NCBI GenBank assembly: GCA_945897955.1
Contig: CAMDGQ010000009.1
Coordinates: 1 to 64,000 of the forward strand
Reading direction: 5' to 3'
Length of the DNA stretch: 64,000 nt
Source of the DNA: Tepidiphilus sp. J10
GTDB taxonomy: Bacteria > Pseudomonadota > Gammaproteobacteria > Burkholderiales > Thiobacillaceae
Both the position numbers and the translations under genes were made by a program. The notes under the pieces were generated by a model that was not told where the DNA came from, searched no databases, and worked only from the letters and a program-made list of their open reading frames with translations. Shown in pieces: positions 1 through 64,000 of the stretch. The stretch's first letter is position 1. The number at the start of each line of letters is the position of its first letter.

Positions 1-3000
1 GCGATCATGCCGCCCATGACGCCGGTGCCGATGGCTTGCCGGCTGGCCGCGCCCGCGCCGGTCGAAATGGCCAGCGGCAGCACGCCGAGGATGAACGCGA
101 TGGACGTCATGATGATCGGCCGGAAGCGCAGTTTGCAGGCTTCCGTGACGGCTTCCAGCGTGCCCTTGCCTTGCGCTTCCAGTTGGCGCGCGAACTCGAC
201 GATCAGAATCGCGTTCTTCGCCGACAGGCCGATGATCGCGATCAGGCCGACCTTGAAGTACACGTCGTTCGGCAGGTCGCGCAGCGTCACCGCCAGCACC
301 GCGCCGAAGATGCCCATCGGCACCACCAGCAACACCGCCAGCGGCACCGTCCACGATTCATACAACGCCGCCAGGCACATGAACACCACGATGATCGACA
401 GCGCGAACAGGATCGGCGCTTGCGAGCCGGACAGGCGTTCCTCGTAAGACGTGCCGGACCACTCGTAACCGATGCCGGGCGGCAGCTTGGCGGCGATTTC
501 CTGCATCGCCTGCATCGCCTCGCCGGTACTGCTGCCGGGCGCGGGAGAGCCGGCGACCTTCATCGCCGGCACGCCGTTGTAGCGATCCAGCTTGGGCTGG
601 CCCACTACCCAGCGCGGCGTGGCGATTTCGGATAGCGGCACCATGCCGCCCTTGGCCGTGCGCACGCGCAGGCTGAGCAAGCCTTCCGGCGTGGCGCGGG
701 AACTCGGATCGTTCTGCAGCATGACGCGCAGCACGCGGCCTTCGCGGATGAAATCATTGACGTAGGCCGAGCCCAGCGCGACCGCCAGGGTCTGATTCAG
801 CTCTCCCATGTCGATGCCGAGGCTGCTGGCTTTTACGCGGTCGATGTCGAGCAGCAATTGCGTCGCCGGCTCCTTGCCTTCCGGCCGCACGCCAGCCAGG
901 CGCGGGTCTTGCGAGGCCATGCCGAGCACCATGTTGCGCGCTTCCATCAGCTTGTCGCGGCCCAGGCCGCCGCGATCCTGCAGGCGGAAATCGAAACCGC
1001 CGACCGCCGCCAGCTCGGGAATCGGCGGCGGATTCAGCGCGAAGATCATCGCCTGCTTGACGCTGAACAGCGCCATGTTGGCGCGCTGCACCACCTTCAG
1101 CGCGTGGTCGTTGGCGCCGGTGCGCTCGTCCCAGTCTTTCAGACGCACAAACGCGATGGCCGCATCCTGCCCCTTGCCGAAGAAGGAGAAGCCAGCGACG
1201 CCGACTACCTTGGCGACTTCCGGCTGCTTCAGGAAATACTGTTCCATGCCGGACAGCACCTCGACCGTGCGTTCCTGCGTCGCACCGGACGGCAGTTGCA
1301 CGATGCTGATCAGATAGCCCTGATCTTCATCCGGCAGAAAACCGGTAGGCAGGCGCAGCAGCAGAATCGCCGCCGCGCCGGCAATCGCGACAAACAGCAG
1401 CAGGGCGCGCAGCGGCCGCTTCACGAAGCCGGCGACGCCATTCATGTAGCGGTGGGTCGTGCCGTTGAAAAAGCGCGTGAACCAGCCAAAGAAACCGGTG
1501 TGATGTTCCATCTGCTCGCGCGTCATGCCTTTGAACAGTGTGGCGCACAGGGCGGGCGTCAGGGTGATGGCGAGCAGCGCCGAGAAACCCATGGTCATCA
1601 CCAGCGTCACCGCAAACTGACGGTAGATCGCGCCGACCGAGCCGCTGAAGAACGCCATCGGAATGAACACCGCCGACAGCACGACGGTGATGCCGACGAT
1701 GGCGCCGAAGATCTGGCCCATCGCTTTCGACGTCGCCTCGCGCGCCGCCAGACCTTCTTTGGTCATGATGCGCTCGACGTTTTCCACCACCACGATGGCG
1801 TCATCGACGACGATACCGATCGCCAGCACCATCGCGAACAACGTCAGCACGTTGACCGAATAGCCCAGCAGATACAGGCCGACCAGCGTGCCGACCAGCG
1901 AAATCGGCACCACGATGGTGGGGATGATCGCCGCGCGCAGGCTTTGCAGGAACAGCCACATCACCAGAAACACCAACAGGAAGGCTTCGGCGAGGGTTTT
2001 CACGACTTCGCGGATCGAAATTTCGACAAAGCGAGAGGTGTCGTAAGGCACATCCCAGCTCACGCCTTTGGGGAAAAACTTGGCCAGTTCGGTCATGCGC
2101 GCCTTTACTGCAGCGGCGGTTTCCAGCGCATTGCCGTCGGGTGCGAGCTTGATGCCGACGGCAGCCGTCGGGCGTCCGTTCAGGCGTGCCTGCACGCTGT
2201 AGTCCTGCGCACCGAGTTCGACGCGGGCGACATCCTTCAAGCGAATCGCCGCGCCGGTCGAGGCGGTGCGCAACAGAATGTTGCCGAATGCTTCCGGCGT
2301 CGAAAGGCGGCCCTGGGTAATCACCGTTGCCGTCAATTCCTGACCGCGCGCCGCCGGCAACTGGCCGAGTTCGCCGGTGGCGAGCTGCACGTTTTGCGCC
2401 TGCACCGCTTTCAGCGCCTCGCCCGGGGTCATGTTGAAACTGGCCAGCTTGAGCGGGTCGAGCCAGATGCGCATGGCGTATTCGGTGCCGAACAGCGTTG
2501 CCTCGCCGACACCCGGCACGCGGCGCAGATTTTCCAGCACGTTGGCGGTGGTGAAGCTGCCCAGGTCGATGGCGTTGCGGCTTTGATCCGGCGAAAAAAT
2601 GGTCAGGAACATCAGGAAATTGCGCCGCGATTTGGCCACCGTGATGCCTTGCCGGCGGACTTCTTCCGGTAGTCGCGCCTCAACCCGTTTGACCCGGTTC
2701 TGCGCTTCCACCGATGCAATGTCGAGGTCGGTGCCGGAGTTGAACGTCAGCGTCAGGGTCAGCACGCCGGAGGCATCGCTGTTCGATTCGAGATAGAGCA
2801 GATGCTCCAGCCCGTTCATTTCCTGCTCGATCAGTGTGGTCACCGAATCTTCCACCACCTGCGCGCTGGCGCCGGGATAGACGGCGGTGATCGCCAGCGC
2901 GGGCGGGGCGACTTCCGGGTATTGCGAGATGGGCAATTTCGGCATGACCAGGAAGCCGGCCAGCAGGATGGAGAGCGCAATGACCCAGGCGAAGATGGGG

Positions 3001-3026
3001 CGATCAATGAAAAAGCGGGGCAGCAT
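1..3026 (-). CDS. RND multidrug efflux permease, HAE1 (AcrB/MexB) family, C-terminus cut by window edge
   Basis: Inner-membrane proton/drug antiporter of a tripartite efflux pump. About 1008 residues are visible of the usual 1040-1060, so only the last membrane segment and tail lie outside the window. The N-terminus has the typical start (MLPRFFIDRPIFAWV) followed by the first membrane helix. The proton-relay residues of AcrB are present: an Asp-Asp pair at residues 408-409 inside the IGIVVDD segment (TM4) and the TM10 lysine near residue 937 (GLSAKNAILIVEFA). The start ATG lies 9 bases after the stop of the adaptor gene, so the two are co-transcribed from the 4.2 kb promoter region. Substrates cannot be predicted; the AcrR-type regulator next door fits a pump induced by toxic hydrophobic compounds. 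Confidence 0.96.
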   Translation of the reverse strand, partial: MLPRFFIDRPIFAWVIALSILLAGFLVMPKLPISQYPEVAPPALAITAVYPGASAQVVEDSVTTLIEQEMNGLEHLLYLESNSDASGVLTLTLTFNSGTDLDIASVEAQNRVKRVEARLPEEVRRQGITVAKSRRNFLMFLTIFSPDQSRNAIDLGSFTTANVLENLRRVPGVGEATLFGTEYAMRIWLDPLKLASFNMTPGEALKAVQAQNVQLATGELGQLPAARGQELTATVITQGRLSTPEAFGNILLRTASTGAAIRLKDVARVELGAQDYSVQARLNGRPTAAVGIKLAPDGNALETAAAVKARMTELAKFFPKGVSWDVPYDTSRFVEISIREVVKTLAEAFLLVFLVMWLFLQSLRAAIIPTIVVPISLVGTLVGLYLLGYSVNVLTLFAMVLAIGIVVDDAIVVVENVERIMTKEGLAAREATSKAMGQIFGAIVGITVVLSAVFIPMAFFSGSVGAIYRQFAVTLVMTMGFSALLAITLTPALCATLFKGMTREQMEHHTGFFGWFTRFFNGTTHRYMNGVAGFVKRPLRALLLFVAIAGAAAILLLRLPTGFLPDEDQGYLISIVQLPSGATQERTVEVLSGMEQYFLKQPEVAKVVGVAGFSFFGKGQDAAIAFVRLKDWDERTGANDHALKVVQRANMALFSVKQAMIFALNPPPIPELAAVGGFDFRLQDRGGLGRDKLMEARNMVLGMASQDPRLAGVRPEGKEPATQLLLDIDRVKASSLGIDMGELNQTLAVALGSAYVNDFIREGRVLRVMLQNDPSSRATPEGLLSLRVRTAKGGMVPLSEIATPRWVVGQPKLDRYNGVPAMKVAGSPAPGSSTGEAMQAMQEIAAKLPPGIGYEWSGTSYEERLSGSQAPILFALSIIVVFMCLAALYESWTVPLAVLLVVPMGIFGAVLAVTLRDLPNDVYFKVGLIAIIGLSAKNAILIVEFARQLEAQGKGTLEAVTEACKLRFRPIIMTSIAFILGVLPLAISTGAGAASRQAIGTGVMGGMI

Positions 3027-3035
3027 GCCGTACTC

Positions 3036-4199
3036 CTACTTCGCGGCGCTGGTTTTTGCCGGCACCGCGCTGACCGCCATGCCCGGCCGCGCCTTCTGCA
3101 CGCCCTCGACGATGACCCGCTCCCCGCCCTTGAGGCCTTCAGCAATGATCCAGTCGCTGCCGGACAGGCCGCCGGTCTTCACCGGTTGCGCCATCACCTT
3201 GCCGTCGCCGCCAACCAGCAACACGGCCTGGCCCTGCGGCGATACCTGCACCGCGCGTTGCGGCACGACGATGACGCCTTCCGCCAGCGCTACCGGAAAG
3301 CGCACGCTGACGAACTGGCCGGGCAGCAGCGTGCGATCCGGGTTGGGGAACTCCGCGCGCAGACCGACCGAACCGGTAGCCGGGTCGACCGCCAGATCGT
3401 TGAACAACAGCTTGCCGGGATGCGGGTATTCGCGGCCGTTCTCCAGCAGCAATCTGATCGGCGCCTGGCTGGCCTTGCTCTTGCCGCCGCGCATGCTCTC
3501 GCGCAAATTGAGGAAGTCGGCGCTGGACTGCGAGAAGTTGACCCAGATCGGATCGTATTGCTCGATGCTGGCCAGTGGCGTCGCCTCGCCCTTGCCGACC
3601 AGCGCGCCTTCGGTGACCTGTGCACGGCCGATGCGGCCGGAAATCGGCGCGGTCACCGTGGCATAGCCCCGGTCGATCTCGGCACGCGACAACGCCGCCT
3701 GTGCCGCCGCCACATCTGCGTTGGCCTGCGCCTTCGCCGCCATGGCCTGATCCAGTTCCTGCTTGCTGACCGCATTGCTGGCAACCAGCGACTGAATCCG
3801 CTCCAGATTCTGGCCGGCGATCAATTTCTGCGCTTCGCCGCGCGCCAGGCTGGCTTTGGCGGCTGCCACATTCGCCGCCAGCGTGCGCGAGTCGATCTGG
3901 AACAACACCTGGCCCGCCTTGACCTCGCTGCCCTCGGTGTAGCTGCGTCGCTCCAGGATGCCTTCCACCCGCGCCCTGACTTCCGCCGTCCGCACCGCCT
4001 GCAGGCGGCCGGGCGCTTCCAGGGTGCGCGCGACATCGCGCGGTGTCACGCTGATCACTTCCACTTCCGGCGGCGGCATACCGCCGCCAGGGCCGCCGCC
4101 TTGCCCCCCGGCCGGCGCGGATTGCGGTTTGCAGGCGGCGAGCGACAACAGCGCGGCGATGGGCAGCATGACGAATACAGAGCGGGCGGCGCGATTCAC
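3036..4199 (-). CDS. RND efflux periplasmic adaptor (membrane fusion lipoprotein, AcrA/MexA type)
   Basis: 387-residue HlyD-family adaptor linking the inner-membrane permease to an outer-membrane channel. It has a lipoprotein signal peptide ending in LAAC (Cys23), so it should be lipid-anchored in the periplasm. A proline/glycine-rich linker follows, then a barrel/lipoyl half-motif, an alanine-rich helical hairpin at roughly residues 95-165, the second lipoyl half (GRIGRAQVTEGALVGKG) and the C-terminal beta-barrel. It is the first gene of the pump operon and lies just upstream of the permease. No outer-membrane factor gene is visible; it may be beyond the left edge or encoded elsewhere. Confidence 0.95.
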   Translation of the reverse strand: MNRAARSVFVMLPIAALLSLAACKPQSAPAGGQGGGPGGGMPPPEVEVISVTPRDVARTLEAPGRLQAVRTAEVRARVEGILERRSYTEGSEVKAGQVLFQIDSRTLAANVAAAKASLARGEAQKLIAGQNLERIQSLVASNAVSKQELDQAMAAKAQANADVAAAQAALSRAEIDRGYATVTAPISGRIGRAQVTEGALVGKGEATPLASIEQYDPIWVNFSQSSADFLNLRESMRGGKSKASQAPIRLLLENGREYPHPGKLLFNDLAVDPATGSVGLRAEFPNPDRTLLPGQFVSVRFPVALAEGVIVVPQRAVQVSPQGQAVLLVGGDGKVMAQPVKTGGLSGSDWIIAEGLKGGERVIVEGVQKARPGMAVSAVPAKTSAAK

Positions 4200-4246
4200 G
4201 GTGACTCCTGATGCGGATGGGCTTGACGGGAAGGCCTGATTTTAGA

Positions 4247-4266
4247 TACATACGAGAATGTATGTA
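4247..4266. promoter_or_regulatory. Putative AcrR-type operator between divergent efflux operon and repressor
   Basis: Perfect 7-base inverted repeat TACATAC / GTATGTA separated by 6 bases, lying between the adaptor start (4199, minus) and the repressor start (4342, plus). The half-sites are the same as those of the E. coli AcrR operator upstream of acrAB, where the spacer is longer. Autoregulation plus pump repression is the expected arrangement. The site overlaps an upstream in-frame ATG of the regulator, which argues for the later start at 4342. Confidence 0.75.
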
Positions 4267-4341
4267 AACGCATGTTCCAGCATGGGTATTACACTGAAAT
4301 TGCAGAGTGATTGCTCTCCCTACTCGGAAATTACATCCATC

Positions 4342-4956
4342 ATGGCCCGACGAACCAAGGAAGAAGCCCAGGCGACCCGCAGCCAACTGCTGGATACGGC
4401 GGAAGTCGTATTTCGGGAGAAAGGCGTTTCACGCACCACGCTGACCGATATCGCCAGCGCCGCCGGGGTGACACGCGGCGCGATCTACTGGCATTTCGAG
4501 AACAAGGCGGATTTGTTTGTCGCCATGTGCGACCGCGCCACGCTGCCGCTGGAAACGATGTTCGACAGTGTCGCCGCGCCCGATCTGGCCGATCCGCTCG
4601 CCAAATTGCGCGAAGGCTGCATCGAAGTGCTGCGCCAGGCGGAACAGGATCAACGCTGCCGGCGGGTGTTCGAAATCCTCAACTTCAAATGCGAGTTCGT
4701 CGATGATCTCGCGCCGACCATGCTGCGGCGCAAGGAGTGCCGACGGGACGCGAAGGACATCATCGAACGCAATTTGCAGCTTGCCATCGAACGCGGCCAG
4801 ATTGCGCCGGAAACGGATGTTCGACGCGCCGCCATCGGCCTGTTTTCCTACATCGACGGGCTGATCATCAACTGGAGCATGGAGCCGGACAGCTACTCCC
4901 TGGCGGAGCAGGCCGGTGAGTTGATCGACATCTATATTGATGGACTGCGCCGATAA
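4342..4956 (+). CDS. TetR/AcrR-family repressor of the adjacent efflux pump
   Basis: 204-residue one-component repressor. The N-terminus (MARRTKEEAQATRSQLLDTA) and the helix-turn-helix segment around residues 25-55 (TLTDIASAAGVTRGAIYWHF) are typical of AcrR/TtgR regulators. The C-terminal ligand pocket is of AcrR size. The reading frame stays open upstream to an ATG at 4258, but that codon sits inside the inverted-repeat operator, so I place the start at 4342 where the family homology begins; its ribosome binding site is weak. Divergent from the pump operon, which it probably represses until a drug binds. Confidence 0.92.
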   Translation: MARRTKEEAQATRSQLLDTAEVVFREKGVSRTTLTDIASAAGVTRGAIYWHFENKADLFVAMCDRATLPLETMFDSVAAPDLADPLAKLREGCIEVLRQAEQDQRCRRVFEILNFKCEFVDDLAPTMLRRKECRRDAKDIIERNLQLAIERGQIAPETDVRRAAIGLFSYIDGLIINWSMEPDSYSLAEQAGELIDIYIDGLRR

Positions 4957-5047
4957 GGGGCTATCCGAGAGGCATTGATTGCCTTGTGCTGCACCCGCAA
5001 TGTTCCAGAATGAAAGCAGGGACGTTTCCCCGCATGGAACAAATGCG

Positions 5048-6310
5048 ATGCGCAATACGATGACTTTCTCAACCCGGTCTGCTTTGTTTCTGCTGGTTGT
5101 GCTGCTGAGCGGTTGCGCTTCATTCGGCGTCAGCAAAACAGAGCCAAAGCCGGAGACGGTTTGTGTGAAGGCCCAGCCCGGGGTGTTTGCGACGGCTGCA
5201 CAGCGCTTCGATGGAAGGTCGAAGGCAATCGACTTCATTGGCAAACTGTTTTCACTCAATCGCAAGGAGGATGGCGACCTCATCATCACGGACAGTTCGG
5301 TTCGTTTTGTGACTTGCAGCCCCAATACGGTGGGGGATGGGGTTTTTGCGATTCCCCATGCCGATACCGAGTTGGTTTACCGCGAGGGCAACTGGCTGTT
5401 CCTCCGGTCTATGCCGAAGGAAGACGGGTATCGCGAATACCATGCGTTTTCGTTGCATGGCACGCTGCAGACCCGGGGAGAAACCCTGGCCAGGGTTGGG
5501 CTGGCGAAGTTACGCAACCACCGCGCGGCGAAAGGCTTGTTCGTCCCGCCCCCGACACCGGCCGAAAGCAGGCTGGTCATCGTGGACAGAGGCGTTCCCG
5601 AAGTGCGCATCGCTTCGGTGGATCGCCACAAAATTGGCAAGGAAACCGGCAAAGGGATGGCTGGCGGTGCGCTGGGCGGCATTGCCGTTGGTCTGAATCC
5701 CCAGGCGCCAATCATTCTTTATCCGCCTGCCGCAGCGGTATTGATCGTGGGTGGTGCTTTGATCGGTGGTACGTCAGGGGCGATCGCCGCTGAAAGAGAG
5801 GCTCAGCGTAATGCGCTCATGCTGCCGCTGGAAGATGTGGTCATAGGCAGGGCGCTGAACGAGATGGCCATCGGCCCCCGGTTGGCAACGCAAATCGAAT
5901 CGCTGATGCGGATCGAAACCCGTTGGCTGGTCAGAACCGAAAGTGCCGACAGCCTCAACTGTGGACTCGGTTATCGCGATTGCGCCTTGCGCGGCATTCT
6001 GGGAGTGGTCGAGGTTTCCGCAGCCAAAATCGAATTCCGCGCCGACAAGAACGATCTGTTGAGTGATCAGGACCAGGCGCGACAAAGGCTGTCGGTGCTC
6101 CAGACCGTGAATCTCTACAGCACTTTGAGCGGCCAAGTCGTTGAAAGCATCGACTTGCATGCTTATTCCGATCGCCATTCCCTGGTCGAGTGGCGAAACA
6201 AAGACGGCGCCAGACTTCGCGAATCGGTACTGGAAGCCCTGCAACCCATGCCGGATGTGATCGCCATGAAGTTGCAGCGAGCCCTGGACAAGCTGATTAC
6301 CTTTGAATAG
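5048..6310 (+). CDS. Putative lipoprotein with glycine-zipper membrane segment
   Basis: About 420 residues, no family recognised. The N-terminus is a lipoprotein signal peptide ending in LLSGC, so outer- or inner-membrane anchoring is likely. Near residues 200-245 there is a glycine/alanine-rich stretch (KGMAGGALGGIAVG followed by a long hydrophobic GGALIGGTSGAIAA segment) that resembles a glycine-zipper membrane hairpin. The rest is soluble mixed alpha/beta. The start is uncertain: ATG 5048 is chosen because it gives a clean signal peptide; ATG 5060 is also possible and an open frame reaches 4979. It stands alone between the TetR gene and the convergent cysC, so context gives no functional clue. 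Confidence 0.72.
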   Translation: MRNTMTFSTRSALFLLVVLLSGCASFGVSKTEPKPETVCVKAQPGVFATAAQRFDGRSKAIDFIGKLFSLNRKEDGDLIITDSSVRFVTCSPNTVGDGVFAIPHADTELVYREGNWLFLRSMPKEDGYREYHAFSLHGTLQTRGETLARVGLAKLRNHRAAKGLFVPPPTPAESRLVIVDRGVPEVRIASVDRHKIGKETGKGMAGGALGGIAVGLNPQAPIILYPPAAAVLIVGGALIGGTSGAIAAEREAQRNALMLPLEDVVIGRALNEMAIGPRLATQIESLMRIETRWLVRTESADSLNCGLGYRDCALRGILGVVEVSAAKIEFRADKNDLLSDQDQARQRLSVLQTVNLYSTLSGQVVESIDLHAYSDRHSLVEWRNKDGARLRESVLEALQPMPDVIAMKLQRALDKLITFE

Positions 6311-6348
6311 TTGTCCCCGACCGATCGTTGCGCGAGTAAGTCGGCGAG

Positions 6349-6978
6349 CTACTTGTTGAGCAGGCCGTTGCCTTCCAGATAGTTGATCACCTGAACGGCG
6401 GCTTCCTGCGGCGTGATCTGGTCGTTGCGCAGCACGAGTTCGGGCGCCAGCGGCGCTTCGTAAGGGTCGTCGATGCCGGTGAAGCCGATGCCCTTGCCGG
6501 AGGCCAGTGCGGCGCGCGCCTTGACATAGAGACCCTTCGGATCGCGGCTTTCGCACACCGCGATCGGCACTTCCACCATGACTTCGATGAACGGCAGGCC
6601 GCTGTCCTGATGGATCTTGCGCGCCTGGTCGCGATCCTTGCGGTATGGGCTGATGAAGCTGGTCAGCGCGATGACGCCGGTGTCGGCAAACAATCGCGCC
6701 ACCTCGCCGATGCGGCGAATGTTTTCCTCGCGGTCGGCGGCGCTGAAGCCGAGATTCTTGTTCAGGCCGTGGCGCACGTTGTCGCCGTCGAGCACATAGG
6801 CCAGATGGCCGCGTTCGACCAGCGCATGTTCCAGCGTGAAGGCGATGGTGCTTTTTCCGGAACCGCTGAGACCGGTGAACCAGATCGTGACGCCACGTTG
6901 CTTGAGCAGTTTTTCACGATCCGGCCGGGTGACGTGGCCTTCGTGCCAGGTGATGTTGGTTGCGCGGATTTCGGTCAT
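6349..6978 (-). CDS. cysC: Adenylylsulfate (APS) kinase
   Basis: 209 residues; phosphorylates APS to PAPS with ATP in sulfate assimilation or sulfonucleotide metabolism. A Walker A loop GLSGSGKS is at residues 36-43, followed by the family signatures DGDNVRHGL and the [11 protein letters not shown] segment carrying the conserved serine. Length matches stand-alone CysC. No ATP sulfurylase (cysDN) is in the window. It is the last gene of a minus-strand run beginning at 9811 and follows a SLAC1/TehA-type channel gene by about 50 bases, so co-transcription is likely. Confidence 0.95.
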
Positions 6979-7027
6979 GGCTGAGGTTCCTGTTGTGGAG
7001 GGAATGGTGAAGGCCGGATGGGTCGGG

Positions 7028-8002
7028 TTATTCTTCGACGCAGATTTCGTTTCGCTTCACAGCCAGTGCCGTGCGTCCGAACAATCCGGCGATGACCACA
7101 GTGGCGATGCCGAGCAGGATGCCGGACAGGCGCAGGAACAGTGTGCTGCCGCTGTGTTCGAACATGACCAGGCTGGCGATGGTGATGGCGGCGAGCGGGA
7201 AGGAATAGGCCCACCAGGACAGGAAAAACTTCAGGTTGGCGAAGCGGCGTACCTGGGTAAACAGCAGCAGTGTGAAAAACAGGGCCGAGTAGTACAGCAC
7301 GTTGGCGAAAGCGTCGATCTCGCCGGTCAGCCTGACGTAGGAAATGAAGCCGACCGCAGGCGGCGCAATCAGGATGAACAATGTCGGCATCAGCCGTTCC
7401 GGCAGGCTGGCGTGGAAGATCACGCGATACATGATGATGGTCAGCAGGACCGGCCAGAACACGATGCCGATGCTGAAAAAGAACCAGGACACTTCCGGCG
7501 GGGCATGCACCACGCCCGCGATCGGCACCAGGATGTTGCCGACCACCGGGATGAACCAGGCCGGGTTGAGATGCACGATTTCAAACTTGCTGTGATGCAT
7601 CCATTGGCCGATCACATACAAGGTCAGGATCAGGTGTAACACCACGCCGGCCAGCCAGAGCAATTTTGAATAGGGCGCACTGACCGGCAGCCAGGCGATG
7701 GACAACAGAATCATCGAAATACTGACCGCCGGCACGAAGTGCATCTTGATTGGATGCGCCCATTCCTTGCTCGCCGCCGGCTTGTATTTGATGACCTTGA
7801 CCGTGTAAAGCGCCGCCAGCAGCACGAACAGACCGGTGGCGAGCAACAGCAGCCAGGGGCTAGGGGCAATGCTCAGATTCAGGATGCCTTCGGCTTTGTG
7901 CCAAGCCAGGGTCAGGCCGGTCAGGCCCATGATCATGGCGAACCAGGCGACGGGGAAATGTTGCAGACGGGCGTGCGATTGCGGGGTGGCGACTTCGGTC
8001 AT
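7028..8002 (-). CDS. SLAC1/TehA-family anion channel or transporter
   Basis: 324-residue integral membrane protein with about ten hydrophobic helices, matching the tellurite-resistance/dicarboxylate transporter (TDT, SLAC1, TehA) fold. Signatures include the N-terminal [15 protein letters not shown] and the central [20 protein letters not shown] segment. Family members conduct small anions such as chloride, nitrate or sulfite, or are linked to tellurite resistance. Its position before an APS kinase and after a rhodanese/heme lipoprotein group would suit movement of a sulfur oxyanion such as sulfite, which is inference from context only. A small inverted-repeat element separates it from the upstream genes. 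Confidence 0.88.
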
Positions 8003-8046
8003 CGGGAGGGAACAGTACGAAGGTTTTGCGAGCGGCCGTCAGCTAA

Positions 8047-8205
8047 GGGCTCGTTAATGAGTAACTCGAACATTCTGGCTGTACTGACGGGCGCGCTGCC
8101 GCGTTGCCGGCCGCTTGCATGGAATGACCATGCGGCGCGACCGGCGCCTTGCATCGCATCCCGCCAGTGCACCCAAAAAAGTCCAACTTGTTCATTAACG
8201 AGCCC
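8047..8205. mobile_element. MITE-like inverted-repeat element, 159 bp, TAA target duplication
   Basis: The stretch begins and ends with the same 14 bases in inverted orientation (GGGCTCGTTAATGA at 8047-8060 and its complement at 8192-8205), and similarity continues inward for a few more bases. It is flanked on both sides by TAA (8044-8046, 8206-8208), as expected for a 3-base target duplication. It carries no open frame of note. The flanks also share GCGGCCGTC in inverted orientation (8032-8040 and 8209-8217), so a larger palindrome cannot be excluded. A non-autonomous element moved by an IS5-like transposase is my inference. It splits the SLAC1/cysC pair from the upstream DUF3365/rhodanese/DUF302 genes. 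Confidence 0.6.
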
Positions 8206-8224
8206 TAAGACGGCCGCGGGAGGG

Positions 8225-8794
8225 TTAAAGCGCTTTCTTGATCGACAGCACGCCGCGAATCATGCCCGCCGTGTAACCGGTGGCTTTGTCGTCCGGATAC
8301 TCGGCAGCCAGTTTGGCTTTCACCTCGGGAGAAAGGTTGTCAGCCGGGCCATGGCAGTTCAGGCAGGCCGGCTGCATCACCAGCGCCTTGGCATAGCGGA
8401 AGACCTTGCCTTCCGGCGTGTTGACGATGCCATGCGTGTCCAGTGTTTCCGGCTTTTCTCCGGCCGCCAGACGTTGCTCCAGACCGGCCAGAGCTTCGGT
8501 CTCCCAGGCATCCGGCACGCCTTTCGGGTTGCGATTCTTCAGGCTGACGCGTTTGATCTGCATGCCGGTGCGTTGAGCGGCTTCCGCTGCGATCCTTGGC
8601 GCCCGTTCCTTGCAGACGCCGATGGCCGCAACCGGTCCGCCGTTGGTCATCGCGCCTTTAAGCTCGCCGCCCAGGGTTTGAACCAGACCGCCGGCGGTCT
8701 GGCGCGCTTCGGCGACAAGATTGCTGGTATCCGGTGTGCTGGCGCAACCGGCGAGAATCATGACCAGCAGGGAAAATTTCAGTGTGTGCTTCAT
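8225..8794 (-). CDS. DUF3365 (Tll0287-like) heme-binding lipoprotein
   Basis: 189 residues with a lipoprotein signal peptide ending in ILAGC, so it is anchored and faces the periplasm. A single c-type heme motif CLNCH is at residues 144-148, in the position typical of DUF3365 domains, a PAS-like sensor or redox fold. A strong ribosome binding site (AAGGAGG) precedes the start. It follows the rhodanese gene by 18 bases and is probably in one operon with DUF302 and rhodanese genes. A redox or gas sensing or electron-transfer role linked to sulfur compounds is plausible but not shown. Confidence 0.88.
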   Translation of the reverse strand: MKHTLKFSLLVMILAGCASTPDTSNLVAEARQTAGGLVQTLGGELKGAMTNGGPVAAIGVCKERAPRIAAEAAQRTGMQIKRVSLKNRNPKGVPDAWETEALAGLEQRLAAGEKPETLDTHGIVNTPEGKVFRYAKALVMQPACLNCHGPADNLSPEVKAKLAAEYPDDKATGYTAGMIRGVLSIKKAL

Positions 8795-8812
8795 ATTGCC
8801 TCCTTGTTTGGC

Positions 8813-9391
8813 TTACCTGCCCATGGTGATTTTGTTCTGGTCCACGTTGTAGCTCCAGGGCAGACCGATATTCTTCCAGCCGTTTACCGCACGTTTGCCC
8901 TTGTTGGGGCCGTCCTTGGCCATATCGCCCTCGAAGCCATCCACGACCGACCAGACGTTGGTGTAGCCGTAGCGTTGCAGCAGATCGGCGGACATCGCGC
9001 TGCGGTCGCCGGAACGACAGATCAGCACGATGGGGTCGTTCTTTTCGATGCCCTTGTCGAGCGCGAATACTTCGAATTGCGAGAGGAAGTCGGGATTGGG
9101 GTTGCGCGGGAAGGTGTTCTTCTCCTTGTCCCACTTGTCGTAATGCATGATGCCGAACGAGGCCTGTCCATCAAGGCCGTCGGGCGAGCCGACGAACAGC
9201 ACTTCCTCGATGGTGCGCACATCCACGAACAGCACCTTGGGCGCGTGTTTCTTCAGGAAGTCCGGCACATCCTTGGCTTCCAGGTAAAGCCCCATCTTGC
9301 TGATCTTGATCTTCGGCAGGGTGGCGGGATCAACCGCCTGGGCGTTGAAAGAGAACAGGGCGAGAACGAGGGTCAGCAGGAATGTGCGCAT
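8813..9391 (-). CDS. Exported rhodanese-domain sulfurtransferase
   Basis: 192 residues with a cleavable signal peptide (probable cut after NAQA, residue 19), so periplasmic. The rhodanese domain covers about residues 45-180; the active-site loop is CRSGDRS with the persulfide-forming Cys at residue 125. The acidic-aromatic C-terminus ends near the domain, with no second domain. It has a clear AAGGAG ribosome binding site and lies between the DUF302 and DUF3365 genes with short gaps. Periplasmic single-domain rhodaneses are often found with sulfur-oxidising or c-type cytochrome genes. Confidence 0.92.
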   Translation of the reverse strand: MRTFLLTLVLALFSFNAQAVDPATLPKIKISKMGLYLEAKDVPDFLKKHAPKVLFVDVRTIEEVLFVGSPDGLDGQASFGIMHYDKWDKEKNTFPRNPNPDFLSQFEVFALDKGIEKNDPIVLICRSGDRSAMSADLLQRYGYTNVWSVVDGFEGDMAKDGPNKGKRAVNGWKNIGLPWSYNVDQNKITMGR

Positions 9392-9421
9392 GTCGGGCTC
9401 CTTTGGGTTCGCGTGGGTGAA

Positions 9422-9811
9422 TCAGGCCTTCAGACTGGCGATGACGTTGGCAAGGTGGCCTTGCGCGACAGTCATCGCGGCGGTGATTTCGGCGTTGTCG
9501 GCAATCTTGGCGATGACGCCCGGGTCCTGCAATGCGATGCGGGTATTGCCCGGCGTGGTTTCATAGACGCAACAGCCGCACGGCAGCAGCGCGCCGGCAT
9601 CGGGCGCCGCTTCGACCACCACTTTCGCGACGCCGGGCGCGCAAACGCCGATCAGGCGGTAGGGCGGGATGTCGTGATCGATCTTGGCCTTCAGGATGGC
9701 CTGGACATCGACTTCCGAAACGACGCCCATTTTTGCGGCGGTCAGCGCGGCTTTCAGCTTCTCGATGGCCTGGTCGAAGGGCAGGGCGAGGTCGATGGTG
9801 TGTGCGTACAT
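9422..9811 (-). CDS. DUF302 family protein
   Basis: 129 residues, cytoplasmic, matching the small DUF302 fold: the central IGVCAPGVAK segment and the following LLPCGCCVYE stretch are typical. DUF302 proteins have no settled biochemical role but often sit beside sulfur or heme genes. It is the first gene of the minus-strand group DUF302-rhodanese-DUF3365, with a strong ribosome binding site (CAAGGAG). The CGCC cysteines could bind a metal or sulfur atom; this is speculation. Confidence 0.88.
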   Translation of the reverse strand: MYAHTIDLALPFDQAIEKLKAALTAAKMGVVSEVDVQAILKAKIDHDIPPYRLIGVCAPGVAKVVVEAAPDAGALLPCGCCVYETTPGNTRIALQDPGVIAKIADNAEITAAMTVAQGHLANVIASLKA

Positions 9812-9893
9812 GAGGGCTCCTTGAAATGTTGAATTGTGAATGGTGGGTCTTGGATGTTGCGGGGTGATGCGTGATCGGAATGGCGTTTGCTTT

Positions 9894-11066
9894 CTACCCT
9901 TTGCTCAATAACTTCTGAACCAGGCGTACCCAGTAACTTGAGCCCAGCGGCAGGATGGCGTCGTTGAAATCGTAAAGCGGGTTATGCAGCATGCAGCCGC
10001 CTTCGGCAAGGCCGTTGCCGATCCAGACATAGCAGCCAGGCTTCTCGCGCAGCATGTACGAGAAGTCTTCCGCGCCCATCGAGGGCGCTGCGTCGGTACG
10101 GACGTTGGCGGAACCGACCATGTCGATCAGTACATCGCGGCACAACGCCGCTTCCGCCTGGGTGTTCAGCGTCGGCGGATAGCCGCGCCGGTAATCCAGC
10201 GTCGCCTGCACGCCATGCGCGGCGGCGATGCCGGCGCAAAGATCTTCCATCGCAGCTTCGATGGCATCCTCGATTTCCGGCTTGAACGCGCGCACCGTGC
10301 CGCCGATGCGGGCTTCGGCCGGGATGACGTTGTAGGCCTCGCCGCCGGCGAAGAATTGCGTGATCGATACCACTGCCGATTCGAGCGGGTCGAGCCGGCG
10401 GCTGACCACGCTTTGCAGCGCCTGCACCAGCGCGGCGCCCGCCAGCAGCGGGTCGCGGCCCTGATGCGGCATTGCGGCGTGCGCACCGTGGCCGCGCAAC
10501 AGAATGTCGAACTGATCGGCGCAGGCCATGACCGGGCCGTTATGCACCGCGAACTGTCCGGCCGGCAGCCCCGGCCAGTTGTGCATGCCGAACACGGCAG
10601 AGACGGGAAATTGCTGGAACAGGCCCTGCTCGATCATCACGCGGGCGCCGCCATCGGATTCCTCGGCGGGCTGGAAAATGAACACGACCGTGCCATCGAA
10701 ATCGGGATGCGCCGCCAGATGCTGCGCCGCGCCGAGCAGCATCGCGGTGTGGCCGTCGTGGCCGCAGGCATGCATGCGGCCGTCGTGGCGGGAGCGATGC
10801 GGAAACAGGTTTTGCTCGCGCACCGGCAGCGCGTCCATGTCCGCCCTCAGGCCGATGGCGCGCGGGCTGTCGCCGCGTTTGAGTATGCCGACCACGCCGG
10901 TGCCGGCGAGGCCGCGATGCACGGCGATGCCCTGCGCCGCCAGAAACTCGGCAACCCGGTCGCTGGTGCGCTGTTCCTGAAACGCCAGTTCAGGATGCGC
11001 GTGCAGATCGTGGCGCAAGGCGACCAGTTCATCGCGGCGGGCGGAAATTTCGGGCAGGGCGCTCAT
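9894..11066 (-). CDS. M20-family amidohydrolase (hippurate hydrolase/N-acyl amino acid deacylase type)
   Basis: 390 residues. It has the metal-binding signature MHACGHDGHTAM near residues 98-109, the PAEE dyad, MHNWPG, GAEDF and the C-terminal MLHNPLYDFND, all typical of the M20D subfamily with two metal ions. Such enzymes remove acyl groups from amino acids or open indole-acetyl conjugates; the natural substrate cannot be chosen. A good ribosome binding site (GAGGAG) precedes the start. It lies 8 bases after the SirB2-like gene, so the two are co-transcribed. Confidence 0.93.
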   Translation of the reverse strand: MSALPEISARRDELVALRHDLHAHPELAFQEQRTSDRVAEFLAAQGIAVHRGLAGTGVVGILKRGDSPRAIGLRADMDALPVREQNLFPHRSRHDGRMHACGHDGHTAMLLGAAQHLAAHPDFDGTVVFIFQPAEESDGGARVMIEQGLFQQFPVSAVFGMHNWPGLPAGQFAVHNGPVMACADQFDILLRGHGAHAAMPHQGRDPLLAGAALVQALQSVVSRRLDPLESAVVSITQFFAGGEAYNVIPAEARIGGTVRAFKPEIEDAIEAAMEDLCAGIAAAHGVQATLDYRRGYPPTLNTQAEAALCRDVLIDMVGSANVRTDAAPSMGAEDFSYMLREKPGCYVWIGNGLAEGGCMLHNPLYDFNDAILPLGSSYWVRLVQKLLSKG

Positions 11067-11074
11067 AACTCTCC

Positions 11075-11458
11075 TCAGACGATACCGGGAATGACCTGTT
11101 TGGTGATCGCCACCGCCATGATGTAGCCGAACATGGCCAGCGCGGCGATCAGTGCGACGACGCGGACCGTTTTCGTTCTACCGCGTTTCAACGCCACGGT
11201 ACCCAGCGCGATGTACGCCAGCAAGCCGACGATCTTGGCCAGCAACCAGGGTTGATCGAGCGGGTTCATGCCGGTGATCACCAGCATGGCGATGGCGGCG
11301 ACCAGCAGCAGGCTGTCGTTGATGTGCGGCACGATACGCGCCCAGCGTGCATGCAGATGCGCTGATTCGATCAGCATCCAGAAGCCGCGCAGCAGAAACA
11401 GGATCAGCGTCAGATGAACGGTGGCGATATGCAGCGTGCGGAAGAACGGGTAGTCCAT
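11075..11458 (-). CDS. SirB2-family membrane protein
   Basis: 127 residues with four predicted membrane helices. The N-terminus (YPFFRTLHIATVHLTLILFLLRG) and the internal HINDSLLL segment match the SirB2 family, named from a Salmonella invasion regulator but widespread with unknown function. It is the first gene of a two-gene unit with the M20 amidohydrolase. The upstream side is a 450-base non-coding region. Confidence 0.85.
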   Translation of the reverse strand: MDYPFFRTLHIATVHLTLILFLLRGFWMLIESAHLHARWARIVPHINDSLLLVAAIAMLVITGMNPLDQPWLLAKIVGLLAYIALGTVALKRGRTKTVRVVALIAALAMFGYIMAVAITKQVIPGIV

Positions 11459-11908
11459 GCGTGGTCGGTCAACAAAAAGGAGCGGCGATTTTACTCCGGG
11501 CGACGATTCCGGAGTCCGACTCGACTACCGGTAAGGGATTGCCGTTTTCTGGACTGAGGTGTCGGAAATTCGTCAATTAACGCATCAAGTTAATGTAATT
11601 TCGTCAGAGTACTAACGAACTAGATGCTCTGTAAGGATGTTTTCCGGTTGTCCACGGAACCTGTGGATAACTGTGTGGACAACCTGTCATCAAACTGCAA
11701 AAAAGCCTTACAGGACGCTGGTTTAAGGCTTGGGCTTAAAAAATGGGCAGATAATTAATCTTTATTTATCAATGGGTTATGTTTGAGCCTGGAATTTCGC
11801 TGGCTAGCGTCTGGCAAACTGGTTGTCAAGCACATGGATGTGCATAAGTATTTGCTAAATTTCTCCTGATCAGGGTGGATTCCAGCCCTGGCGCATGGCG
11901 CTGTCGAA
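11459..11908. other. Non-coding region with DnaA-box cluster, AT-rich segment and hairpin (origin-like)
   Basis: 450 bases without a credible gene between two minus-strand genes. It holds four 9-mers like the DnaA box TTATNCACA: TTGTCCACG at 11648-11656, TGTGGATAA (reverse of a perfect box) at 11662-11670, TGTGGACAA at 11674-11682 and TGTGCATAA (reverse of a perfect box) at 11839-11847. Between them lie an inverted repeat AAGCCTTA/TAAGGCTT (11703-11731) and a markedly AT-rich stretch at about 11737-11785. A second small inverted repeat ATTAAC/GTTAAT is at 11576-11594. The pattern resembles a replication origin or a DnaA-titration site. No dnaA, dnaN or rpmH is nearby, so chromosomal oriC is not established. 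Confidence 0.5.
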
Positions 11909-13534
11909 TCAGTCGCCGGGGCTCTCCGGCGCAGCGATCAGCGGTATTCGGCGCAGTGCAGCGGCTGCGCGCTGATCGACCATAAGTGCAAAAGAACCCC
12001 GGAAAGGATGCACCAGAAGAGGCTGATAGGCGGTGAAGTCGATCGGATCATCAAAATAAATAACCGCGACGCCGTCCGGGTGTTGTTCGAGCCAATCCGC
12101 AATATCCGTGTAAACCGGAGTCAACGCCTGAGCGAGGCGGCCACTGAAATGGAACTGGGCATGGTATTTCCCCATGTGCGCGATGGGCTTGCCAAGCGCC
12201 TGCTGTCGCGCCAGGGCCTGGCCGATGGCATGCGTGTCATAGGCGGGCGCGAGCGGCCTGAACAGCGCGAACAACAAACCGCAGACCGCCAGCAACATGG
12301 CTGCCGCAAGCCGTTGCGGGGACGTTCCAAGACGGCTCCAGGCGATCAGGCCGGCAGCGATAAAAGGCAGTCCGGCCCAGGCAGGTATTGCCGCCGGCCA
12401 ATGCAATCGAACCTGCAGACTGTCGTTCAGTGCGATGGCAAACAGCGCGCCCCCCAGCAACACAAACACCAGTGCCGGCAGCCAGGGGCGGCCAGCGGGT
12501 GGGTGACGGGTGAGCGCATGCGCGATGAGCAGGGCAGCGGCCGGGAACTCGGGCAACAGATAATGAGGTTGCTTGCCGCTGATCAACGAGAAGATCAACA
12601 GAGCCGAGACGAACCAGGTCAGGCTGAAGCGCACGCCCGTATCCTGGATATCCGAACGCAGCGTCCTTGCCAGCGCGCCCAGCAGGCGCGGCCAGACCAG
12701 CCAGGGAAACAGAAACACCGGCAATGCCGCCAGATACCACCACACCGGGCGCCGATGCGCGAAGGATTCGACCATGCGATCTGCTGTCTGGCCCCAGAAA
12801 ATCGCATTGCGGTAGGTTTCGCCGCCGTGCAGACCGGCCGGGATCGCCCAGGCCAGCGCCAGCGCCACCCCGAGCAACAGGCCGATGCCAACCCCGCCGT
12901 ACCAGCGCGACCATTTGATCTCCCGACCAGGATGCCCCGCCCACCACGGCGCGAACAGCGCTGCCGGCAGCAGATGCACCAGAATCGCCGGTCCCTTCGC
13001 CAGTACGCCAAGCCCGACGCTCAAGCCAAACAAGCCCCACCAGCGCCGCCGACCGGTCAAGGCCGCCTCGACCAGCGCAATCAGGCCGATCAGCGCGCAG
13101 GCGGCGATCAGCACATCGAACATCAGGGCCTGGCTGTAAAGCAGCCAGAGAAAGCTGGACAACAGCACCAGCGGCGCCAAATGCGCGGTCTCGTTCGCCT
13201 CCGGCCAGAGCCGTCGCGCCAGCCGCCAGGTCATCCAGGCGCTGGCCAGCGCGAGCAACGGCATGATGAAACGCGGCCACCATTCGTTGACGCCGCCGGC
13301 AAGCCACCAGCCGGCATGAATCAGCCAGAACAGCAGCGGCGGCTTGTGGCTGTAGGCTTCCCCATTCTTGAACGGCACGAGAAAGTCGCCGCGCAGCCAC
13401 ATTTCCCAGGCCACCGCGAGATACCGCGTTTCATCCAGCGGCAGGACGGGACGGCTCAGGTAGGCGACTCCGGCCAGCAACGCCAGCCAGCCCAGCCAGA
13501 GCAGCCAATCGGGACGACCAACCCCGGTCTTCAT
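11909..13534 (-). CDS. GT39-type (ArnT/PMT-like) membrane glycosyltransferase
   Basis: 541 residues with about a dozen hydrophobic helices. The first periplasmic loop carries the GT39 acidic pair (PLDETRYL, Asp34-Glu35) and the YSHKPPLLFWL motif, both typical of ArnT and related lipid-linked-sugar transferases. It would transfer a sugar from a polyprenyl-phosphate donor to a lipid or protein on the periplasmic face. The start overlaps the end of the upstream VTT gene by four bases. The nearby GT2 polyprenyl-phosphate transferase could make its donor, which supports a short sugar-decoration pathway. Acceptor unknown. Confidence 0.9.
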   Translation of the reverse strand: MKTGVGRPDWLLWLGWLALLAGVAYLSRPVLPLDETRYLAVAWEMWLRGDFLVPFKNGEAYSHKPPLLFWLIHAGWWLAGGVNEWWPRFIMPLLALASAWMTWRLARRLWPEANETAHLAPLVLLSSFLWLLYSQALMFDVLIAACALIGLIALVEAALTGRRRWWGLFGLSVGLGVLAKGPAILVHLLPAALFAPWWAGHPGREIKWSRWYGGVGIGLLLGVALALAWAIPAGLHGGETYRNAIFWGQTADRMVESFAHRRPVWWYLAALPVFLFPWLVWPRLLGALARTLRSDIQDTGVRFSLTWFVSALLIFSLISGKQPHYLLPEFPAAALLIAHALTRHPPAGRPWLPALVFVLLGGALFAIALNDSLQVRLHWPAAIPAWAGLPFIAAGLIAWSRLGTSPQRLAAAMLLAVCGLLFALFRPLAPAYDTHAIGQALARQQALGKPIAHMGKYHAQFHFSGRLAQALTPVYTDIADWLEQHPDGVAVIYFDDPIDFTAYQPLLVHPFRGSFALMVDQRAAAALRRIPLIAAPESPGD

Positions 13535-14253
13535 CGCGTATCCGCCGGTGGTGCGGGCGCATCGCCCAGCGCCGCGTCCAGGTCCGCCTCCAGCGCATCG
13601 CCGTGGCGATGGCGGCGATAAAGCCAGACGCCGATCAGACTGGAGACCACAAACAGCACGCCGGCCAGCGTCAGGCGCAGGGCGGGGTCGAAATTGACAC
13701 CGCTGCCCGCCAGCGAGAACACCAGCGTCTGCGGCAGATAGCCGACGCCGGAACCGGCAAAGAACGGCAGCCCGCGGACGCTGGAAACTCCGGCGAGCAG
13801 ATTGGTCACGGCATTACTCCCCACCGGCAGCAGGCGAATGACCACGGCCATGCTGAAAGGGTGCAACTTCAGGAAACCATCCACCTTCCGGATTCGGCCG
13901 GGAAAGCGACGTTGAATCAGGCTCCGCCCCAGCCAGCGCGCATAAAAGAAAGCCAGAACGCAGCCCATGACCGCCGCCAGCGCCGCCAGGCCGGTTCCGG
14001 CGATGAAGCCGAAGGCATAACCGCCCAGAAACGCCACCACCTGACGCGGAAATCCCAGCGCCGTGGTCAGGGCGCCGACCGCGAGAAAAATCAGATAGCC
14101 GTTCCAGCCCTTGCCGCGGACTTCGCTATCAATCCACTGCTCGGAAAGCATGTCGGCCAGATGGCCATGTTTGGCGAGAAACCCAAGTGCGGCGAGAGAA
14201 GCAATCAGCAGCAGGCCCTTGCCCAGACCGCGCGGGGAAAAGGGGGATGCCAC
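13531..14253 (-). CDS. VTT-domain (TVP38/TMEM64, DedA-superfamily) membrane protein
   Basis: 240 residues with five or six hydrophobic segments. The central part (LGFPRQVVAFLGGYAFGF, then VIRLLPVGSNAVTNLLAG) is the VTT core; this superfamily includes lipid scramblases and undecaprenyl-phosphate flippases. The gene overlaps the GT39 gene by four bases and follows the GT2 gene by a few bases, so all three are one operon. A role in returning or flipping the polyprenyl-phosphate carrier used by the two glycosyltransferases is an attractive inference. Confidence 0.88.
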   Translation of the reverse strand: MASPFSPRGLGKGLLLIASLAALGFLAKHGHLADMLSEQWIDSEVRGKGWNGYLIFLAVGALTTALGFPRQVVAFLGGYAFGFIAGTGLAALAAVMGCVLAFFYARWLGRSLIQRRFPGRIRKVDGFLKLHPFSMAVVIRLLPVGSNAVTNLLAGVSSVRGLPFFAGSGVGYLPQTLVFSLAGSGVNFDPALRLTLAGVLFVVSSLIGVWLYRRHRHGDALEADLDAALGDAPAPPADTR

Positions 14254-14259
14254 GGCGGC

Positions 14260-15000
14260 TCAGGCTTCCGCCAGGACCGGCCGCTTGGCTCTGCGGATCA
14301 GCCACATGACGCCAAACAGATCGACGATGCCAACCCAGAGACGATTGTTGACACCGTACTTGGATGTGCCGCGTTCGCGCGGGCGGTGGCTCACCACCAC
14401 CGACTCCACATGGCCGCCGTGGCGTTGCACGAGCGCCGGCATGAAACGGTGCATGTGATCAAAATAGGGCAGGCGCAGAAAGGTTTCCCGACTGAATACC
14501 TTCAGGCCGCAGCCGGTATCCGGCGTCGCATCGTGCAACAGACCGGAACGGACGCCATTCGCCACCCGGGATGAAAATCGGCGCAACCAGGTATCGCGTC
14601 GATTTGCCCGCCAGCCGGCCAGCATGTGCAGATTTTCTTCCGGGCGAGCCGAACGCAACCGGCTCAACAGCGCCGGAATATCGGCTGGATCATTCTGGCC
14701 ATCTCCGTCCAGCGTGGCGATCCAGGCAAAGCGCGCGGCCTGAACGCCGGAAGTAATCGCGGTACTCTGTCCACAACTGGTCCGGTGCCGCACGATTTTC
14801 AATTGCGGCACCCTGGCGGACAGATGCTTCAGCACGGCCAGGGTTTCGTCGGTACTGCCGTCATCAACATAGATGATTTCGTAATCGGGCAGGCTGGATA
14901 ACGCGGTCACGATTTCGCGGATCAGCGGCTCGACGTTCTCGGCCTCGTTCTTGACAGGCACAACCACCGACAGGCGGTTATCAAAAGCGGCAGGTGGCAT
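14260..15000 (-). CDS. GT2 polyprenyl-phosphate glycosyltransferase (ArnC/GtrB/DPM1-like)
   Basis: 246 residues, a single GT-A domain. The N-terminus has the nucleotide-sugar strand LSVVVPVKNEAENV, the YVDDGSTD loop at residues 44-51 and the metal-binding DGD at 98-100. A conserved GCGLKVFSRE segment follows. No C-terminal membrane helices are obvious, so it is nearer to soluble DPM1-like enzymes than to GtrB. It would load a sugar onto polyprenyl phosphate for the GT39 enzyme two genes downstream. First gene of the three-gene operon. Confidence 0.9.
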   Translation of the reverse strand: MPPAAFDNRLSVVVPVKNEAENVEPLIREIVTALSSLPDYEIIYVDDGSTDETLAVLKHLSARVPQLKIVRHRTSCGQSTAITSGVQAARFAWIATLDGDGQNDPADIPALLSRLRSARPEENLHMLAGWRANRRDTWLRRFSSRVANGVRSGLLHDATPDTGCGLKVFSRETFLRLPYFDHMHRFMPALVQRHGGHVESVVVSHRPRERGTSKYGVNNRLWVGIVDLFGVMWLIRRAKRPVLAEA

Positions 15001-15130
15001 GATTTCCAGACTGGTTAGGGTTTAACCCCGAGGATACGTCCAAAGGGGTGAAAGCAAACTGCGCGGATTCTAGCAGCGCCCTTCTTGCCTTGCCTTGCGT
15101 AGCCTCGGCGTGTATTCTGCCGGGCCTTCC

Positions 15131-15221
<91 letters not shown>

Positions 15222-15424
15222 GGAACACCACCTAATTCCGCTGCCATAGCGGGATGTCAGTTTAAAAAAACATCAGCCCCATCATCAGCCCCAGCAATAC
15301 GAGGTGCGCTTGAATTCGGCGATTCATTCGCCTGGGCATGAGATCTGAGGCTGGTCGAAAGAATCGAGCCACTGTCTTCCTGAGCGGTTCAATCGCTGCA
15401 CTGAATATGTGCGCGATTCTTTGA

Positions 15425-16330
15425 TTACCCGCGCGGATGATGTTTCGCGTGCAGCGCCTTCAGGCGTTCCTTGGCGACATGGGTGTATATCTGGGTGGTT
15501 GCGATGTCGGCATGGCCGAGCAGCATTTGCACCACGCGCAGGTCGGCGCCGTGGTTGAGCAGGTGGGTGGCGAAGGCGTGACGCAGGGTATGCGGCGACA
15601 GGGAAGACTTGATGCCGGCGGTCTGGGCGTGGCGCTTGATCAGGTACCAGAACATTTGCCGCGACATCGCGCCGCCGCGCTCGGTGACGAACAGCGCTTC
15701 GCTGGCGCGGCCTTTCAGCAACTGCGGGCGGGATTCCTCGGCATAGCGTTTTATCCAGTCCTGCGCGTCCTCGCCCAGCGGTACCAGGCGTTCCTTGCTG
15801 CCCTTGCCCATGATGCGGACTACGCCATCGCTCAGGCTGACTGCGGCCAGCGGCAGGCCGACCAGCTCTGTTACCCGAAACCCGGCGGCATAGAGCGCTT
15901 CCAGCATGGCGCGGTCGCGCAAGCCGAGCGGGGTGTTCACATCCGGGGCGTTGATCAGGGCTTCCACTTCCTTTTCCGACAGGGTTTTGGGCAGGGGTTT
16001 CGGCAGACGCGGCGGGGCGACCGTCAAGGTGGGATCGTCGGCGCGTCGGCCTTCGCGCAACAGCCAGCGTTGATAGCGCTTGATCGCGGTGAGCTGGCGC
16101 GCCAGGCTGCGCGCGGCGATATGTTCGTCGAGCGTTCGATGTGCCAGAAAGCGTTCGATATCACTGCGTTGCGCCTGATCGGGTGCGACGCCTTGCTGTT
16201 CGAGCCAGGTGAACAACTGGGTCAGGTCGCGACGGTAGCTTTCCAGAGAATGCGGCGCCAGGCCGTCCTCCAGCCAGAGCGCGTCGCTGAATCGGTCCAG
16301 TTCGGCCGTAAATGCGGCTTCAGAGGACAT
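15425..16330 (-). CDS. xerD: Tyrosine recombinase XerD
   Basis: 301 residues, the usual XerD length. It acts with XerC at dif sites to resolve chromosome dimers. The N-terminal SAM-like DNA-binding domain covers about residues 1-110. The catalytic domain has all six conserved residues: Arg in AAGFRVTELVGL, Lys in GKGSKERLVPLGE, HTLRHAFATH, LGHADIATTQIYTHV with the nucleophilic Tyr. The frame is open to 16408 but the ATG at 16330 gives the canonical N-terminus; it overlaps the end of ogt by 11 bases. It is a housekeeping recombinase, not an island integrase, although a tRNA gene is close by. Confidence 0.95.
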   Translation of the reverse strand: MSSEAAFTAELDRFSDALWLEDGLAPHSLESYRRDLTQLFTWLEQQGVAPDQAQRSDIERFLAHRTLDEHIAARSLARQLTAIKRYQRWLLREGRRADDPTLTVAPPRLPKPLPKTLSEKEVEALINAPDVNTPLGLRDRAMLEALYAAGFRVTELVGLPLAAVSLSDGVVRIMGKGSKERLVPLGEDAQDWIKRYAEESRPQLLKGRASEALFVTERGGAMSRQMFWYLIKRHAQTAGIKSSLSPHTLRHAFATHLLNHGADLRVVQMLLGHADIATTQIYTHVAKERLKALHAKHHPRG

Positions 16331-16787
16331 GCTCGTGTGCGAGCAACCAGCGCTTGATGTCCTGCGAGTAGCCGGTGCGGCTGTGCATGAAACCGCCCAG
16401 GCCGCCATCGGCAGCTATGACACGGTGGCAGGGGATGATGATCGGAATCGGGTTGTCGCCCACTGCCTGGCCGACGGCGCGCGGGCCGCTGGCGAGCTGG
16501 CGCGCGATGTCGCCGTAGGTCAGGGTGCGGCCGGCAGGGATCTTGGCCAGGGCTTGCCAAACTTTGCGGCGGAACTCGGTGCCGGCCGGGGCCAGCGCCA
16601 GACTGAAGCGGTGTTCCGGGTTGGCGTAGTAGGCGTCGAGCTGGTCGGCGATCTGTTTGACGAATGCGTCGCTTGATGCATGCAACCTCGTGCCGGGCGG
16701 CAGGAACTCCAGGCCAATCAGCGTTTCACCGTTGACGCGGACGCCGAGCGCGCCGAACGGGGCGGGGAGGATGGCATCGTGGTTCAT
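16320..16787 (-). CDS. ogt: Methylated-DNA-protein cysteine methyltransferase
   Basis: 155-residue suicide DNA repair protein that takes alkyl groups from O6-alkylguanine onto its own cysteine. The active-site PCHRVIAADG has the acceptor Cys at residue 120. A helix-turn-helix segment with the arginine finger (YGDIARQLASGPRAVGQA) precedes it, and the GGFMHSRTGY loop follows. The frame is open upstream to 17141, but ATG 16787 gives the normal Ogt N-terminus. No Ada activator domain. Co-transcribed with xerD, whose start it overlaps. Confidence 0.93.
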   Translation of the reverse strand: MNHDAILPAPFGALGVRVNGETLIGLEFLPPGTRLHASSDAFVKQIADQLDAYYANPEHRFSLALAPAGTEFRRKVWQALAKIPAGRTLTYGDIARQLASGPRAVGQAVGDNPIPIIIPCHRVIAADGGLGGFMHSRTGYSQDIKRWLLAHEHVL

Positions 16788-17097
16788 GCTGGCGACTCCT
16801 GAATTCGGGCCTGCATTGTGGTTTCCGGCAACGTAAAAGGAAACGGCCGCACACGGGTCTTGTTCGACCCACTCGGCTATGAATGGCTGGCGAGGTGGGG
16901 CAGGAATGCCCCATGCGCGTGTTCGTTGCGTCGGGATAACTCGCTGAAATAAAAGGGTTTGTCGAATATCTGCGGCTGGCACGCTGTTTGCGCAGTCTGG
17001 ACAGCGCCCAGCTGCGGCGGGATGAATCGGGCGACTGCGGCAAGTCCGGTCGAATCCGGTTTTTCTACACACGGCATGGATCAAACAGGAGATCGAA
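16788..17097. other. 310-base intergenic region between divergent ogt and metalloprotease genes
   Basis: No gene is credible here: the open frames that enter it are upstream extensions of ogt or shadows. It must hold the promoters for the ogt-xerD unit and for the metalloprotease gene, but I see no convincing hexamer pairs, inverted repeat or repeat array. Confidence 0.5.
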
Positions 17098-18207
17098 ATG
17101 GCGAAAGCACCCAAAGCAGTCAAACCCGCCGTGGGCGGCAAGAGTGAAGCTCCCGCGCTGCGCTATTGTTCCCAGCCGATACAGAATCCCAGGCAATTCG
17201 ATCCCGCCGTTGATGCACTTCGGGCGCGTGCAATTATTCATGGCGGCAAGAAGTGGGTGAACGGCACCCAACTCACCTACTACTGCTACAAGGCGGGTGA
17301 CGCGGTGCCCGCAGCCTGGCGCGGCAAGGCGGCGGACATCAAGGAGGTCGGAGCGGCGTTCGAGACCTGGTTCAAACTCGGCATCGGCATCAGTTTCAAG
17401 GCGGTAAGCCGGCCGGAAGACGCCACAATCCGCATCGGCTTCGATCCTTCGGATGGTTCCTGGTCCTATGTCGGGCGCGACATTCTGACGATTCGCGATC
17501 CACAGGAACGCACGATGAATTTCGGCTGGGCGCTCAATACGCCCTATGGGCGCGATACCGCACTGCATGAAATCGGCCATGCCATTGGACTTGAGCATGA
17601 ACATCAGAATCCCTTTGCCGGCATTACCTGGGATACCGCTGCGGTAAAAAGTTATTTTGCGGGGCCGCCCAACAACTGGGATATGCAGCAGATCGACTGG
17701 AACATTCTGCGCAAAATCCCGCCGGCGGAAGTGAAGGGTACGAAATGGGATCCCGATTCGGTCATGGAATACGGCTTTGGCCCGGGGTTGATCGTGGAGC
17801 CGGTTGCCTATCGCAACGGCTTGAATCCGAAAGGTGGCCTGTCCGCAGCTGACAAGGCCTGGATCGTGGAATCCTATCCCGGCGTCAAGCCGACTGAAAC
17901 GATCCCCGCGCTGGAAGTCGGCTTGTCGCAGAAACTGGCGATCAAGGCCGGCCAGACCCGCGTCTTCAACTTCAAACCGAAACGCACGCGGACCTATCGG
18001 ATCGGCACCTTCGGTACTTCGGACACGGTCATGGTGCTGTTCGAGGTCACCCCGGCCGGTAACGTGCAGATTGCCGGCAATGACGACAGCGGCTCCGATC
18101 TGAACGCCCGTGTCGATATGCGCCTGATCAACGGCCGCCAGTATCAGATCGGCATTCGTCTGTATTACGCGGAAATGGCTGCGGAAACTTCGATCATGGT
18201 CTGGTGA
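17098..18207 (+). CDS. Astacin/matrixin-like zinc metalloprotease with C-terminal PPC-like domain
   Basis: 369 residues. The catalytic zinc motif HEIGHAIGLEH has His157, Glu158, His161 and His167, followed by EHQNP as in bacterial astacin-like enzymes; the Met-turn is SVMEYGF with Met223. Residues about 270-369 look like a bacterial pre-peptidase C-terminal (PPC) beta-sandwich, including the IAGNDDSGSDLNARV segment. Such enzymes are normally secreted, yet no signal peptide is visible: the N-terminus is a Lys/Ala/Pro-rich stretch. Either the start is elsewhere, export is unconventional, or it acts inside the cell. It precedes the cytochrome operon by about 110 bases on the same strand. Confidence 0.85.
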   Translation: MAKAPKAVKPAVGGKSEAPALRYCSQPIQNPRQFDPAVDALRARAIIHGGKKWVNGTQLTYYCYKAGDAVPAAWRGKAADIKEVGAAFETWFKLGIGISFKAVSRPEDATIRIGFDPSDGSWSYVGRDILTIRDPQERTMNFGWALNTPYGRDTALHEIGHAIGLEHEHQNPFAGITWDTAAVKSYFAGPPNNWDMQQIDWNILRKIPPAEVKGTKWDPDSVMEYGFGPGLIVEPVAYRNGLNPKGGLSAADKAWIVESYPGVKPTETIPALEVGLSQKLAIKAGQTRVFNFKPKRTRTYRIGTFGTSDTVMVLFEVTPAGNVQIAGNDDSGSDLNARVDMRLINGRQYQIGIRLYYAEMAAETSIMVW

Positions 18208-18315
18208 GGTTATGCCAGTGCGTGAATCCGGCAAGGAAAGTCATAACGCGCAAATTTTTCAGCAAGTGCCTTGAGCAAGATTCAAGGCGGCCCGTCCCGC
18301 AAACAGGAGAGCAGC

Positions 18316-20886
18316 ATGAAGACATCGACCTGGTTTGGCCTGTTCAGCATTGCGACCCTCGCCGGACTGGCCTGGCTGACGCAGCAACCGGAAAGCGCGC
18401 GCGCCACCTTGCCGCCGCAGGCAGCCGTCAGCAACATAGCGGCTTCTGCCACCGTGACAGCGCAGCCCGACGCGGCTTCGCCATTCACAGATGCCGGTTT
18501 CCATGCCGCCGCCGAAGGATTGTCGCCTTCCGCGCGTGCCGGCCGCGAAATCTGGTTCAAGGCCACCGCCGGCAATGCCCGCTTCCATACCTACACCTTC
18601 CAGCAGCGGGTCACCGCGCTGGTTGACTGGTACGGCGTATTGCGCGGGGACCAGCGCGACAACCGCTTCAAAACCTGGGGCATGATCAACGATCCGGGCT
18701 GCTGCACACCGGGTTCGGCGGGCTGTCCGGCGAAGAGTTACGAGGAGACCTACGGCTTCGACTGGTGTCCTGGCGACGAGACCCTGCTGAAGTTCGTCGG
18801 CAAGCCCGGTTATCGCGATCCGGGCTGCGACTTCAAGGAAGGCGACGTGGCGGCGGGCGATCCGGAAGGCCATCAGAAAGGCCGCGAAGACAGTTGCAAT
18901 CTGGCCTTCGGCACCTCCACCGGCGCGCTCGGTTTCCGCAAATTCCCCAACCCGCGCTTCGACCCTGCCGCCTGGATTCAGGTCAACGGCAGCCTCGGCA
19001 CCTGGACCGGCTACAGCCGCAAGCTGTCCGATGATCCGGCCCGCGCCGACCACAAGGTACGCAAACTGGCCGATGCCTCGGTCGAGCCGCCGTTCCTGAT
19101 CGGCACCGCCTGCGCCTCCTGCCATGTCGCCTTCGACCCGGCCAAGCCGCCGCGCGACCCGGCGCATCCGCAATGGGAAAACCTGTCCGGCCTGGTCGGC
19201 AACCAGTACATCCGGGTGTCGGAGCTGCTGATCTCCGGCATGCCGCGCGACGATCTGCTGTGGCAGATTTTCGCGCATGCCCGCCCAGGCACGTCCGACA
19301 CCTCGGCGATCCCGAACGATCAGGTCAACAACGCCGGCACCATCAACGCGCTGATCAACACCGCGCAGCGGCCGACCTTTGCCGGCGAGAAGGTCAATCG
19401 CTGGCGCAAGGCGGCGTCGTGTCCGGCTGGCGCGAAGGAATCCAGCTGCTGGTGCGAGCCCGGAAAAACCGGCAAATGCTGGGAAAAGAGTGTCAAGACC
19501 GAAACCGTGCATCACATCCTGAAGGGCGGCGGCGATTCCATCGGCGCGCTCGGCGCGATCCAGCGGGTTTATTTCAACATCGGTTCCTGTTCCGAACAGT
19601 GCTGGCTCAACCATCTGACCGACCTGCGCCAGATCGACCCGCAGGCGCGCAACTTCGGCCAGACGCCGTTCGACATCGGCCAGTGCCGGCGCGACTGCCC
19701 GAATTTCCGCGCCATCGAGGACCGCGTGCATAACCTGCTCGATTTCTTCCTTGCCGCGCCGGAAGGGCAGGCGCGAGATCTGGCACTGGCGCGCGCCAAC
19801 CAGCGCAACGTGAAATATGGCGAAAGCGATCTGGTGCGCGATCTGGAACGCAACTTTGGCGCCGGCTCGGTGGCACGCGGCCAGAAGGTGTTCGTCGACA
19901 ACTGCGCGCGCTGCCATTCCAGCGGCAAGGCGCCGTTCGAGACGGTCGATTTCCGCGCCATCAATGCCAAGACCGGGCAGCGCGCCGACTGGCTCGGCAA
20001 CGATGTGCCGATTCCGGTCACCGAGGTGGGCACCTATCGCTGCCGCTCGCTGCATTCCAACCACATGGCCGGCCATGTCTGGCAGGAATTCGCCAACGAG
20101 GACTACCGAGCGCGGCCGACTGTGTCCGGGCTGCTGGAACCGCACGATGGCGGCCGGGGTTACTACCGCAACGTCTCGCTGGTGAATCTCTGGGCGCACG
20201 CACCGTTCCTGCACAACAACTCCGTCGGGCCGGAACTGTGCGGCTGGGGCGGCGACAAGTCGAACCCCTACGAGCTGTATCGTTCCAGTTATGTTGACGC
20301 CAGCCAGCCGGGCAATCCGCCGCTGGCGAAGGACAAACAGCCGGCCTGCTGGGCCTACGATCCGTCAGTGGATGGCCGCTTCAAGCTGTATGTCGCGTCG
20401 ATGCGCGAGCTGCTCAACCCGGCACAACGCATACCGAAGGCCACCAAGCTCGATGAAGACATCGTGCTCGACATCGGTCCGCGCATCTTTGACGGCAAGG
20501 AGGAAAAGCGGCTGGTCGGCTTCACCGTGCGCGTGCCGGCGGGGGCCACGGCGGGCAATGTCGGCAACTTCCGGCACAAGGATTTCATCGTCGATCTGAT
20601 CCAATCCAAGCTGAAACCGGCCGAACTCGAAGCCCGGCTGGCGACGCTGTTGCCGGCAGCGGAAGCGAAGCAACTGGCGGCGGAGATGCAGAACATCGGC
20701 AAGGCCATCGTCGATGATCCGAACCGGCTGGTCGAGGTGGTCAAGGAAGCGCGGGCACGCACACCGGCGCTGTGGCAGGTTTATTCGTCATGCGGCGCGG
20801 AAATCGAAAACGACGGCCACCGCTTCGGTGAAGACCTGGCCGAGACCGACAAGAACGCGCTGATCGCCTTCCTGGCGACGCTGTAA
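18316..20886 (+). CDS. Large diheme c-type cytochrome oxygenase/peroxidase, RoxA-like
   Basis: 856 residues. A signal peptide or N-terminal anchor covers residues 5-30. Two c-type heme motifs are visible, CASCH at 266-270 and CARCH at 530-534, with a late WAHAPFLHNNS motif at residue 626 like that of RoxA-type rubber oxygenases and related diheme peroxidases of the MauG/CcpA group. RoxA cleaves polyisoprene by dioxygenation; here the substrate is unknown and the protein is longer, with many extra cysteines between the hemes (residues about 105-180 and 370-460) that may form disulfides. ATG 18316 is chosen because an AGGAG site precedes it. First gene of a five-gene operon. Confidence 0.85.
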   Translation: MKTSTWFGLFSIATLAGLAWLTQQPESARATLPPQAAVSNIAASATVTAQPDAASPFTDAGFHAAAEGLSPSARAGREIWFKATAGNARFHTYTFQQRVTALVDWYGVLRGDQRDNRFKTWGMINDPGCCTPGSAGCPAKSYEETYGFDWCPGDETLLKFVGKPGYRDPGCDFKEGDVAAGDPEGHQKGREDSCNLAFGTSTGALGFRKFPNPRFDPAAWIQVNGSLGTWTGYSRKLSDDPARADHKVRKLADASVEPPFLIGTACASCHVAFDPAKPPRDPAHPQWENLSGLVGNQYIRVSELLISGMPRDDLLWQIFAHARPGTSDTSAIPNDQVNNAGTINALINTAQRPTFAGEKVNRWRKAASCPAGAKESSCWCEPGKTGKCWEKSVKTETVHHILKGGGDSIGALGAIQRVYFNIGSCSEQCWLNHLTDLRQIDPQARNFGQTPFDIGQCRRDCPNFRAIEDRVHNLLDFFLAAPEGQARDLALARANQRNVKYGESDLVRDLERNFGAGSVARGQKVFVDNCARCHSSGKAPFETVDFRAINAKTGQRADWLGNDVPIPVTEVGTYRCRSLHSNHMAGHVWQEFANEDYRARPTVSGLLEPHDGGRGYYRNVSLVNLWAHAPFLHNNSVGPELCGWGGDKSNPYELYRSSYVDASQPGNPPLAKDKQPACWAYDPSVDGRFKLYVASMRELLNPAQRIPKATKLDEDIVLDIGPRIFDGKEEKRLVGFTVRVPAGATAGNVGNFRHKDFIVDLIQSKLKPAELEARLATLLPAAEAKQLAAEMQNIGKAIVDDPNRLVEVVKEARARTPALWQVYSSCGAEIENDGHRFGEDLAETDKNALIAFLATL

Positions 20887-20897
20887 AGGAGACGACC

Positions 20898-21767
20898 ATG
20901 ACCCGACGCCTGCTTCTCCTCGCCCTGATGCTGAGCCTGTTGCCCGGCTGCGAAAAAATTGCCGGCTGGTTCGCCGCCAAGCCGGATATCGCTTTCGCGC
21001 CGTATGGCGAGCACTACGCCAGCAAACCGGACTTTGCCCAGGTGGAATATGAGTTCCCGCTGGCGCTGTCCGAGTTGACCAAGGTGACACCGAAATACCT
21101 GGCCGGCCTGAATCAGGAAGAACTTGACCAGTTGTATGCGCGGTTGAGCTCCGGCCCGATACCCGATGGCGCGTTCGATGGCGAGATCGTGTTTCCGCGC
21201 GGCAGTTCCGGCAAGTTGCGCGCGGCGGAAGTGGTCGGCGGGCTGAAGGGGCTCGGCGTCAATTTCAAGGGCAGGATGCTGGAGACCGCTGGCGAGTCCC
21301 TGTGGAAGGGCAAGGTGTTCTATCGCAACGAAAAGGTGCTGCGCAACCGCATCGAGGATCTGACGCTGTTGCGCACGGTGATCGGCCCCGGTGACATCCC
21401 GAAGATCGACGTCGATGGCAAGGATGCCTGGCTGCTGTTCCCGGCCAAGCTGTATTGCGGCCAGAGTCTGATCGACTCGCGCCGCGAGTCGATCATCATC
21501 GACTATGCCTTCACCGACGAGATCAAGGGTTATCGCGAGAAGCCGGACTTTCTCGCCGGCCGGCGCGGCCTCAAGGTACGCGACGAAATCCGCATGGTGC
21601 GGCCGGGCCTGTATCTGGGCCGCGCCTACATGGACCACGCTTTCATCCTGAACTTCGTGCTGCACAGCAAGACGCTCGATGAAGCCGGCCGCGCCGAGTT
21701 CGAGATCGGCCAGGTCAGGGACGATTGCTGGAGCGGTACCCAGAAGCGAGTGCTGGCGCAACGTTAG
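20898..21767 (+). CDS. Lipoprotein of the diheme cytochrome operon, unknown function
   Basis: 289 residues with a lipoprotein signal peptide ending in LLPGC (Cys18). No known domain recognised. It has a mixed alpha/beta composition and one pair of isolated cysteines (LYCGQSL and DDCWSG). It begins 11 bases after the large cytochrome gene with an AGGAG site and ends 4 bases before the next cytochrome gene, so it is an integral operon member. A scaffold, chaperone or partner subunit for the neighbouring cytochromes in the periplasm is inference from position only. Confidence 0.8.
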   Translation: MTRRLLLLALMLSLLPGCEKIAGWFAAKPDIAFAPYGEHYASKPDFAQVEYEFPLALSELTKVTPKYLAGLNQEELDQLYARLSSGPIPDGAFDGEIVFPRGSSGKLRAAEVVGGLKGLGVNFKGRMLETAGESLWKGKVFYRNEKVLRNRIEDLTLLRTVIGPGDIPKIDVDGKDAWLLFPAKLYCGQSLIDSRRESIIIDYAFTDEIKGYREKPDFLAGRRGLKVRDEIRMVRPGLYLGRAYMDHAFILNFVLHSKTLDEAGRAEFEIGQVRDDCWSGTQKRVLAQR

Positions 21768-21771
21768 CCGC

Positions 21772-23316
21772 ATGCCGATTTGCACACCTATCCGTCTGAC
21801 CACACTGATGATCGCCGCCTTGTTCACCGTCGCCAGCGTTGCCGCCGACGACCTGCCGCCGGTGGGCCATTCGCGCTTCGACGAACTCATCGGCAATGCG
21901 CCGGTGCCGTTTCCGTTCTCGCGGCTGGTTGCCAAAGTCAATGCTCAGATGCAAACCGATGCCGGTGGCTTGCCGCCGTTGAAGGTGACGCTGATTCCGC
22001 TCGGGCGTTCGCTGCAGCGCGAAGCGGGCGCGCCGGACTTCTTTCGTTTTCCGCGCATGGTGGCTGCCGCCGACGGCGACAACAAAACCGGATATCCCCC
22101 GCTGAAGGACCGGCTGTTTCTTGGCTTCCATGAAAAGGGCGAAGTGGTCGAGGTGATCAGCTACAACGATGCCGCCGGCCGCTTCGAGTTTCAGGTGGTG
22201 CGCGATTACCGCGCCGGGGCGAAACCGACTGTGTTTTATGCGCGCCGCAGCCTCTGCCTGGCCTGTCATCAGAACGCCGCACCGATCTTCGCGCGGCCGC
22301 TGTGGGACGAAACGCCGGCCAATCCGGCGATTGCCGGCAAACTGAAGGCAGCCGGGCGCGATTTCTACGGCGTCAAATTGAGCGGCACCGACATTGCCTA
22401 TTTCATCGACAACGCCAGCGACCGCGCCAATCTGTTTTCGGTCTGGCAGACCCTGTGGCAGCAGGGCTGCGGCACGGGTGAGGAGGGCGACCGTTGTCGT
22501 ATGCAGGCATTTGCAGCCGCAGTGGAATACGCCCGCAACGGCAGGCTGCCCGAGAAGGAGGTTCTGCCGGCACTGGCGCGCAACTGGAGCCGACTGTGGC
22601 CGGATGGTCTGGGGATTCCCAACCCGGATTTGCCCAATCGCGATCCGATGGCCGCACTTCCCGATCCGGCCCATGACCCGTTGCGGATGCGACCGTTTCT
22701 TGAGGTCTGGCGCAAGCCGGACCAGACCGCGTTGATCGTCGGCCTGGCCGGCATGTTCGACCATAGCGCGCTGCAACGACTCCGCAAACTTGATGTCACC
22801 GCCGCGTTGGAACGACTATTTGTAAAAGGCGTCTTTGCCGCAAAACCGTTCAGTCAGGCGGTGCTCTATGAACTGGTGCGCGAGCAAGGCCTTGCTTCAC
22901 GTCAGCGATATCTGAAACTGCCGCCGGCACGTGTTGAAGCGGTATCGCGCGATGCCGATCCGCTGAAGCTGTGGCGAACCCATTGCGCCAGTTGCCATGA
23001 CACCACGCTGCCGCATCCGCCGAACTTCCTGCACGGCAGCCTGCAGCACGCCAGTGCCCGCCTGCAGCAGTGTGCGCCGCGTATCTTCGTGCGCCTGAGC
23101 ATGGCGGAAGTGGCTGAGTCGCAACGTCGGGTCGCGCCGATGCCGCCCGCTGCAATGCTGGCCAGTCGCGGTATTTCGCCGCAACACTGGGCGAAGTCTC
23201 CTGAACTGGCAGCCCTGAAACGCGACATCGCCACGCGTCTGCCCCCAGGTGCGACCACCCGCTTGCTGACACAGCCGTACGCGCAGTTGCCAGATTGCAT
23301 GGAGCCAGGGCGATGA
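21772..23316 (+). CDS. Exported diheme c-type cytochrome
   Basis: 514 residues with a signal peptide ending in ASVAA (about residue 25). Two heme attachment motifs, CLACH at 162-166 and CASCH at 405-409. The spacing between hemes (about 240 residues) is like that in the other cytochromes of this operon, but the WxxAPYLHN motif of its neighbours is absent. The ATG at 21772 lies 4 bases after the lipoprotein stop; the frame is open further upstream but overlaps that gene. Its stop overlaps the next start (ATGA). Electron transfer or a peroxidase-like reaction is likely; substrate unknown. Confidence 0.85.
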   Translation: MPICTPIRLTTLMIAALFTVASVAADDLPPVGHSRFDELIGNAPVPFPFSRLVAKVNAQMQTDAGGLPPLKVTLIPLGRSLQREAGAPDFFRFPRMVAAADGDNKTGYPPLKDRLFLGFHEKGEVVEVISYNDAAGRFEFQVVRDYRAGAKPTVFYARRSLCLACHQNAAPIFARPLWDETPANPAIAGKLKAAGRDFYGVKLSGTDIAYFIDNASDRANLFSVWQTLWQQGCGTGEEGDRCRMQAFAAAVEYARNGRLPEKEVLPALARNWSRLWPDGLGIPNPDLPNRDPMAALPDPAHDPLRMRPFLEVWRKPDQTALIVGLAGMFDHSALQRLRKLDVTAALERLFVKGVFAAKPFSQAVLYELVREQGLASRQRYLKLPPARVEAVSRDADPLKLWRTHCASCHDTTLPHPPNFLHGSLQHASARLQQCAPRIFVRLSMAEVAESQRRVAPMPPAAMLASRGISPQHWAKSPELAALKRDIATRLPPGATTRLLTQPYAQLPDCMEPGR

Positions 23317-24794
23317 ACGCCCGCCCTCCTGGCTGCCGCATCTGCCGCTTCGTGCTCTGGAGCGGGTTGATCCTGCTGTTGCTGATCTCCATCGCGGCAG
23401 CAATCCGCTTTCTGCCGGACCGGCCGGTGACCTACAACGATCCGGTGGAACATTTCAAATACGGCTCCACCGGTGGCGAGCGCAACATGGGCTTCCCGTT
23501 CTGGTTGTTCCAGGTGCTGCCGGAGGTGTGTCCGGATTTACTGCCGGGCAAGGGCTATCAATCGCTTGGATTCATTTTCGAGCCCGGCCACGATCTGCCG
23601 GTGGGCATGTCGAAACGTCGGCATCTGGGGATTGATCGCGTGTTCCTGAATTGCGCGGTGTGCCACGCCGCCACCGTGCGCACCACCGCCAACGCCAAGC
23701 CGATGCTGGTGGTTGGCATGCCGGCAAACCAGCTCGATCTGATGCGCTTCCAGAAGTTCGTTCAGGCCTGCGTCAATGATCGCCGCTTCACACCGTCTCA
23801 GGTGGTGCCGCGCATCGCGGAAAAGGCGGGCGGTTTGAGTCTGGTCGACCGCTGGCTGATCTATCCGCTCGGTATTCATTTGATGCGCGACGGCGTCGCC
23901 AGCTTGCTGGGCCGCATGCGCTTCATCCACCAGCAGGACGAATGGGGGCCGGGCAGGGTGGATACCTTCAATTCAGCCAAGGCGATCTTCGGTACGGCGT
24001 TCGAGCAGTTGCCGAAGGAAGAACTGATCGGCGTGTCCGACTTCCCGGCGATCTGGAACCAGGCGAAGAAGCAGGGCATGCAGTTGCATTGGGATGGCAA
24101 CAACAGCCGCGTCGAGGAGCGCAACCTGTCCGCCGCCTTCGGCACCGGGGCGACGCCGAAACTGATCGACCATGCCGCCATCGCCCGCATCGAGTCCTGG
24201 ATCGGCAGTGCCAAACCCCCGGCATTCGAGCGCTATTACCGCATCGACCGCGCGCTGGCGGAGCGCGGCGCGCCAATCTACGCACAACACTGCGCCGCCT
24301 GTCATGGCAGGAACGGCAGCGACTTCAGCGGCGAATACGTGGGCAAAGTGACGCCGATTGCAGTCATTGGCACCGACCGTGGCCGGCTCGATTCCTACAC
24401 CGCGCAACTGGCGCAGAACCAGGGCATGCTGTATTCCGCCGATCCGGAACGCCGCTTCCGCCACTTCCGCAAGACCTGGGGTTACGCCAATGCACCACTC
24501 GATGGCCTTTGGTTACGTGCGCCGTATCTGCACAACGGTTCGGTACCGAGTTTGCGGGATTTGCTGCAACCGGCGGCGCAGCGGCCGGTCACGTTCTATC
24601 GCGGCAACGAGCTGTATGACCCGAAGGGCATGGGCTTCGTCGCCGACCAGCCGAGCAGCCAGGGCAGGGCGCTGTTTGCTTTCGATACACGCATTGCAGG
24701 CAACGGCAACGCCGGCCATGAAGGCCGCGGGTACGGTACGGATCTGGCCGAGGCGGACAAGCGGGCGTTGATCGAATACCTAAAAACATTCTAG
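23313..24794 (+). CDS. Membrane-anchored diheme c-type cytochrome, RoxA/peroxidase-like (paralogue A)
   Basis: 493 residues. An N-terminal membrane helix (residues 15-35) probably stays as an anchor, with the rest periplasmic. Heme motifs are CAVCH at 114-118 and CAACH at 327-331; the motif WLRAPYLHNGSVPSL begins at Trp400. The sequence FKYGSTGGERNMGFPFWLF after the anchor, the KRR-IGIDRV lead to heme 1 and the C-terminal EADKRALIEYLKTF are repeated in the next gene, showing a tandem duplication. It starts inside the stop of the previous gene, which implies translational coupling. Confidence 0.87.
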   Translation: MNARPPGCRICRFVLWSGLILLLLISIAAAIRFLPDRPVTYNDPVEHFKYGSTGGERNMGFPFWLFQVLPEVCPDLLPGKGYQSLGFIFEPGHDLPVGMSKRRHLGIDRVFLNCAVCHAATVRTTANAKPMLVVGMPANQLDLMRFQKFVQACVNDRRFTPSQVVPRIAEKAGGLSLVDRWLIYPLGIHLMRDGVASLLGRMRFIHQQDEWGPGRVDTFNSAKAIFGTAFEQLPKEELIGVSDFPAIWNQAKKQGMQLHWDGNNSRVEERNLSAAFGTGATPKLIDHAAIARIESWIGSAKPPAFERYYRIDRALAERGAPIYAQHCAACHGRNGSDFSGEYVGKVTPIAVIGTDRGRLDSYTAQLAQNQGMLYSADPERRFRHFRKTWGYANAPLDGLWLRAPYLHNGSVPSLRDLLQPAAQRPVTFYRGNELYDPKGMGFVADQPSSQGRALFAFDTRIAGNGNAGHEGRGYGTDLAEADKRALIEYLKTF

Positions 24795-24804
24795 GAGACC
24801 CGTC

Positions 24805-26259
24805 ATGTGGATACTTTGTCGTTGTCCGCCCTGGATCAGAAACAGCTTGTTGTTTGCCTTGGTGCTTGTTGTCATTCTGGCCCTGATCGGTTGGGACCGA
24901 CTGTTGCACGACCATGGCCCGGGCGAATTCGGCAATCCGGATGACCGCTTCAAGTATGGTTCGATTGGCGCCGAGCACGATGCCGGCATTCCGTACTGGA
25001 TTTTCTATGTGCTGCCTCGGGTGTTCCCCGAGAAACTGCCGAAACCGGGCATCGGCTATGCCAGTTTCGGGATGGTCTGGGAGGAAGGACGCGAGTTGCC
25101 GATGGGCTTCACCAAGCGACGCATCGGTTTTGATCGCGTCGGCAACAACTGCGCGACCTGCCATGTCGCCAGCTACCGCAGTCAGCATGCCGAAACGCCA
25201 ACGCTGGCGCTGACCGGGCCGAATCACACGCTGGATCTGGAGGCGTTTTTCCACTTCCTGATCGATTGCGCCAAAGACCCGCGTTTCAACGCCGATACGC
25301 TGATGACGGAGATCGACCTGGCGGCCAACCTGGATTTCATCGACCGACTGATCTATCGCCATCTGATCATTCCGCTGACGCGAAAGAAACTGCTGGAGCG
25401 GGAAGCCCAGTTTGCCTGGATCTATCGCCACGATTTCCCGGAGTGGGGGCGCGGGCGTGACGATGCGATGAATCTGCCAAAGTACTTCCTGATCAACTGG
25501 CCGATGGACAACACCTTTGGCCCAACCGATTTCGCCTCAATCTGGAATCTGAAGAAATACCAGGCCGGAACAAGGTTGAACTTCTCCGGTGATACGCACG
25601 ACGTGTATTCCGTGGTGATCGACTCGACGCTCGGTGTGATGGGGGCGGCGCCGAAGGACAAGGCCGAGTTTCAGGGGCACATCGATTGGCTGGTGAGCTA
25701 TCTGAGCAACAAGCCGGCACCGAAATATCCGTTTGCCCTCGATACTGACGCCGCAGCGCGGGGTAAATCGGTGTTCGCCACGCACTGCGCCGATTGCCAT
25801 GCCAGCACCCGCACCGGCACGGTGATGCCGCTGGCGGAGATTGGCACCGATCGTGGCCGCATGGATACCTGGGGCAAACAGGAAGCCATTGCCGGCAACA
25901 AGGCAGTCAGCGATCTCGGCATCGAACGCAAGGGGTTGGTGGAAGCGCCGCTGACCGGCTATCTGGTGCAGTTCCTGGATGGCATCTGGTTGCGCGCGCC
26001 CTATCTGCATAATGGTTCGGTGCCGAGCCTGGCCGACCTGCTGAAGCCGCCGGCGCAGCGGCCGCAGGTGTTCTGGCGTGGCTATGACCTTTATGACCCG
26101 TTGCGGGTCGGCTTCGTCACACAGGGGCGCGAGGCGGAATTGGCCGGTACGCGCTACGACACCGCACAGCGCGGCAATGGCAACCAGGGCCACGAATTCG
26201 GCACCGCCTTGCCGGAAACCGACAAGGCGGCCTTGCTGGAATATCTGAAAACGCTGTGA
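24805..26259 (+). CDS. Membrane-anchored diheme c-type cytochrome, RoxA/peroxidase-like (paralogue B)
   Basis: 484 residues with an N-terminal membrane helix (residues 12-30) and a periplasmic body. Heme motifs are CATCH at 116-120 and CADCH at 328-332, almost the same positions as in the preceding paralogue; WLRAPYLHNGSVPSL starts at Trp395. It shares with it FKYGSIGAE, VLPRVFPEKLP, TKRRIGFDRV and the TDKAALLEYLKTL tail. It begins 10 bases after the previous stop and ends the operon; its stop is 9 bases from the convergent Rieske gene, with no obvious terminator hairpin between. Confidence 0.87.
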   Translation: MWILCRCPPWIRNSLLFALVLVVILALIGWDRLLHDHGPGEFGNPDDRFKYGSIGAEHDAGIPYWIFYVLPRVFPEKLPKPGIGYASFGMVWEEGRELPMGFTKRRIGFDRVGNNCATCHVASYRSQHAETPTLALTGPNHTLDLEAFFHFLIDCAKDPRFNADTLMTEIDLAANLDFIDRLIYRHLIIPLTRKKLLEREAQFAWIYRHDFPEWGRGRDDAMNLPKYFLINWPMDNTFGPTDFASIWNLKKYQAGTRLNFSGDTHDVYSVVIDSTLGVMGAAPKDKAEFQGHIDWLVSYLSNKPAPKYPFALDTDAAARGKSVFATHCADCHASTRTGTVMPLAEIGTDRGRMDTWGKQEAIAGNKAVSDLGIERKGLVEAPLTGYLVQFLDGIWLRAPYLHNGSVPSLADLLKPPAQRPQVFWRGYDLYDPLRVGFVTQGREAELAGTRYDTAQRGNGNQGHEFGTALPETDKAALLEYLKTL

Positions 26260-26268
26260 GGCTGGCGC

Positions 26269-27387
26269 CTACAGGTGCGGCTCGATCATCCGGCGCAGCC
26301 ATTCATGGAAATGCACCATGCCGTCTTCCATCGGCGACTGGTACGGGCCGGCCTGGCTGAGGCCCTGCTCGTACAGCGCCTTGCGGCCCTTCTGCATGCC
26401 GTAGCAGATGTCGTCGTCCTCGATCGCCGTCTCGCGATAGGCGGCCTGTTCCGCCTCGACGAATTCGCGCTCGAATAGCGCGATGTCTTCCGGGTAATAG
26501 AACTCCACCACGTTGAGGCAGGAATCGACGCCGGTCGGGATGATGTTGCTGACTACCAGGGTGTGCGGATACCACTCGACCATCAGCGCCGGGTAGTAGG
26601 TCAGCCAGATCGCGCCGTGCGCCGGGTCGGAGCCTTCACGGTATCGCTTCACCTGCTGGTGCCAGCGGTTGTAGACGGCACTGCCGGGATTGCTTAGATG
26701 ATCCTGCACGCCGACGGTCTGTACCGAGTACATCTCGCCGTATTCCCATTTCAGTTCGTCGCAATTGACGAAGTTGCCCAGGCCTGGGTGGTAGGGCACG
26801 ACGTGGTAGTCCTCCAGATAGACCTCGATGAAGGTCTTCCAGTTGAACTTGTATTCGGTGATCTGGGTGCTTTCGTAGACAAAGCCGGCGAAGTCCATGT
26901 CGGCGGCGACACCGAGTTTGGACAGGTCGGTATGGATGTCGCGCGGGCCGGCGAACAGCAGGCCGTTCCAGTTGGATAGCGTTGTCTTGTTCAGGTGCAG
27001 ACAGGGGTTGTTGGGGAAGTGGGGCGCACCCATCAATTGGCCGCGCGTGTCATAGGTCCAGCGATGGAACGGACAAACGATATGCTGGGCATTGCCCCGC
27101 CCCTGCAGCATTTGTGCCTGGCGATGCCGGCAGACGTTGGACAGCAGTTCGACGCGGTTGCCTTCCTCGTTCCGATTGTTGACCAGCATCTTGCCGCCGC
27201 CATGCAGCCAGTCGAGCACATGGAAGTCGCCTTGAGCGGGCGTCATCAATTCATGGCCGACGTAGTTGGCGCCGCGCTTGAACAGCAATTCCTGTTCGAG
27301 CGCGTAAATCCTTGGATCGAAATACCAGTCGATGGGGAGGGCGGGGCTTGTTCGGGTGAGAAGAGTTGATGCCGTCGGGTGAGACAT
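26269..27387 (-). CDS. Rieske non-heme iron ring-hydroxylating oxygenase, alpha-subunit type
   Basis: 372 residues. The Rieske [2Fe-2S] cluster ligands are Cys86-x-His88 and Cys105-x2-His108 (CRHRQ and CPFHRW). The catalytic iron site is in the EDYHVVPYHPGL segment, with His195 and His200 and a preceding Asp. Family members hydroxylate or demethylate aromatic, quaternary-amine or sterol-like substrates using electrons from a reductase. No reductase or ferredoxin is adjacent. ATG 27387 (MSHPTAS) is preferred over the 27471 extension. It follows the DUF455 gene (stop 27444) on the same strand by about 56 bases. The substrate cannot be deduced. Confidence 0.92.
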   Translation of the reverse strand: MSHPTASTLLTRTSPALPIDWYFDPRIYALEQELLFKRGANYVGHELMTPAQGDFHVLDWLHGGGKMLVNNRNEEGNRVELLSNVCRHRQAQMLQGRGNAQHIVCPFHRWTYDTRGQLMGAPHFPNNPCLHLNKTTLSNWNGLLFAGPRDIHTDLSKLGVAADMDFAGFVYESTQITEYKFNWKTFIEVYLEDYHVVPYHPGLGNFVNCDELKWEYGEMYSVQTVGVQDHLSNPGSAVYNRWHQQVKRYREGSDPAHGAIWLTYYPALMVEWYPHTLVVSNIIPTGVDSCLNVVEFYYPEDIALFEREFVEAEQAAYRETAIEDDDICYGMQKGRKALYEQGLSQAGPYQSPMEDGMVHFHEWLRRMIEPHL

Positions 27388-27443
27388 GCTGCTCACTAAC
27401 TCAATGAAAGATAAAGGAAATAAAACTGCAAAACGGTGCGCGA

Positions 27444-28298
27444 TTATGCCCGCGCGGGCTTGCCCGGGCAAGGCTGATTGGCGATGTCCTTGTCCTGGTA
27501 TGCGGGGTTTTTACCGACATCCAGTTCGGCCAGTTCTTGCGCGCTGAAGCCGGCCGCCAACCGCGCCGATTCATTGAATGGCCGCCGTGGCCGGGGAACG
27601 CCCGGCGTGGCGAGCAGGTTCCGAAATGCACTTTCCGGTTCCAGCCCGCGCTGCGCACAAAGGAATTTAAACCAGCGGTCACCCGCCGCGACATGGCCAA
27701 TTTCATCGCGCAGGATGATGTCCAGAATATCGGCGCCGGCGGCGTCGCCGTAACCGCGCAATTTGCGCTGGATGTCGGGCGTTACGTCGAGACCGCGCGC
27801 TTCCAGCAGGCGCGGTACCAGGGCCATGCGTGCGAGCGGGTCGTGCGCGGTTTTTTCGGCCATTTCCCAGAGGCCGGCATGCGCCGGGAAATCGCCATAG
27901 TCCTTGTCCAGGCCGCGCAGATGATTGCGCAGTAGACTGAAGTGATATGCCTCCTCGGCGGCGACGACGAGCCAATCGCCATAGAACTCGCGCGGCAAAC
28001 CGGCAAAGCGCTGCACCGCGTCGAGCGCCAGATTGATTGCATTGAATTCGATATGGGCGAGGGCGTGGATCAGCGCGGCGTGATTTTCCGGGCCATTCAG
28101 TTGACGACGCGGCATGCTTGCCGGTGAGGCCAGAAGTGGACGTTCCGGAATACCTGCATTGGCAATCGGCGCACCGAAATCACCATCGGAGTCAAAGGCG
28201 CCGGACTCCCATTCCGAATGCAGCCGCTCGGTTTCTGCCAGCTTGGCTTCGATTACGCATTCGGACAGCACGCTTCGAGCCGCGAAGTGAATATTCAT
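27444..28298 (-). CDS. DUF455 ferritin-like protein
   Basis: 284 residues. The central helices carry carboxylate/His motifs typical of ferritin-like di-iron proteins: AHIEFNAINLALD, EEAYHFSLLRNHL and DEIGHVAAGDRWF. DUF455 proteins resemble tRNA-hydroxylase MiaE-like folds but have no settled function. The start overlaps the end of the VanZ-like gene by four bases, so translation is coupled. In the same minus-strand run as the nitroreductase and the Rieske oxygenase, which are all oxidoreductases. Confidence 0.88.
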   Translation of the reverse strand: MNIHFAARSVLSECVIEAKLAETERLHSEWESGAFDSDGDFGAPIANAGIPERPLLASPASMPRRQLNGPENHAALIHALAHIEFNAINLALDAVQRFAGLPREFYGDWLVVAAEEAYHFSLLRNHLRGLDKDYGDFPAHAGLWEMAEKTAHDPLARMALVPRLLEARGLDVTPDIQRKLRGYGDAAGADILDIILRDEIGHVAAGDRWFKFLCAQRGLEPESAFRNLLATPGVPRPRRPFNESARLAAGFSAQELAELDVGKNPAYQDKDIANQPCPGKPARA

Positions 28299-28657
28299 GG
28301 CGCGAGTTTTCGCATGCTCCAGTCGAGCGTGCTGCGGGCCGCAATCCAGCCGAGTCCGACGCCAAGACTGTTGGCTGCCATGTCGAAAATGTCGCCCTGG
28401 CGAACACCGCCCAGACTTTGCAGGATCTCCAGCATGAGTCCCATCAGGATGAAGATCAGCGCCAGACGGTATCCGTTGCGTTCGATCTGATGCCACCAGC
28501 CCATCAACGCGGCGTAGGCGAGCAGATGCCCGATCTTGTCGCCGAATTCGACAGGAGCTTCGGGCGGCTTTGGGGTCAGCGAAAGGTAAATGACCGCCAG
28601 CACCAGCAGCCAGCCCGACACGATCCATGCACGGCGGAAAATTCCGGCGACTGCCAT
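28295..28657 (-). CDS. VanZ-like membrane protein
   Basis: About 120 residues with three or four membrane helices. The VanZ signatures are visible: DKIGHLLAYAALMGWW and, after a polar turn, EILQSLGGVRQGDIFDMAANSLG. Function of this family is unknown outside vancomycin-type teicoplanin resistance. The start is uncertain: ATG 28657 lies just after the stop of the upstream nitroreductase, while ATG 28690 would overlap it; neither has a strong ribosome binding site. Confidence 0.8.
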   Translation of the reverse strand: MAVAGIFRRAWIVSGWLLVLAVIYLSLTPKPPEAPVEFGDKIGHLLAYAALMGWWHQIERNGYRLALIFILMGLMLEILQSLGGVRQGDIFDMAANSLGVGLGWIAARSTLDWSMRKLAP

Positions 28658-28667
28658 CGCTGAAGAA

Positions 28668-29276
28668 TCAGCGGTATTCAACCAGTTCATCAAGCGGCAG
28701 GCGCTGCTTCTCGCCAGGAGCCTGGGCGCAATATCCAAACGCAAGAATCAGCGCAGGGTGCCGGCGAACGGGGTCGAAGCCAAGGATGCGGCGAACTTCA
28801 GCCGGGTCAAATCCGCCGATCGCGCACGAGTCGATATCAATGCCGGCCGCCGCAGTCATCATGTTGGCTGCAGCAATATGGCACTGGTGCTCGCTCCATG
28901 CCTTGACGTCAGTGGCGGCGTGGAAGGCGCGATAGTTTTTCAACGCTGCATCCAGTGCATCGCCCGGATATTCACGCGACATGAGGCGACGCAGATACTC
29001 GGAATCCGGATCCATCTCGGCCAGTTTGGCGAGCACCACGATGACCACGCTGGCTGTTCCGACTTGCGGCTGCTGGAAGCATGCATGCTGCAAGGCCAGT
29101 TTGTCGTGCTGTGAAGTCAGCACAACAAATTTCCAAGGTTCGAGTCCGAAGGAGGAGGGCGAGAGACGGCCTGCTTCGAGGATGAAATCAATATCCTCTG
29201 CCGTGAGTGGGCGATCGGCCTGAAACAGGTGGCAGGCGTGGCGGCGGTTAAAGATGTCGAGTAATTTCGATTTCAT
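28668..29276 (-). CDS. NfsB-like nitroreductase (FMN oxidoreductase)
   Basis: 202 residues, the usual size. It starts with MKSKLLDIFNRRHACHLF and has the FMN-binding region SPSSFGLEPWKFVVL near residues 40-55 and a late GFDPAEVRRILGFDP plus ALILAFGY. Such NAD(P)H:FMN enzymes reduce nitro groups, quinones or enals. ATG 29276 matches the family N-terminus. It is the first gene of a minus-strand group with the VanZ-like, DUF455 and Rieske genes. A decayed MITE-like relic lies just upstream. Confidence 0.9.
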   Translation of the reverse strand: MKSKLLDIFNRRHACHLFQADRPLTAEDIDFILEAGRLSPSSFGLEPWKFVVLTSQHDKLALQHACFQQPQVGTASVVIVVLAKLAEMDPDSEYLRRLMSREYPGDALDAALKNYRAFHAATDVKAWSEHQCHIAAANMMTAAAGIDIDSCAIGGFDPAEVRRILGFDPVRRHPALILAFGYCAQAPGEKQRLPLDELVEYR

Positions 29277-29305
29277 GCTGGGATGCCTTGATTGAGCGTG
29301 GCATT

Positions 29306-29400
29306 CTAGCCCAGCAGTCTGTCCGACTTTGAATTCGTCGGCAGGAATTCGTGCAAGGCGGTCTTTTTTCGCGATCAACCAGCTTTGCTGGACTGGCTGC
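29306..29400. mobile_element. Decayed short copy of the MITE-like element found at 57659
   Basis: Bases 29313-29344 match the left end of the element at 57659-57819 in 26 of 32 positions, starting from an AGCAG-TCTGTC end that follows a CTAG. Further in, TTTTCGCGATCAAC (from about 29366) matches the right-hand part of the other copy in 13 of 14 positions, and a GACTGGCTGC end follows. It is about 95 bases instead of 161, so it has lost its middle. The boundaries are approximate. It lies upstream of the M48-like gene and contains a TTG that opens a false N-terminal extension of that gene. Confidence 0.5.
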
Positions 29401-29481
29401 CTGGCGGATGTGCGTGTATTCCACGCTAGACTTGAAGTAGATTATTTTGGCTTGCGCGAATCATCGGTCAAACTTTGCTTG

Positions 29482-30609
29482 ATGCGGCTACCCATCCCTA
29501 AGTTCAAGGTTCTCCTTTACGCACCCGGATTGCCGGCTGCGGGCGTCTTTGCGAGCGCGCATTTTGAGGACTCGGTGCTGGTGGTTCAGGGCAAAGGCGA
29601 TTGGTTCGCCATCCAGGGCGACAGGGTCAGGCTGAAGACCGGTGGTTTTGACGGGCGGCAATGGCTGCTTTCATGGCAAACCCCGTCCGGAGTCGCTGCC
29701 GCCATGCTGCAGGGTGAGGATGCGGTCCAGGCATTCATCAAACTGGCGCCGCCGGTCATCGCCGAGGAACTCAAGCGGGCGCATCTGGCGCATGCCGACC
29801 GCGGCGCAATGTTTCGTAACGGCTTCATGTTGATGGGGCTGTTCTTCCTGCTGTCGATCGGCCTGTTCTGGTTCTATGCCGACGAGATAGGAGATTGGGC
29901 CGCAGACCAGCTTTCCGATGAACAGAAGACGTTACTGGTTGAACAGTCATTCAATCAGTTACGTCCCACGCTCAAGTTGATTGAACGGGGAGAAGTGCGC
30001 GATACGGTCGCATATATTGGTGTCAGAGTGACGGCAGGATCTCGCCTGCGCTATGTCTTCCATGTCGCCGACTCACCTCGCGCCGATGCGGTTGCTCTGC
30101 CTGACGGTCATATCGTTGTCTATACCGGCATGCTGCGTGCAACGCGCAACGCCGAAGAGCTTGCGGCGGTTCTTGCGCACCAGGCCAGCCATATCGAAAA
30201 ACAGCACAGCTTGAACAATGTTATGCATGTGCTGGGCTGGCGCGCAGTGCTGGCCGCATTGCTGGATGAAACTTCCAGCAGTGTTTGGCAGGGCCTTGGC
30301 GAGCGCTTGGACCATTTGAGCTATAGCGAGGCAATGGAGCGAGAAGCTGACAGCGAGACAGTGGTCATGCTGCGTCGCGCTCGGGTTTCCGCCGAGGGTC
30401 TGGTTCCGGTATTCGAACGTTTGGCCGCACTTGCTTCATCGGATAGCACCTCGCCCGAGTCCGGATTTATCGCATCCCACCCCGTCAGCCCGGAGCGTTT
30501 CGAAGCTTTGCGTCAGCAAATAGTCATGCAGTCACCCTATAGAAGCCGTCCATTACCCATTGATTGGGATCATTTCCGGCATGCGGTTGCCAATATGGCT
30601 GTGAACTAA
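29482..30609 (+). CDS. M48-like membrane peptidase homologue with altered active site
   Basis: 375 residues. An N-terminal soluble part (about residues 1-100) precedes a membrane helix near residues 115-133 (LMGLFFLLSIGLFWFYA) and a C-terminal M48-type domain. The zinc motif reads HQASH (His233, Gln234, His237) instead of HExxH, while the third ligand EREAD (Glu286) is kept. The general-base glutamate is thus lost, so it may bind zinc without cleaving, or be a regulatory pseudoprotease. The codon is CAG, one base away from GAG. ATG 29482 is chosen because an upstream TTG at 29329 lies in a repeat relic. Upstream of a Crp/Fnr gene on the same strand. Confidence 0.82.
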   Translation: MRLPIPKFKVLLYAPGLPAAGVFASAHFEDSVLVVQGKGDWFAIQGDRVRLKTGGFDGRQWLLSWQTPSGVAAAMLQGEDAVQAFIKLAPPVIAEELKRAHLAHADRGAMFRNGFMLMGLFFLLSIGLFWFYADEIGDWAADQLSDEQKTLLVEQSFNQLRPTLKLIERGEVRDTVAYIGVRVTAGSRLRYVFHVADSPRADAVALPDGHIVVYTGMLRATRNAEELAAVLAHQASHIEKQHSLNNVMHVLGWRAVLAALLDETSSSVWQGLGERLDHLSYSEAMEREADSETVVMLRRARVSAEGLVPVFERLAALASSDSTSPESGFIASHPVSPERFEALRQQIVMQSPYRSRPLPIDWDHFRHAVANMAVN

Positions 30610-30692
30610 CGCACTGAGCGTGGTTGATCTTTGTCGATAGAATCCGCGCTCGCCGTAATTTCAATATCGTCTGCATGGGAAGACTCTCTCGA

Positions 30693-31451
30693 ATGAGCCA
30701 GAACCAACATCAAGTTGAACCGAGATTGCTCAATAACCCGACTGTGAAGCATGTTGACGTTGATATAGAGAAACTCCGCAATCACAGTGTTCTGTTCTCT
30801 GTTCTCAGCGATGCAGACGCACAAGCAATTATTCAACTTGGACGTGTGCTCCATCACCCGGCCAAGCATATTGTTTTTCAGTTCGGAGAAGCCGGTGATC
30901 ACCTGCTGATACTTCTTGCCGGGCGAGTCAAGGTCAGCCTGACATCGGCGGATGGCAAGGAGGCGATTCTGAGTATTCTTGAACCTGGCGATGTCATGGG
31001 CGAAATGGCTCTGCTCGATGGAGATACCCGCAGCGCGACGGTGACCACCATGGATGCGTGCAATTTTCTGGTGTTATGGCAGCGTGATTTCCTGCCTTTC
31101 CTGGAGAAAAACCCGCACGTGGCGCTGAAACTGCTGGCTGGTCTGTCGAAGCGCTTGCGCGCGACCAACGATCTTGTCGGCAACCTGAGTTTTCTTAATC
31201 TGCCAGCGCGTCTGGCGCGCATATTGATCAACCTGGGGCAGCAATATGGCAAAGTGACCGACACAGGTATTGCCATCGGTATCAAGCTTTCACAGGAAGA
31301 ACTTGGAAATCTCGTCGGTGTGTCGCGCGAAAGCGTAAACCGGCAAATCCGTTTATGGGTTGATGCAGACGTGTTGGATTACAACCACGGAACCATTATC
31401 CTGAAGAACTCGGATGCCTTGTTTCGAGAGTCCCTGAATTCGGAACGATAA
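30693..31451 (+). CDS. Crp/Fnr-family transcription regulator
   Basis: About 252 residues. A cyclic-nucleotide-binding-like beta-roll (residues 40-150) includes GEMALLDGDTRSATV, like the CRP phosphate-binding cassette, so cAMP or a similar ligand is possible. The winged helix-turn-helix at the C-terminus reads LSQEELGNLVGVSRESVNRQIRLW. No N-terminal cysteine cluster is present, so it is not an oxygen sensor of Fnr type. ATG 30693 follows a GGGAAGA site; ATG 30675 is an alternative. It may control the exported DUF11 gene directly downstream, which is inference. Confidence 0.9.
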   Translation: MSQNQHQVEPRLLNNPTVKHVDVDIEKLRNHSVLFSVLSDADAQAIIQLGRVLHHPAKHIVFQFGEAGDHLLILLAGRVKVSLTSADGKEAILSILEPGDVMGEMALLDGDTRSATVTTMDACNFLVLWQRDFLPFLEKNPHVALKLLAGLSKRLRATNDLVGNLSFLNLPARLARILINLGQQYGKVTDTGIAIGIKLSQEELGNLVGVSRESVNRQIRLWVDADVLDYNHGTIILKNSDALFRESLNSER

Positions 31452-31506
31452 GAACACCTTATGGAACACCCTACACCCCCCGCTTTTTTGACCAAGGAGT
31501 AATTCA

Positions 31507-33192
31507 ATGCAACGTAAAGTCATCGCAACGCTCGTCAGTGCACTGTTCAGTATCGGTATCGCGCAAGCTCAATCGGCGCCCTATTACAACCCGGCCAATC
31601 CGGCCAGCCCGACCGGTGTCACGACTGGCGCCGAGTTGAGCAAGACCATTGGTTGCCCGGGCAAGGGCATACTGGACGCTGCCTGCCAGCCGACGCCGGT
31701 TCCTGTTGCCAAGCCGGCGCCGGTAGCCGCTCCGGCGCCTGTGGTTGCACCCGCTCCCGCTCCCGCGCCGGTGGTCAAGGCTGCTCCCGCTCCGGTGGTC
31801 AGCAACACGCTTGATACCGTGATGTATATTCCCACCGGAATTCGTTCCACCAGCGCGCTGATGATCGAACGCATGGCACCGAAGGAAATCGTTGCCGGCC
31901 AACCGTTCAGTTACGACATCAAGGCGACGAATCTGACTCCCAACAAGTTGAGTGATGTCGCTGTGCAGGATCTGTGCAGCAGCAATTTCAAGTTGCTGAG
32001 TTCCAGTCCGGAAGTCGAGAGCAGCAATGATGGCTTGCTGAATTGGGAATTGGGCGAGCTGAATGGCAACGAATCCCGCGTCATCAGGGTTAATGGTCAG
32101 ATCGACGATGCCGATAAGGCGCAGAACTGCCTGTCGGCAAAATATGATCAAGCTTCATGCATGGCTTTCAATGTGGTTCAGCCCAAGCTGAATCTGACCG
32201 CCAGTGCACCTGCCGAAGTCATGCGTTGCGACGCAATTCCGTTGTCTTATGCGGTGTCCAATATCGGGACCGGTGTGGCGCGCAATGCCTCTCTGAATCA
32301 GCCGTTGCCCGAGGGCGTAAGCCTGAAGGATGGACTTGGAACGATGACGGCGGGCGATCTTTCCGCTGGTGCTGTCAAGGAATTCAAGGCTTCCGTCATG
32401 GCGGCCAAACCTGGTGTCTATTCCTTCAACCCAACTGCCGCCGCCGACCCGGCCATGCAGGCCAGTGCCGTCGCGACGACGCGCGTGACCGAACCGGCGT
32501 TGAAAGTCGAGAAGAAGGCATCCAACACGGTTATTCTGGGTCGTGACATGGATTACGAGATCACCGTGACCAACACGGGCGATGCCGTCGCACGCAACCT
32601 GGTGGTTGAAGAGACGGTGCCTGCCGGCGTTCGCGTCAACAGCGCTTCCGACAACGGTCGTATCGAGGCTGGCCGGGTGGTCTGGAACCTGCCGGAACTG
32701 GCGCCCAAGCAATCGCAGACCGTCAAGGTCAACCTGTATGGCCAGTCGGTCGGCACCATTGACAGCTCCACCCGTGCAACTGCGTACTGTGCAGCTGATG
32801 CCGGCGCGCAGACCAAAACAGCGATTATCGGTGTTCCGGCCGTGCTGCTCGAAGTCGTTGACCTGATTGACCCGGTCGAGATCGGCAGTTCGACAACCTA
32901 CGTCATCACCGCCACCAACCAGGGTTCGGCGACCGACATCAACGTGCGTATCGTTGCCGAACTCGAAAAGGCCATGGAGTTTGTCTCCGGCGATGGCGCG
33001 ACATCGCTGGTTACCGGCGGCAACCGCATCGAATTTGCGCCGCTGCCGAAGCTGGAGCCGGGTGCGAAGGCGGAATGGAAAGTCAAAGCCAAGGCTGTGA
33101 CCCCTTCCGACCATCGCTTTACGGTCATCATGACCAGCGACCTGCGTCAGCGTCCTGTGATGGAAACCGAAGCGACCACGCTGTACAAGTAA
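31507..33192 (+). CDS. Exported DUF11-repeat protein, OmcB-like
   Basis: 561 residues with a signal peptide (cut after AQAQ, about residue 22). A proline/alanine/valine-rich linker covers residues about 61-97. Then come four beta-sandwich modules of DUF11 type, roughly residues 120-215, 225-330, 335-435 and 445-555, with recurrent segments such as DYEITVTNTGDAVARN and TTYVITATNQGSATD. This layout is like the chlamydial large cysteine-rich outer-membrane protein OmcB, and scattered cysteines could form disulfides. A strong ribosome binding site (AAGGAG) and a terminator hairpin 20 bases after the stop bracket it as a single gene. A surface or periplasmic structural role is likely. Confidence 0.85.
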   Translation: MQRKVIATLVSALFSIGIAQAQSAPYYNPANPASPTGVTTGAELSKTIGCPGKGILDAACQPTPVPVAKPAPVAAPAPVVAPAPAPAPVVKAAPAPVVSNTLDTVMYIPTGIRSTSALMIERMAPKEIVAGQPFSYDIKATNLTPNKLSDVAVQDLCSSNFKLLSSSPEVESSNDGLLNWELGELNGNESRVIRVNGQIDDADKAQNCLSAKYDQASCMAFNVVQPKLNLTASAPAEVMRCDAIPLSYAVSNIGTGVARNASLNQPLPEGVSLKDGLGTMTAGDLSAGAVKEFKASVMAAKPGVYSFNPTAAADPAMQASAVATTRVTEPALKVEKKASNTVILGRDMDYEITVTNTGDAVARNLVVEETVPAGVRVNSASDNGRIEAGRVVWNLPELAPKQSQTVKVNLYGQSVGTIDSSTRATAYCAADAGAQTKTAIIGVPAVLLEVVDLIDPVEIGSSTTYVITATNQGSATDINVRIVAELEKAMEFVSGDGATSLVTGGNRIEFAPLPKLEPGAKAEWKVKAKAVTPSDHRFTVIMTSDLRQRPVMETEATTLYK

Positions 33193-33210
33193 CAGGGTGT
33201 TTCGTTAGTG

Positions 33211-33239
33211 AAAAGGCCTCGCTTCGGCGAGGCCTTTTT
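33211..33239 (+). terminator. Rho-independent terminator after the DUF11 gene
   Basis: The stem AAAAGGCCTCGC and GCGAGGCCTTTTT enclose a TTCG tetraloop, with a U-rich tail. It lies 19 bases after the stop codon of the DUF11 gene. The A-rich side also makes it usable in the opposite direction. Confidence 0.93.
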
Positions 33240-33315
33240 CATGTCGTGACCGCGCTATCGACGATCCATATCCCTGGCGCTGAAGCAAGCGCTTAAAACT
33301 GGAATTGAGAAACAG

Positions 33316-33669
33316 ATGGAAATCTTCAACCGATTCTCGCTGGAAGCCGCGCGCCGGCTGCCGAATTTGCCTCCGTCGCACCCCTGCTCACGGGTGCATG
33401 GTCATTCTTTCCAGATCGAGGTGCATGTGTCCGGGCCGCTCGACCCGGAGTTGGGTTGGGTCATCGACTTTGCCGATATTCAGCGCGCCTGGCAGCCGGT
33501 ACACGATAGTCTTGATCATCGTTACCTGAATGAGGTCACCGGCCTGGAAAACCCGACCAGCGAACTGCTTGCGCAATGGGTCTGGCAGAAACTGAAACCG
33601 ACTCTGCCCGGTTTGTCCAAAGTGGTGGTCATGGAAACCCCGACCTCCGGTTGCATTCATAGCGGCTGA
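33316..33669 (+). CDS. queD: QueD-family 6-carboxy-tetrahydropterin synthase homologue lacking one zinc histidine
   Basis: 117 residues, closely like E. coli QueD (queuosine pathway: 7,8-dihydroneopterin triphosphate to CPH4). The catalytic Cys24, the zinc histidines His28 and His30 (CSRVHGH), the LDHRYLN segment and the late METPTSGC glutamate are kept. The first zinc ligand, the His of the AAHRL motif, is Arg13 here (AARRLP; codon CGC). This could mean a changed activity, a different ligand, or a sequencing or assembly error. No other que genes are in the window. Confidence 0.88.
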   Translation: MEIFNRFSLEAARRLPNLPPSHPCSRVHGHSFQIEVHVSGPLDPELGWVIDFADIQRAWQPVHDSLDHRYLNEVTGLENPTSELLAQWVWQKLKPTLPGLSKVVVMETPTSGCIHSG

Positions 33670-33687
33670 CGCGGAATCTTCGCGAGT

Positions 33688-34446
33688 TCAACAAGTTCTT
33701 GCTACGCCATAGGAAAAGCCACAGCTGTTTTGTGCGGTCCTGGTGGCGGGCTGCGTGGCAAGGCCATATCCGGAGGGTGAGTTCGCTTGATAGGTACTCG
33801 TGCCATACGTCGGTTTTGCCGCTGTGTAGGTCGCGCCGGAAACACCGTAAATCATGTGCGACGCGGAATAATGGCTGTTATCGGACTTGACGTGGCCATT
33901 GTTGTGGGGGGGGACTACAGTCACCTGGGCCTGAGATGCAGCCAGGTAGGGATTGCTGCTGACTTTTTGGATCGACACCGGACGCGAATAGCCGGGGTTG
34001 TACGCAGAGGTGTTGGTAAAGGGGTTGGCATGGCTGCTGTTAAAGCCGCTGCCGGCTGAATAGCCTGCGGGCCCGGACGCTACCGGTGCCGGCGCGTAAG
34101 CTGATGCGTACTGGTGAATTACGCGCGGTTGCTGGTTGCTATCGATGATCTTGTGGGCTAGGCCGGCCATGATCCCTTCCGTGGTCACGATCCGGTCGGC
34201 CATGTAGCCGATCCGATCTGCCATCGTTCCAATCCGATCGGCCATCTTCCCCGGGTTGCTGGAAAGTGACAGCATGGTTGTCGAAGCGGTGTTGACGGTG
34301 TTGTTGGTGACGCTCTCGGTGCTGTCGATCAGGTTATTGGTGACGCTGGTCATGCCGATGACCAGTTCGTTGAAGAACGCGAACGAGGGGCTTGAAATGG
34401 AGGTCAGCAGGGCGGTTGAGATTGCAAGTTTGCTCAGAGTGGACAT
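33688..34446 (-). CDS. Exported protein with MADRIG repeats, unknown function
   Basis: 252 residues with a signal peptide (cut near PSFAF, residue 23). The mature N-terminal third is helical and carries near-exact heptad-like repeats GKMADRIG, GTMADRIG, GYMADRIV at about residues 65-85, suggesting a coiled or amphipathic helix. The remainder is rich in Ser, Tyr, Pro, Asn and His and low in complexity. No family recognised. It is divergent from a CarH/LitR-like regulator with a shared promoter region containing an inverted repeat, so it is a likely target of light or B12 control. Convergent with queD at its 3' end. Confidence 0.72.
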   Translation of the reverse strand: MSTLSKLAISTALLTSISSPSFAFFNELVIGMTSVTNNLIDSTESVTNNTVNTASTTMLSLSSNPGKMADRIGTMADRIGYMADRIVTTEGIMAGLAHKIIDSNQQPRVIHQYASAYAPAPVASGPAGYSAGSGFNSSHANPFTNTSAYNPGYSRPVSIQKVSSNPYLAASQAQVTVVPPHNNGHVKSDNSHYSASHMIYGVSGATYTAAKPTYGTSTYQANSPSGYGLATQPATRTAQNSCGFSYGVARTC

Positions 34447-34496
34447 GACGGGCCTCGTTCAAGGGTGGGTTTTTAATGGGGAAGTTGATGGTTAAA

Positions 34497-34539
34497 ATTA
34501 TACGTAAAACTTATGCAGGTACAAGTATCAATGTACAAT
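34497..34539. promoter_or_regulatory. Divergent promoter region with inverted repeat for the B12/light regulator
   Basis: For the minus-strand exported gene, a perfect -10 TATAAT (34502-34497) is 16 bases from a -35-like TTGTAC (34524-34519). For the plus-strand regulator, a TACAAT -10 (34534-34539) is 7 bases before the ATG, hinting at a leaderless message. An inverted repeat GTACA (34519-34523) and TGTAC (34532-34536), 8 bases apart, lies over both promoter elements. TGTACA-type half-sites are known for LitR-family regulators. Hexamers read by eye. Confidence 0.55.
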
Positions 34540-34546
34540 TATTTGC

Positions 34547-35533
34547 ATGATTACTGAAACTTCATCCCTCACATCCTGCGCTCGATTTCCCATTCGTGAA
34601 CTCGTTCAGCGAACCGGTGTAAATGCTTCCACCCTGCGTGCGTGGGAGAGTCGGCATGGCTTGCTGAAGCCGGTTCGAACGGAATCCGGCCACCGCCTTT
34701 ATGGCAGTGAAGATGTGCAACGTGTTAGGCGTGTACAAGAATTACTTGCACAAGGGTTAGGCTTGAACGAGATTGTGTCCGTACTGGACACTTCGCCTGA
34801 ATCTTCTCCGGATGCTTCGTCAATGCGGCTGGAAAGCAGCCTGGCGGCTACCTTGAGCCCGGCCTGGCAAGGTTACCTGGTGGAAACCTTGAATGCGCTG
34901 GAGAGCTTTAGCACGGATCGGCTGGACAACCTCTACAACGAGGCATGCGCGCTGTATCCGATTGATATCGTGACCGACAAATTGATGATTCCGGTGCTGG
35001 AACAATTGGGCTTGCGTTGGGAGAAACGTTCCGCCGGCATCGCCGAGGAGCATTTTTTCAGCGCCTGGCTACGCAACAAGCTGGGCGCCCGTCTGCATCA
35101 CGCCGCCGGATTTACGCGCGGTCGCCAGTTGATACTGTCCTGTCTGCCCGGAGAACATCACGAAATCAGTCTTCTGCTGGCTGCGCTCGGAGTGCTGCAA
35201 CAGGGTTATCGGGTGGTTTATCTGGGGGCCGATATGCCGATCGGCCAGCTTCTACCGGTTTGCCGGCAAACCCATGCGGCTGGCGTTTTATTGGCCGGAC
35301 GCGGTCTTGACGAGCCGGCGCGGATCGAGGCGAATCTGCTTGAAATCGCAAAATTGGTCAGGACTGCGGGTATGCCGGTTTTTGTCGGCGGTCGATTTTC
35401 CGTGCTGATGCAGCGCGAACTAGAACAGATTGGCGCGCAACCGGTGGGGGACAACATTACCCTGGGGCTCCGCCTGATCGAGGCCGGCTTGTCGCATGCG
35501 CCTAATCCAGTGATGCGCGCCAGGAAGGCATGA
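34547..35533 (+). CDS. CarH/LitR-type MerR regulator with adenosylcobalamin-binding photoreceptor domain
   Basis: 328 residues. An N-terminal MerR helix-turn-helix (residues 15-80: IRELVQRTGVNASTLRAWE) is followed by a four-helix capping domain and a B12-binding Rossmann domain. The capping motif Trp-x9-Glu-His of CarH photoreceptors is intact (Trp158, Glu168, His169). The B12 lower-ligand motif, normally DxHxxG, is Glu-x-His-x-x-Ser with His205. Members of this family repress genes in the dark as AdoB12-bound tetramers and release DNA in light. Divergent from the exported protein gene; a tandem universal stress gene follows downstream and could be part of the response. Confidence 0.88.
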   Translation: MITETSSLTSCARFPIRELVQRTGVNASTLRAWESRHGLLKPVRTESGHRLYGSEDVQRVRRVQELLAQGLGLNEIVSVLDTSPESSPDASSMRLESSLAATLSPAWQGYLVETLNALESFSTDRLDNLYNEACALYPIDIVTDKLMIPVLEQLGLRWEKRSAGIAEEHFFSAWLRNKLGARLHHAAGFTRGRQLILSCLPGEHHEISLLLAALGVLQQGYRVVYLGADMPIGQLLPVCRQTHAAGVLLAGRGLDEPARIEANLLEIAKLVRTAGMPVFVGGRFSVLMQRELEQIGAQPVGDNITLGLRLIEAGLSHAPNPVMRARKA

Positions 35534-35600
35534 ATAATTTGCCCGCTGGGCGTTTTCATTCACTATGCTTGTGAAGGCTCATTTCACAGAGGAGAGGTTC

Positions 35601-36443
35601 ATGTCCGCCCAGCTTTCCCCCTTGGCAAGATTCGACAACCTGCTGCTTGCGACTGATGGCAGCGATGTCAGTACCGGCGCGGTTCGCGTTGCACTGCATC
35701 TGGCCAGTCGCTGCGGCGCTCATCTCACCGTGATGCACATGGCGAAGACATTGCCTGATTACGCCATGTTCAATCCGGGCGGTGTGCGCCAGGCGGAGGA
35801 TGCCGGACACGCGGTATTGCGTGAGGTCGAGGAACAGGCCGGCACAGCCTGCGTGAACTGCGCACCTGTGCTGCGTTACGGCGATGAACCGGTGCGCGAG
35901 ATTGCTGCTCAGGCCGAGGAAAGCCAGGCCGATCTGGTGGTCATGGGGCGTCGCGGCGTGCATTGGCTGGAACGCCTGATGCTGGGCGAAGCCGCCGCGC
36001 GTGTCGTTGGCCATGTGCATTGCAGCGTGGTGGTGGTGCCGAAAGAATCCGGCATCTGGGACAAGGGAATTTTGCTGGCAGTGGATGGTTCCCGCTTTGC
36101 CGATGCCGCCGCCGTCGCCGCCGGCAACCTGGCAAAACGCTGCGGCTTGCCGGTCACGGTGTTATCCGTGTGCGCCAACGATGATCTCAAGTGCGATATG
36201 GTGCAGGCGATGGCCGACCGCGTGCGAGACCTGTTGCGCAAGGATGGCGTCGCGGCCGACAGCGTGGTCAAGGAAGGCAATCCGGCCAAGGCCATTGTTG
36301 AGGCGGCGTCCGAAAACGAATGCGATCTGATTGTGCTCGGCAGCCATGGCCGCACCGGCCTCGACCGCATCCTGATGGGAAGCGTTTCGCAGCAGGTCAT
36401 TGTGCAGGCGAAGTGCCCGGTGCTGGTGGCGAAAGCCGTTTGA
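35601..36443 (+). CDS. Tandem-domain universal stress protein
   Basis: 280 residues made of two UspA domains (about 1-140 and 145-280). Each has the ATP-binding glycine-rich loop: GRRGVHWLERLMLGEAA in the first, GSHGRTGLDRILMGSVS in the second. The ATG at 35601 directly follows a GAGGAGAGG ribosome binding site, so the upstream extension from 35565 is not used. It lies 67 bases after the CarH-like gene on the same strand. General stress or energy-limitation role; the partner is unknown. Confidence 0.92.
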   Translation: MSAQLSPLARFDNLLLATDGSDVSTGAVRVALHLASRCGAHLTVMHMAKTLPDYAMFNPGGVRQAEDAGHAVLREVEEQAGTACVNCAPVLRYGDEPVREIAAQAEESQADLVVMGRRGVHWLERLMLGEAAARVVGHVHCSVVVVPKESGIWDKGILLAVDGSRFADAAAVAAGNLAKRCGLPVTVLSVCANDDLKCDMVQAMADRVRDLLRKDGVAADSVVKEGNPAKAIVEAASENECDLIVLGSHGRTGLDRILMGSVSQQVIVQAKCPVLVAKAV

Positions 36444-36456
36444 GTCGGCAACCGAT

Positions 36457-36489
36457 TGACCGCTTGTTACGAGGCAAAACAAGCGGTCA
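36457..36489. terminator. Perfect 12-bp hairpin between convergent usp and reductase genes
   Basis: TGACCGCTTGTT at 36457-36468 pairs exactly with AACAAGCGGTCA at 36478-36489 across a 9-base loop. It sits between the stop of the universal stress gene (36443) and the convergent reductase (stop at 36499). No long U-run follows, so termination may be weak or factor-assisted on either strand. Confidence 0.6.
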
Positions 36490-36498
36490 GCTGAAGGT

Positions 36499-37365
36499 TC
36501 AGTGATATGTCAGTTCAGACCAGCGCTTGTCCTCGATCAGCGACTGTTTGTGGGCTTCCCACAGTGTTTCCGAGCCGGCCATGCGGCCCATGCTGACATC
36601 GAACGCGGCGGCGATTTTCTTCATGCCGGAGAGATAGACGTAGGTTTTCGGATCCTGCAGCAACTTCCAGATTTCGGCGGCATTGTCTTCGATGCCGCTT
36701 TGCAGCGCGTCGCCTTCGTCCTTAAGCACGCCCTTGGTCAGCGCCTTGATGGCCTGGAATGTGGCTTGATCGTAATAACTTGCCAAATCCTGGTTGAGGT
36801 CGTTCATGTACAGCATTTCGGTGCCGGTACGGGCGCCGTAAAAAAGTCTTACATTGCCGGCCCATTGCGATTGTTCTTCGTAGATTCTGCGCAGGAAGGC
36901 GCGGAACGGCGCAATGCCGGTACCGGTTCCCAGCATCAGCAGGTTGCTGGACTTGTCGGCGGGAATCCGGAACGGGCTGCGATGCGGACCGGTGATGCTG
37001 ATCCTGTCTCCAGGCTGGGCATTGCACAGGTAGTTGGACGCTTCGCCGGGATACTCCTCGCCGGAGACTTCATCGATATAGAAGCAGCGACGCACCAGTA
37101 GTTCTAGTTCAACCCCATCGCCATCGGAAGATTTCCGTGCGTTGGCGATGGTGTAGTAGCGGTGGTGCGTCTTGTTGCCGTAGGGGTGTGGCCCTGGCGT
37201 CAGAACACCGATGTTCTGGCCTTCAAGAAAATAGAAGGCGGGTGTATTGATGCGCAGCACAATCTGACGAACCTCATCAGCGGAATCGGGCGTAATGCGC
37301 TGCGTGGTTTGGATGAAAGCTTCGGTAGCATCGCTGGCGTTGATGTTGTCTTCACTGTCGGTCAT
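36499..37365 (-). CDS. Ferredoxin-NADP+ reductase-like FAD oxidoreductase
   Basis: 288 residues, no ferredoxin domain. The FAD-binding motif HHRYYTIANA and the NAD(P)H-binding motif LMLGTGTGIAPFRAFLRR are clear, and the C-terminus ends in an aromatic segment (LTYH) as in plant-type reductases. It resembles FNRs that accompany aromatic-acid or benzoyl-CoA epoxidase systems, although those partners are not in the window. ATG 37365 is preferred over the 37452 extension. It could donate electrons to the Rieske oxygenase 9 kb away, which is only a possibility. Confidence 0.87.
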   Translation of the reverse strand: MTDSEDNINASDATEAFIQTTQRITPDSADEVRQIVLRINTPAFYFLEGQNIGVLTPGPHPYGNKTHHRYYTIANARKSSDGDGVELELLVRRCFYIDEVSGEEYPGEASNYLCNAQPGDRISITGPHRSPFRIPADKSSNLLMLGTGTGIAPFRAFLRRIYEEQSQWAGNVRLFYGARTGTEMLYMNDLNQDLASYYDQATFQAIKALTKGVLKDEGDALQSGIEDNAAEIWKLLQDPKTYVYLSGMKKIAAAFDVSMGRMAGSETLWEAHKQSLIEDKRWSELTYH

Positions 37366-37529
37366 GGCATTGAATCCGGATTGTTGAGAGAAAGAACCCG
37401 TCGAACGATGGGCAGCGCGCGTAAGCGTAACCTTCTTGCTGCAACCGCACAATTACAGACATAACATCATCGCGTAATTGCACGGGTTGCTTTGGCGGAT
37501 AAATCCCGCCGGTTCGACCTGAAATCGCG

Positions 37530-39329
37530 TTAAAGTTTTTTTGCCTGCAACCACTCTTCCAGCATCATCAACATCCAGATGGCGCGGCCAAAGTAGGTGG
37601 CGTGGCCGGTCATGTGTTCGTTGCGGACCTGGTCGATATAGGACGGTTGCAGAATATTGCGTTTCTTCAGCGCAGCCAGCTTGTCCTCGATGCGATCCCG
37701 CAGCGGTGCGTAATCCCGCGCCCAGACGCCGAACGGCAGGCCGAAGCCGTGTTTGCTCTTGTTGATGATTTCGTCGGGCAGAAAGCCGGTCAGCGTCTTT
37801 TTGAAAAACCAGCGCAAGTACTGGCCTTTGACTTTCCAGTCGGGCGGTACCTCGCCGGAAAAATCCATCATTGCGTCGTCGAGCAAGGGGTAGCGCACAT
37901 CTATGCCGGCCGCTTCAGTCATGGCGCCCACTTTGCGCAGGTCGTTGTCGGCCAGGGTGAATTTGATGTCCAGATGCAGCATGCGATTGATATAGGAGCT
38001 GGAGTCGGCGCGGTAGTACACCTCATTCAGCAAGGCGCTCGGCATATGGCTATCGACTTGCGCCAGGAATTCGCGAGTAAACATCTCTTCGAGCGGCTGA
38101 CGATAGATGAAGTTGTATGACTCCATCCGATCCGGCAAGGGCACGTTGGCTTGCCGGATATAACTCTGCACTTTGCGAACCGGCGGCAGCGCGGACAAGC
38201 CGGGCAGATGCGCCAGCGGTTCGATGAAACCCCTGCGCAGCGGGGCGGGAACGCGATGGTAGGTCTCGAACACCTTCTGTTTCGCATAGCGTTCGTTGCC
38301 GCCGAAGATTTCGTCGCCGCCATCGCCGGCCAGCATGACCTTGAAACCCTGTTCGGCGGCTCGCTTGGCGCAGAAATAGGTGGGAACAGCGGATTCGTTG
38401 GCGAAGGGTTCGTCGTAGTGGTTGGCAATAATCGGAATCGCCTCCACGATATCGGCGGGTTTGACGTAGTACTCGTGCATTTCAAGGCCGAAGCGCTTGC
38501 CGGCGATGCGGGCATATTCCATCTCGTCGAAACCATCCGAATCGAAGCCTATGGAATAGGTAACCACCTTGCCGGTCAATTCCTTCAGCACGCCGCAGAC
38601 TGTCGAACTGTCGGTGCCGCCGGACAGGAAAGCTGCCGCGTCGTCGTCGCCTTTGGCCCGCGCGACGCTCTCGCGCAAAAGCGTGTGGAAGCGGCTTGAC
38701 TGGGCGGCAAAATCATCGCGCGGCGCATCGCGGTAATGCAGCGCCCAGTAGAAGCCGCGACTCAGTTCACCATTTTTCCAATATGCCCATTGCGCCGGAA
38801 GCAGTTTTTCCACGCCCTTGAAGATGCTGCCGGGGGCCGGTACCTGAAAAAAATAGAGATAGTTGAACAGCCCTTGCGGGTCGAGTTGACGCCCGACTGC
38901 CGGATGCGCCGCGACCATATCGGCCTGGCTGGAAAAAACGATGCCCTGCGGGCTGGAGGCAAAGGCCAGTTTCTCCGCGCCAATCCGGTCGAGCGCGAGA
39001 AAAACATCATTCTGTTTCTTGTCCATTACGGCAAGCGCAAAGTTGCCGTGAATATGTTGCATTGCCTCGCGGCCATGTTGCCGCCAGAGTTTGAGCAAGG
39101 CTGCGGCCGGTGGCAGGTTCTGCAGAGCGGGGCTGTCGAACTTCGGGCGACCGGTAATGACAGCGGCCTGATCCCCATCCACCGCCAGCGCCAAACTGGC
39201 CGCCATGCCCCAGGCCTGGTCGGTCTGGCAAAAAGCCGGCGGGGCGACGCTGCAATGAGCCAGCATCTCGTCCAGGGTGTTTGCGGCATCGGGCAAGCTG
39301 TGCCCGAACCAGCCAGTCAGGCGGTGCAT
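37530..39329 (-). CDS. Asparagine-synthase-like amidotransferase lacking the glutaminase cysteine
   Basis: 599 residues of class-B asparagine synthetase fold. The ATP-pyrophosphatase loop SGGTDSS begins at residue 236, and the YSIGFDSDGFDEMEYAR and LAGDGGDEIFGGN segments are typical. The N-terminal domain has the Ntn-hydrolase layout but begins MHRLTGWFG, so the Cys2 nucleophile is absent. It therefore may use free ammonia, or condense another amine or amide as in beta-lactam synthetase or in capsule and lasso-peptide enzymes. No co-transcribed biosynthetic gene is seen; the next gene upstream begins 29 bases away. Confidence 0.88.
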   Translation of the reverse strand: MHRLTGWFGHSLPDAANTLDEMLAHCSVAPPAFCQTDQAWGMAASLALAVDGDQAAVITGRPKFDSPALQNLPPAAALLKLWRQHGREAMQHIHGNFALAVMDKKQNDVFLALDRIGAEKLAFASSPQGIVFSSQADMVAAHPAVGRQLDPQGLFNYLYFFQVPAPGSIFKGVEKLLPAQWAYWKNGELSRGFYWALHYRDAPRDDFAAQSSRFHTLLRESVARAKGDDDAAAFLSGGTDSSTVCGVLKELTGKVVTYSIGFDSDGFDEMEYARIAGKRFGLEMHEYYVKPADIVEAIPIIANHYDEPFANESAVPTYFCAKRAAEQGFKVMLAGDGGDEIFGGNERYAKQKVFETYHRVPAPLRRGFIEPLAHLPGLSALPPVRKVQSYIRQANVPLPDRMESYNFIYRQPLEEMFTREFLAQVDSHMPSALLNEVYYRADSSSYINRMLHLDIKFTLADNDLRKVGAMTEAAGIDVRYPLLDDAMMDFSGEVPPDWKVKGQYLRWFFKKTLTGFLPDEIINKSKHGFGLPFGVWARDYAPLRDRIEDKLAALKKRNILQPSYIDQVRNEHMTGHATYFGRAIWMLMMLEEWLQAKKL

Positions 39330-39357
39330 GGAATGTTCCTATCGGTAATCAATGTAA

Positions 39358-39855
39358 TCAGGGCTGTGTGGTCGGCTTGGATTTGACTGGAATCAAGGGC
39401 GCCTTGGGGTATCCCGCCGCATTGAGCAGACTGTTCCAGGAACTCGCTTCAAAGCCTTTCTGATGTGTTTTTCCGACGACGATAACAGGGACTTCCACAC
39501 CGCCGACCAGGTTCTTCAGTTCCACCGCGATCTCGGGTTCTCTGGAAGGATCCTTGGTTGTATAGGGAATGCCGCGCTGAACGAGGTAGTCACGGGCTTG
39601 ATCGCAGAGGGGGCCGCAGGCAGAGGCAAACAACACGACCGGATTCCGCTCGCGGGCGAGGCGGGCTTCATACGACTCTTTGTCGACATCGACCACATTG
39701 CCCTTGCTCTGGACCTTGGTCGGTTTCCTGGCCGAAGGCGGTGGTGGTTGGTCAGAGTAGTAAACGCCACCGCGTTCATCGGTCCAGCGAAAGACTTCGC
39801 TCGCATGCACCAAAGGAGTGGCGAGCAATAACAATATGAGTAGATCCCTGAACAT
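39358..39855 (-). CDS. Exported DUF4124 and glutaredoxin-like protein
   Basis: 165 residues with a signal peptide (cut near VHAS, residue 19). A DUF4124 segment follows (VFRWTDERGGVYYSDQPPP, residues 20-40), then a glutaredoxin-like domain with cysteines in ACGPLC, three residues between them rather than the usual two. The motif GIPYTTKD and the VGGVEVPVIVVG segment are glutaredoxin features. Likely periplasmic thiol-disulfide handling. ATG 39855 is preferred because AAGGAG precedes it. The 3' end is 29 bases before the asparagine-synthase-like gene start. Confidence 0.85.
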   Translation of the reverse strand: MFRDLLILLLLATPLVHASEVFRWTDERGGVYYSDQPPPPSARKPTKVQSKGNVVDVDKESYEARLARERNPVVLFASACGPLCDQARDYLVQRGIPYTTKDPSREPEIAVELKNLVGGVEVPVIVVGKTHQKGFEASSWNSLLNAAGYPKAPLIPVKSKPTTQP

Positions 39856-39954
39856 GATTGCTCCTTTTTGATTCAAGGGCATTCTAGGAGTCGCGTGGCG
39901 GCTGGCACAAGCAGACGGTGGATAAGGCCGACAGAACGCGTCCCTGCACCAGCG

Positions 39955-42003
39955 TCATGCCATCCCGTTATGTCGCAACAGGGCATCAATGGTCGGCTCC
40001 CGGCCCCGGAACGCCTTGAAGGATTCGATTGCCGGGCGGGCTCCGCCCTGAGCCAGTATTTCGCTCCAGAAACGGTGCCCGACTTCGGGATTGAGCACGC
40101 CCCAGGCACCGTTTTCAGCTTCATCCTCGAACAGGCTGTAGGCGTCCGCAGATAGAACTTCCGCCCACTTGTAGCTGTAGTAACCGGCCGCATAGCCGCC
40201 GGCGAAAATGTGCGAGAAGTTGTTGGGGAAGCGGTTGTATTCCGGTGGATTGACCACAGCGACGCGACTGCGAATCTCGCGCAGCAGGTCGAGCGCGGTC
40301 TGACCGGGTTTCAGATCGAAATGCAGATGCATGTCGAACAAGGAAAACTCGATCTGACGCACGGTCTGCATGCCGGCTTGAAAGTTCTTTGCCGCGAGCA
40401 TCTTGTCGAACAGTTCGCGCGGCAGCGGTTCGCCGGTTTCGACATGGCCGGTCATGTGCTTCAGAACGTCCCATTCCCAGCAGAAATTTTCCATGAACTG
40501 TGACGGCAATTCGACCGCGTCCCATTCGACGCCGCTGATGCCGGATACGCCAAGGTCTTCGACCCTGGTCAGCAAGTGATGCAGGCCGTGACCAAACTCG
40601 TGGAACAGCGTGATGACCTCGTCATGTGTCAGCAGCGCCGGCTTGCCGCCGGTCTTGCCTCCAAGCGGACGAGTGAAATTGCAGTTCAGGTAGGCAACCG
40701 GTGTCTGGATGCCGGATGGTTTGCGCCGGCGAGTGATCGCGTCGTCCATCCATGCGCCGCCCCGCTTGGTGTCGCGGGCATACATGTCAAGATAGAACTG
40801 GCCGACCAGCTCGCCTTTTGCATCGTGCAGCGAGAAGAATTTGACGTCTTCATGCCAGACCGGGGCCGAGTCTGGCCTTATTTCCAGGCCGTAGAGCGTG
40901 GAAATGACTCTGAACAGGCCGGCCAGTACCCTGGGTTCCTGCAAGTACTGCTTCACTTCCTGGTCGGAATAGGCGTAACGCACTTCGCGCAGCTTTTCAC
41001 TGGCTAATGCGATATCCCAGGCCTGAAGGTCGGGCAGGCCGAGCTCCCGGGCGGCGAATTCGCGCAGTTCAGTCATGTCCCTTTCTGCATACGGTTTGGC
41101 GCGATGCGCCAGTTCATGCAGGAAATCGAGCACCTCGGCAGGTGTTTCCGCCATTTTTGCCGCCAGCGAAAGATGCGCGTAGGCGTCAAAACCCAGCATC
41201 TGTGCGGCTTCATGGCGCAGTTCCAGAATGCGCGCGATGAGCCCGGTGTTGTCCAGTTCGAGCGGGCCGAATTCCGATGCGCGCGTGGTGTAGGCTCGGT
41301 ACATCTCCTCGCGCAGGACGCGGTTTTCGCAATACTGCATGACGGGCATGAACGAAGGCGCCTGCAGGTTAAGCTTCCAGCCCGGCTTGCCATCGGCATC
41401 TGCCATTTCCTTGAACATCGCCCTGGCGTCGTCAGGCAGACCCCGCAGGTCGTTCTCGTCTTCGATGAACTTCGACCATGCATTGGTTGCGTCGAGCAGG
41501 TTTTCCTCGAACTTGGCGGACAGTTTGGAAAGTTCTTCCTGGATGGCCATGAAGCGCGGTTTCTGGTGCTCCGGCAGATCGGCGCCCCCCAGTTTGAAAT
41601 CGCGCAGTTCGTTTTCGATGATTTTTTTGCGCGCGGCCGACAGGCTTGGGAATTCGGTTGATGCGGCAAGTGCCTTGTACTTGTGGAATAACGCCAGGTT
41701 CTGGCCCTGTTCGGCATAAAACTGGGTGATCTTTGGCAGGTTTTCGTTATAGACCTCACGCAGTTCCGGGCTATCCAGCACCGAATGCAGATGCGATACC
41801 TGACCCCATGCGCGTGAAAGGTGTTCATTGGCGTCATCCATCGGATCTACGAATGCAGTCCAGGTTGCCGGTGTCGCGGCGTCTACCGCTTGTGCCGTGA
41901 CAGCGCGGTTTTGCGCCAGCAATGCTTCAATGGCGGGAGTGACATGTTCGGGCTTGATCTCGCTGTAGCGCGGCAGGCCGGAGAAGTCGAGCAGTGGATT
42001 CAT
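39955..42003 (-). CDS. prlC: Oligopeptidase A (M3 zinc peptidase)
   Basis: 682 residues, matching E. coli oligopeptidase A (about 680). The zinc motif HEFGHGLHH begins at His468, and the WDAVELPSQFMENFCWE segment holds the third ligand. The C-terminus has the AGYYSYKWAEVLSADAY signature. It degrades short peptides and signal peptides in the cytoplasm. It stands alone, divergent from the gamma carbonic anhydrase gene. Confidence 0.96.
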   Translation of the reverse strand: MNPLLDFSGLPRYSEIKPEHVTPAIEALLAQNRAVTAQAVDAATPATWTAFVDPMDDANEHLSRAWGQVSHLHSVLDSPELREVYNENLPKITQFYAEQGQNLALFHKYKALAASTEFPSLSAARKKIIENELRDFKLGGADLPEHQKPRFMAIQEELSKLSAKFEENLLDATNAWSKFIEDENDLRGLPDDARAMFKEMADADGKPGWKLNLQAPSFMPVMQYCENRVLREEMYRAYTTRASEFGPLELDNTGLIARILELRHEAAQMLGFDAYAHLSLAAKMAETPAEVLDFLHELAHRAKPYAERDMTELREFAARELGLPDLQAWDIALASEKLREVRYAYSDQEVKQYLQEPRVLAGLFRVISTLYGLEIRPDSAPVWHEDVKFFSLHDAKGELVGQFYLDMYARDTKRGGAWMDDAITRRRKPSGIQTPVAYLNCNFTRPLGGKTGGKPALLTHDEVITLFHEFGHGLHHLLTRVEDLGVSGISGVEWDAVELPSQFMENFCWEWDVLKHMTGHVETGEPLPRELFDKMLAAKNFQAGMQTVRQIEFSLFDMHLHFDLKPGQTALDLLREIRSRVAVVNPPEYNRFPNNFSHIFAGGYAAGYYSYKWAEVLSADAYSLFEDEAENGAWGVLNPEVGHRFWSEILAQGGARPAIESFKAFRGREPTIDALLRHNGMA

Positions 42004-42098
42004 GAGGTGTCCTGGGTTGGAATGGCCGGGGCGACGGCTTGGATGGCTTATATACTTGTGGTCATTGTGAATTATTTCCAGTCTAAAAGTTGCTTCAG

Positions 42099-42635
42099 AT
42101 GAGTATGGAAACCTTTCAGGGCATGACCCCGAGACTGGGCGACAAGGTGTTTGTCCACGCCAGCGCCACGATCATTGGTGACGTTGTGCTCGACGACGAA
42201 GTGTCCATCTGGCCCGGCGTGGTCATACGCGGCGATGTCAACAGCATCCGGATTGGCGCGCGGTCGAATGTGCAGGATGGTTCGATCCTGCATGTCACCC
42301 ACAAAAGCCGGCACAACCCTGCCGGCGCGTCTCTGCACATCGGCCGCGATGTCACAATTGGCCATGCGGTGATCCTGCATGGCTGTCGCATCGAGGACGA
42401 ATGTCTGATCGGCATGGGTTCGTTGGTCATGGATAACGCGGTTCTGCAACCACGTGTGCTGCTGGGTGCGGGTAGCCTGGTGCCTGAAGGCCGGGTACTG
42501 GAAACCGGATGGTTGTATTTCGGTCGTCCCGCCGTGCAGGTGCGGCGATTGAACCTGGAGGAACTGGACTACTTCGCCTATCAGGCCGCGAACTACGCGC
42601 GGCTTGCAGCCGAGTACCGGTTGTCCACGGCCTGA
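42099..42635 (+). CDS. Gamma-class carbonic anhydrase family protein (YrdA-like)
   Basis: 178 residues forming a left-handed beta-helix: hexapeptide repeats such as IIGDVVLDDEVSIWPGVVIRGD, then HVTHKSRHNP and IGHAVILHGC hold the three metal histidines. The sequence follows E. coli YrdA closely. Carbonic anhydrase activity is not proven for this subgroup. The start is chosen at ATG 42099, although a TTG nine bases upstream keeps the frame. Transcribed away from prlC. Confidence 0.93.
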   Translation: MSMETFQGMTPRLGDKVFVHASATIIGDVVLDDEVSIWPGVVIRGDVNSIRIGARSNVQDGSILHVTHKSRHNPAGASLHIGRDVTIGHAVILHGCRIEDECLIGMGSLVMDNAVLQPRVLLGAGSLVPEGRVLETGWLYFGRPAVQVRRLNLEELDYFAYQAANYARLAAEYRLSTA

Positions 42636-42865
42636 CCCGCACACACGCATTGCCCGCCTGCTTGCCGCCAGCCACTCGTTTGGCGGTCAACTTCCAATGC
42701 AGTGCAATGCGGATGGAGCGATTGCTGCCGTCCAGGAATCCGTTTTCGTCGCCTCGATCCGGCAGGCTGATGAATTGGCGGATCGAGGCTATTTTCAAGC
42801 CTGGACTAAAGAGATTTGCAATCGCGCCGATATGGCGGAAGTAATAGCGATTGACGGAGTAAAAC

Positions 42866-43174
42866 ATGCAAATTGCAACTGAAGTTGCCGCCGGCAAGGC
42901 GGTTTTGAATCTCACCGGCCGTTTTGACTTCCACTCCCATCGCGATTTTCGTAGCGCCTATGAAACCGCCCTCGAGGAAGCCGGCGTGCGCGAGATTGCG
43001 ATCAACTTCAAGCAGGTCGATTACCTCGACAGTTCGGCACTTGGCATGCTGCTCCTGCTACGGGAGAAGTCCGAGGCGGCGGGTAAATCCGTTTCCCTGA
43101 TTGGCTTGCAGGGGATGGTCAAGCAGGTTCTGGAAATTGCCAATTTCGGCAAACTGTTTTCCATACAAGCCTGA
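42866..43174 (+). CDS. STAS-domain anti-sigma factor antagonist (HsbA-like)
   Basis: 102 residues, one STAS domain. The phosphorylatable serine is in YLDSSALGMLLLL (around residue 57). It would bind an anti-sigma or kinase domain when dephosphorylated. It lies 32 bases upstream of a large receiver-phosphatase-kinase protein, the arrangement of HsbA/HsbR in Pseudomonas. A GACGGAG site precedes the start. The 230 bases before it show no gene. Confidence 0.93.
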   Translation: MQIATEVAAGKAVLNLTGRFDFHSHRDFRSAYETALEEAGVREIAINFKQVDYLDSSALGMLLLLREKSEAAGKSVSLIGLQGMVKQVLEIANFGKLFSIQA

Positions 43175-43206
43175 AAACATGGGTCACCAGAGCAGAAACT
43201 GAACCC

Positions 43207-45090
43207 ATGATGTCGGGCATCATGCAAGGCAGAGAAGCAACGCATGTGACGGATGAGGCGATTGCCGCTTCGGAAAGGAATCCGGGCGAGGACCAGATTC
43301 CGTTTCGCATGAAGATATTGATCGCCGATGACACGCCGACAAACGTAAAGCAACTGGAAGTCGTGGCTGAAAAACTCGGCCACCAGGTCGTGGTCGCCCT
43401 TGATGGGGAGAGCGCGGTTCAAGCCTTCAAGACCACGGCACCCGATCTGGTATTCATGGACATCATGATGCCGGGCATGGATGGCATCAGCGCGGTAAAG
43501 ATAATTCGCGGACTGCCCGCCGAAAAATGGACCCCGATCATTTTCTACTCTGCACTGGATCGGATGCAGGACATCGTCAACGGACTGGAGGCTGGCGGTG
43601 ACGACTATCTCGCCAAGCCTGCCTCGACACAGTTGCTGAAGGCCAAGATCAACAGCTATGCGCGCCAGATTGCCTTGCAGTCAAAGGTTCACGGGTTCTC
43701 CAGGGAATTGAAACGCTGGCGCGAGGAATCCGAGGAGCAGACTCGTCTGGGCGCGCATGTCATGACGCGCCTTACCGATGCTTCCGGCTTGCGCGACCAG
43801 ATGATTCGGTATTTCAACCTTCCGGCGGAAACTTTCAGCGGCGACCTCTTGTGTGCGGCGCGCGCGCCGGGCGATGTCCTGAATGTGTTGCTGGCCGACG
43901 CAGCCGGACACGGCCTTGCTGCCGCCCTGAGTGCGATGCCGCTGACTCAGGCCTTTTACAGCATGACGGCAAAGGGTTTCCCGCTGCCATCGATCGCCGA
44001 GGAACTGAACCGCAAACTGAAAGCGATTCTGCCGGCGGACCGCTTTGTTGCTGCCACACTGGCTTCGATCGACGTCCGCAACCAGACGGTCGAAGTATGG
44101 AACGGTGGCAATCCGGATGCGTTCTTCCTCAGCACAGAGGGGAGCGTCGCCATGCGCTGGACTTCGCGGCATCCTCCGTTGGGTATCCTGCCGGAGAAAC
44201 TGTTTTCAGGCATTACGGAAACCGTGGTCTTTCAGGTTCCTGGCGATCTCGTCCTGAGTTCGGATGGTTTGACCGAAGCGGAAAACAGGGCGGGTGAATG
44301 GCTGGGTATCGATGGCGTGGTCGATCTGCTGGCGAACGTGCATGACTCGAATGAGCGTTTTCAGTATTTGCTCAATGGCGTCGATGCCCATCTGGAAGGC
44401 CAGAAGGCGCGGGATGATATTTCCTGCCTGATGGTTTCCGTGCCGATAGATCGGCGTCGCCAGTTCCGTTTTTCCACGCCAAGAATGATCAATCAGAGCC
44501 AGTTCGCCGAATGGCGCCTGGATCTCAGCTACAACGCGAACGAATTGCGCTATATCGATGTGGTGCCGGCGGCGCTGGGTCTGATTACCCAGGTGCAGGC
44601 GCTGAAAGATCACCAGGGTGCGCTCTTCCTGGTGCTATCGGAGTTGTTCAACAATGCACTTGATCATGGCTTGCTGGGGCTCGACTCGATTACCAAGAGC
44701 TGGATAGGCGGTTTTGAAATCTACCTGCAGCAGCGCTCCGAGCGACTAGCCAGGTTGTCGGAGGGGCGGATTGATCTGTCTTTCCTGCTGCATCAGGATG
44801 AATCACGCGCTGTACTGGATATCAGCGTGAACGATAGCGGGCCCGGATTCGATTTTACGAATCAGGTCGACGATGTGGATGCACTGAGCAGTACCAATCG
44901 GCAGGCCTACGGGAGAGGCATTCCTCTGGTCAAGAGTCTGTGCGAACAGATCGTGTATTCGGGAACCGGAAACAAGGCGTGGTGCCGTTATGTGGTATCC
45001 GATCTTGTGCTCGACAAGTTGGCAGAGGACGCGGACCCGAAGACGCCGGATTCCGGCATGCCGGGGGATGTTGACCTGACCCTGTTCTGA
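43207..45090 (+). CDS. Receiver-PP2C phosphatase-HATPase switch protein (HsbR-like)
   Basis: 627 residues. A response-regulator receiver (residues about 35-155) has the acidic ILIADD and the phosphoacceptor Asp in DLVFMDIMMPG. A SpoIIE/PP2C phosphatase domain covers about 190-415 (DGLTEAENRAGEWLG, KARDDISCLMVS). A histidine-kinase-like ATPase (about 440-600) includes a LSELFNNALDHGLLGLD N-box. The organisation matches HsbR, which phosphorylates or dephosphorylates HsbA to control a sigma factor/FlgM switch or biofilm. An alternative start is ATG 43309. Its partner STAS gene is just upstream; the sensor kinase feeding it is not in the window. Confidence 0.92.
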   Translation: MMSGIMQGREATHVTDEAIAASERNPGEDQIPFRMKILIADDTPTNVKQLEVVAEKLGHQVVVALDGESAVQAFKTTAPDLVFMDIMMPGMDGISAVKIIRGLPAEKWTPIIFYSALDRMQDIVNGLEAGGDDYLAKPASTQLLKAKINSYARQIALQSKVHGFSRELKRWREESEEQTRLGAHVMTRLTDASGLRDQMIRYFNLPAETFSGDLLCAARAPGDVLNVLLADAAGHGLAAALSAMPLTQAFYSMTAKGFPLPSIAEELNRKLKAILPADRFVAATLASIDVRNQTVEVWNGGNPDAFFLSTEGSVAMRWTSRHPPLGILPEKLFSGITETVVFQVPGDLVLSSDGLTEAENRAGEWLGIDGVVDLLANVHDSNERFQYLLNGVDAHLEGQKARDDISCLMVSVPIDRRRQFRFSTPRMINQSQFAEWRLDLSYNANELRYIDVVPAALGLITQVQALKDHQGALFLVLSELFNNALDHGLLGLDSITKSWIGGFEIYLQQRSERLARLSEGRIDLSFLLHQDESRAVLDISVNDSGPGFDFTNQVDDVDALSSTNRQAYGRGIPLVKSLCEQIVYSGTGNKAWCRYVVSDLVLDKLAEDADPKTPDSGMPGDVDLTLF

Positions 45091-45181
45091 TCGCTGCCTG
45101 CGGCAAGGCGGGATTTGCCCGCCAGCGCATGTGTCCTGCGAATTTCCGGCTTCTTCACCCGGAGCAGCGCCTCAAGACAGG

Positions 45182-46906
45182 CTATTCATTGATTTGCACG
45201 AGCAGTTCCTGAATGCGTTCGGGCCGACCGGCGCGCAGGAGTTTTCTGACCTGTGGCACCAGTTCTCCGATGTGGCTGCGCATGACCTGCTGCTTCACCG
45301 CCAGCACATGCGCCGGATGCATCGAGAAATCGGTCAGACCCATTCCCAGCAGTAGACGGGTCAGGCGCGGGTCGCCGGCCATTTCACCGCAGACCGATAC
45401 GGGCTTGCCCATCTTCTGGCCGACTTTGAGCGTGTGCTCGATCAGGCTGAGTACGGCTGGATGCAGCGGATCATAAAGATGGGCGACGGCGTCATCGGTG
45501 CGGTCGATGGCCAGGGTGTACTGGATCAGGTCGTTTGTGCCGAGCGAGAGGAAGTCGAGCTTGCGCGCGAACCATTCTGCGGCCAGCGCAGCGGCCGGAA
45601 CTTCGATCATGCCGCCGATGGGTGTTTCCGAATCGAATGGAATGTCTTCCACGCGCAGGCTGCCGCGCGCCGCGCCGATCAGGGTCAGGGCCTGATCGAG
45701 TTCGGTCAGGCTGGCCAGCATGGGCAACAGGATCTTGATCTTTCCGTAATGGCTGGCGCGATACAGTGCACGCACCTGGGTGATGAAGATCTGCGGTTCG
45801 GCGATGCACAGACGGATTGCGCGCAAGCCGAGCGCAGGGTTGACACTGCTGTCGTTCATCCAGCGCACCGATTTGTCGGCGCCGACATCGAGCGTGCGGA
45901 TCACCACCGGCCGCCCCTGCATGCCTTCGGCCACCGCGCGATAGGCTTCGAACTGTTCCTCTTCGCCGGGCAGATCGTCGCGGTTCAGAAACAGGAATTC
46001 ACTGCGGAACAGGCCGATGCCGGCGGCATTCTCTCCCAGCGCCTGGCTGACATCCGACGGCAGGTCGATGTTGGCCATCAGCGAAATCTGGATGCCGTCG
46101 AGGGTGGTTGACGGGCTGGTCTTGAGGCGGCGCAGTTTCTTCTGTTCCAGCAGCCACTGGTTCCGGCGCAGCCGGTATTCCTCCAGGATGGAGGTGTCGG
46201 GATCGACAATGACCACGCCGGCGACACCGTCGATGATCAGCCAGTCATCCTCGCGGATCAGCGCGCGGGCATTGTGCAGCGCCATTACCGAGGGCAGATT
46301 CAGGCTGCGCGCCAGAATTGCGGTGTGCGACGTGGCGCCGCCGAGGTCGGTGATGAAGCCGGCGAACGCGTGCCGCTTGAACAGCACCATGTCGGACGGA
46401 GACAGGTCATGCGCGATCAGAATGCTTTCGCCCTCGGTCACCGTCTTCAGCGGTGCATTGCCGGGATGCCCCATCAGCGACTTGAGCACCTTGTCGGCGA
46501 CCTGGCGGACATCGTGGCGGCGTTCGCGCAGGTAGTCGTCCTCGATCGATTCGAACTGCGCGATCAATGCCTCGGTCTGCTGCGCCAGCGCCCATTCGGC
46601 ATTGCAGCCTTCCTCGCGGATGCGCCGCTTGGGCGCCTGCGACAACATCGAATCGGACAGGATCAGGGCATGTACTTCGATGAACGCAGTCAGTTCGGTA
46701 GGCGCGCCGCCGGGGATGTGTTTCTGCAAGGCGAGCAATTCGGCATGTACGCTCTCCACCGCAGCGGTAAAACGTGCCACTTCGGCTTCGATATGCTCCG
46801 GCCGCAAAACGTAGTGCGGCGCTTCCAGACGGGCATGGGAGTAAAGCAGTGCGCGTCCGATGGCGTAGCCGCCGGATACACCAATGCCATGCAGACTGAA
46901 GGTCAT
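45182..46906 (-). CDS. ptsI: PTS enzyme I (phosphoenolpyruvate-protein phosphotransferase)
   Basis: 574 residues. The phospho-histidine is His194 in GGATSHTAILAR, and the PEP-binding C-terminal barrel has ENAAGIGLFRSEFLFLNR, SLGTNDLIQYTLAIDR and the catalytic cysteine in VCGEMAGD. It passes phosphate from PEP to HPr. Its start overlaps the HPr gene by four bases, and EIIA is upstream. No sugar permease is nearby, so the system is probably regulatory. Convergent with the HsbR-like gene, with a small GC-rich hairpin (45107-45123) between. Confidence 0.96.
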   Translation of the reverse strand: MTFSLHGIGVSGGYAIGRALLYSHARLEAPHYVLRPEHIEAEVARFTAAVESVHAELLALQKHIPGGAPTELTAFIEVHALILSDSMLSQAPKRRIREEGCNAEWALAQQTEALIAQFESIEDDYLRERRHDVRQVADKVLKSLMGHPGNAPLKTVTEGESILIAHDLSPSDMVLFKRHAFAGFITDLGGATSHTAILARSLNLPSVMALHNARALIREDDWLIIDGVAGVVIVDPDTSILEEYRLRRNQWLLEQKKLRRLKTSPSTTLDGIQISLMANIDLPSDVSQALGENAAGIGLFRSEFLFLNRDDLPGEEEQFEAYRAVAEGMQGRPVVIRTLDVGADKSVRWMNDSSVNPALGLRAIRLCIAEPQIFITQVRALYRASHYGKIKILLPMLASLTELDQALTLIGAARGSLRVEDIPFDSETPIGGMIEVPAAALAAEWFARKLDFLSLGTNDLIQYTLAIDRTDDAVAHLYDPLHPAVLSLIEHTLKVGQKMGKPVSVCGEMAGDPRLTRLLLGMGLTDFSMHPAHVLAVKQQVMRSHIGELVPQVRKLLRAGRPERIQELLVQINE

Positions 46907-47172
46907 TCTCCCTCCCCGAACTTGTCTTCGATCAGATCCACCAGAGCGGACATCGCTGCGGCATCGTCGTCGCCGATGGTTTCTATCCTGATGCGTGCGC
47001 CACGCGCCGCTGCCAGCATCATCACGCCCATGATGCTTTTGCCGTTGATGCGGCGACCGTTGCGGGAAAGCCAGACTTCAGCCTGAAACTGCGATGCGGT
47101 TTGCGTCAATTTTGCCGAGGCGCGTGCATGCAGGCCCAGTTTGTTGATGATTTCAATGTCTCGTTCAGCCAT
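46903..47172 (-). CDS. ptsH: HPr phosphocarrier protein
   Basis: 89 residues. The phosphorylated His15 is in GLHARAS, and the regulatory Ser46 is in NGKSIMGVMML. It accepts phosphate from enzyme I and gives it to the EIIA of the mannose family encoded just upstream. An HPr kinase, if present, would target Ser46; its gene is not in the window. ATG 47172 lies 5 bases after the EIIA stop, and the stop overlaps the ptsI start (ATGA), so the three genes are translationally coupled. Confidence 0.96.
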   Translation of the reverse strand: MAERDIEIINKLGLHARASAKLTQTASQFQAEVWLSRNGRRINGKSIMGVMMLAAARGARIRIETIGDDDAAAMSALVDLIEDKFGEGE

Positions 47173-47177
47173 GGTTT

Positions 47178-47579
47178 CTAGCCGCAAGTCGGCTCCGATT
47201 GAATATTGATGATGCCGGCCTGGCCGCCCGACACCGCTTTCTCCACCAGTCTGGCCATGCCCTGATCGCGATAGGTCAAAGCCTTCAGCAGCATCGGCAG
47301 GTTGACGCCGGAAATCGCTTCGACGCTGTTTGACGCGATCACCTTGCAGACGGTGTTGCACGGCGTCGCGCCATAGACGTCGGTCAGCACCAGCACACCT
47401 TCGCCCTGATCGAGTTCGGCCACTTTGGCGCGCGCCCGCGCCAGCATGTCGGCGGGGTCTTCGCAGGCAGAGAGGTCCAGGTTTTCCAGCGCTTCCGGAC
47501 GATTGCCGAGCACAAAGGTCGCGCATTGGATAAGGCTGTCGCCAAGATTTCCGTGGGCGACGATGAGCAGGGCGATCAT
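47178..47579 (-). CDS. PTS EIIA component, mannose family
   Basis: 133 residues, the EIIA-Man fold. The N-terminus carries the phosphoryl-accepting His9 (IVAHG), followed by LTDVYGATPCN and GVNLPMLLKAL. There is no EIIB, EIIC or EIID, so it cannot transport mannose alone; in betaproteobacteria this truncated system regulates carbon or polymer storage, and other targets are possible. First gene of the EIIA-HPr-EI unit. Confidence 0.93.
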   Translation of the reverse strand: MIALLIVAHGNLGDSLIQCATFVLGNRPEALENLDLSACEDPADMLARARAKVAELDQGEGVLVLTDVYGATPCNTVCKVIASNSVEAISGVNLPMLLKALTYRDQGMARLVEKAVSGGQAGIINIQSEPTCG

Positions 47580-47843
47580 GGGGAAATTTTATGGGCTGAA
47601 ATTCGAATGTTGAATTCTCTTGCGGGCGGAGTTTACGCCGCTGGAATTGGACGCGCTTCGGTGCATCCTCCCGGTGCTTGTTGCTGCCCTGCATCAATCT
47701 CATATCCATTTGATAGATAAGGTCTAATTTGTTGCGGGTTGGCTCGAAAGGCAGCGAAATCGTTGCCGCTTTTTTGCGGCTTGCGAATTCGGCGTCCGCC
47801 TCGCGAGGGTAGAATCGGACGCCTCCTGCATTCGAGTTTTTTC

Positions 47844-50800
47844 ATGTCTGTTCAGCGCATTCGCGAAATCCCCTACAACTACACCTCGTTTTCCGATCGC
47901 GAGATCATCATTCGCCTGCTGGGCGCCGAGGGTTGGCGACTGGTCGAGGAACTGCGCGGCGAACGCAAGACCGGGCGTTCCGCGCGCATGTTGTTCGAGG
48001 TGCTGGGCGACATCTGGGTGGTCACCCGCAATCCCTATCTGGAAGACGATCTGCTCGCCAATCCGGATCGCCGCGCCTTGCTGGTGCAGGCTTTGCGGCA
48101 TCGCCTGGGGGAAATAGAGAAACGTCGCCAGGGCAACGAACGGGTCGGCAAGCTGCTGGTGCTGTCGAATCGCGCGGTAGATGCCTTCGAGGCGGGTTTC
48201 TCCGAGACCGAGCGCCTGCGCCGCGACATTCTGCAAAAACTGCTGCCCCATACGCGCATCGACAATATCGCCTTCGATGGCATGGCGCGTGTCTCGCATG
48301 TCACCGATGCCACCGACTGGCGCGTCGAGTACCCCTTTGTCGTGCTCAATCCGGATAGCGAACAGGAAATCCCGGCGCTGGTCGCGGGCTGCATCGAACT
48401 CGGCCTCACACTGATTCCGCGCGGCGGCGGCACCGGTTACACCGGCGGCGCGATTCCGCTGACGCGTCTGTCAGCGGTGATCAATACCGAAAAACTGGAT
48501 CACATGAGCGTCATCGCGCCGCGTGTATTGCCGGGACACAGCCAGTCCACGCCGGTCATCGTCTGCGGCGCCGGCGTGGTGACGCGGCGGGTCATGCAGG
48601 CGGCGGAAGCCGAGGGTCTGGCCTTCGCGGTCGATCCGACCAGCGCCGATGCCTCCTGTATCGGCGGTAACGTCGCCATGAACGCGGGGGGCAAGAAAGC
48701 CGTGCTGTGGGGCACTGCGCTCGACAATCTGGTGTCCTGGAAAATGGTGACACCGGATGCCGACTGGCTGGAAGTCACTCGCCTCGACCATAACCTGTCG
48801 AAAATTCACGACGTGGAAACCGCGCGCTTCGAGCTGCGCCGCTTCGATGCCGATGGCAAGCCGAAGGGCGAGCCGGAAATACTGGCCATCCCCGGCCGCG
48901 CTTTCCGCAAGCAGGGTCTTGGCAAGGACGTCACCGACAAATTCCTGTCCGGCCTGCCCGGCATTCAGAAGGAAGGTTGTGATGGCCTGATCACGCAGGC
49001 GACCTTCGTGCTGCACCGCATGCCGCCGCACATTCGCACGGTCTGCATGGAGTTCTTCGGCCCGGTCGGCGACGCGGTGCCGGCGATCGTCGAAGTGAAG
49101 AAGCATATGGACACTCGCCCCGGCGGCGTCGTCATGGCCGGTCTGGAACACATGGACGCGCGCTACATCAACGCGGTTGGCTATGCCACCAAGGCCGAGC
49201 GCAGCGGGCGGCCGAACATGGTGCTGCTGGCCGATATCGCCGGTGACGATGCAGGCGCCGCCGATGCCGCCGCCGCACACATCGTCGAACTGGCCGGGAT
49301 GCGTGGCGGCGAGGGTTTCATCGCGGTCAGTGCCGAGGCGCGCAAGAAATTCTGGCTCGACCGTTCGCGCACGGCGGCCATCGCCAAGCACACCAACGCG
49401 TTCAAGGTGAACGAGGACGTGGTGATTCCGCTACCGCGTCTGGGTGATTATTCAGACGGCATAGAGCGCATCAACATCGAGTTGTCGATCGGCAACAAGC
49501 TCGCCTTGCTCGATACGCTGACCGGTTTCATCAAAGGCCCCTTGCCGTTGACCGAGGACGAGGACGGCGTCGCCGATCCGGCCCTGACCGAGGCGCGAAG
49601 GGATCGAGCCATGGCGCTGTTCGGCGAGGTACGCGCTCGCTGGCAAGGCTGGCTTGACGATCTCGACGCACCGCTGCCGCCGAGTTTGTGCGACGTGCGC
49701 GAACATGCGCCGCTGGCGGAAAACAAGAGCGTGTTCCGCGCGCTGCAGGATCACAGCCTGCGCGTGTCATGGAAGCGCGAGGTGCGTGCCGAACTGAGCC
49801 AGATTTTCACCGGCCGCGAATACGAACCGGTGCTGGCCGAGTGCGATGCGATCCACAAACGCGTGCTGAAGGGCCGCGTCTTCGTCGCGCTGCACATGCA
49901 TGCCGGCGACGGCAACGTGCATACCAACATTCCGGTCAATTCCGACGACTACGCGATGCTGCAATCCGCCAATCAGGCCGTGGCACGCATCATGCGTCTG
50001 GCACAGGATCTCGGCGGTGTCATCTCGGGCGAACACGGCATCGGCATTACCAAGCTGGAATTCCTGTCCGACCTGGCCTTGTCCGAGTTTGCTGCCTACA
50101 AGAAGCAGGTCGATCCGCAAGGCCATTTCAACAAGGGAAAACTGTTGGCCGGTGCCGACATGGCCAATGCCTACACGCCGTCATTCGGTCTGCTGGAACT
50201 GGAATCGCTGATCATGGAACAGTCGGAAATCGGCGCCATCGCCGATTCGATCAAGGACTGCCTGCGTTGCGGCAAGTGCAAGCCGGTATGCAATACGCAT
50301 GTGCCGCGCGCCAATCTGCTCTACAGCCCGCGCAACAAGATCCTCGCCACTTCCTTGCTGATCGAGGCGTTCCTGTACGAGGAACAGACCCGGCGCGGCG
50401 TTTCGCTGAAGCACTTCGACGAGTTCGACGATGTCGCCGACCATTGCACGGTCTGCCACAAATGCGTCAATCCCTGTCCGGTCGATATCGACTTCGGTGA
50501 TGTCACCGTCGCGATGCGCAATTTCCTCAACGCTGCCGGCAAAAAGAAGAAAGCGCCCGCCACCAAGCTGGCCATGGCCTTCCTCAACAGCACCGATCAG
50601 GATGCCATCCGCATCATGCGCAAGGGCGCCATCGAATGGGGCTATATCGGACAACGTGTCGGCGCCGCCGTGATGCGCACGCTGCCGGTAGTGCGCGAAG
50701 CCATGCGCAAGCCACCGGCGACGGTCGGCAAGCCGGGTCCGGTGGCGCAGGTCATCCACTTCTTCAATCGTTCGCTGCCCGGCAATTTGCCCAACAAGAC

Positions 50801-51662
50801 CGCGCGCGCGCTGCTCGGCTTGAACGATCCGAAAGTGGTGCCGGTATTGCGTGATGCGGCCCGGATCACCGAAGAATCGGACGCGGTGTTCTATTTCCCC
50901 GGTTGCGGTTCCGAGCGCCTGTTCTCGCAAGTCGGCCTGGCGACGCTGGCCTGGCTGTACGAACTCGGCGCGCAGACCGTGCTGCCGCCGACTTACCTGT
51001 GCTGCGGCTACCCGCAAACCGCGACCGGCGACCGGCCCAAGGGCGACGCCCTCACCACCAGCAATCGCGTGCTGTTCCATCGCATCGCCAATACGCTGAA
51101 CTACCTAGACATCAAGACCGTGCTGGTGTCCTGCGGCACCTGTCTGGATCAATTGATGGAATACCAGTTCGACAAGATATTCCCTGGCTGCCGGATCATG
51201 GACATCCATGAATACATGATGGAAAAGGGCGTCAAGCTGGATCAGGTCGGCGGCACCAAATACATGTACCACGATCCCTGCCACACGCCGATCAAACTGC
51301 ACAATCCCATCAATACAGTGAAGACGCTGATGGGCTCGGACGTGAAACTGACCGAACGCTGCTGCGGCGAAGCCGGGACCTTCGCGGCCAGCCGACCGGA
51401 CATTGCGACGCAGGTCCGCTTCCGCAAAGCCGAGGAAATCGACCGCGTCGCCACCAGCCTGCGCGGCCCGGAAACCGAAGCGGTAAAAATCCTCACCTCC
51501 TGCCCGTCCTGCCTGCAAGGCATGCTGCGCTACAGCGAAGACAGCAAGGTCGAAGCCGATTACATCGTCGTTGAGCTGGCCAAACTGAAACTGGGCGAGA
51601 ACTGGCTGGCGGAGTTTGTCGCCAAGGCGAATGCGGGCGGGATTGAGAAGGTGTTGTTGTAA
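47844..51662 (+). CDS. Giant FAD-linked oxidase/Fe-S/CCG oxidoreductase (DUF3683 type)
   Basis: 1272 residues. After a DUF3683 N-terminus comes an FAD-binding (PCMH) domain with [19 protein letters not shown], near residues 170-400, and the FAD-oxidase C domain. Two 4Fe-4S motifs follow: Cys806, 809, 812, 816 and Cys868, 871, 874, 878. The C-terminal half holds two CCG domains with [12 protein letters not shown] and [11 protein letters not shown] plus HDPCHTP. It looks like a D-2-hydroxyacid (lactate/glycolate-type) dehydrogenase fused to its electron-transfer and heterodisulfide-reductase-like parts. ATG 47844 matches the family N-terminus. Confidence 0.92.
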
Positions 51663-51672
51663 GGGGGATTGG

Positions 51673-51879
51673 ATGACATTACCAAACGAACGTCCGGCGA
51701 TTTACCAGGATATTCTCGACCTGCCGGAAACGCTGGTCGGTGAGATCATCAATGGGCGGCTGGTTACGCATCCAAGACTGACGGAGAAGGCTCTGATTGC
51801 AAAGGAACAATTAGGCGGCGTGCTTGCGAACCACTTTGATCACGTTGCATCCGCTCAAACCCGTATTGACGGTGAGTAA
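51673..51879 (+). pseudogene. Uma2/DUF820 family fragment, N-terminal part only
   Basis: 68 residues. The sequence LPETLVGEIINGRLVTHPR matches the start of the Uma2 family (PD-(D/E)xK nuclease-like, usually about 190 residues), which normally continues with the catalytic core. Here the frame stops before it, so it is probably a truncated remnant. It begins 10 bases after the oxidoreductase stop and abuts a VapBC-type pair, in a short accessory patch. Confidence 0.6.
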
Positions 51880-51889
51880 CACGCTTGAG

Positions 51890-52327
51890 CTATTCGAGTA
51901 CTGCCGCCAGTACAGCCAGCCCCAATATCTTGGCGGCTTTGCTTAGTCGCTTATCGAAACAGGCGAAAGCAACCGGTTGTTGAACACGTTGTTGCGTCAG
52001 ATACGCGCTGGCCAATTGCACGCTGTCATAACCGCGCAGGGCAAAAGTGTCTGCAAACTCGCCGGCCTGTTCCACCACACGCTGGCTCACATCCACTACC
52101 AGAAAGCGCGGCCAATCCGTGCGCAGCGCCTGCCTGGCCTGCTCGAGCGCGTCCTGATCAGCAGGCACCTCACGTTCTCGGCGCGCCAGGGCGGACATGG
52201 CTTCGGCCCAGGCAATGCGGCACACGGCGACCGTTTCCGCCGTCACCACCGCTGCATGCACCGCATCGCTCCCCACCTCGTCTACATAAAGCTTGAACAG
52301 CGCGGAAGTATCCAGATACAGAATCAC
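51890..52327 (-). CDS. PIN-domain toxin (VapC-like ribonuclease)
   Basis: 145 residues with a PIN fold. The acidic catalytic residues are visible: Asp6 in LDTSALF, Glu in AWAEAMSA, Asp in RGYDSVQLA and Asp in FDKRL. VapC toxins cut tRNA or rRNA when freed from their antitoxin. Its start overlaps the antitoxin gene by four bases (ATGA), typical for translational coupling. All acidic residues are kept, so it is likely active. Confidence 0.92.
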   Translation of the reverse strand: MILYLDTSALFKLYVDEVGSDAVHAAVVTAETVAVCRIAWAEAMSALARREREVPADQDALEQARQALRTDWPRFLVVDVSQRVVEQAGEFADTFALRGYDSVQLASAYLTQQRVQQPVAFACFDKRLSKAAKILGLAVLAAVLE

Positions 52328-52587
52328 CCTCGATCCTCGATCACCATGTCGGAAAGTGATTTACCTTGCGGGACAAGCTTGATCCGGGCGCCCACCGGTT
52401 TGCCGCCGTGCCACTCGGCTTCGCCGGATGCCAACATGGCCGATAGTTCATGGCTGGCGGCATCGGTTATGCCCAGCACACGTACGACCGGGAGTTTGTG
52501 AGAGGTGACAACCAGATCCTCGCCATTTTGAGCACGCGCCAAATAACTGGAGAGATGGCTTTTGAATTCACGAACGGAGACTTCCAT
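52324..52587 (-). CDS. Phd/YefM-family antitoxin (VapB-like)
   Basis: 87 residues. The N-terminal Phd/YefM DNA-binding fold starts MEVSVREFKSHLSSYLARAQNG, with the C-terminal tail binding the toxin. It is the first gene of a toxin-antitoxin unit and probably represses its own promoter. The pair lies beside a Uma2 remnant, consistent with an acquired patch. Confidence 0.92.
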   Translation of the reverse strand: MEVSVREFKSHLSSYLARAQNGEDLVVTSHKLPVVRVLGITDAASHELSAMLASGEAEWHGGKPVGARIKLVPQGKSLSDMVIEDRG

Positions 52588-52661
52588 GTCGGGATCCCGA
52601 GTTGTTTGATAGGGATGAGTGTAGTCACGGGTTATGGGTTTATCAATGAATAGGTGACTAC

Positions 52662-52690
52662 AAAAGCAAACGGCGACCGAAGTCGCCGTT
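52662..52690 (-). terminator. Terminator hairpin downstream of the PEP-CTERM gene
   Basis: AACGGCGAC (52669-52677) pairs with GTCGCCGTT (52682-52690) around a 4-base loop; on the minus strand the stem is followed by TTGCTTTTG, a moderate U-rich tail. It lies 24 bases after the stop of the PEP-CTERM gene. Confidence 0.85.
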
Positions 52691-52713
52691 ATTTACACTG
52701 CCGGAAAGGACGC

Positions 52714-53367
52714 TCAGGCTTTGCGACGGCGGGCGAAGCCCAGGCCGGCAAGGCCGAGGCCGAGGAGGCCCAGGGTGGCGGGTTCTGGGATTGCTGAACC
52801 TGACGCCAAGCGGGCATTATCCAATTGAAAAACTTCGGCAAAAGACCCCGGGTTGTCTTCCAGACCAAACGTGATTGCCGAGAACCCGGCGCTGTCGACT
52901 ACGCCGAGGAATCCCGTTCCAGGAACAGTGAGATAGTCGCTGAATTTGATTGTGGTCCCGTTGATCAACATGGTGAGCAGATCGCCGGAGGTGGTGCTCG
53001 CCCAATTCCCCGCGAAACCGACCAAGGGAGAATCGAAGTCGAGGGACATCGCAGTGGCATCGTCGCAACCCGGATCTCCATCGCAAAGGCGACCCTGGTA
53101 TTCCCGCGACCCGTTAACGGAGCCTCCGTCAACGATAGTAGTGAAAGAACCCGCTTTGTTGATTGTGATGTTGAACAGACCGATATCCGTGGTCCCCGCC
53201 GCCAAATTGCCTAGAGGGGAGGACGCGAAGTTCTCGGTGCTTACCGTTGCCGCGCCGAGTGCGGCGAGCCAGCCGGCTTCTGTCGTGTAAACGATCGGAG
53301 CGGCCTGCGCGGTTCCGGCGGTTGCCGAGAGAAGCAGGCAGGCGAGTGAGACTAGAGTCCGTTTCAT
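52714..53367 (-). CDS. PEP-CTERM-anchored exported protein
   Basis: 217 residues. A signal peptide (residues 1-23, cut near AQAA) precedes a beta-rich body with no recognised enzymatic motif, and the C-terminus is a complete PEP-CTERM sorting signal: Pro-Glu-Pro, then a hydrophobic helix (LGLLGLGLAGLGF) and a basic ARRRKA tail. Such proteins are processed by an exosortase (EpsH) system, usually together with exopolysaccharide genes; no exosortase is seen here. ATG 53367 is preferred to the 53409 extension. A TGCCT tandem array lies about 80 bases upstream. Confidence 0.93.
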   Translation of the reverse strand: MKRTLVSLACLLLSATAGTAQAAPIVYTTEAGWLAALGAATVSTENFASSPLGNLAAGTTDIGLFNITINKAGSFTTIVDGGSVNGSREYQGRLCDGDPGCDDATAMSLDFDSPLVGFAGNWASTTSGDLLTMLINGTTIKFSDYLTVPGTGFLGVVDSAGFSAITFGLEDNPGSFAEVFQLDNARLASGSAIPEPATLGLLGLGLAGLGFARRRKA

Positions 53368-53689
53368 GATGTATTTCCCTGGTTGGTTAAAGGTATTTGT
53401 CATAAGCATGATTCATGCCACATTGTTTAATTCCTTATAATTCAATGCCTTGCCTTGCCTTGCCTTGCCTTGCCTTGCCTTGCCTTGCCTTTCCTTGCTG
53501 AAGTGTAAAAAATTTCGACAGAAACCGGCGCGGCCATGCTGGTTTTCCGCCTGCATTTGCTGCCCAAACACGGATTGTTCGGTCAGGTGAATTCAAGGCA
53601 CGCTTTTCGGCATCATTGTTTTGTCCGGTGATGCGTTTTCTGGCGAGAATCCGGGGCGGATTTGATATCAACATTCAGCGAGGCGTCGC
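53368..53689. other. Divergent intergenic region between PEP-CTERM and giant glycosyltransferase genes
   Basis: 322 bases without a convincing gene. It contains the nine-unit TGCCT array at 53446-53490. Next to the array, towards the PEP-CTERM gene, lies a minus-strand TATAAG (53439-53434), a good -10 candidate, whose -35 position would fall inside the array. The side towards the glycosyltransferase shows no clear promoter. Confidence 0.6.
53446..53490. repeat. Pentanucleotide tandem repeat, nine perfect TGCCT units
   Basis: Nine uninterrupted copies of TGCCT, followed by one degenerate unit (TTCCT). It lies 79-123 bases upstream of the PEP-CTERM start and about 200 bases upstream of the glycosyltransferase start. 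Short tandem repeats of this type slip during replication and can make gene expression phase-variable. A spurious open frame that reads through the array on the minus strand is not credible. Confidence 0.95.
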
Positions 53690-56600
53690 ATGCATCACGA
53701 AGTCCCTGTAATCCAGGATAAATCGGAGTTTCCGGAGATTCCGGCCACGACACGCATGGCGATCGTGATCCCTACCTTCCGCTGGACGCCTATGGCGAGA
53801 TCAGTGATCGGCTCGATGATCGGCGTTGCCAACGAGGAAATCTGTGTCCTGATTGCCGACAACAGCGAAAACGCCGACAAGCGTGCGTTCCTGGAAAAAA
53901 TACGCGCCATCAATCCGCATATCCTCGCGGTGGCGCACGCGAAAAACATCGGCGCGCAGAACAATTTCCACTATTTGTACGATTGGTCGCGGCACATCGA
54001 ATTTCTCGCGCAGACCGCCGATGACGACTGGGTCTCGCCAACCTATTTTTCCGATGCCTACCGGCTGCTGCTCGACAACCCCGGCATCGCCTGCGCCGAA
54101 GTCGGCTCGACGCTGGTCGATATGGGCGACCACAAGCTGATCAACGCCAGCCAGCCAAACATGCGCGGTAAAACCCCGCTCGAGCGGATGCGGAAGTGGA
54201 ATGGCGTCACCGCCCGGGTCACCATGTACAACGTGTCCCGTCGTGCCACGCTTGATGCTGCCGTGCAATTCCTGCGCGAATCGCCGCTGCCCGGCATGAC
54301 CCTGGTCGAGGATCTGTGGGAATTGAATCGGCTGGCACTGGGAGAATTTGTCGTCCAGCCGGGGGACGGTTGCCTGGTGCATTACCCCGAATACGGCTCC
54401 ATTCTGGGCGACCGATCCGGCCGTTTCTACAACCTGCTTTGCCGCGATGTCGGACTGGCCCGGCCCGCGCTGTATTTCATGGGTCTCAGTTCGGCGGTTC
54501 AATGTGCGATTTTTCTGCTCGGCAACCTGTCTCCGATTACTGATCCGCTGCAGCGGCGTGTTTGCGCACGGCATGTCTTCGAGCACATTTTCAAGAGCAG
54601 CTTCCTGCCCGCATTGGCGGAGGGCATCAACAAGCCCGAGGTGCTGCGATTCCTGGAAAGAAATCCGCGCGCGCTGGACGGCATCAAGCAATTCTGCACG
54701 CCGCCGTTCTCGCATAAACCCAGGTTCAATCGAGCGTTGTTCGACTGGTTCATCAGCCTCATTCGGCTGTTTGAAACGGACGCTGCCAGGTCTGCGCCGA
54801 GTCTTTCCGAGCGATTCGAACAGTTTGCCGCTGCGCGCGAATGGGATCGCGAGGATGCGCCGATGGATCAGGCCGAGCGGGATGCGGCGCTGGTGCTCGA
54901 ACTGGCCGATGGAGAAGCTCAGGACAGCGCCGACTCCAGCGACCAGTCGGGCGGCGCGGATAGTGCGCCGCCCGACTTTTACCAGCTCTGGCAACTCGGC
55001 CATTCCTACATGAAACGCGATGCGCTCTGGATCGCGGAACGCATGGAACAACTTCCGGGTATTGCTCGGTTTCATCTCGCCATCATCGTGCCGGAGGGGG
55101 GCGAGGATGCGCTATCGAACAATATCCGCGCCCTTGGTCACCAGTTTTATCGGCATTGGCAACTGACTCTCGTCTCGGCCGGGTCGGCGCCAGCCGCGTT
55201 GGCCGGCGCTGATTCGATCGACTGGATTCAGACGCCTTGCGAACTGCATCTGGCCGCAGTCAATCGTGTATTGCTGGAAAGCAGCGCCGACTGGGTCGGC
55301 CTCTGGGAAGCGGGCGACAAACTGGCGCCGCATGCATTGTTCGGTTACGCCGACAAGGCTGCGCGGCATCCGGAATTGCAGGTGCTGTACAGCGATGAAG
55401 ATCAGGTCGAAGTCGATGACACGCATTTTTCGCCCTTTTTCAAGACCGATTTCAATCTCGAAATGCTGCGTGCCGCACCCTTCACGGTGGGAGGGTTGCT
55501 GCTGCTGAAACAGGGTTTTTTCGCTGAACTGGGCGGCTTCGACGCAGACATGGAGGGGGTCGAATATTTCGATCTGACGCTGCGCGCCTGGGAAAGGATC
55601 GGCCATGCCGGTTTCGGCCATCTCGCCGACGTGCTTTATCACCGCCACGCCCAGGGCGGCCACAGTCGGCGCACGGCCGAGGAAACTGCGGAAGTGCATC
55701 GGCGCGCATTGCTCGCACATCTGGCGCGTTCCGGCCTGGTCGCCGACATCGAGGATGGCTTGCTGCCCGGCGCCTGCCATGTCCGCTATGCGGTAGCGGG
55801 TGAACCGCTGGTTTCCATCCTGATCCCGACGCGGAATCAGGCCGAGTTGCTGAAGCGCTGTCTGACCTCGCTGATCGAAGGCACCGGCTATGCCAATTGC
55901 GAAATCCTGGTGCTCGACACCGGCAGCAATGAGGCGGATGCGGCGGCCTATCTGGACGAGTTGAAAGCGTTGAACTCAACGCGCCTGCGTGTACTCGATT
56001 GCGCCGGCGCCGGTAGCGCCAATGCCGCGCACAACCTCGCTGCGCGTGCCGCAACCGGAGACTATCTGGTGTTGCTAGACAGCGCTTGCGCCGTGCTGCA
56101 CGAAACCTGGCTGGAAGAAATGCTCGGCATCGCCGGGCAGCCCGATGTGGGGGCGGTCGGCGCCAAGTTGTTCGGGCCGGATGGACGGATTCGGCATGCC
56201 GGCCTTGTTCTGGGCATCAATGATGCCCCGGCCGACCGCGCCTTCTTCGAGCGAGCCGCCGACGAAGCGGGCTATTTCGGTCGCGCCAGGCTGACGCAGG
56301 AACTCTCGGCGGTCAGCGCCGAATGCATGCTGGTGAAACGCGCGTTGTATCTGGACGCAGGCGGCATGGATGAAACGCGTTTCCAGGCCGCCTACGGCGA
56401 CGTCGATTTCTGCCTGCGTCTGCGCCAGCACGGCTTCCGCATAGTTTTTACGCCGCATGCACATCTGCTGCATGACACGGCCCGGAGTGAAAGCGACGGA
56501 ACCAATGCGACCGAGACGAAAGCCGTGCGTCGGCGGGTGGAGCAGGATTTTTACGACACCTGGCGCCGGCAAGTGGCGTTTGATCCGGCCTATAACCGCA

Positions 56601-57658
56601 ACCTTTCCAGTCATGGCAGGGATTTTCTGATCGAAATCGCTCCGGCTCTGGCCTGGGATCCGGAATGGCGTCCGCGCCCGCGCGTGCTGGCACATCCGGC
56701 CGACCGCTTCGGTTGCGGCGAATATCGCGTCATCGCGCCGATGCGCGCGCTCAACGACGATGGCCGCATCATGGGCTGGGAAACCGGCAATTACCTGTCG
56801 CCGGCCGAGTTGTTCCGCATGGAACCCGACACCATCCTGCTGCAGCGTCAGGTGGACCCGAGCCAGCTCGAATTGATGGAACGCTACATCCGCCACAGCA
56901 AGGCGTTCCGGGTCTACGAGATCGACGATCTGATCACCAATATCCCGATCCGCAGCATCCGCAAACAGCATTTCGTCGAGCAGAAGGATTTGCACAAACG
57001 ATTCCGCAAGGGTATTTCAATGTGCGACCGCTTCATCGTTTCCACCGACTTCCTCGCCGATGCCTACAAGGGCTATATCAACGACATCCGCGTGGTACCG
57101 AATTACATTGAACGCGCGCGCTGGGGCGGCCTGGAACCCGCGCGGTTGCGCCTGGCCAAGCCTCGTGTCGGCTGGGCCGGCAGCATTACCCACGATGGCG
57201 ATCTGGCGGTGATCGTCGATGTGGTCAAGGCCACATCGAAGGAAGTCGACTGGGTGTTCCTGGGCATGTGTCCGGAGGAAATCCGGCCTTATGTCGCCGA
57301 ATTTCAGCATGGCGTCAATCTGGAGGAATACCCCGCCAAGCTGTCTAGCCTCGATCTCGACCTGGCGGTGGCGCCACTGGAAGATGTGCCATTCAACCAC
57401 GGCAAGAGCCATCTGCGTCTACTGGAATATGGTGTGCTGGGCTACCCGGTGATTTGCACGGACATCACGCCGTATCGCGGCGATTACCCGGTGACGCGGG
57501 TAGCGAATCGCTTCAAGGACTGGGTCGAGGCCATCCGCGAGCATGTCGCCGATCGTGATGAACTAGATCGACGCGGCGATGCCTTGCGTGACTACATCAA
57601 CGCCAAATGGATGCTGGAAGACAATCTCGACGTATGGAACCGGGCCTGGCTGCCCTAG
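53690..57658 (+). CDS. Giant multidomain glycosyltransferase (three GT2-like domains plus GT1/GT4-like domain)
   Basis: 1322 residues. Domain 1 (about 20-330) is GT2 (MAIVIPTFRWTPMARSV, then an acidic TADDDW). Domain 2 (about 450-680) is GT2-like with YSDEDQV. Domain 3 (about 705-935) has EPLVSILIPTRNQAELLKRC and LVLDTGSNEAD, but its metal position reads LLDSACAV, without a DxD. Domain 4 (about 990-1322) is a GT-B-type glycosyltransferase C-terminal region (VGWAGSITHDGDLAVI, then FNHGKSHLRLLEYGVLGYPVICTD). It resembles O-antigen/rhamnan-building chain synthases or S-layer glycosylation enzymes. Its stop codon TAG lies in a CTAG target site of a MITE-like element. Confidence 0.88.
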   Translation: MHHEVPVIQDKSEFPEIPATTRMAIVIPTFRWTPMARSVIGSMIGVANEEICVLIADNSENADKRAFLEKIRAINPHILAVAHAKNIGAQNNFHYLYDWSRHIEFLAQTADDDWVSPTYFSDAYRLLLDNPGIACAEVGSTLVDMGDHKLINASQPNMRGKTPLERMRKWNGVTARVTMYNVSRRATLDAAVQFLRESPLPGMTLVEDLWELNRLALGEFVVQPGDGCLVHYPEYGSILGDRSGRFYNLLCRDVGLARPALYFMGLSSAVQCAIFLLGNLSPITDPLQRRVCARHVFEHIFKSSFLPALAEGINKPEVLRFLERNPRALDGIKQFCTPPFSHKPRFNRALFDWFISLIRLFETDAARSAPSLSERFEQFAAAREWDREDAPMDQAERDAALVLELADGEAQDSADSSDQSGGADSAPPDFYQLWQLGHSYMKRDALWIAERMEQLPGIARFHLAIIVPEGGEDALSNNIRALGHQFYRHWQLTLVSAGSAPAALAGADSIDWIQTPCELHLAAVNRVLLESSADWVGLWEAGDKLAPHALFGYADKAARHPELQVLYSDEDQVEVDDTHFSPFFKTDFNLEMLRAAPFTVGGLLLLKQGFFAELGGFDADMEGVEYFDLTLRAWERIGHAGFGHLADVLYHRHAQGGHSRRTAEETAEVHRRALLAHLARSGLVADIEDGLLPGACHVRYAVAGEPLVSILIPTRNQAELLKRCLTSLIEGTGYANCEILVLDTGSNEADAAAYLDELKALNSTRLRVLDCAGAGSANAAHNLAARAATGDYLVLLDSACAVLHETWLEEMLGIAGQPDVGAVGAKLFGPDGRIRHAGLVLGINDAPADRAFFERAADEAGYFGRARLTQELSAVSAECMLVKRALYLDAGGMDETRFQAAYGDVDFCLRLRQHGFRIVFTPHAHLLHDTARSESDGTNATETKAVRRRVEQDFYDTWRRQVAFDPAYNRNLSSHGRDFLIEIAPALAWDPEWRPRPRVLAHPADRFGCGEYRVIAPMRALNDDGRIMGWETGNYLSPAELFRMEPDTILLQRQVDPSQLELMERYIRHSKAFRVYEIDDLITNIPIRSIRKQHFVEQKDLHKRFRKGISMCDRFIVSTDFLADAYKGYINDIRVVPNYIERARWGGLEPARLRLAKPRVGWAGSITHDGDLAVIVDVVKATSKEVDWVFLGMCPEEIRPYVAEFQHGVNLEEYPAKLSSLDLDLAVAPLEDVPFNHGKSHLRLLEYGVLGYPVICTDITPYRGDYPVTRVANRFKDWVEAIREHVADRDELDRRGDALRDYINAKWMLEDNLDVWNRAWLP

Positions 57659-57819
57659 CAGCCTGTCGGATTTTGGAATCGTCGGCTGCAAGTCGGCCGC
57701 GCCGGCCCATTCTTCACCGGCTTCTTGCCCCATAGAGTGACTATGCGGCGGCGAATCCGTCAAAGAATGCGCTCGCCGGGGCCGATTTTCGCTATCAACG
57801 ACCAAAGTCCGACAGGCTG
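57659..57819. mobile_element. MITE-like element, 161 bp, CTAG target duplication
   Basis: Terminal inverted repeats CAGCCTGTCGGATTTTGG (57659-57676) and the complement of CAGCCTGTCGGACTTTGG at the other end differ in one base of 18. CTAG flanks both sides (57655-57658 and 57820-57823). No gene is inside. The left CTAG supplies the TAG stop of the glycosyltransferase; removal of the element would restore the same stop, so the insertion left the protein intact. A CTAG duplication is typical of IS5-group transposases; the mobilising IS is not in the window. A shorter, decayed relative is at 29306-29400. Confidence 0.72.
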
Positions 57820-57831
57820 CTAGCCCGGAAA

Positions 57832-57857
57832 TGAAAACCGCCGGTCAAGCCGGCGGT
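57832..57857 (-). terminator. Probable terminator of the parvulin gene
   Basis: ACCGCCGG (57837-57844) pairs with CCGGCGGT (57850-57857) across a 5-base loop; on the minus strand a TTTTCAT tail follows. It is 27 bases beyond the stop of the parvulin gene. Confidence 0.75.
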
Positions 57858-57884
57858 CGGGAATAGCGGCAGACTGGGGCTGCG

Positions 57885-58736
57885 TTATTCGATCTTGGCG
57901 CTGGCGCGCAATTCCTGCGCGTACTTGCGCAGTTGCTGCTGGAGAAGCTGATTGGCGATGCGGCCTTTCAGCTTGTCGTAGGCCGGGATATCGAGCTTGC
58001 GGGTTTCATCCAGGCGGATGACATGCCAGCCGAACTTGGTCTGGACCGGAGTCTTGCTGAACTCACCCTTCTTCAGCTTGACCATGGCGCTGGAAAACTC
58101 GGGTACCAGATTGGCGGGCAGGGTCCAGCCCAGATCGCCGCCATTGCCGGCGGAACTGTCCTTGGACTGCTTCTTGGCCAGATCTTCGAACTTCGCTTTC
58201 TTGCCGCTCAGTTTGGCGATGATGTCTTTGGCTTCCTTCTCGCTGCCGACCAGAATGTGGCGCGGGTGGTATTCGGTGTCGCCCGCCTTGGCTTTGGCGT
58301 TTTCGTATTCGGCCTTGATTGCTTCTTCGCTGACCGGGTTGGTGCGGACAAAGTTTTCGACCAGCGCCTGGCTCAGAGTTTCCTTGTGCTGAAAATCCAT
58401 GGCTGCGGCCACGGTCGGATCCTTGTCGAGACCCTTGCGCAGCGCTTCCTGCGACAGTACTTCGGCTGTGATGACAGCATCACGGATCGATTCCTCGCTC
58501 AGGGCTTCGGGCGAGCCGCCGCGATCCATCCGGCTTTGGCGCACGAATACGGCAAAGACTTGCGGCAAGGCGACGCCATTGACTACGGCCAAAGGCTTGG
58601 CGGGTTCGGCGGCTTTCGCATCGGGCGCGGCTGCGGCGGGAGCGGCAGCGGGCGCGGCGGCATCAGCGGCGGTTGCGAATTGAGCGGGCAGAAGCAGGCT
58701 GGCGGCGAGCGCTGCGAACAGAAGTTTCTGTTTCAT
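57885..58736 (-). CDS. Exported parvulin-type peptidyl-prolyl isomerase
   Basis: 283 residues with a signal peptide cut near ATAADA (about residue 23), then an Ala/Pro-rich linker to residue 48. An N-terminal helical chaperone part (50-150) is followed by the PpiC/rotamase domain at about 155-245 (HPRHILVGSEKEAKDI, FEDLAKKQSKDSSAGNGGDLGW, FGWHVIRLDETR). It folds outer-membrane or exported proteins in the periplasm, like SurA/PpiD. ATG 58736 is chosen, as upstream extension to 58847 would overlap bolA. Lies just downstream of bolA. Confidence 0.93.
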   Translation of the reverse strand: MKQKLLFAALAASLLLPAQFATAADAAAPAAAPAAAAPDAKAAEPAKPLAVVNGVALPQVFAVFVRQSRMDRGGSPEALSEESIRDAVITAEVLSQEALRKGLDKDPTVAAAMDFQHKETLSQALVENFVRTNPVSEEAIKAEYENAKAKAGDTEYHPRHILVGSEKEAKDIIAKLSGKKAKFEDLAKKQSKDSSAGNGGDLGWTLPANLVPEFSSAMVKLKKGEFSKTPVQTKFGWHVIRLDETRKLDIPAYDKLKGRIANQLLQQQLRKYAQELRASAKIE

Positions 58737-58797
58737 TTCATTTCCAGGTTGGTTGCAGGGACAAAAATAGTGCAAGTGTATCAATGTCAAGTTCCCG

Positions 58798-59073
58798 CTA
58801 TGAGGAAAAAAATTCGTCGGGAGATTTGGCGTTGATCGACAAGGCATGCACGCGGGTGGTCATCAGATCGCCCAGCGCCTGATAAATGGCGCGATGGCGA
58901 GCGACGATGTTCTGGCCGTTGAAGGCGTCGGATACGATCGTGAGCTGGTAATGCCCGCCGCCGGAGCGTGCGCCGGCATGACCGGCGTGCAGCGCGGAAT
59001 CGTCAATGATTTCGATATGGCTCGGCGCCAGCACAGCCAGCCGCGACTCGATTTCCGCGATGGTTTCGGTCAT
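58798..59073 (-). CDS. BolA family protein
   Basis: 91 residues, the BolA fold with the helix-turn-helix-like [16 protein letters not shown] and the conserved histidine in [12 protein letters not shown]. BolA proteins work with monothiol glutaredoxins in Fe-S handling, or bind DNA to control envelope genes. Translationally coupled to the upstream YciI gene, whose end overlaps its start by four bases. Confidence 0.93.
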
Positions 59074-59375
59074 GGCAACACCTTCTTGAATGGTTTGACG
59101 CTGACCTGGGCGTAAACCCCGGCGGCGACATAGGGGTCAGCTTCGGCCCAGGCCCGTGCCGCTTCCAGGTTGTCGAAGGCGGCGACGATCAGGCTGCCGC
59201 TGAAGCCGGCCGGACCGGGGTCGGGGCTGTCGATGGCGGGGAATGGACCTGCCAGCAGCAAACGGCCTTCATCGCGCAGTTGATTAAGTCGGGCCAGATG
59301 CGCCGGACGTGCGGCAAGCCGCTTGTCCAGGCTGTCCGGCACATCCTCGCCGGTGATGGCGTAAAACAGATTCAT
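59070..59375 (-). CDS. YciI family protein
   Basis: 101 residues, a ferredoxin-like fold: the N-terminus [16 protein letters not shown], the conserved His in [11 protein letters not shown] and [17 protein letters not shown] are typical of YciI. Function is unknown (a dehalogenase-like site with His and Asp has been proposed for the family). The start overlaps the end of yciB by four bases. The frame is also open to 59681 but that part belongs to yciB. Confidence 0.92.
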
Positions 59376-59977
59376 GGTTCTTCCTTGATATGGCGCGATA
59401 GATAGATGGTCTGGCCGATGATGAACAAAATCATCAGCCCGAGCGAACCGAACATCTTGAAATTGACCCAGGCGTCGGTCGAGTAGTTCATCGCCACCCA
59501 GAGGTTGGCAATGCCCATCAGCGTGAAGAATGCCGCCCAGGCCAGATTCAGGCGAGCCCAGATTGGATCGGGCAGAGTCACGTTCTTTTCCATCATCAGG
59601 CGAATCAGATTGCGCTCGAACAGCATCGGCGCCAGACCCAGCGAAAGGGCGAACAACCAGTACAGGACGGTCGGCTTCCACTTGATGAAGGTCTCGTCGT
59701 GCAGAAAAAGGGTCGCGCCGCCAAAAACCACGATCAACGCCAGCGACACCCAGAGCATGGTGTCCACCTTGCGGTGTTTCACCCAGACCCAGGCGATCTG
59801 CAGGAAGGTTGCCACGATCGCCACGACCGTGGCGAGAAACACGCCGGGCTTGGCGCCGCTATCGAGAATGATGCCCAGCGCGGCAAGCCAGCTGGTGGCG
59901 TTCTCAGGGTGTGAAGCGCCGTACTGATAGGCGGCGAAAAACAGGATGATGGGGAAGAGATCGAAAAGGATTTTCAC
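59372..59977 (-). CDS. yciB: Inner-membrane septation protein YciB (IspZ)
   Basis: 201 residues with five to six membrane helices, starting [20 protein letters not shown], and ending with the [18 protein letters not shown] segment. YciB links envelope synthesis with cell division; a septation role was first reported in Shigella. First gene of the yciB-yciI-bolA-parvulin unit, which is common in betaproteobacteria. Confidence 0.94.
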
Positions 59978-60114
59978 TGAGGCGCCGTGGCAAACGGCCT
60001 CCGGAAGGGAAGGGCGGCGGGCATTTTGCTATGATTCCCGGCCTGGGCTCAACCTGGGCGCCTTGATGTCGGCAATAACTCCGCTTTATCCACTTCCCGG
60101 GCGAACCTATTTCA

Positions 60115-60948
60115 ATGACCATTTACGACCTCCATTGCCACTCAACCGCTTCAGATGGCTTGCTCTCGCCGCGCGATCTGGTGCTGCGCGCCAGCGAAAA
60201 AGGCGTCGAGGTGCTGGCATTGACCGATCACGACGAGTTGAGCGGCCAGGCCGAGGCGGGGGAGGCGGCGGCTGAATCCGGGCTGCGCCTGATCAACGGC
60301 GTGGAAATCTCGGTGACCTGGGGCAATGTGACCTTGCATATCGTCGGGCTGAATGTCGATCCGCTTGATCCGGTATTGCTGCATGGCCTGACGCGCAATC
60401 GCGGCGGCCGCACCGAGCGCGCGCGGCGCATTGGCGAAGAGTTGGCGCGCATGGGCATCGCGGGGGCGTTTGAAGGCGCCAGCGCGCTGGCGGAAAACAA
60501 GGAGTTGATCAGCCGCACGCATTTCGCCCGCTTTCTGATCGAACGCGGTATCGCCAGAAACATGAAGAGCGTATTCAAGAAGTTTTTGATCAAGGGCAAG
60601 CCGGGCTATGTCTCGCATGAATGGGCCAGCCTGGAAGATGCCGTGAACTGGATACATGCCGCCGGTGGCGTCGCCGTTCTGGCGCATCCCGGCCGCTATC
60701 AGATCGGCAGTGAAAAGATGCGCCTGCTGCTGAGCGAGTTCAAACACCTGGGCGGCGTCGGCATCGAAGTCGTGACCGGCAGCCATACGCCGGATCAGGT
60801 GCCGGTGTATGCAGATCTGGCGGTGGAATTCGATCTGATGGCCTCGATCGGCTCCGATTTTCACGCCCCCGGCGAAGGCGGCCGCGAACTGGGACGCCTG
60901 ACCGCCTTGCCCGAGCGTTGCCGGCCGATCTGGCAAGCCTGGAATTGA
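60115..60948 (+). CDS. rnm: PHP-domain 5'-3' exonuclease (RNase AM / YciV, TrpH-like)
   Basis: 277 residues of the PHP phosphoesterase family. Metal-binding motifs are YDLHCHSTASDG at the start, LALTDHDELSG, GVEISV, VLAHPGRY and GSDFHAPG near the end. In E. coli, RNase AM trims the 5' end of rRNAs and degrades short oligonucleotides. First gene of a plus-strand run with yciO, the M50 protease and trpS, the order found in many gammaproteobacteria and betaproteobacteria. Confidence 0.93.
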   Translation: MTIYDLHCHSTASDGLLSPRDLVLRASEKGVEVLALTDHDELSGQAEAGEAAAESGLRLINGVEISVTWGNVTLHIVGLNVDPLDPVLLHGLTRNRGGRTERARRIGEELARMGIAGAFEGASALAENKELISRTHFARFLIERGIARNMKSVFKKFLIKGKPGYVSHEWASLEDAVNWIHAAGGVAVLAHPGRYQIGSEKMRLLLSEFKHLGGVGIEVVTGSHTPDQVPVYADLAVEFDLMASIGSDFHAPGEGGRELGRLTALPERCRPIWQAWN

Positions 60949-60960
60949 ACCTGAAACAGC

Positions 60961-61587
60961 ATGAGCCAACATTTCCATCTGCACCCCGATAACCCGCAGC
61001 CGCGCCTGATTCGCGAGGCGGTGAAATTGCTGCGTTCCGGCGGCGTCATGGTCTACCCGACCGATTCCTGCTACGCCATCGGCTGCATGATTGGCAACAA
61101 GGATGGCATGGAGCGCATCCGCGCGTTGCGCGGTGTCGATGACAAACATCTGTTCACGCTGATCTGCCGTGATCTGTCCGAAATCGCCCGTTTCGCCATG
61201 GTCGATAACAAGCAGTACCGCATGCTCAAGTCGGCGACGCCGGGTGGTTATACCTTCATTCTCGAAGCCACCAAGGAAGTGCCGCGCCGTTTGCAGCACC
61301 CGAAGCGCAGCACCATCGGCCTGCGCGTGCCGGAACATGTCGTGGTGGCTTCCCTGCTGGCCGAACTGGATGAGCCGATCCTGTCGATGACGCTGCAATT
61401 GCCCGATGACGAATACCCGCTCAACGACCCGGAAGAAATCCTGGATCGCATCGGCAATCGCATCGACATCATGCTCGACAGCGGTTTCTGCGGCATCGAA
61501 TCGACCACCGTGGTCGATCTGACCGGCTCCGTCCCCGAATTGATCCGGCGCGGCACCGGCGACGTGCGGCGGCTTGGCTTCGAATAA
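60961..61587 (+). CDS. yciO: YciO (Sua5/YrdC/YciO family)
   Basis: 208 residues. The family nucleotide site is seen in VMVYPTDSCYAIGCMIG and in KHLFTLICRDLSEIARFAMVDN, with SATPGGYTFILEATKEVP and the RST-IGLRVPEH segment. Related to the threonylcarbamoyl-AMP synthase TsaC, but YciO lacks the full length and its own role is unclear. It begins 12 bases after rnm. Confidence 0.92.
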   Translation: MSQHFHLHPDNPQPRLIREAVKLLRSGGVMVYPTDSCYAIGCMIGNKDGMERIRALRGVDDKHLFTLICRDLSEIARFAMVDNKQYRMLKSATPGGYTFILEATKEVPRRLQHPKRSTIGLRVPEHVVVASLLAELDEPILSMTLQLPDDEYPLNDPEEILDRIGNRIDIMLDSGFCGIESTTVVDLTGSVPELIRRGTGDVRRLGFE

Positions 61588-61613
61588 CAACAACCAACAA
61601 TAAAGAGCAGAAA

Positions 61614-62318
61614 TTGGAACTCAACCTGATACAGAAAATCTCCGTGTTCGCGCTGCCGGTGATTTTCGCCATCACCCTGCATGAAGCCGCGCACGGCTAC
61701 GCGGCCTTGCGCTTTGGCGACCGGACCGCGCAAATGCTCGGCCGCATCACGCTGAATCCGATACGGCATTTCGATCTGATGGGCACATTGATCGTGCCGT
61801 TGACCATCCTGATCATTTCGAAACTGACCGGCGGCGCCGGCATCCTGTTCGGCTGGGCGAAGCCGGTGCCAGTCAATTTCAACAATCTGCGCAACCCGAA
61901 GCAGGACATGCTCTGGGTCGCCGCCGCCGGGCCCGGCGCCAATCTGCTGATGGCGCTGATCTGGGCCGGCCTGATCAAGGTCGCGCTGGCCATGCCGGAC
62001 AGCGGTTTCGCCATGCCGCTGGCGTTGATGGGCGCGGCCGGCATCTTCATCAACGCCGTGCTGATGGCGCTCAACCTGATTCCGCTGCCGCCGCTCGATG
62101 GCGGCCGCATCGCGGTCAGCCTGCTGCCCGCGCGCATGGCCTATCCCCTGGCGCGGATCGAACCCTACGGCATCTTCATCCTGCTCGGACTGATGTTCAT
62201 GGGACTGCTCGGCGTCTTCATGTGGCCGCTGATCCAGGCCCTGATCCAGCTCGCCGCCTTTGTTTTCGGCATCAAGCCGGTCGAACTTCTCGCCCTCATC
62301 CAAATCGTTTTGAACTGA
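61614..62318 (+). CDS. M50-family site-2 metalloprotease
   Basis: 234 residues, membrane-embedded with about six helices. The zinc motif HEAAHGYAA is in the first helix (His at about residues 23 and 27), and the second site is NLIPLPPLDGGRI (Asp near 163). It cleaves within the membrane, target unknown. The gene opens with a TTG at 61614 (MELNLIQKI); an AAAGAG site precedes it and no ATG is present before the conserved HEAAH, so the TTG start is real or very close. Located between yciO and trpS, as in many betaproteobacteria. Confidence 0.92.
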   Translation: MELNLIQKISVFALPVIFAITLHEAAHGYAALRFGDRTAQMLGRITLNPIRHFDLMGTLIVPLTILIISKLTGGAGILFGWAKPVPVNFNNLRNPKQDMLWVAAAGPGANLLMALIWAGLIKVALAMPDSGFAMPLALMGAAGIFINAVLMALNLIPLPPLDGGRIAVSLLPARMAYPLARIEPYGIFILLGLMFMGLLGVFMWPLIQALIQLAAFVFGIKPVELLALIQIVLN

Positions 62319-62329
62319 CGGAATCTCCC

Positions 62330-63532
62330 ATGTACGCAGATCGCGTTCTCTCCGGCATGCGCCCCACCGGCAGCCTGCACCTCGGCCACTACCATGGCGT
62401 CCTGAAAAACTGGATCAGGCTGCAACACGAATACGAATGCCTGTTCTTCGTCGCCGACTGGCACGCACTGACCACGCATTACGACAACCCGCTCGGCATC
62501 GAGCAGGCAACCTGGGAAATGGTCATCGACTGGCTCGCTGCCGGCGTCGATCCGTCCAAGGCCACGCTGTTCATCCAGTCGCAGGTCATCGAACATGCCG
62601 AACTGCATTTGCTGCTGTCGATGATGACGCCGCTGGGCTGGCTGGAACGCGTGCCGACCTACAAGGACCAGCAGGAAAAACTGACCGAAAAGGATCTTTC
62701 CACCTACGGCTTTCTCGGCTATCCATTGCTGCAAAGCGCCGACATCCTGATCTACCGTGCCAACCAGGTGCCGGTGGGCGAGGACCAGGTGCCGCATATC
62801 GAGTTCTCGCGCGAGATCGCGCGCCGCTTCAACCATCTTTACGGCAAGGAACTCGGCTACGAAGAGAAGGCCGAGGCGGCGGTGAAGAAGCTGGGCGGCA
62901 AGAAGGCCAAGCTGTACCAGGAACTGCGCACCCGCTACCAGCAGGAAGGCGACGACGAAGCGCTGGAATCGGCGCGCGCGTTGCTGGGCGAAACCCAGAA
63001 CCTGTCGCTGGGCGACAAGGAACGCCTGTACGGTTACCTCGAAGGCGGCGGCAAGATGATCCTGACCGAACCACAGGCCCTGCTCACCGAAGCGTCAAGA
63101 ATGCCCGGCCTGGACGGACAGAAAATGTCCAAGTCCTACAACAACACCATTTCCATGCGTGAAGCGCCGGATGCAGTATCGAAAAAGATCCGCACCATGC
63201 CGACCGATCCCGCGCGGGTACGTCGCACCGACGCCGGCTCGCCGGACAAATGCCCGGTCTGGCAACTGCATCAGGTCTACAGCGGCGACGACGTGAAGAA
63301 CTGGGTGGTGCAGGGTTGCATCAGCGCCGGCATCGGCTGCATCGAATGCAAGCAGCCGGTGATCGACGCCGTGCTGAAGGAACTCGCGCCGATCCAGGAA
63401 CGCGCGCGCGCGTACACCGAAGAACCGGATACGGTGAAAAACATCATCGCCGACGGCAACGAGAAAGCGCGTGACCTCGCGCGCGAAACCATGCGCGATG
63501 TGCGCGAGGCGATGGGACTGCACTACGCCTGA
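62330..63532 (+). CDS. trpS: Tryptophanyl-tRNA synthetase
   Basis: 400 residues. The class I signatures HLGH (near residue 16) and KMSKS (near 264) are present, with GYPLLQSADILIYRANQVPVGEDQ in the active site. An insertion with a lysine/glutamate-rich helix (residues about 175-245) makes it longer than the E. coli enzyme (334), as in other betaproteobacteria. ATG 62330 is the correct start; the frame runs upstream into the M50 gene. It follows that gene by 11 bases, so it is co-transcribed. Confidence 0.96.
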   Translation: MYADRVLSGMRPTGSLHLGHYHGVLKNWIRLQHEYECLFFVADWHALTTHYDNPLGIEQATWEMVIDWLAAGVDPSKATLFIQSQVIEHAELHLLLSMMTPLGWLERVPTYKDQQEKLTEKDLSTYGFLGYPLLQSADILIYRANQVPVGEDQVPHIEFSREIARRFNHLYGKELGYEEKAEAAVKKLGGKKAKLYQELRTRYQQEGDDEALESARALLGETQNLSLGDKERLYGYLEGGGKMILTEPQALLTEASRMPGLDGQKMSKSYNNTISMREAPDAVSKKIRTMPTDPARVRRTDAGSPDKCPVWQLHQVYSGDDVKNWVVQGCISAGIGCIECKQPVIDAVLKELAPIQERARAYTEEPDTVKNIIADGNEKARDLARETMRDVREAMGLHYA

Positions 63533-63774
63533 GTCGGCGCAGCCTGGATCGAACCTTGGGTTTCGGGATTGCCCCCGGAACCGAAGCTGCAACAGATTGG
63601 AGCCAAGGGAACCCTGATCGCACCTGCCCAGACTGCCTTGATCGCCGGCCGCCGCTTTATAGCGAACGATCTTGTGGCAGCTCGGCGGGGCGCCGAGTAT
63701 CATCAATTCAAAGCGGTGCATTTCATGGCCATCCTATGCAGCATGTACGCGCTTTTGCTGACTTTGCACCAACC

Positions 63775-64000
63775 ATGACCGATCCTGCTGTCCCAGCTCC
63801 CAGCCTCAATGGCCATCCACCCTGGTCACAGTCACTTCGTATCCTGGTGGTGGATGACGACGATTCAACGCAAGAACTGTTGAAATCGCTGCTCGAACTG
63901 CATGGCCACACGGTTGATCTGGCGGCAAACGGACAAGCCGCAGTCGACCTGTGCGAAAAGCAGTTGCCTGAACTGATTCTGATGGACGTCACCATGCCGG
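63775..64000 (+). CDS. Response regulator, N-terminal receiver domain (cut by window edge)
   Basis: 75 residues visible, running off the right end. After a proline-rich N-terminus comes a receiver domain: the acidic pocket in LRILVVDDDD and the phosphoacceptor Asp in LILMDVTMPG. The output domain is outside the window, so function cannot be given. An in-frame ATG at 63736 is an alternative start. The 240 bases before it, after trpS, contain no gene that I would trust. Confidence 0.9.
   Translation, partial: MTDPAVPAPSLNGHPPWSQSLRILVVDDDDSTQELLKSLLELHGHTVDLAANGQAAVDLCEKQLPELILMDVTMP

Follow-up and report, generated by a model that had tools for sequence, protein, structure and literature searches.

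The window analysed here is a stretch of 64,000 nucleotides from Tepidiphilus sp. J10, which carries on its forward strand, at positions 18316-26259, five packed genes in the order C1, Lp, C2, C3 and C4. These genes and their immediate neighbours are as follows:

17098-18207, forward strand: metzincin-type metalloprotease (Pfam Peptidase_M10, Astacin), upstream of C1
18316-20886, forward strand: C1, secreted di-haem protein of 856 aa, haem motifs CASCH and CARCH
20898-21767, forward strand: Lp, lipoprotein of 289 aa, with a lipobox, seen in the sequence, that ends at Cys18
21772-23316, forward strand: C2, secreted di-haem cytochrome of 514 aa, haem motifs CLACH and CASCH
23313-24794, forward strand: C3, membrane-anchored RoxA-like di-haem protein of 493 aa, haem motifs CAVCH and CAACH
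24805-26259, forward strand: C4, membrane-anchored RoxA-like di-haem protein of 484 aa, haem motifs CATCH and CADCH
26269-27471, reverse strand: Rieske oxygenase, 3' of C4 and convergent with the operon

Successive genes from C1 to C4 are separated by 11, 4, -4 and 10 bases, bearing out the tight packing described in an earlier sequence-only reading of this DNA, and the motif W-x-x-A-P-(F/Y)-L-H-N that it attributed to three of the proteins is present in C1, C3 and C4. The N-terminal stretches are most hydrophobic in C3 and C4 (Kyte-Doolittle 2.65 and 2.43, compared with 1.28-1.85 in C1, Lp and C2). The metalloprotease before the operon and the convergent Rieske oxygenase after it are real genes, as had been claimed. 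The Rieske oxygenase was rejected as a partner, as none of 40 related loci shows it (in some, the available DNA stops short of this position). The metalloprotease, present in 6 of the 40, was rejected as a core part and is a loosely linked neighbour.

Gene-neighbourhood comparison, proposed earlier as a check, found the cluster conserved in related genomes. The 40 related loci were retrieved with C1 alone as the query, and 29 carry enough DNA for gene order to be counted; the C1-positive fragments G291, G380 and G431, which stop at contig edges, were excluded from this count. Of these 29 loci, 28 have all five genes in the same order, which persists where C1 identity has fallen to 52% (locus L043), and with seven further genomes the full order is found in 33 of 36. 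Moreover, the divergences of the five proteins correlate with each other (r 0.86-0.96, 18 rows comprising the window and 17 loci), and Lp was seen exclusively in C1-positive genomes. The five genes are one inherited unit. It occurs in many environmental proteobacteria, among them the cultured Dechloromonas hankyongensis XY25 (L046), which has the full operon. Its distribution is patchy (within the genus, C1 is present in 3 of 23 genomes), and its carriers include chemolithotrophs, judging by record titles. One genome (G214) has a single C2 match and no C1 match.

C3 and C4 are tandem paralogues, 39% identical in a profile alignment, and both belong to the RoxA-like proteins. They pass the cut-offs of PF21419 (54 and 57.5 bits, cut-off 26.7) and of the NCBIfam subfamily NF040606 (196.4 and 162 bits, cut-off 150), and a profile built from RoxA and four RoxA-like proteins was matched at 99.8% by residues 114-493 of C3 and 239-484 of C4. 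The curated NCBIfam cut-offs for RoxA, RoxB and RoxC themselves are not reached by either protein, the best score being 81.8 of the 900 bits needed. When aligned to RoxA, C3 has a single-His haem 1 and a bis-His haem 2: His118, His331/His469, the motif PYLH407NGSVP, W260 and F276 occur in all 21 aligned rows (the window plus 20 of 29 C3 genes), and their RoxA counterparts are H195, H394/H641, PYFH517NGSVP, W302 and F317 (residues as numbered in the excerpted text of PMC6311187). The match of W260 to Trp302 comes from the program alignment, while that of F276 to Phe317 was made by eye, one residue off the program's register. W211 of C3 was also considered as the Trp302 counterpart and rejected, as the RoxA alignment points to W260. 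In C4 aligned to C3, position 276 is Leu in 21 of 21 rows, so that the Phe317 counterpart is missing, and position 260 is Tyr in 10 rows, Phe in 9, Leu in 1 and Trp in 1. A direct alignment of C4 with RoxA, in which the register is off by one or two residues, likewise places no Phe at the Phe317 position.

Similarity to RoxA is more restricted in C1 and was not detected in C2. The two haem motifs of C1 (CASCH, His270; CARCH, His534) are accompanied by many invariant cysteines and by the motif WAHAPFLHN, and alignment suggests that His835 is likely the sixth ligand of haem 2. C1 stays under the RoxA-type cut-offs (PF21419, 18.6 vs 26.7 bits; NF040606, 30.6 vs 150 bits). Its similarity to the C4 profile, at 97.6%, lies in the C-terminal domain: the alignment to C4 runs from haem 2 through the end, and that to RoxA is limited to the last 35 residues of C1. 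A proposal that Lys403 of C1 occupies the place of Trp302 was discarded, since that region is not aligned between the profiles, and an AlphaFold2 model of C1 from 29 sequences (pLDDT 45.6) was unusable. For C2, the Pfam, NCBIfam and profile-alignment searches gave no RoxA-like similarity beyond CxxCH and no NF040606 match; the ligand of its haem 2 is likely Met457, in an MPP motif.

The earlier count of four RoxA/MauG-like cytochromes is thus one too many because C2 lacks RoxA or MauG similarity; it holds for C3 and C4, and for C1 by the C-terminal domain only. The large protein was thought to be the enzyme, with the anchored pair only moving electrons. This was not borne out, the tested marks of the RoxA active site being located in C3. 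Since C1 is related via its C-terminal domain only and C2 is not RoxA-like, the best candidate for an oxygenase, judged from residues in alignments, is the anchored C3 rather than the large C1.

The lipoprotein has no convincing Pfam family among its 28 members, the searches giving only two families, each for a single member (E 0.07 and 0.5). The name GXWXG/DUF4334, considered for Lp, was abandoned: no such Pfam match occurs in the 28 members, and a literature search provided no useful lead. An AF2 model of Lp (pLDDT 69.8) predicts a barrel, labelled here as lipocalin-like. Its best structure match is Tcur_1030 (PDB 4mve), a protein of unknown function, with Z 10.0 over 141 residues at 19% identity and a Foldseek probability of 1.00 but an E-value of 8e-3; Lp differs by an added N-terminal part and a lipid anchor, and the match may reflect a common barrel fold only. 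Assorted barrels follow at Z of about 5, many of them fatty-acid-binding proteins.

The genes around the operon and its relatives hint at lipids. In 15 of 40 loci, mostly from one Thiobacillus-type group, the gene directly preceding C1 is patatin-like; of the 25 loci where it is not, 17 include 3 kb or more of DNA upstream. Such a gene also follows C4 in two loci, at a distance of about 40 bases and in the same orientation in L101 and in the opposite orientation in L074, and another adjoins a lone C1 relative (L065). Among 61 relatives, patatin holders make up 6 of 8 C1-positive and 8 of 53 C1-negative genomes (Fisher p 0.001, uncorrected for relatedness); the gene occurs in 8 of 25 further C1-positive genomes and in 1 of 13 carriers of the Accumulibacter/Dechloromonas/Zoogloea type, the other 12 being without it. 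In the window no patatin lies beside the operon, and the three that this genome has are on other contigs. Five loci match NF040606 with no C1 nearby, three of them above the cut-off; two adjoin a P450 gene and one a GMC/hydrolase fusion. Both P450 neighbours belong to one genus and may represent one event; in one case the protein next to the P450 has only one CxxCH and scores under the NF040606 cut-off. No obvious lipid gene adjoins the C1-C2 pairs at L061-L064 and L068, where two of the neighbours were scanned. Few loci have a beta-propeller gene between C1 and Lp (F13 in 3 of 40, plus L073 and L101). Polymer cleavage by the large enzyme, as first suggested, has little support, these neighbours hinting at lipids instead.

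Among described systems, RoxA and RoxB (Steroidobacter cummioxidans 35Y, PDB 4b2n) resemble C3 and C4 in having two CxxCH motifs, a one-His N-terminal haem, a bis-His C-terminal haem and PY(F/L)HNGSVP, but C3 and C4 are shorter, membrane-anchored, encoded in a five-gene operon and far below the RoxA/RoxB cut-offs. C3 also shares the Trp302 and Phe317 counterparts with RoxA; RoxB keeps the Phe and has Val in place of Trp302, according to an excerpt of PMC6311187, and E. coli has reportedly failed as an expression host for RoxA. Pseudomonas aeruginosa has tandem RoxA-like fatty-acid enzymes named FadCcp, PA2077 (10S-DOX) and PA2078 (7,10-diol synthase), which are 43% identical, 634 and 624 aa long and have signal peptides; PA2078 haem-motif mutants stayed active (PMC4496055, in the sections available). 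By published description in those sections, the pair is like C3 and C4 in comprising tandem di-haem paralogues, one with and one without an inter-haem Trp, but unlike them in that both members have the Phe317 counterpart, which is missing in C4. MauG and MbnH also combine two haems with a histidine motif; however, no operon protein matched the CCP_MauG model in Pfam/NCBIfam searches, and in the NCBIfam search the MbnH model scored 13 bits, its cut-off being 363. In the accessible part of a BthA/MauG study, the network covers PF03150 only and RoxA is unmentioned (PMC6405878). The U(IV)-oxidizing Tbd_0146 and Tbd_0187 of Thiobacillus denitrificans were dropped as members of the same family, no link being found, judging by description, in the available portion of PMC3753534. 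In agreement with the sequence-only reading, no description of a system combining four such proteins was found in searches of the open-access PMC literature.

Patatin-like genes in several arrangements, the P450 and GMC neighbours of relatives and the barrel-like Lp together give a lipid context. With a little less than even confidence, we propose that the operon encodes a cell-envelope module that oxygenates lipids, most likely at an unsaturated acyl chain, and it may work in the manner of the oleate dioxygenase and diol synthase of P. aeruginosa. Several observations speak against this: the 12 carriers of the Accumulibacter/Dechloromonas/Zoogloea type that have no patatin, the missing patatin beside the operon in the window, the Phe that PA2078 keeps and C4 lacks, and the activity left in the PA2078 haem-motif mutants. 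For the substrate, division of labour, electron route and role of Lp, we infer a scheme in which C3, a membrane-anchored RoxA-type di-haem oxygenase, would bind O2 at its N-terminal haem and add it to the C=C bond of the lipid. C4, with its altered haem pocket, would convert the C3 product, as PA2078 does after PA2077, and C1, secreted and divergent, would act as a third di-haem enzyme (oxygenase or peroxidase), partnered with C2 as a cytochrome passing electrons. The barrel of Lp could carry or present the hydrophobic substrate, which a patatin-like phospholipase might free in some lineages. What stands of the outer-periplasmic oxidizing module first suggested is a conserved, envelope-located unit with RoxA-type members, but not C1 as the enzyme or the anchored pair as electron carriers.

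A peroxide-reducing or respiratory electron-transfer module, in which C1, C3 and C4 are di-haem peroxidases removing H2O2 with electrons from C2 and the membrane, is an unlikely reading that still carries some weight. NF040606, into which C3 and C4 fall, bears the name di-heme-cytochrome C peroxidase. This name states no tested function, neither the CCP_MauG model nor a known cluster was found, and the profiles do not show ordinary cytochrome c peroxidases of a well-known cluster. The His/Met-type haem of C2 would suit electron transfer, as would the two membrane anchors and the chemolithotrophs among the carriers. However, C3 and C4 match RoxA, an oxygenase, C3 retains the Trp302 and Phe317 counterparts, and H2O2 removal leaves Lp and the patatin, P450 and GMC neighbours unexplained. 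It is less probable that the di-haem protein(s) oxidize residues of Lp, or of the operon-encoded beta-propeller protein, in the manner of MauG or MbnH. Lp was seen only together with C1, its Trp136, Trp178 and Trp278 are conserved in 95% or more of 28 rows, and some loci have the propeller gene between C1 and Lp, but that gene is rare, no Lp was found in the C1-C2 pairs and the MbnH score is very low.

Oxygenation of rubber or other polyisoprenoids by a system of the RoxA/RoxB/RoxC type is improbable. Profiles of all three match C3 and C4 below cut-off, and the only RoxA-type matches among 185 genomes are in two (G025 and G038) that both have a C1-C2 pair as well, located on different contigs; yet none of these 185 genomes has a RoxA match above cut-off, the scores of C3 and C4 fall far short, and the two proteins are membrane-anchored and about 180 aa shorter than RoxA. 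Chance or housekeeping neighbours without joint function would suit the patchy distribution, but are scarcely credible given the gene order kept at 52% C1 identity and the co-divergence of the proteins.

The RoxA-like di-haem proteins with substrates described in PMC4496055 and PMC6311187, as excerpted, use rubber or fatty acids. The conserved five-gene unit, with its strictly linked lipoprotein, provides a defined genetic handle on the roles of other RoxA-like members. Returning to lipid oxygenation, it is possible, though doubtful, that the operon represents a conserved, patchily distributed bacterial envelope oxylipin system of chemolithotrophs and polyphosphate-accumulating bacteria, in which membrane-derived acyl chains, freed in some lineages by a linked phospholipase, would be oxygenated by differently tuned di-haem oxygenases together with a cytochrome and a lipoprotein that carries lipid. 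If true, enzymatic lipid oxygenation would extend to environmental lithotrophs and activated-sludge bacteria.

The genes for the four di-heme proteins (C1 to C4) and the lipoprotein (Lp) are tightly packed, and their coordinates, sizes and shared motif, as given in the sequence-only reading, are correct:

18316-26259, plus strand: five-gene operon C1-Lp-C2-C3-C4, with gaps of 11, 4, -4 and 10 bases between successive genes

Two CxxCH motifs are found in each of C1, C2, C3 and C4, and a lipobox in Lp. Judged by computation and by eye, C3 and C4 start with segments whose hydrophobicity would suffice for membrane anchoring, and the N-termini of C1, Lp and C2 resemble signal peptides. Behind the Rieske oxygenase, a DUF455 protein is encoded on the minus strand (27444-28628).

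With C1 as a query against genome contigs, 40 loci were obtained, titled Thiobacillus, Hydrogenophilales, Sulfuriferula, Gallionellaceae, Nitrotoga, Accumulibacter, Dechloromonas, Zoogloea and others. The order C1-Lp-C2-C3-C4 is found in 28 of them, two of which (L008, L035) end inside C4; 11 end before the C4 position, and one (L018, Sulfuriferula) holds C1-Lp-C2 only. Seven further genomes carry close C1 copies, with all five genes in five (L074, L075, L101, L105, L107) and C1-Lp-C2 only in L071 and L073. Pooled, the full set is present in 33 of 36 loci, a count that excludes L070 (a copy of L036), L072 (a copy of L023) and fragments in genomes G291, G380 and G431. Several Thiobacillus-type loci have extra genes between C1 and C2. 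Pairwise identities across the five proteins are correlated (r 0.86-0.96, 18 rows), and none of 999 permutations was as high. C1-Lp-C2-C3-C4 is an inherited unit, and its distribution is patchy: C1 or a distant relative occurs in 3/23 genomes of the genus, 8/61 relatives and 9/274 genomes of the class, and Lp in 2/274 class genomes and 6/61 relatives, every one C1-positive. NF040606, the NCBIfam di-heme cytochrome C peroxidase subfamily model, is matched in 12/150 genomes of the order, nine of them carriers or fragments of the operon. In L038 (54-3247), a truncated locus on a short contig, the gene order is changed, with C4 upstream of C1. In L072 (6605-8302), the same record as L023, the closest named relative, C2 lies in two frames, reflecting a frameshift or an assembly error.

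At five loci with a distant C1 relative (L061-L064, L068; frames of 815-893 aa), a C2 relative comes next downstream, and Lp, C3 and C4 are not recognizable; six of the seven class genomes with C2 (7/274) are C1-positive; therefore, C1 and C2 are probably the oldest partners, to which Lp and the C3/C4 pair were added later. C2 is absent from the available DNA around three further distant C1 relatives, two of which adjoin a GMC oxidoreductase. Genome G325, which has the full operon, also holds a second, divergent C1 copy (L069, 8125-10326; 734-aa frame) without C2-C4 alongside.

C3 and C4 exceed the curated cut-offs of both NF040606 and PF21419 (the Pfam RoxA-like model), and their best PDB match is 4b2n, the crystal structure of the rubber oxygenase RoxA. 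Both match a profile of RoxA and four RoxA-like proteins at 99.8%, over both heme domains in C3 and from residue 239 onward in C4. Scores against the RoxA, RoxB and RoxC models are far below cut-offs, and therefore no operon protein is filed as a rubber oxygenase. As reported for RoxA, O2 is bound at a one-histidine heme (H195), the other heme is bis-histidine (H394/H641), F317 and W302 lie near the hemes, and RoxB retains the Phe but not the Trp (PMC6311187, PMC4496055). The C3 counterparts, His118, His331/His469, W260 (placed by program alignment) and F276 (placed by eye, one residue off the program's register), are present in 21/21 aligned rows, comprising the window and 20 of 29 C3 genes. 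When C4 is aligned to C3, Leu276 replaces the Phe in 21/21 rows and position 260 is Tyr in 10, Phe in 9, Leu in 1 and Trp in 1; a direct C4-RoxA alignment, one or two residues different, places no Phe there either.

Profile comparison relates C1 to C4 over everything from heme 2 onward (97.6%) and to RoxA over no more than the last 35 residues (32%). His270, His534 and His835 are the only histidines kept in 15/15 C1 proteins, eight divergent ones among them, a pattern compatible with one putative five-coordinate and one bis-His heme. C2 does not resemble RoxA by profile; at its heme 2, Met457, part of an MPP motif, is present in 28/28 rows. A Pfam search of 28 Lp members gave no convincing family. 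The AlphaFold2 model of Lp (pLDDT 69.8) has one outstanding match, 4mve (Z 10.0 over 141 residues, 3.4 A; function unknown), followed by designed barrels and many fatty-acid-binding proteins at Z about 5; these matches may reflect a common barrel only, and "lipocalin-like" is our own label for the predicted fold.

Upstream of C1, 15 of the 40 loci encode a patatin-like protein (about 740-930 aa); 17 of the remaining 25 have none within upstream DNA of 3 kb or more. The Pfam Patatin score is above cut-off in L065, where a lone C1 relative lies beside the patatin-like gene and one of the GMC oxidoreductases, and just below in L007 and L101. In L101 such a gene comes some 40 bases after C4, and in L074 one faces C4 (1332-aa frame, identified with a custom-built profile). 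Among the 61 relatives, patatin is present in 6/8 C1-positive versus 8/53 C1-negative genomes (Fisher p 0.001, kinship ignored). Against such an association, a second set of C1-positive genomes has patatin in 8/25 (two are the same genomes as members of the 61 relatives, listed under different handles; G319, G325 and G312 occur in both searches) and in only 1/13 of those of Accumulibacter/Dechloromonas/Zoogloea type. The window's own genome has three long patatin-like genes away from the operon, on contigs C40, C50 and C57.

Five NF040606-matched loci without C1 nearby were examined, three of them over the model cut-off. Cytochrome P450 genes in L102 (7734-9653) and L108 (5895-7184) directly adjoin RoxA-like di-heme genes outside the operon, the L108 protein being over the cut-off and the L102 protein, with one CxxCH, below it; this suggests a dioxygenase-P450 pair. 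L104 has a GMC/hydrolase fusion beside the matched gene, and two of the five have neither type of neighbor. Some operon loci contain inserts, either an alpha-amylase or beta-propeller (YNCE/lactonase type) and FecR-domain proteins; in several lineages the latter two occur as a pair, within the operon or immediately before it:

L007, 12564-14925; L016; L073, 7332-9655; L101, 2394-4788; L037, upstream of C1: beta-propeller/FecR pair
L007, 16294-18138; L009; L011; L015; L019 (Thiobacillus-type loci): alpha-amylase-type gene between Lp and C2

The sequence-only reading had cast the large C1 as the enzyme and the anchored pair as feeding or draining electrons; for C3, this division of labor is probably reversed. 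Taken together, the parts would best fit envelope lipid oxygenation in a tandem mode like that of PA2077/PA2078 of Pseudomonas aeruginosa, in which oleate is reported to receive O2 from one RoxA-like enzyme, the resulting hydroperoxide being converted by a paralogue (PMC4496055). The parallel is one of resemblance, not membership: the Phe missing in C4 is kept in PA2078, whose heme-motif mutants are reportedly still active (PMC4496055). Two rivals stand out, a module that reduces peroxide and one that modifies protein, the latter with Lp as its target. RoxA-type matches occur in only 2/185 genomes, and both also carry a C1-C2 pair, which would suit a polyisoprenoid no less than a fatty-acyl substrate and slightly raises the odds, still very low, of a polyisoprenoid oxygenase system.

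No description of the gene set C1-Lp-C2-C3-C4 was found in the open-access literature searched. The superfamily of the enzymes is known, and it is their conserved combination that is new.
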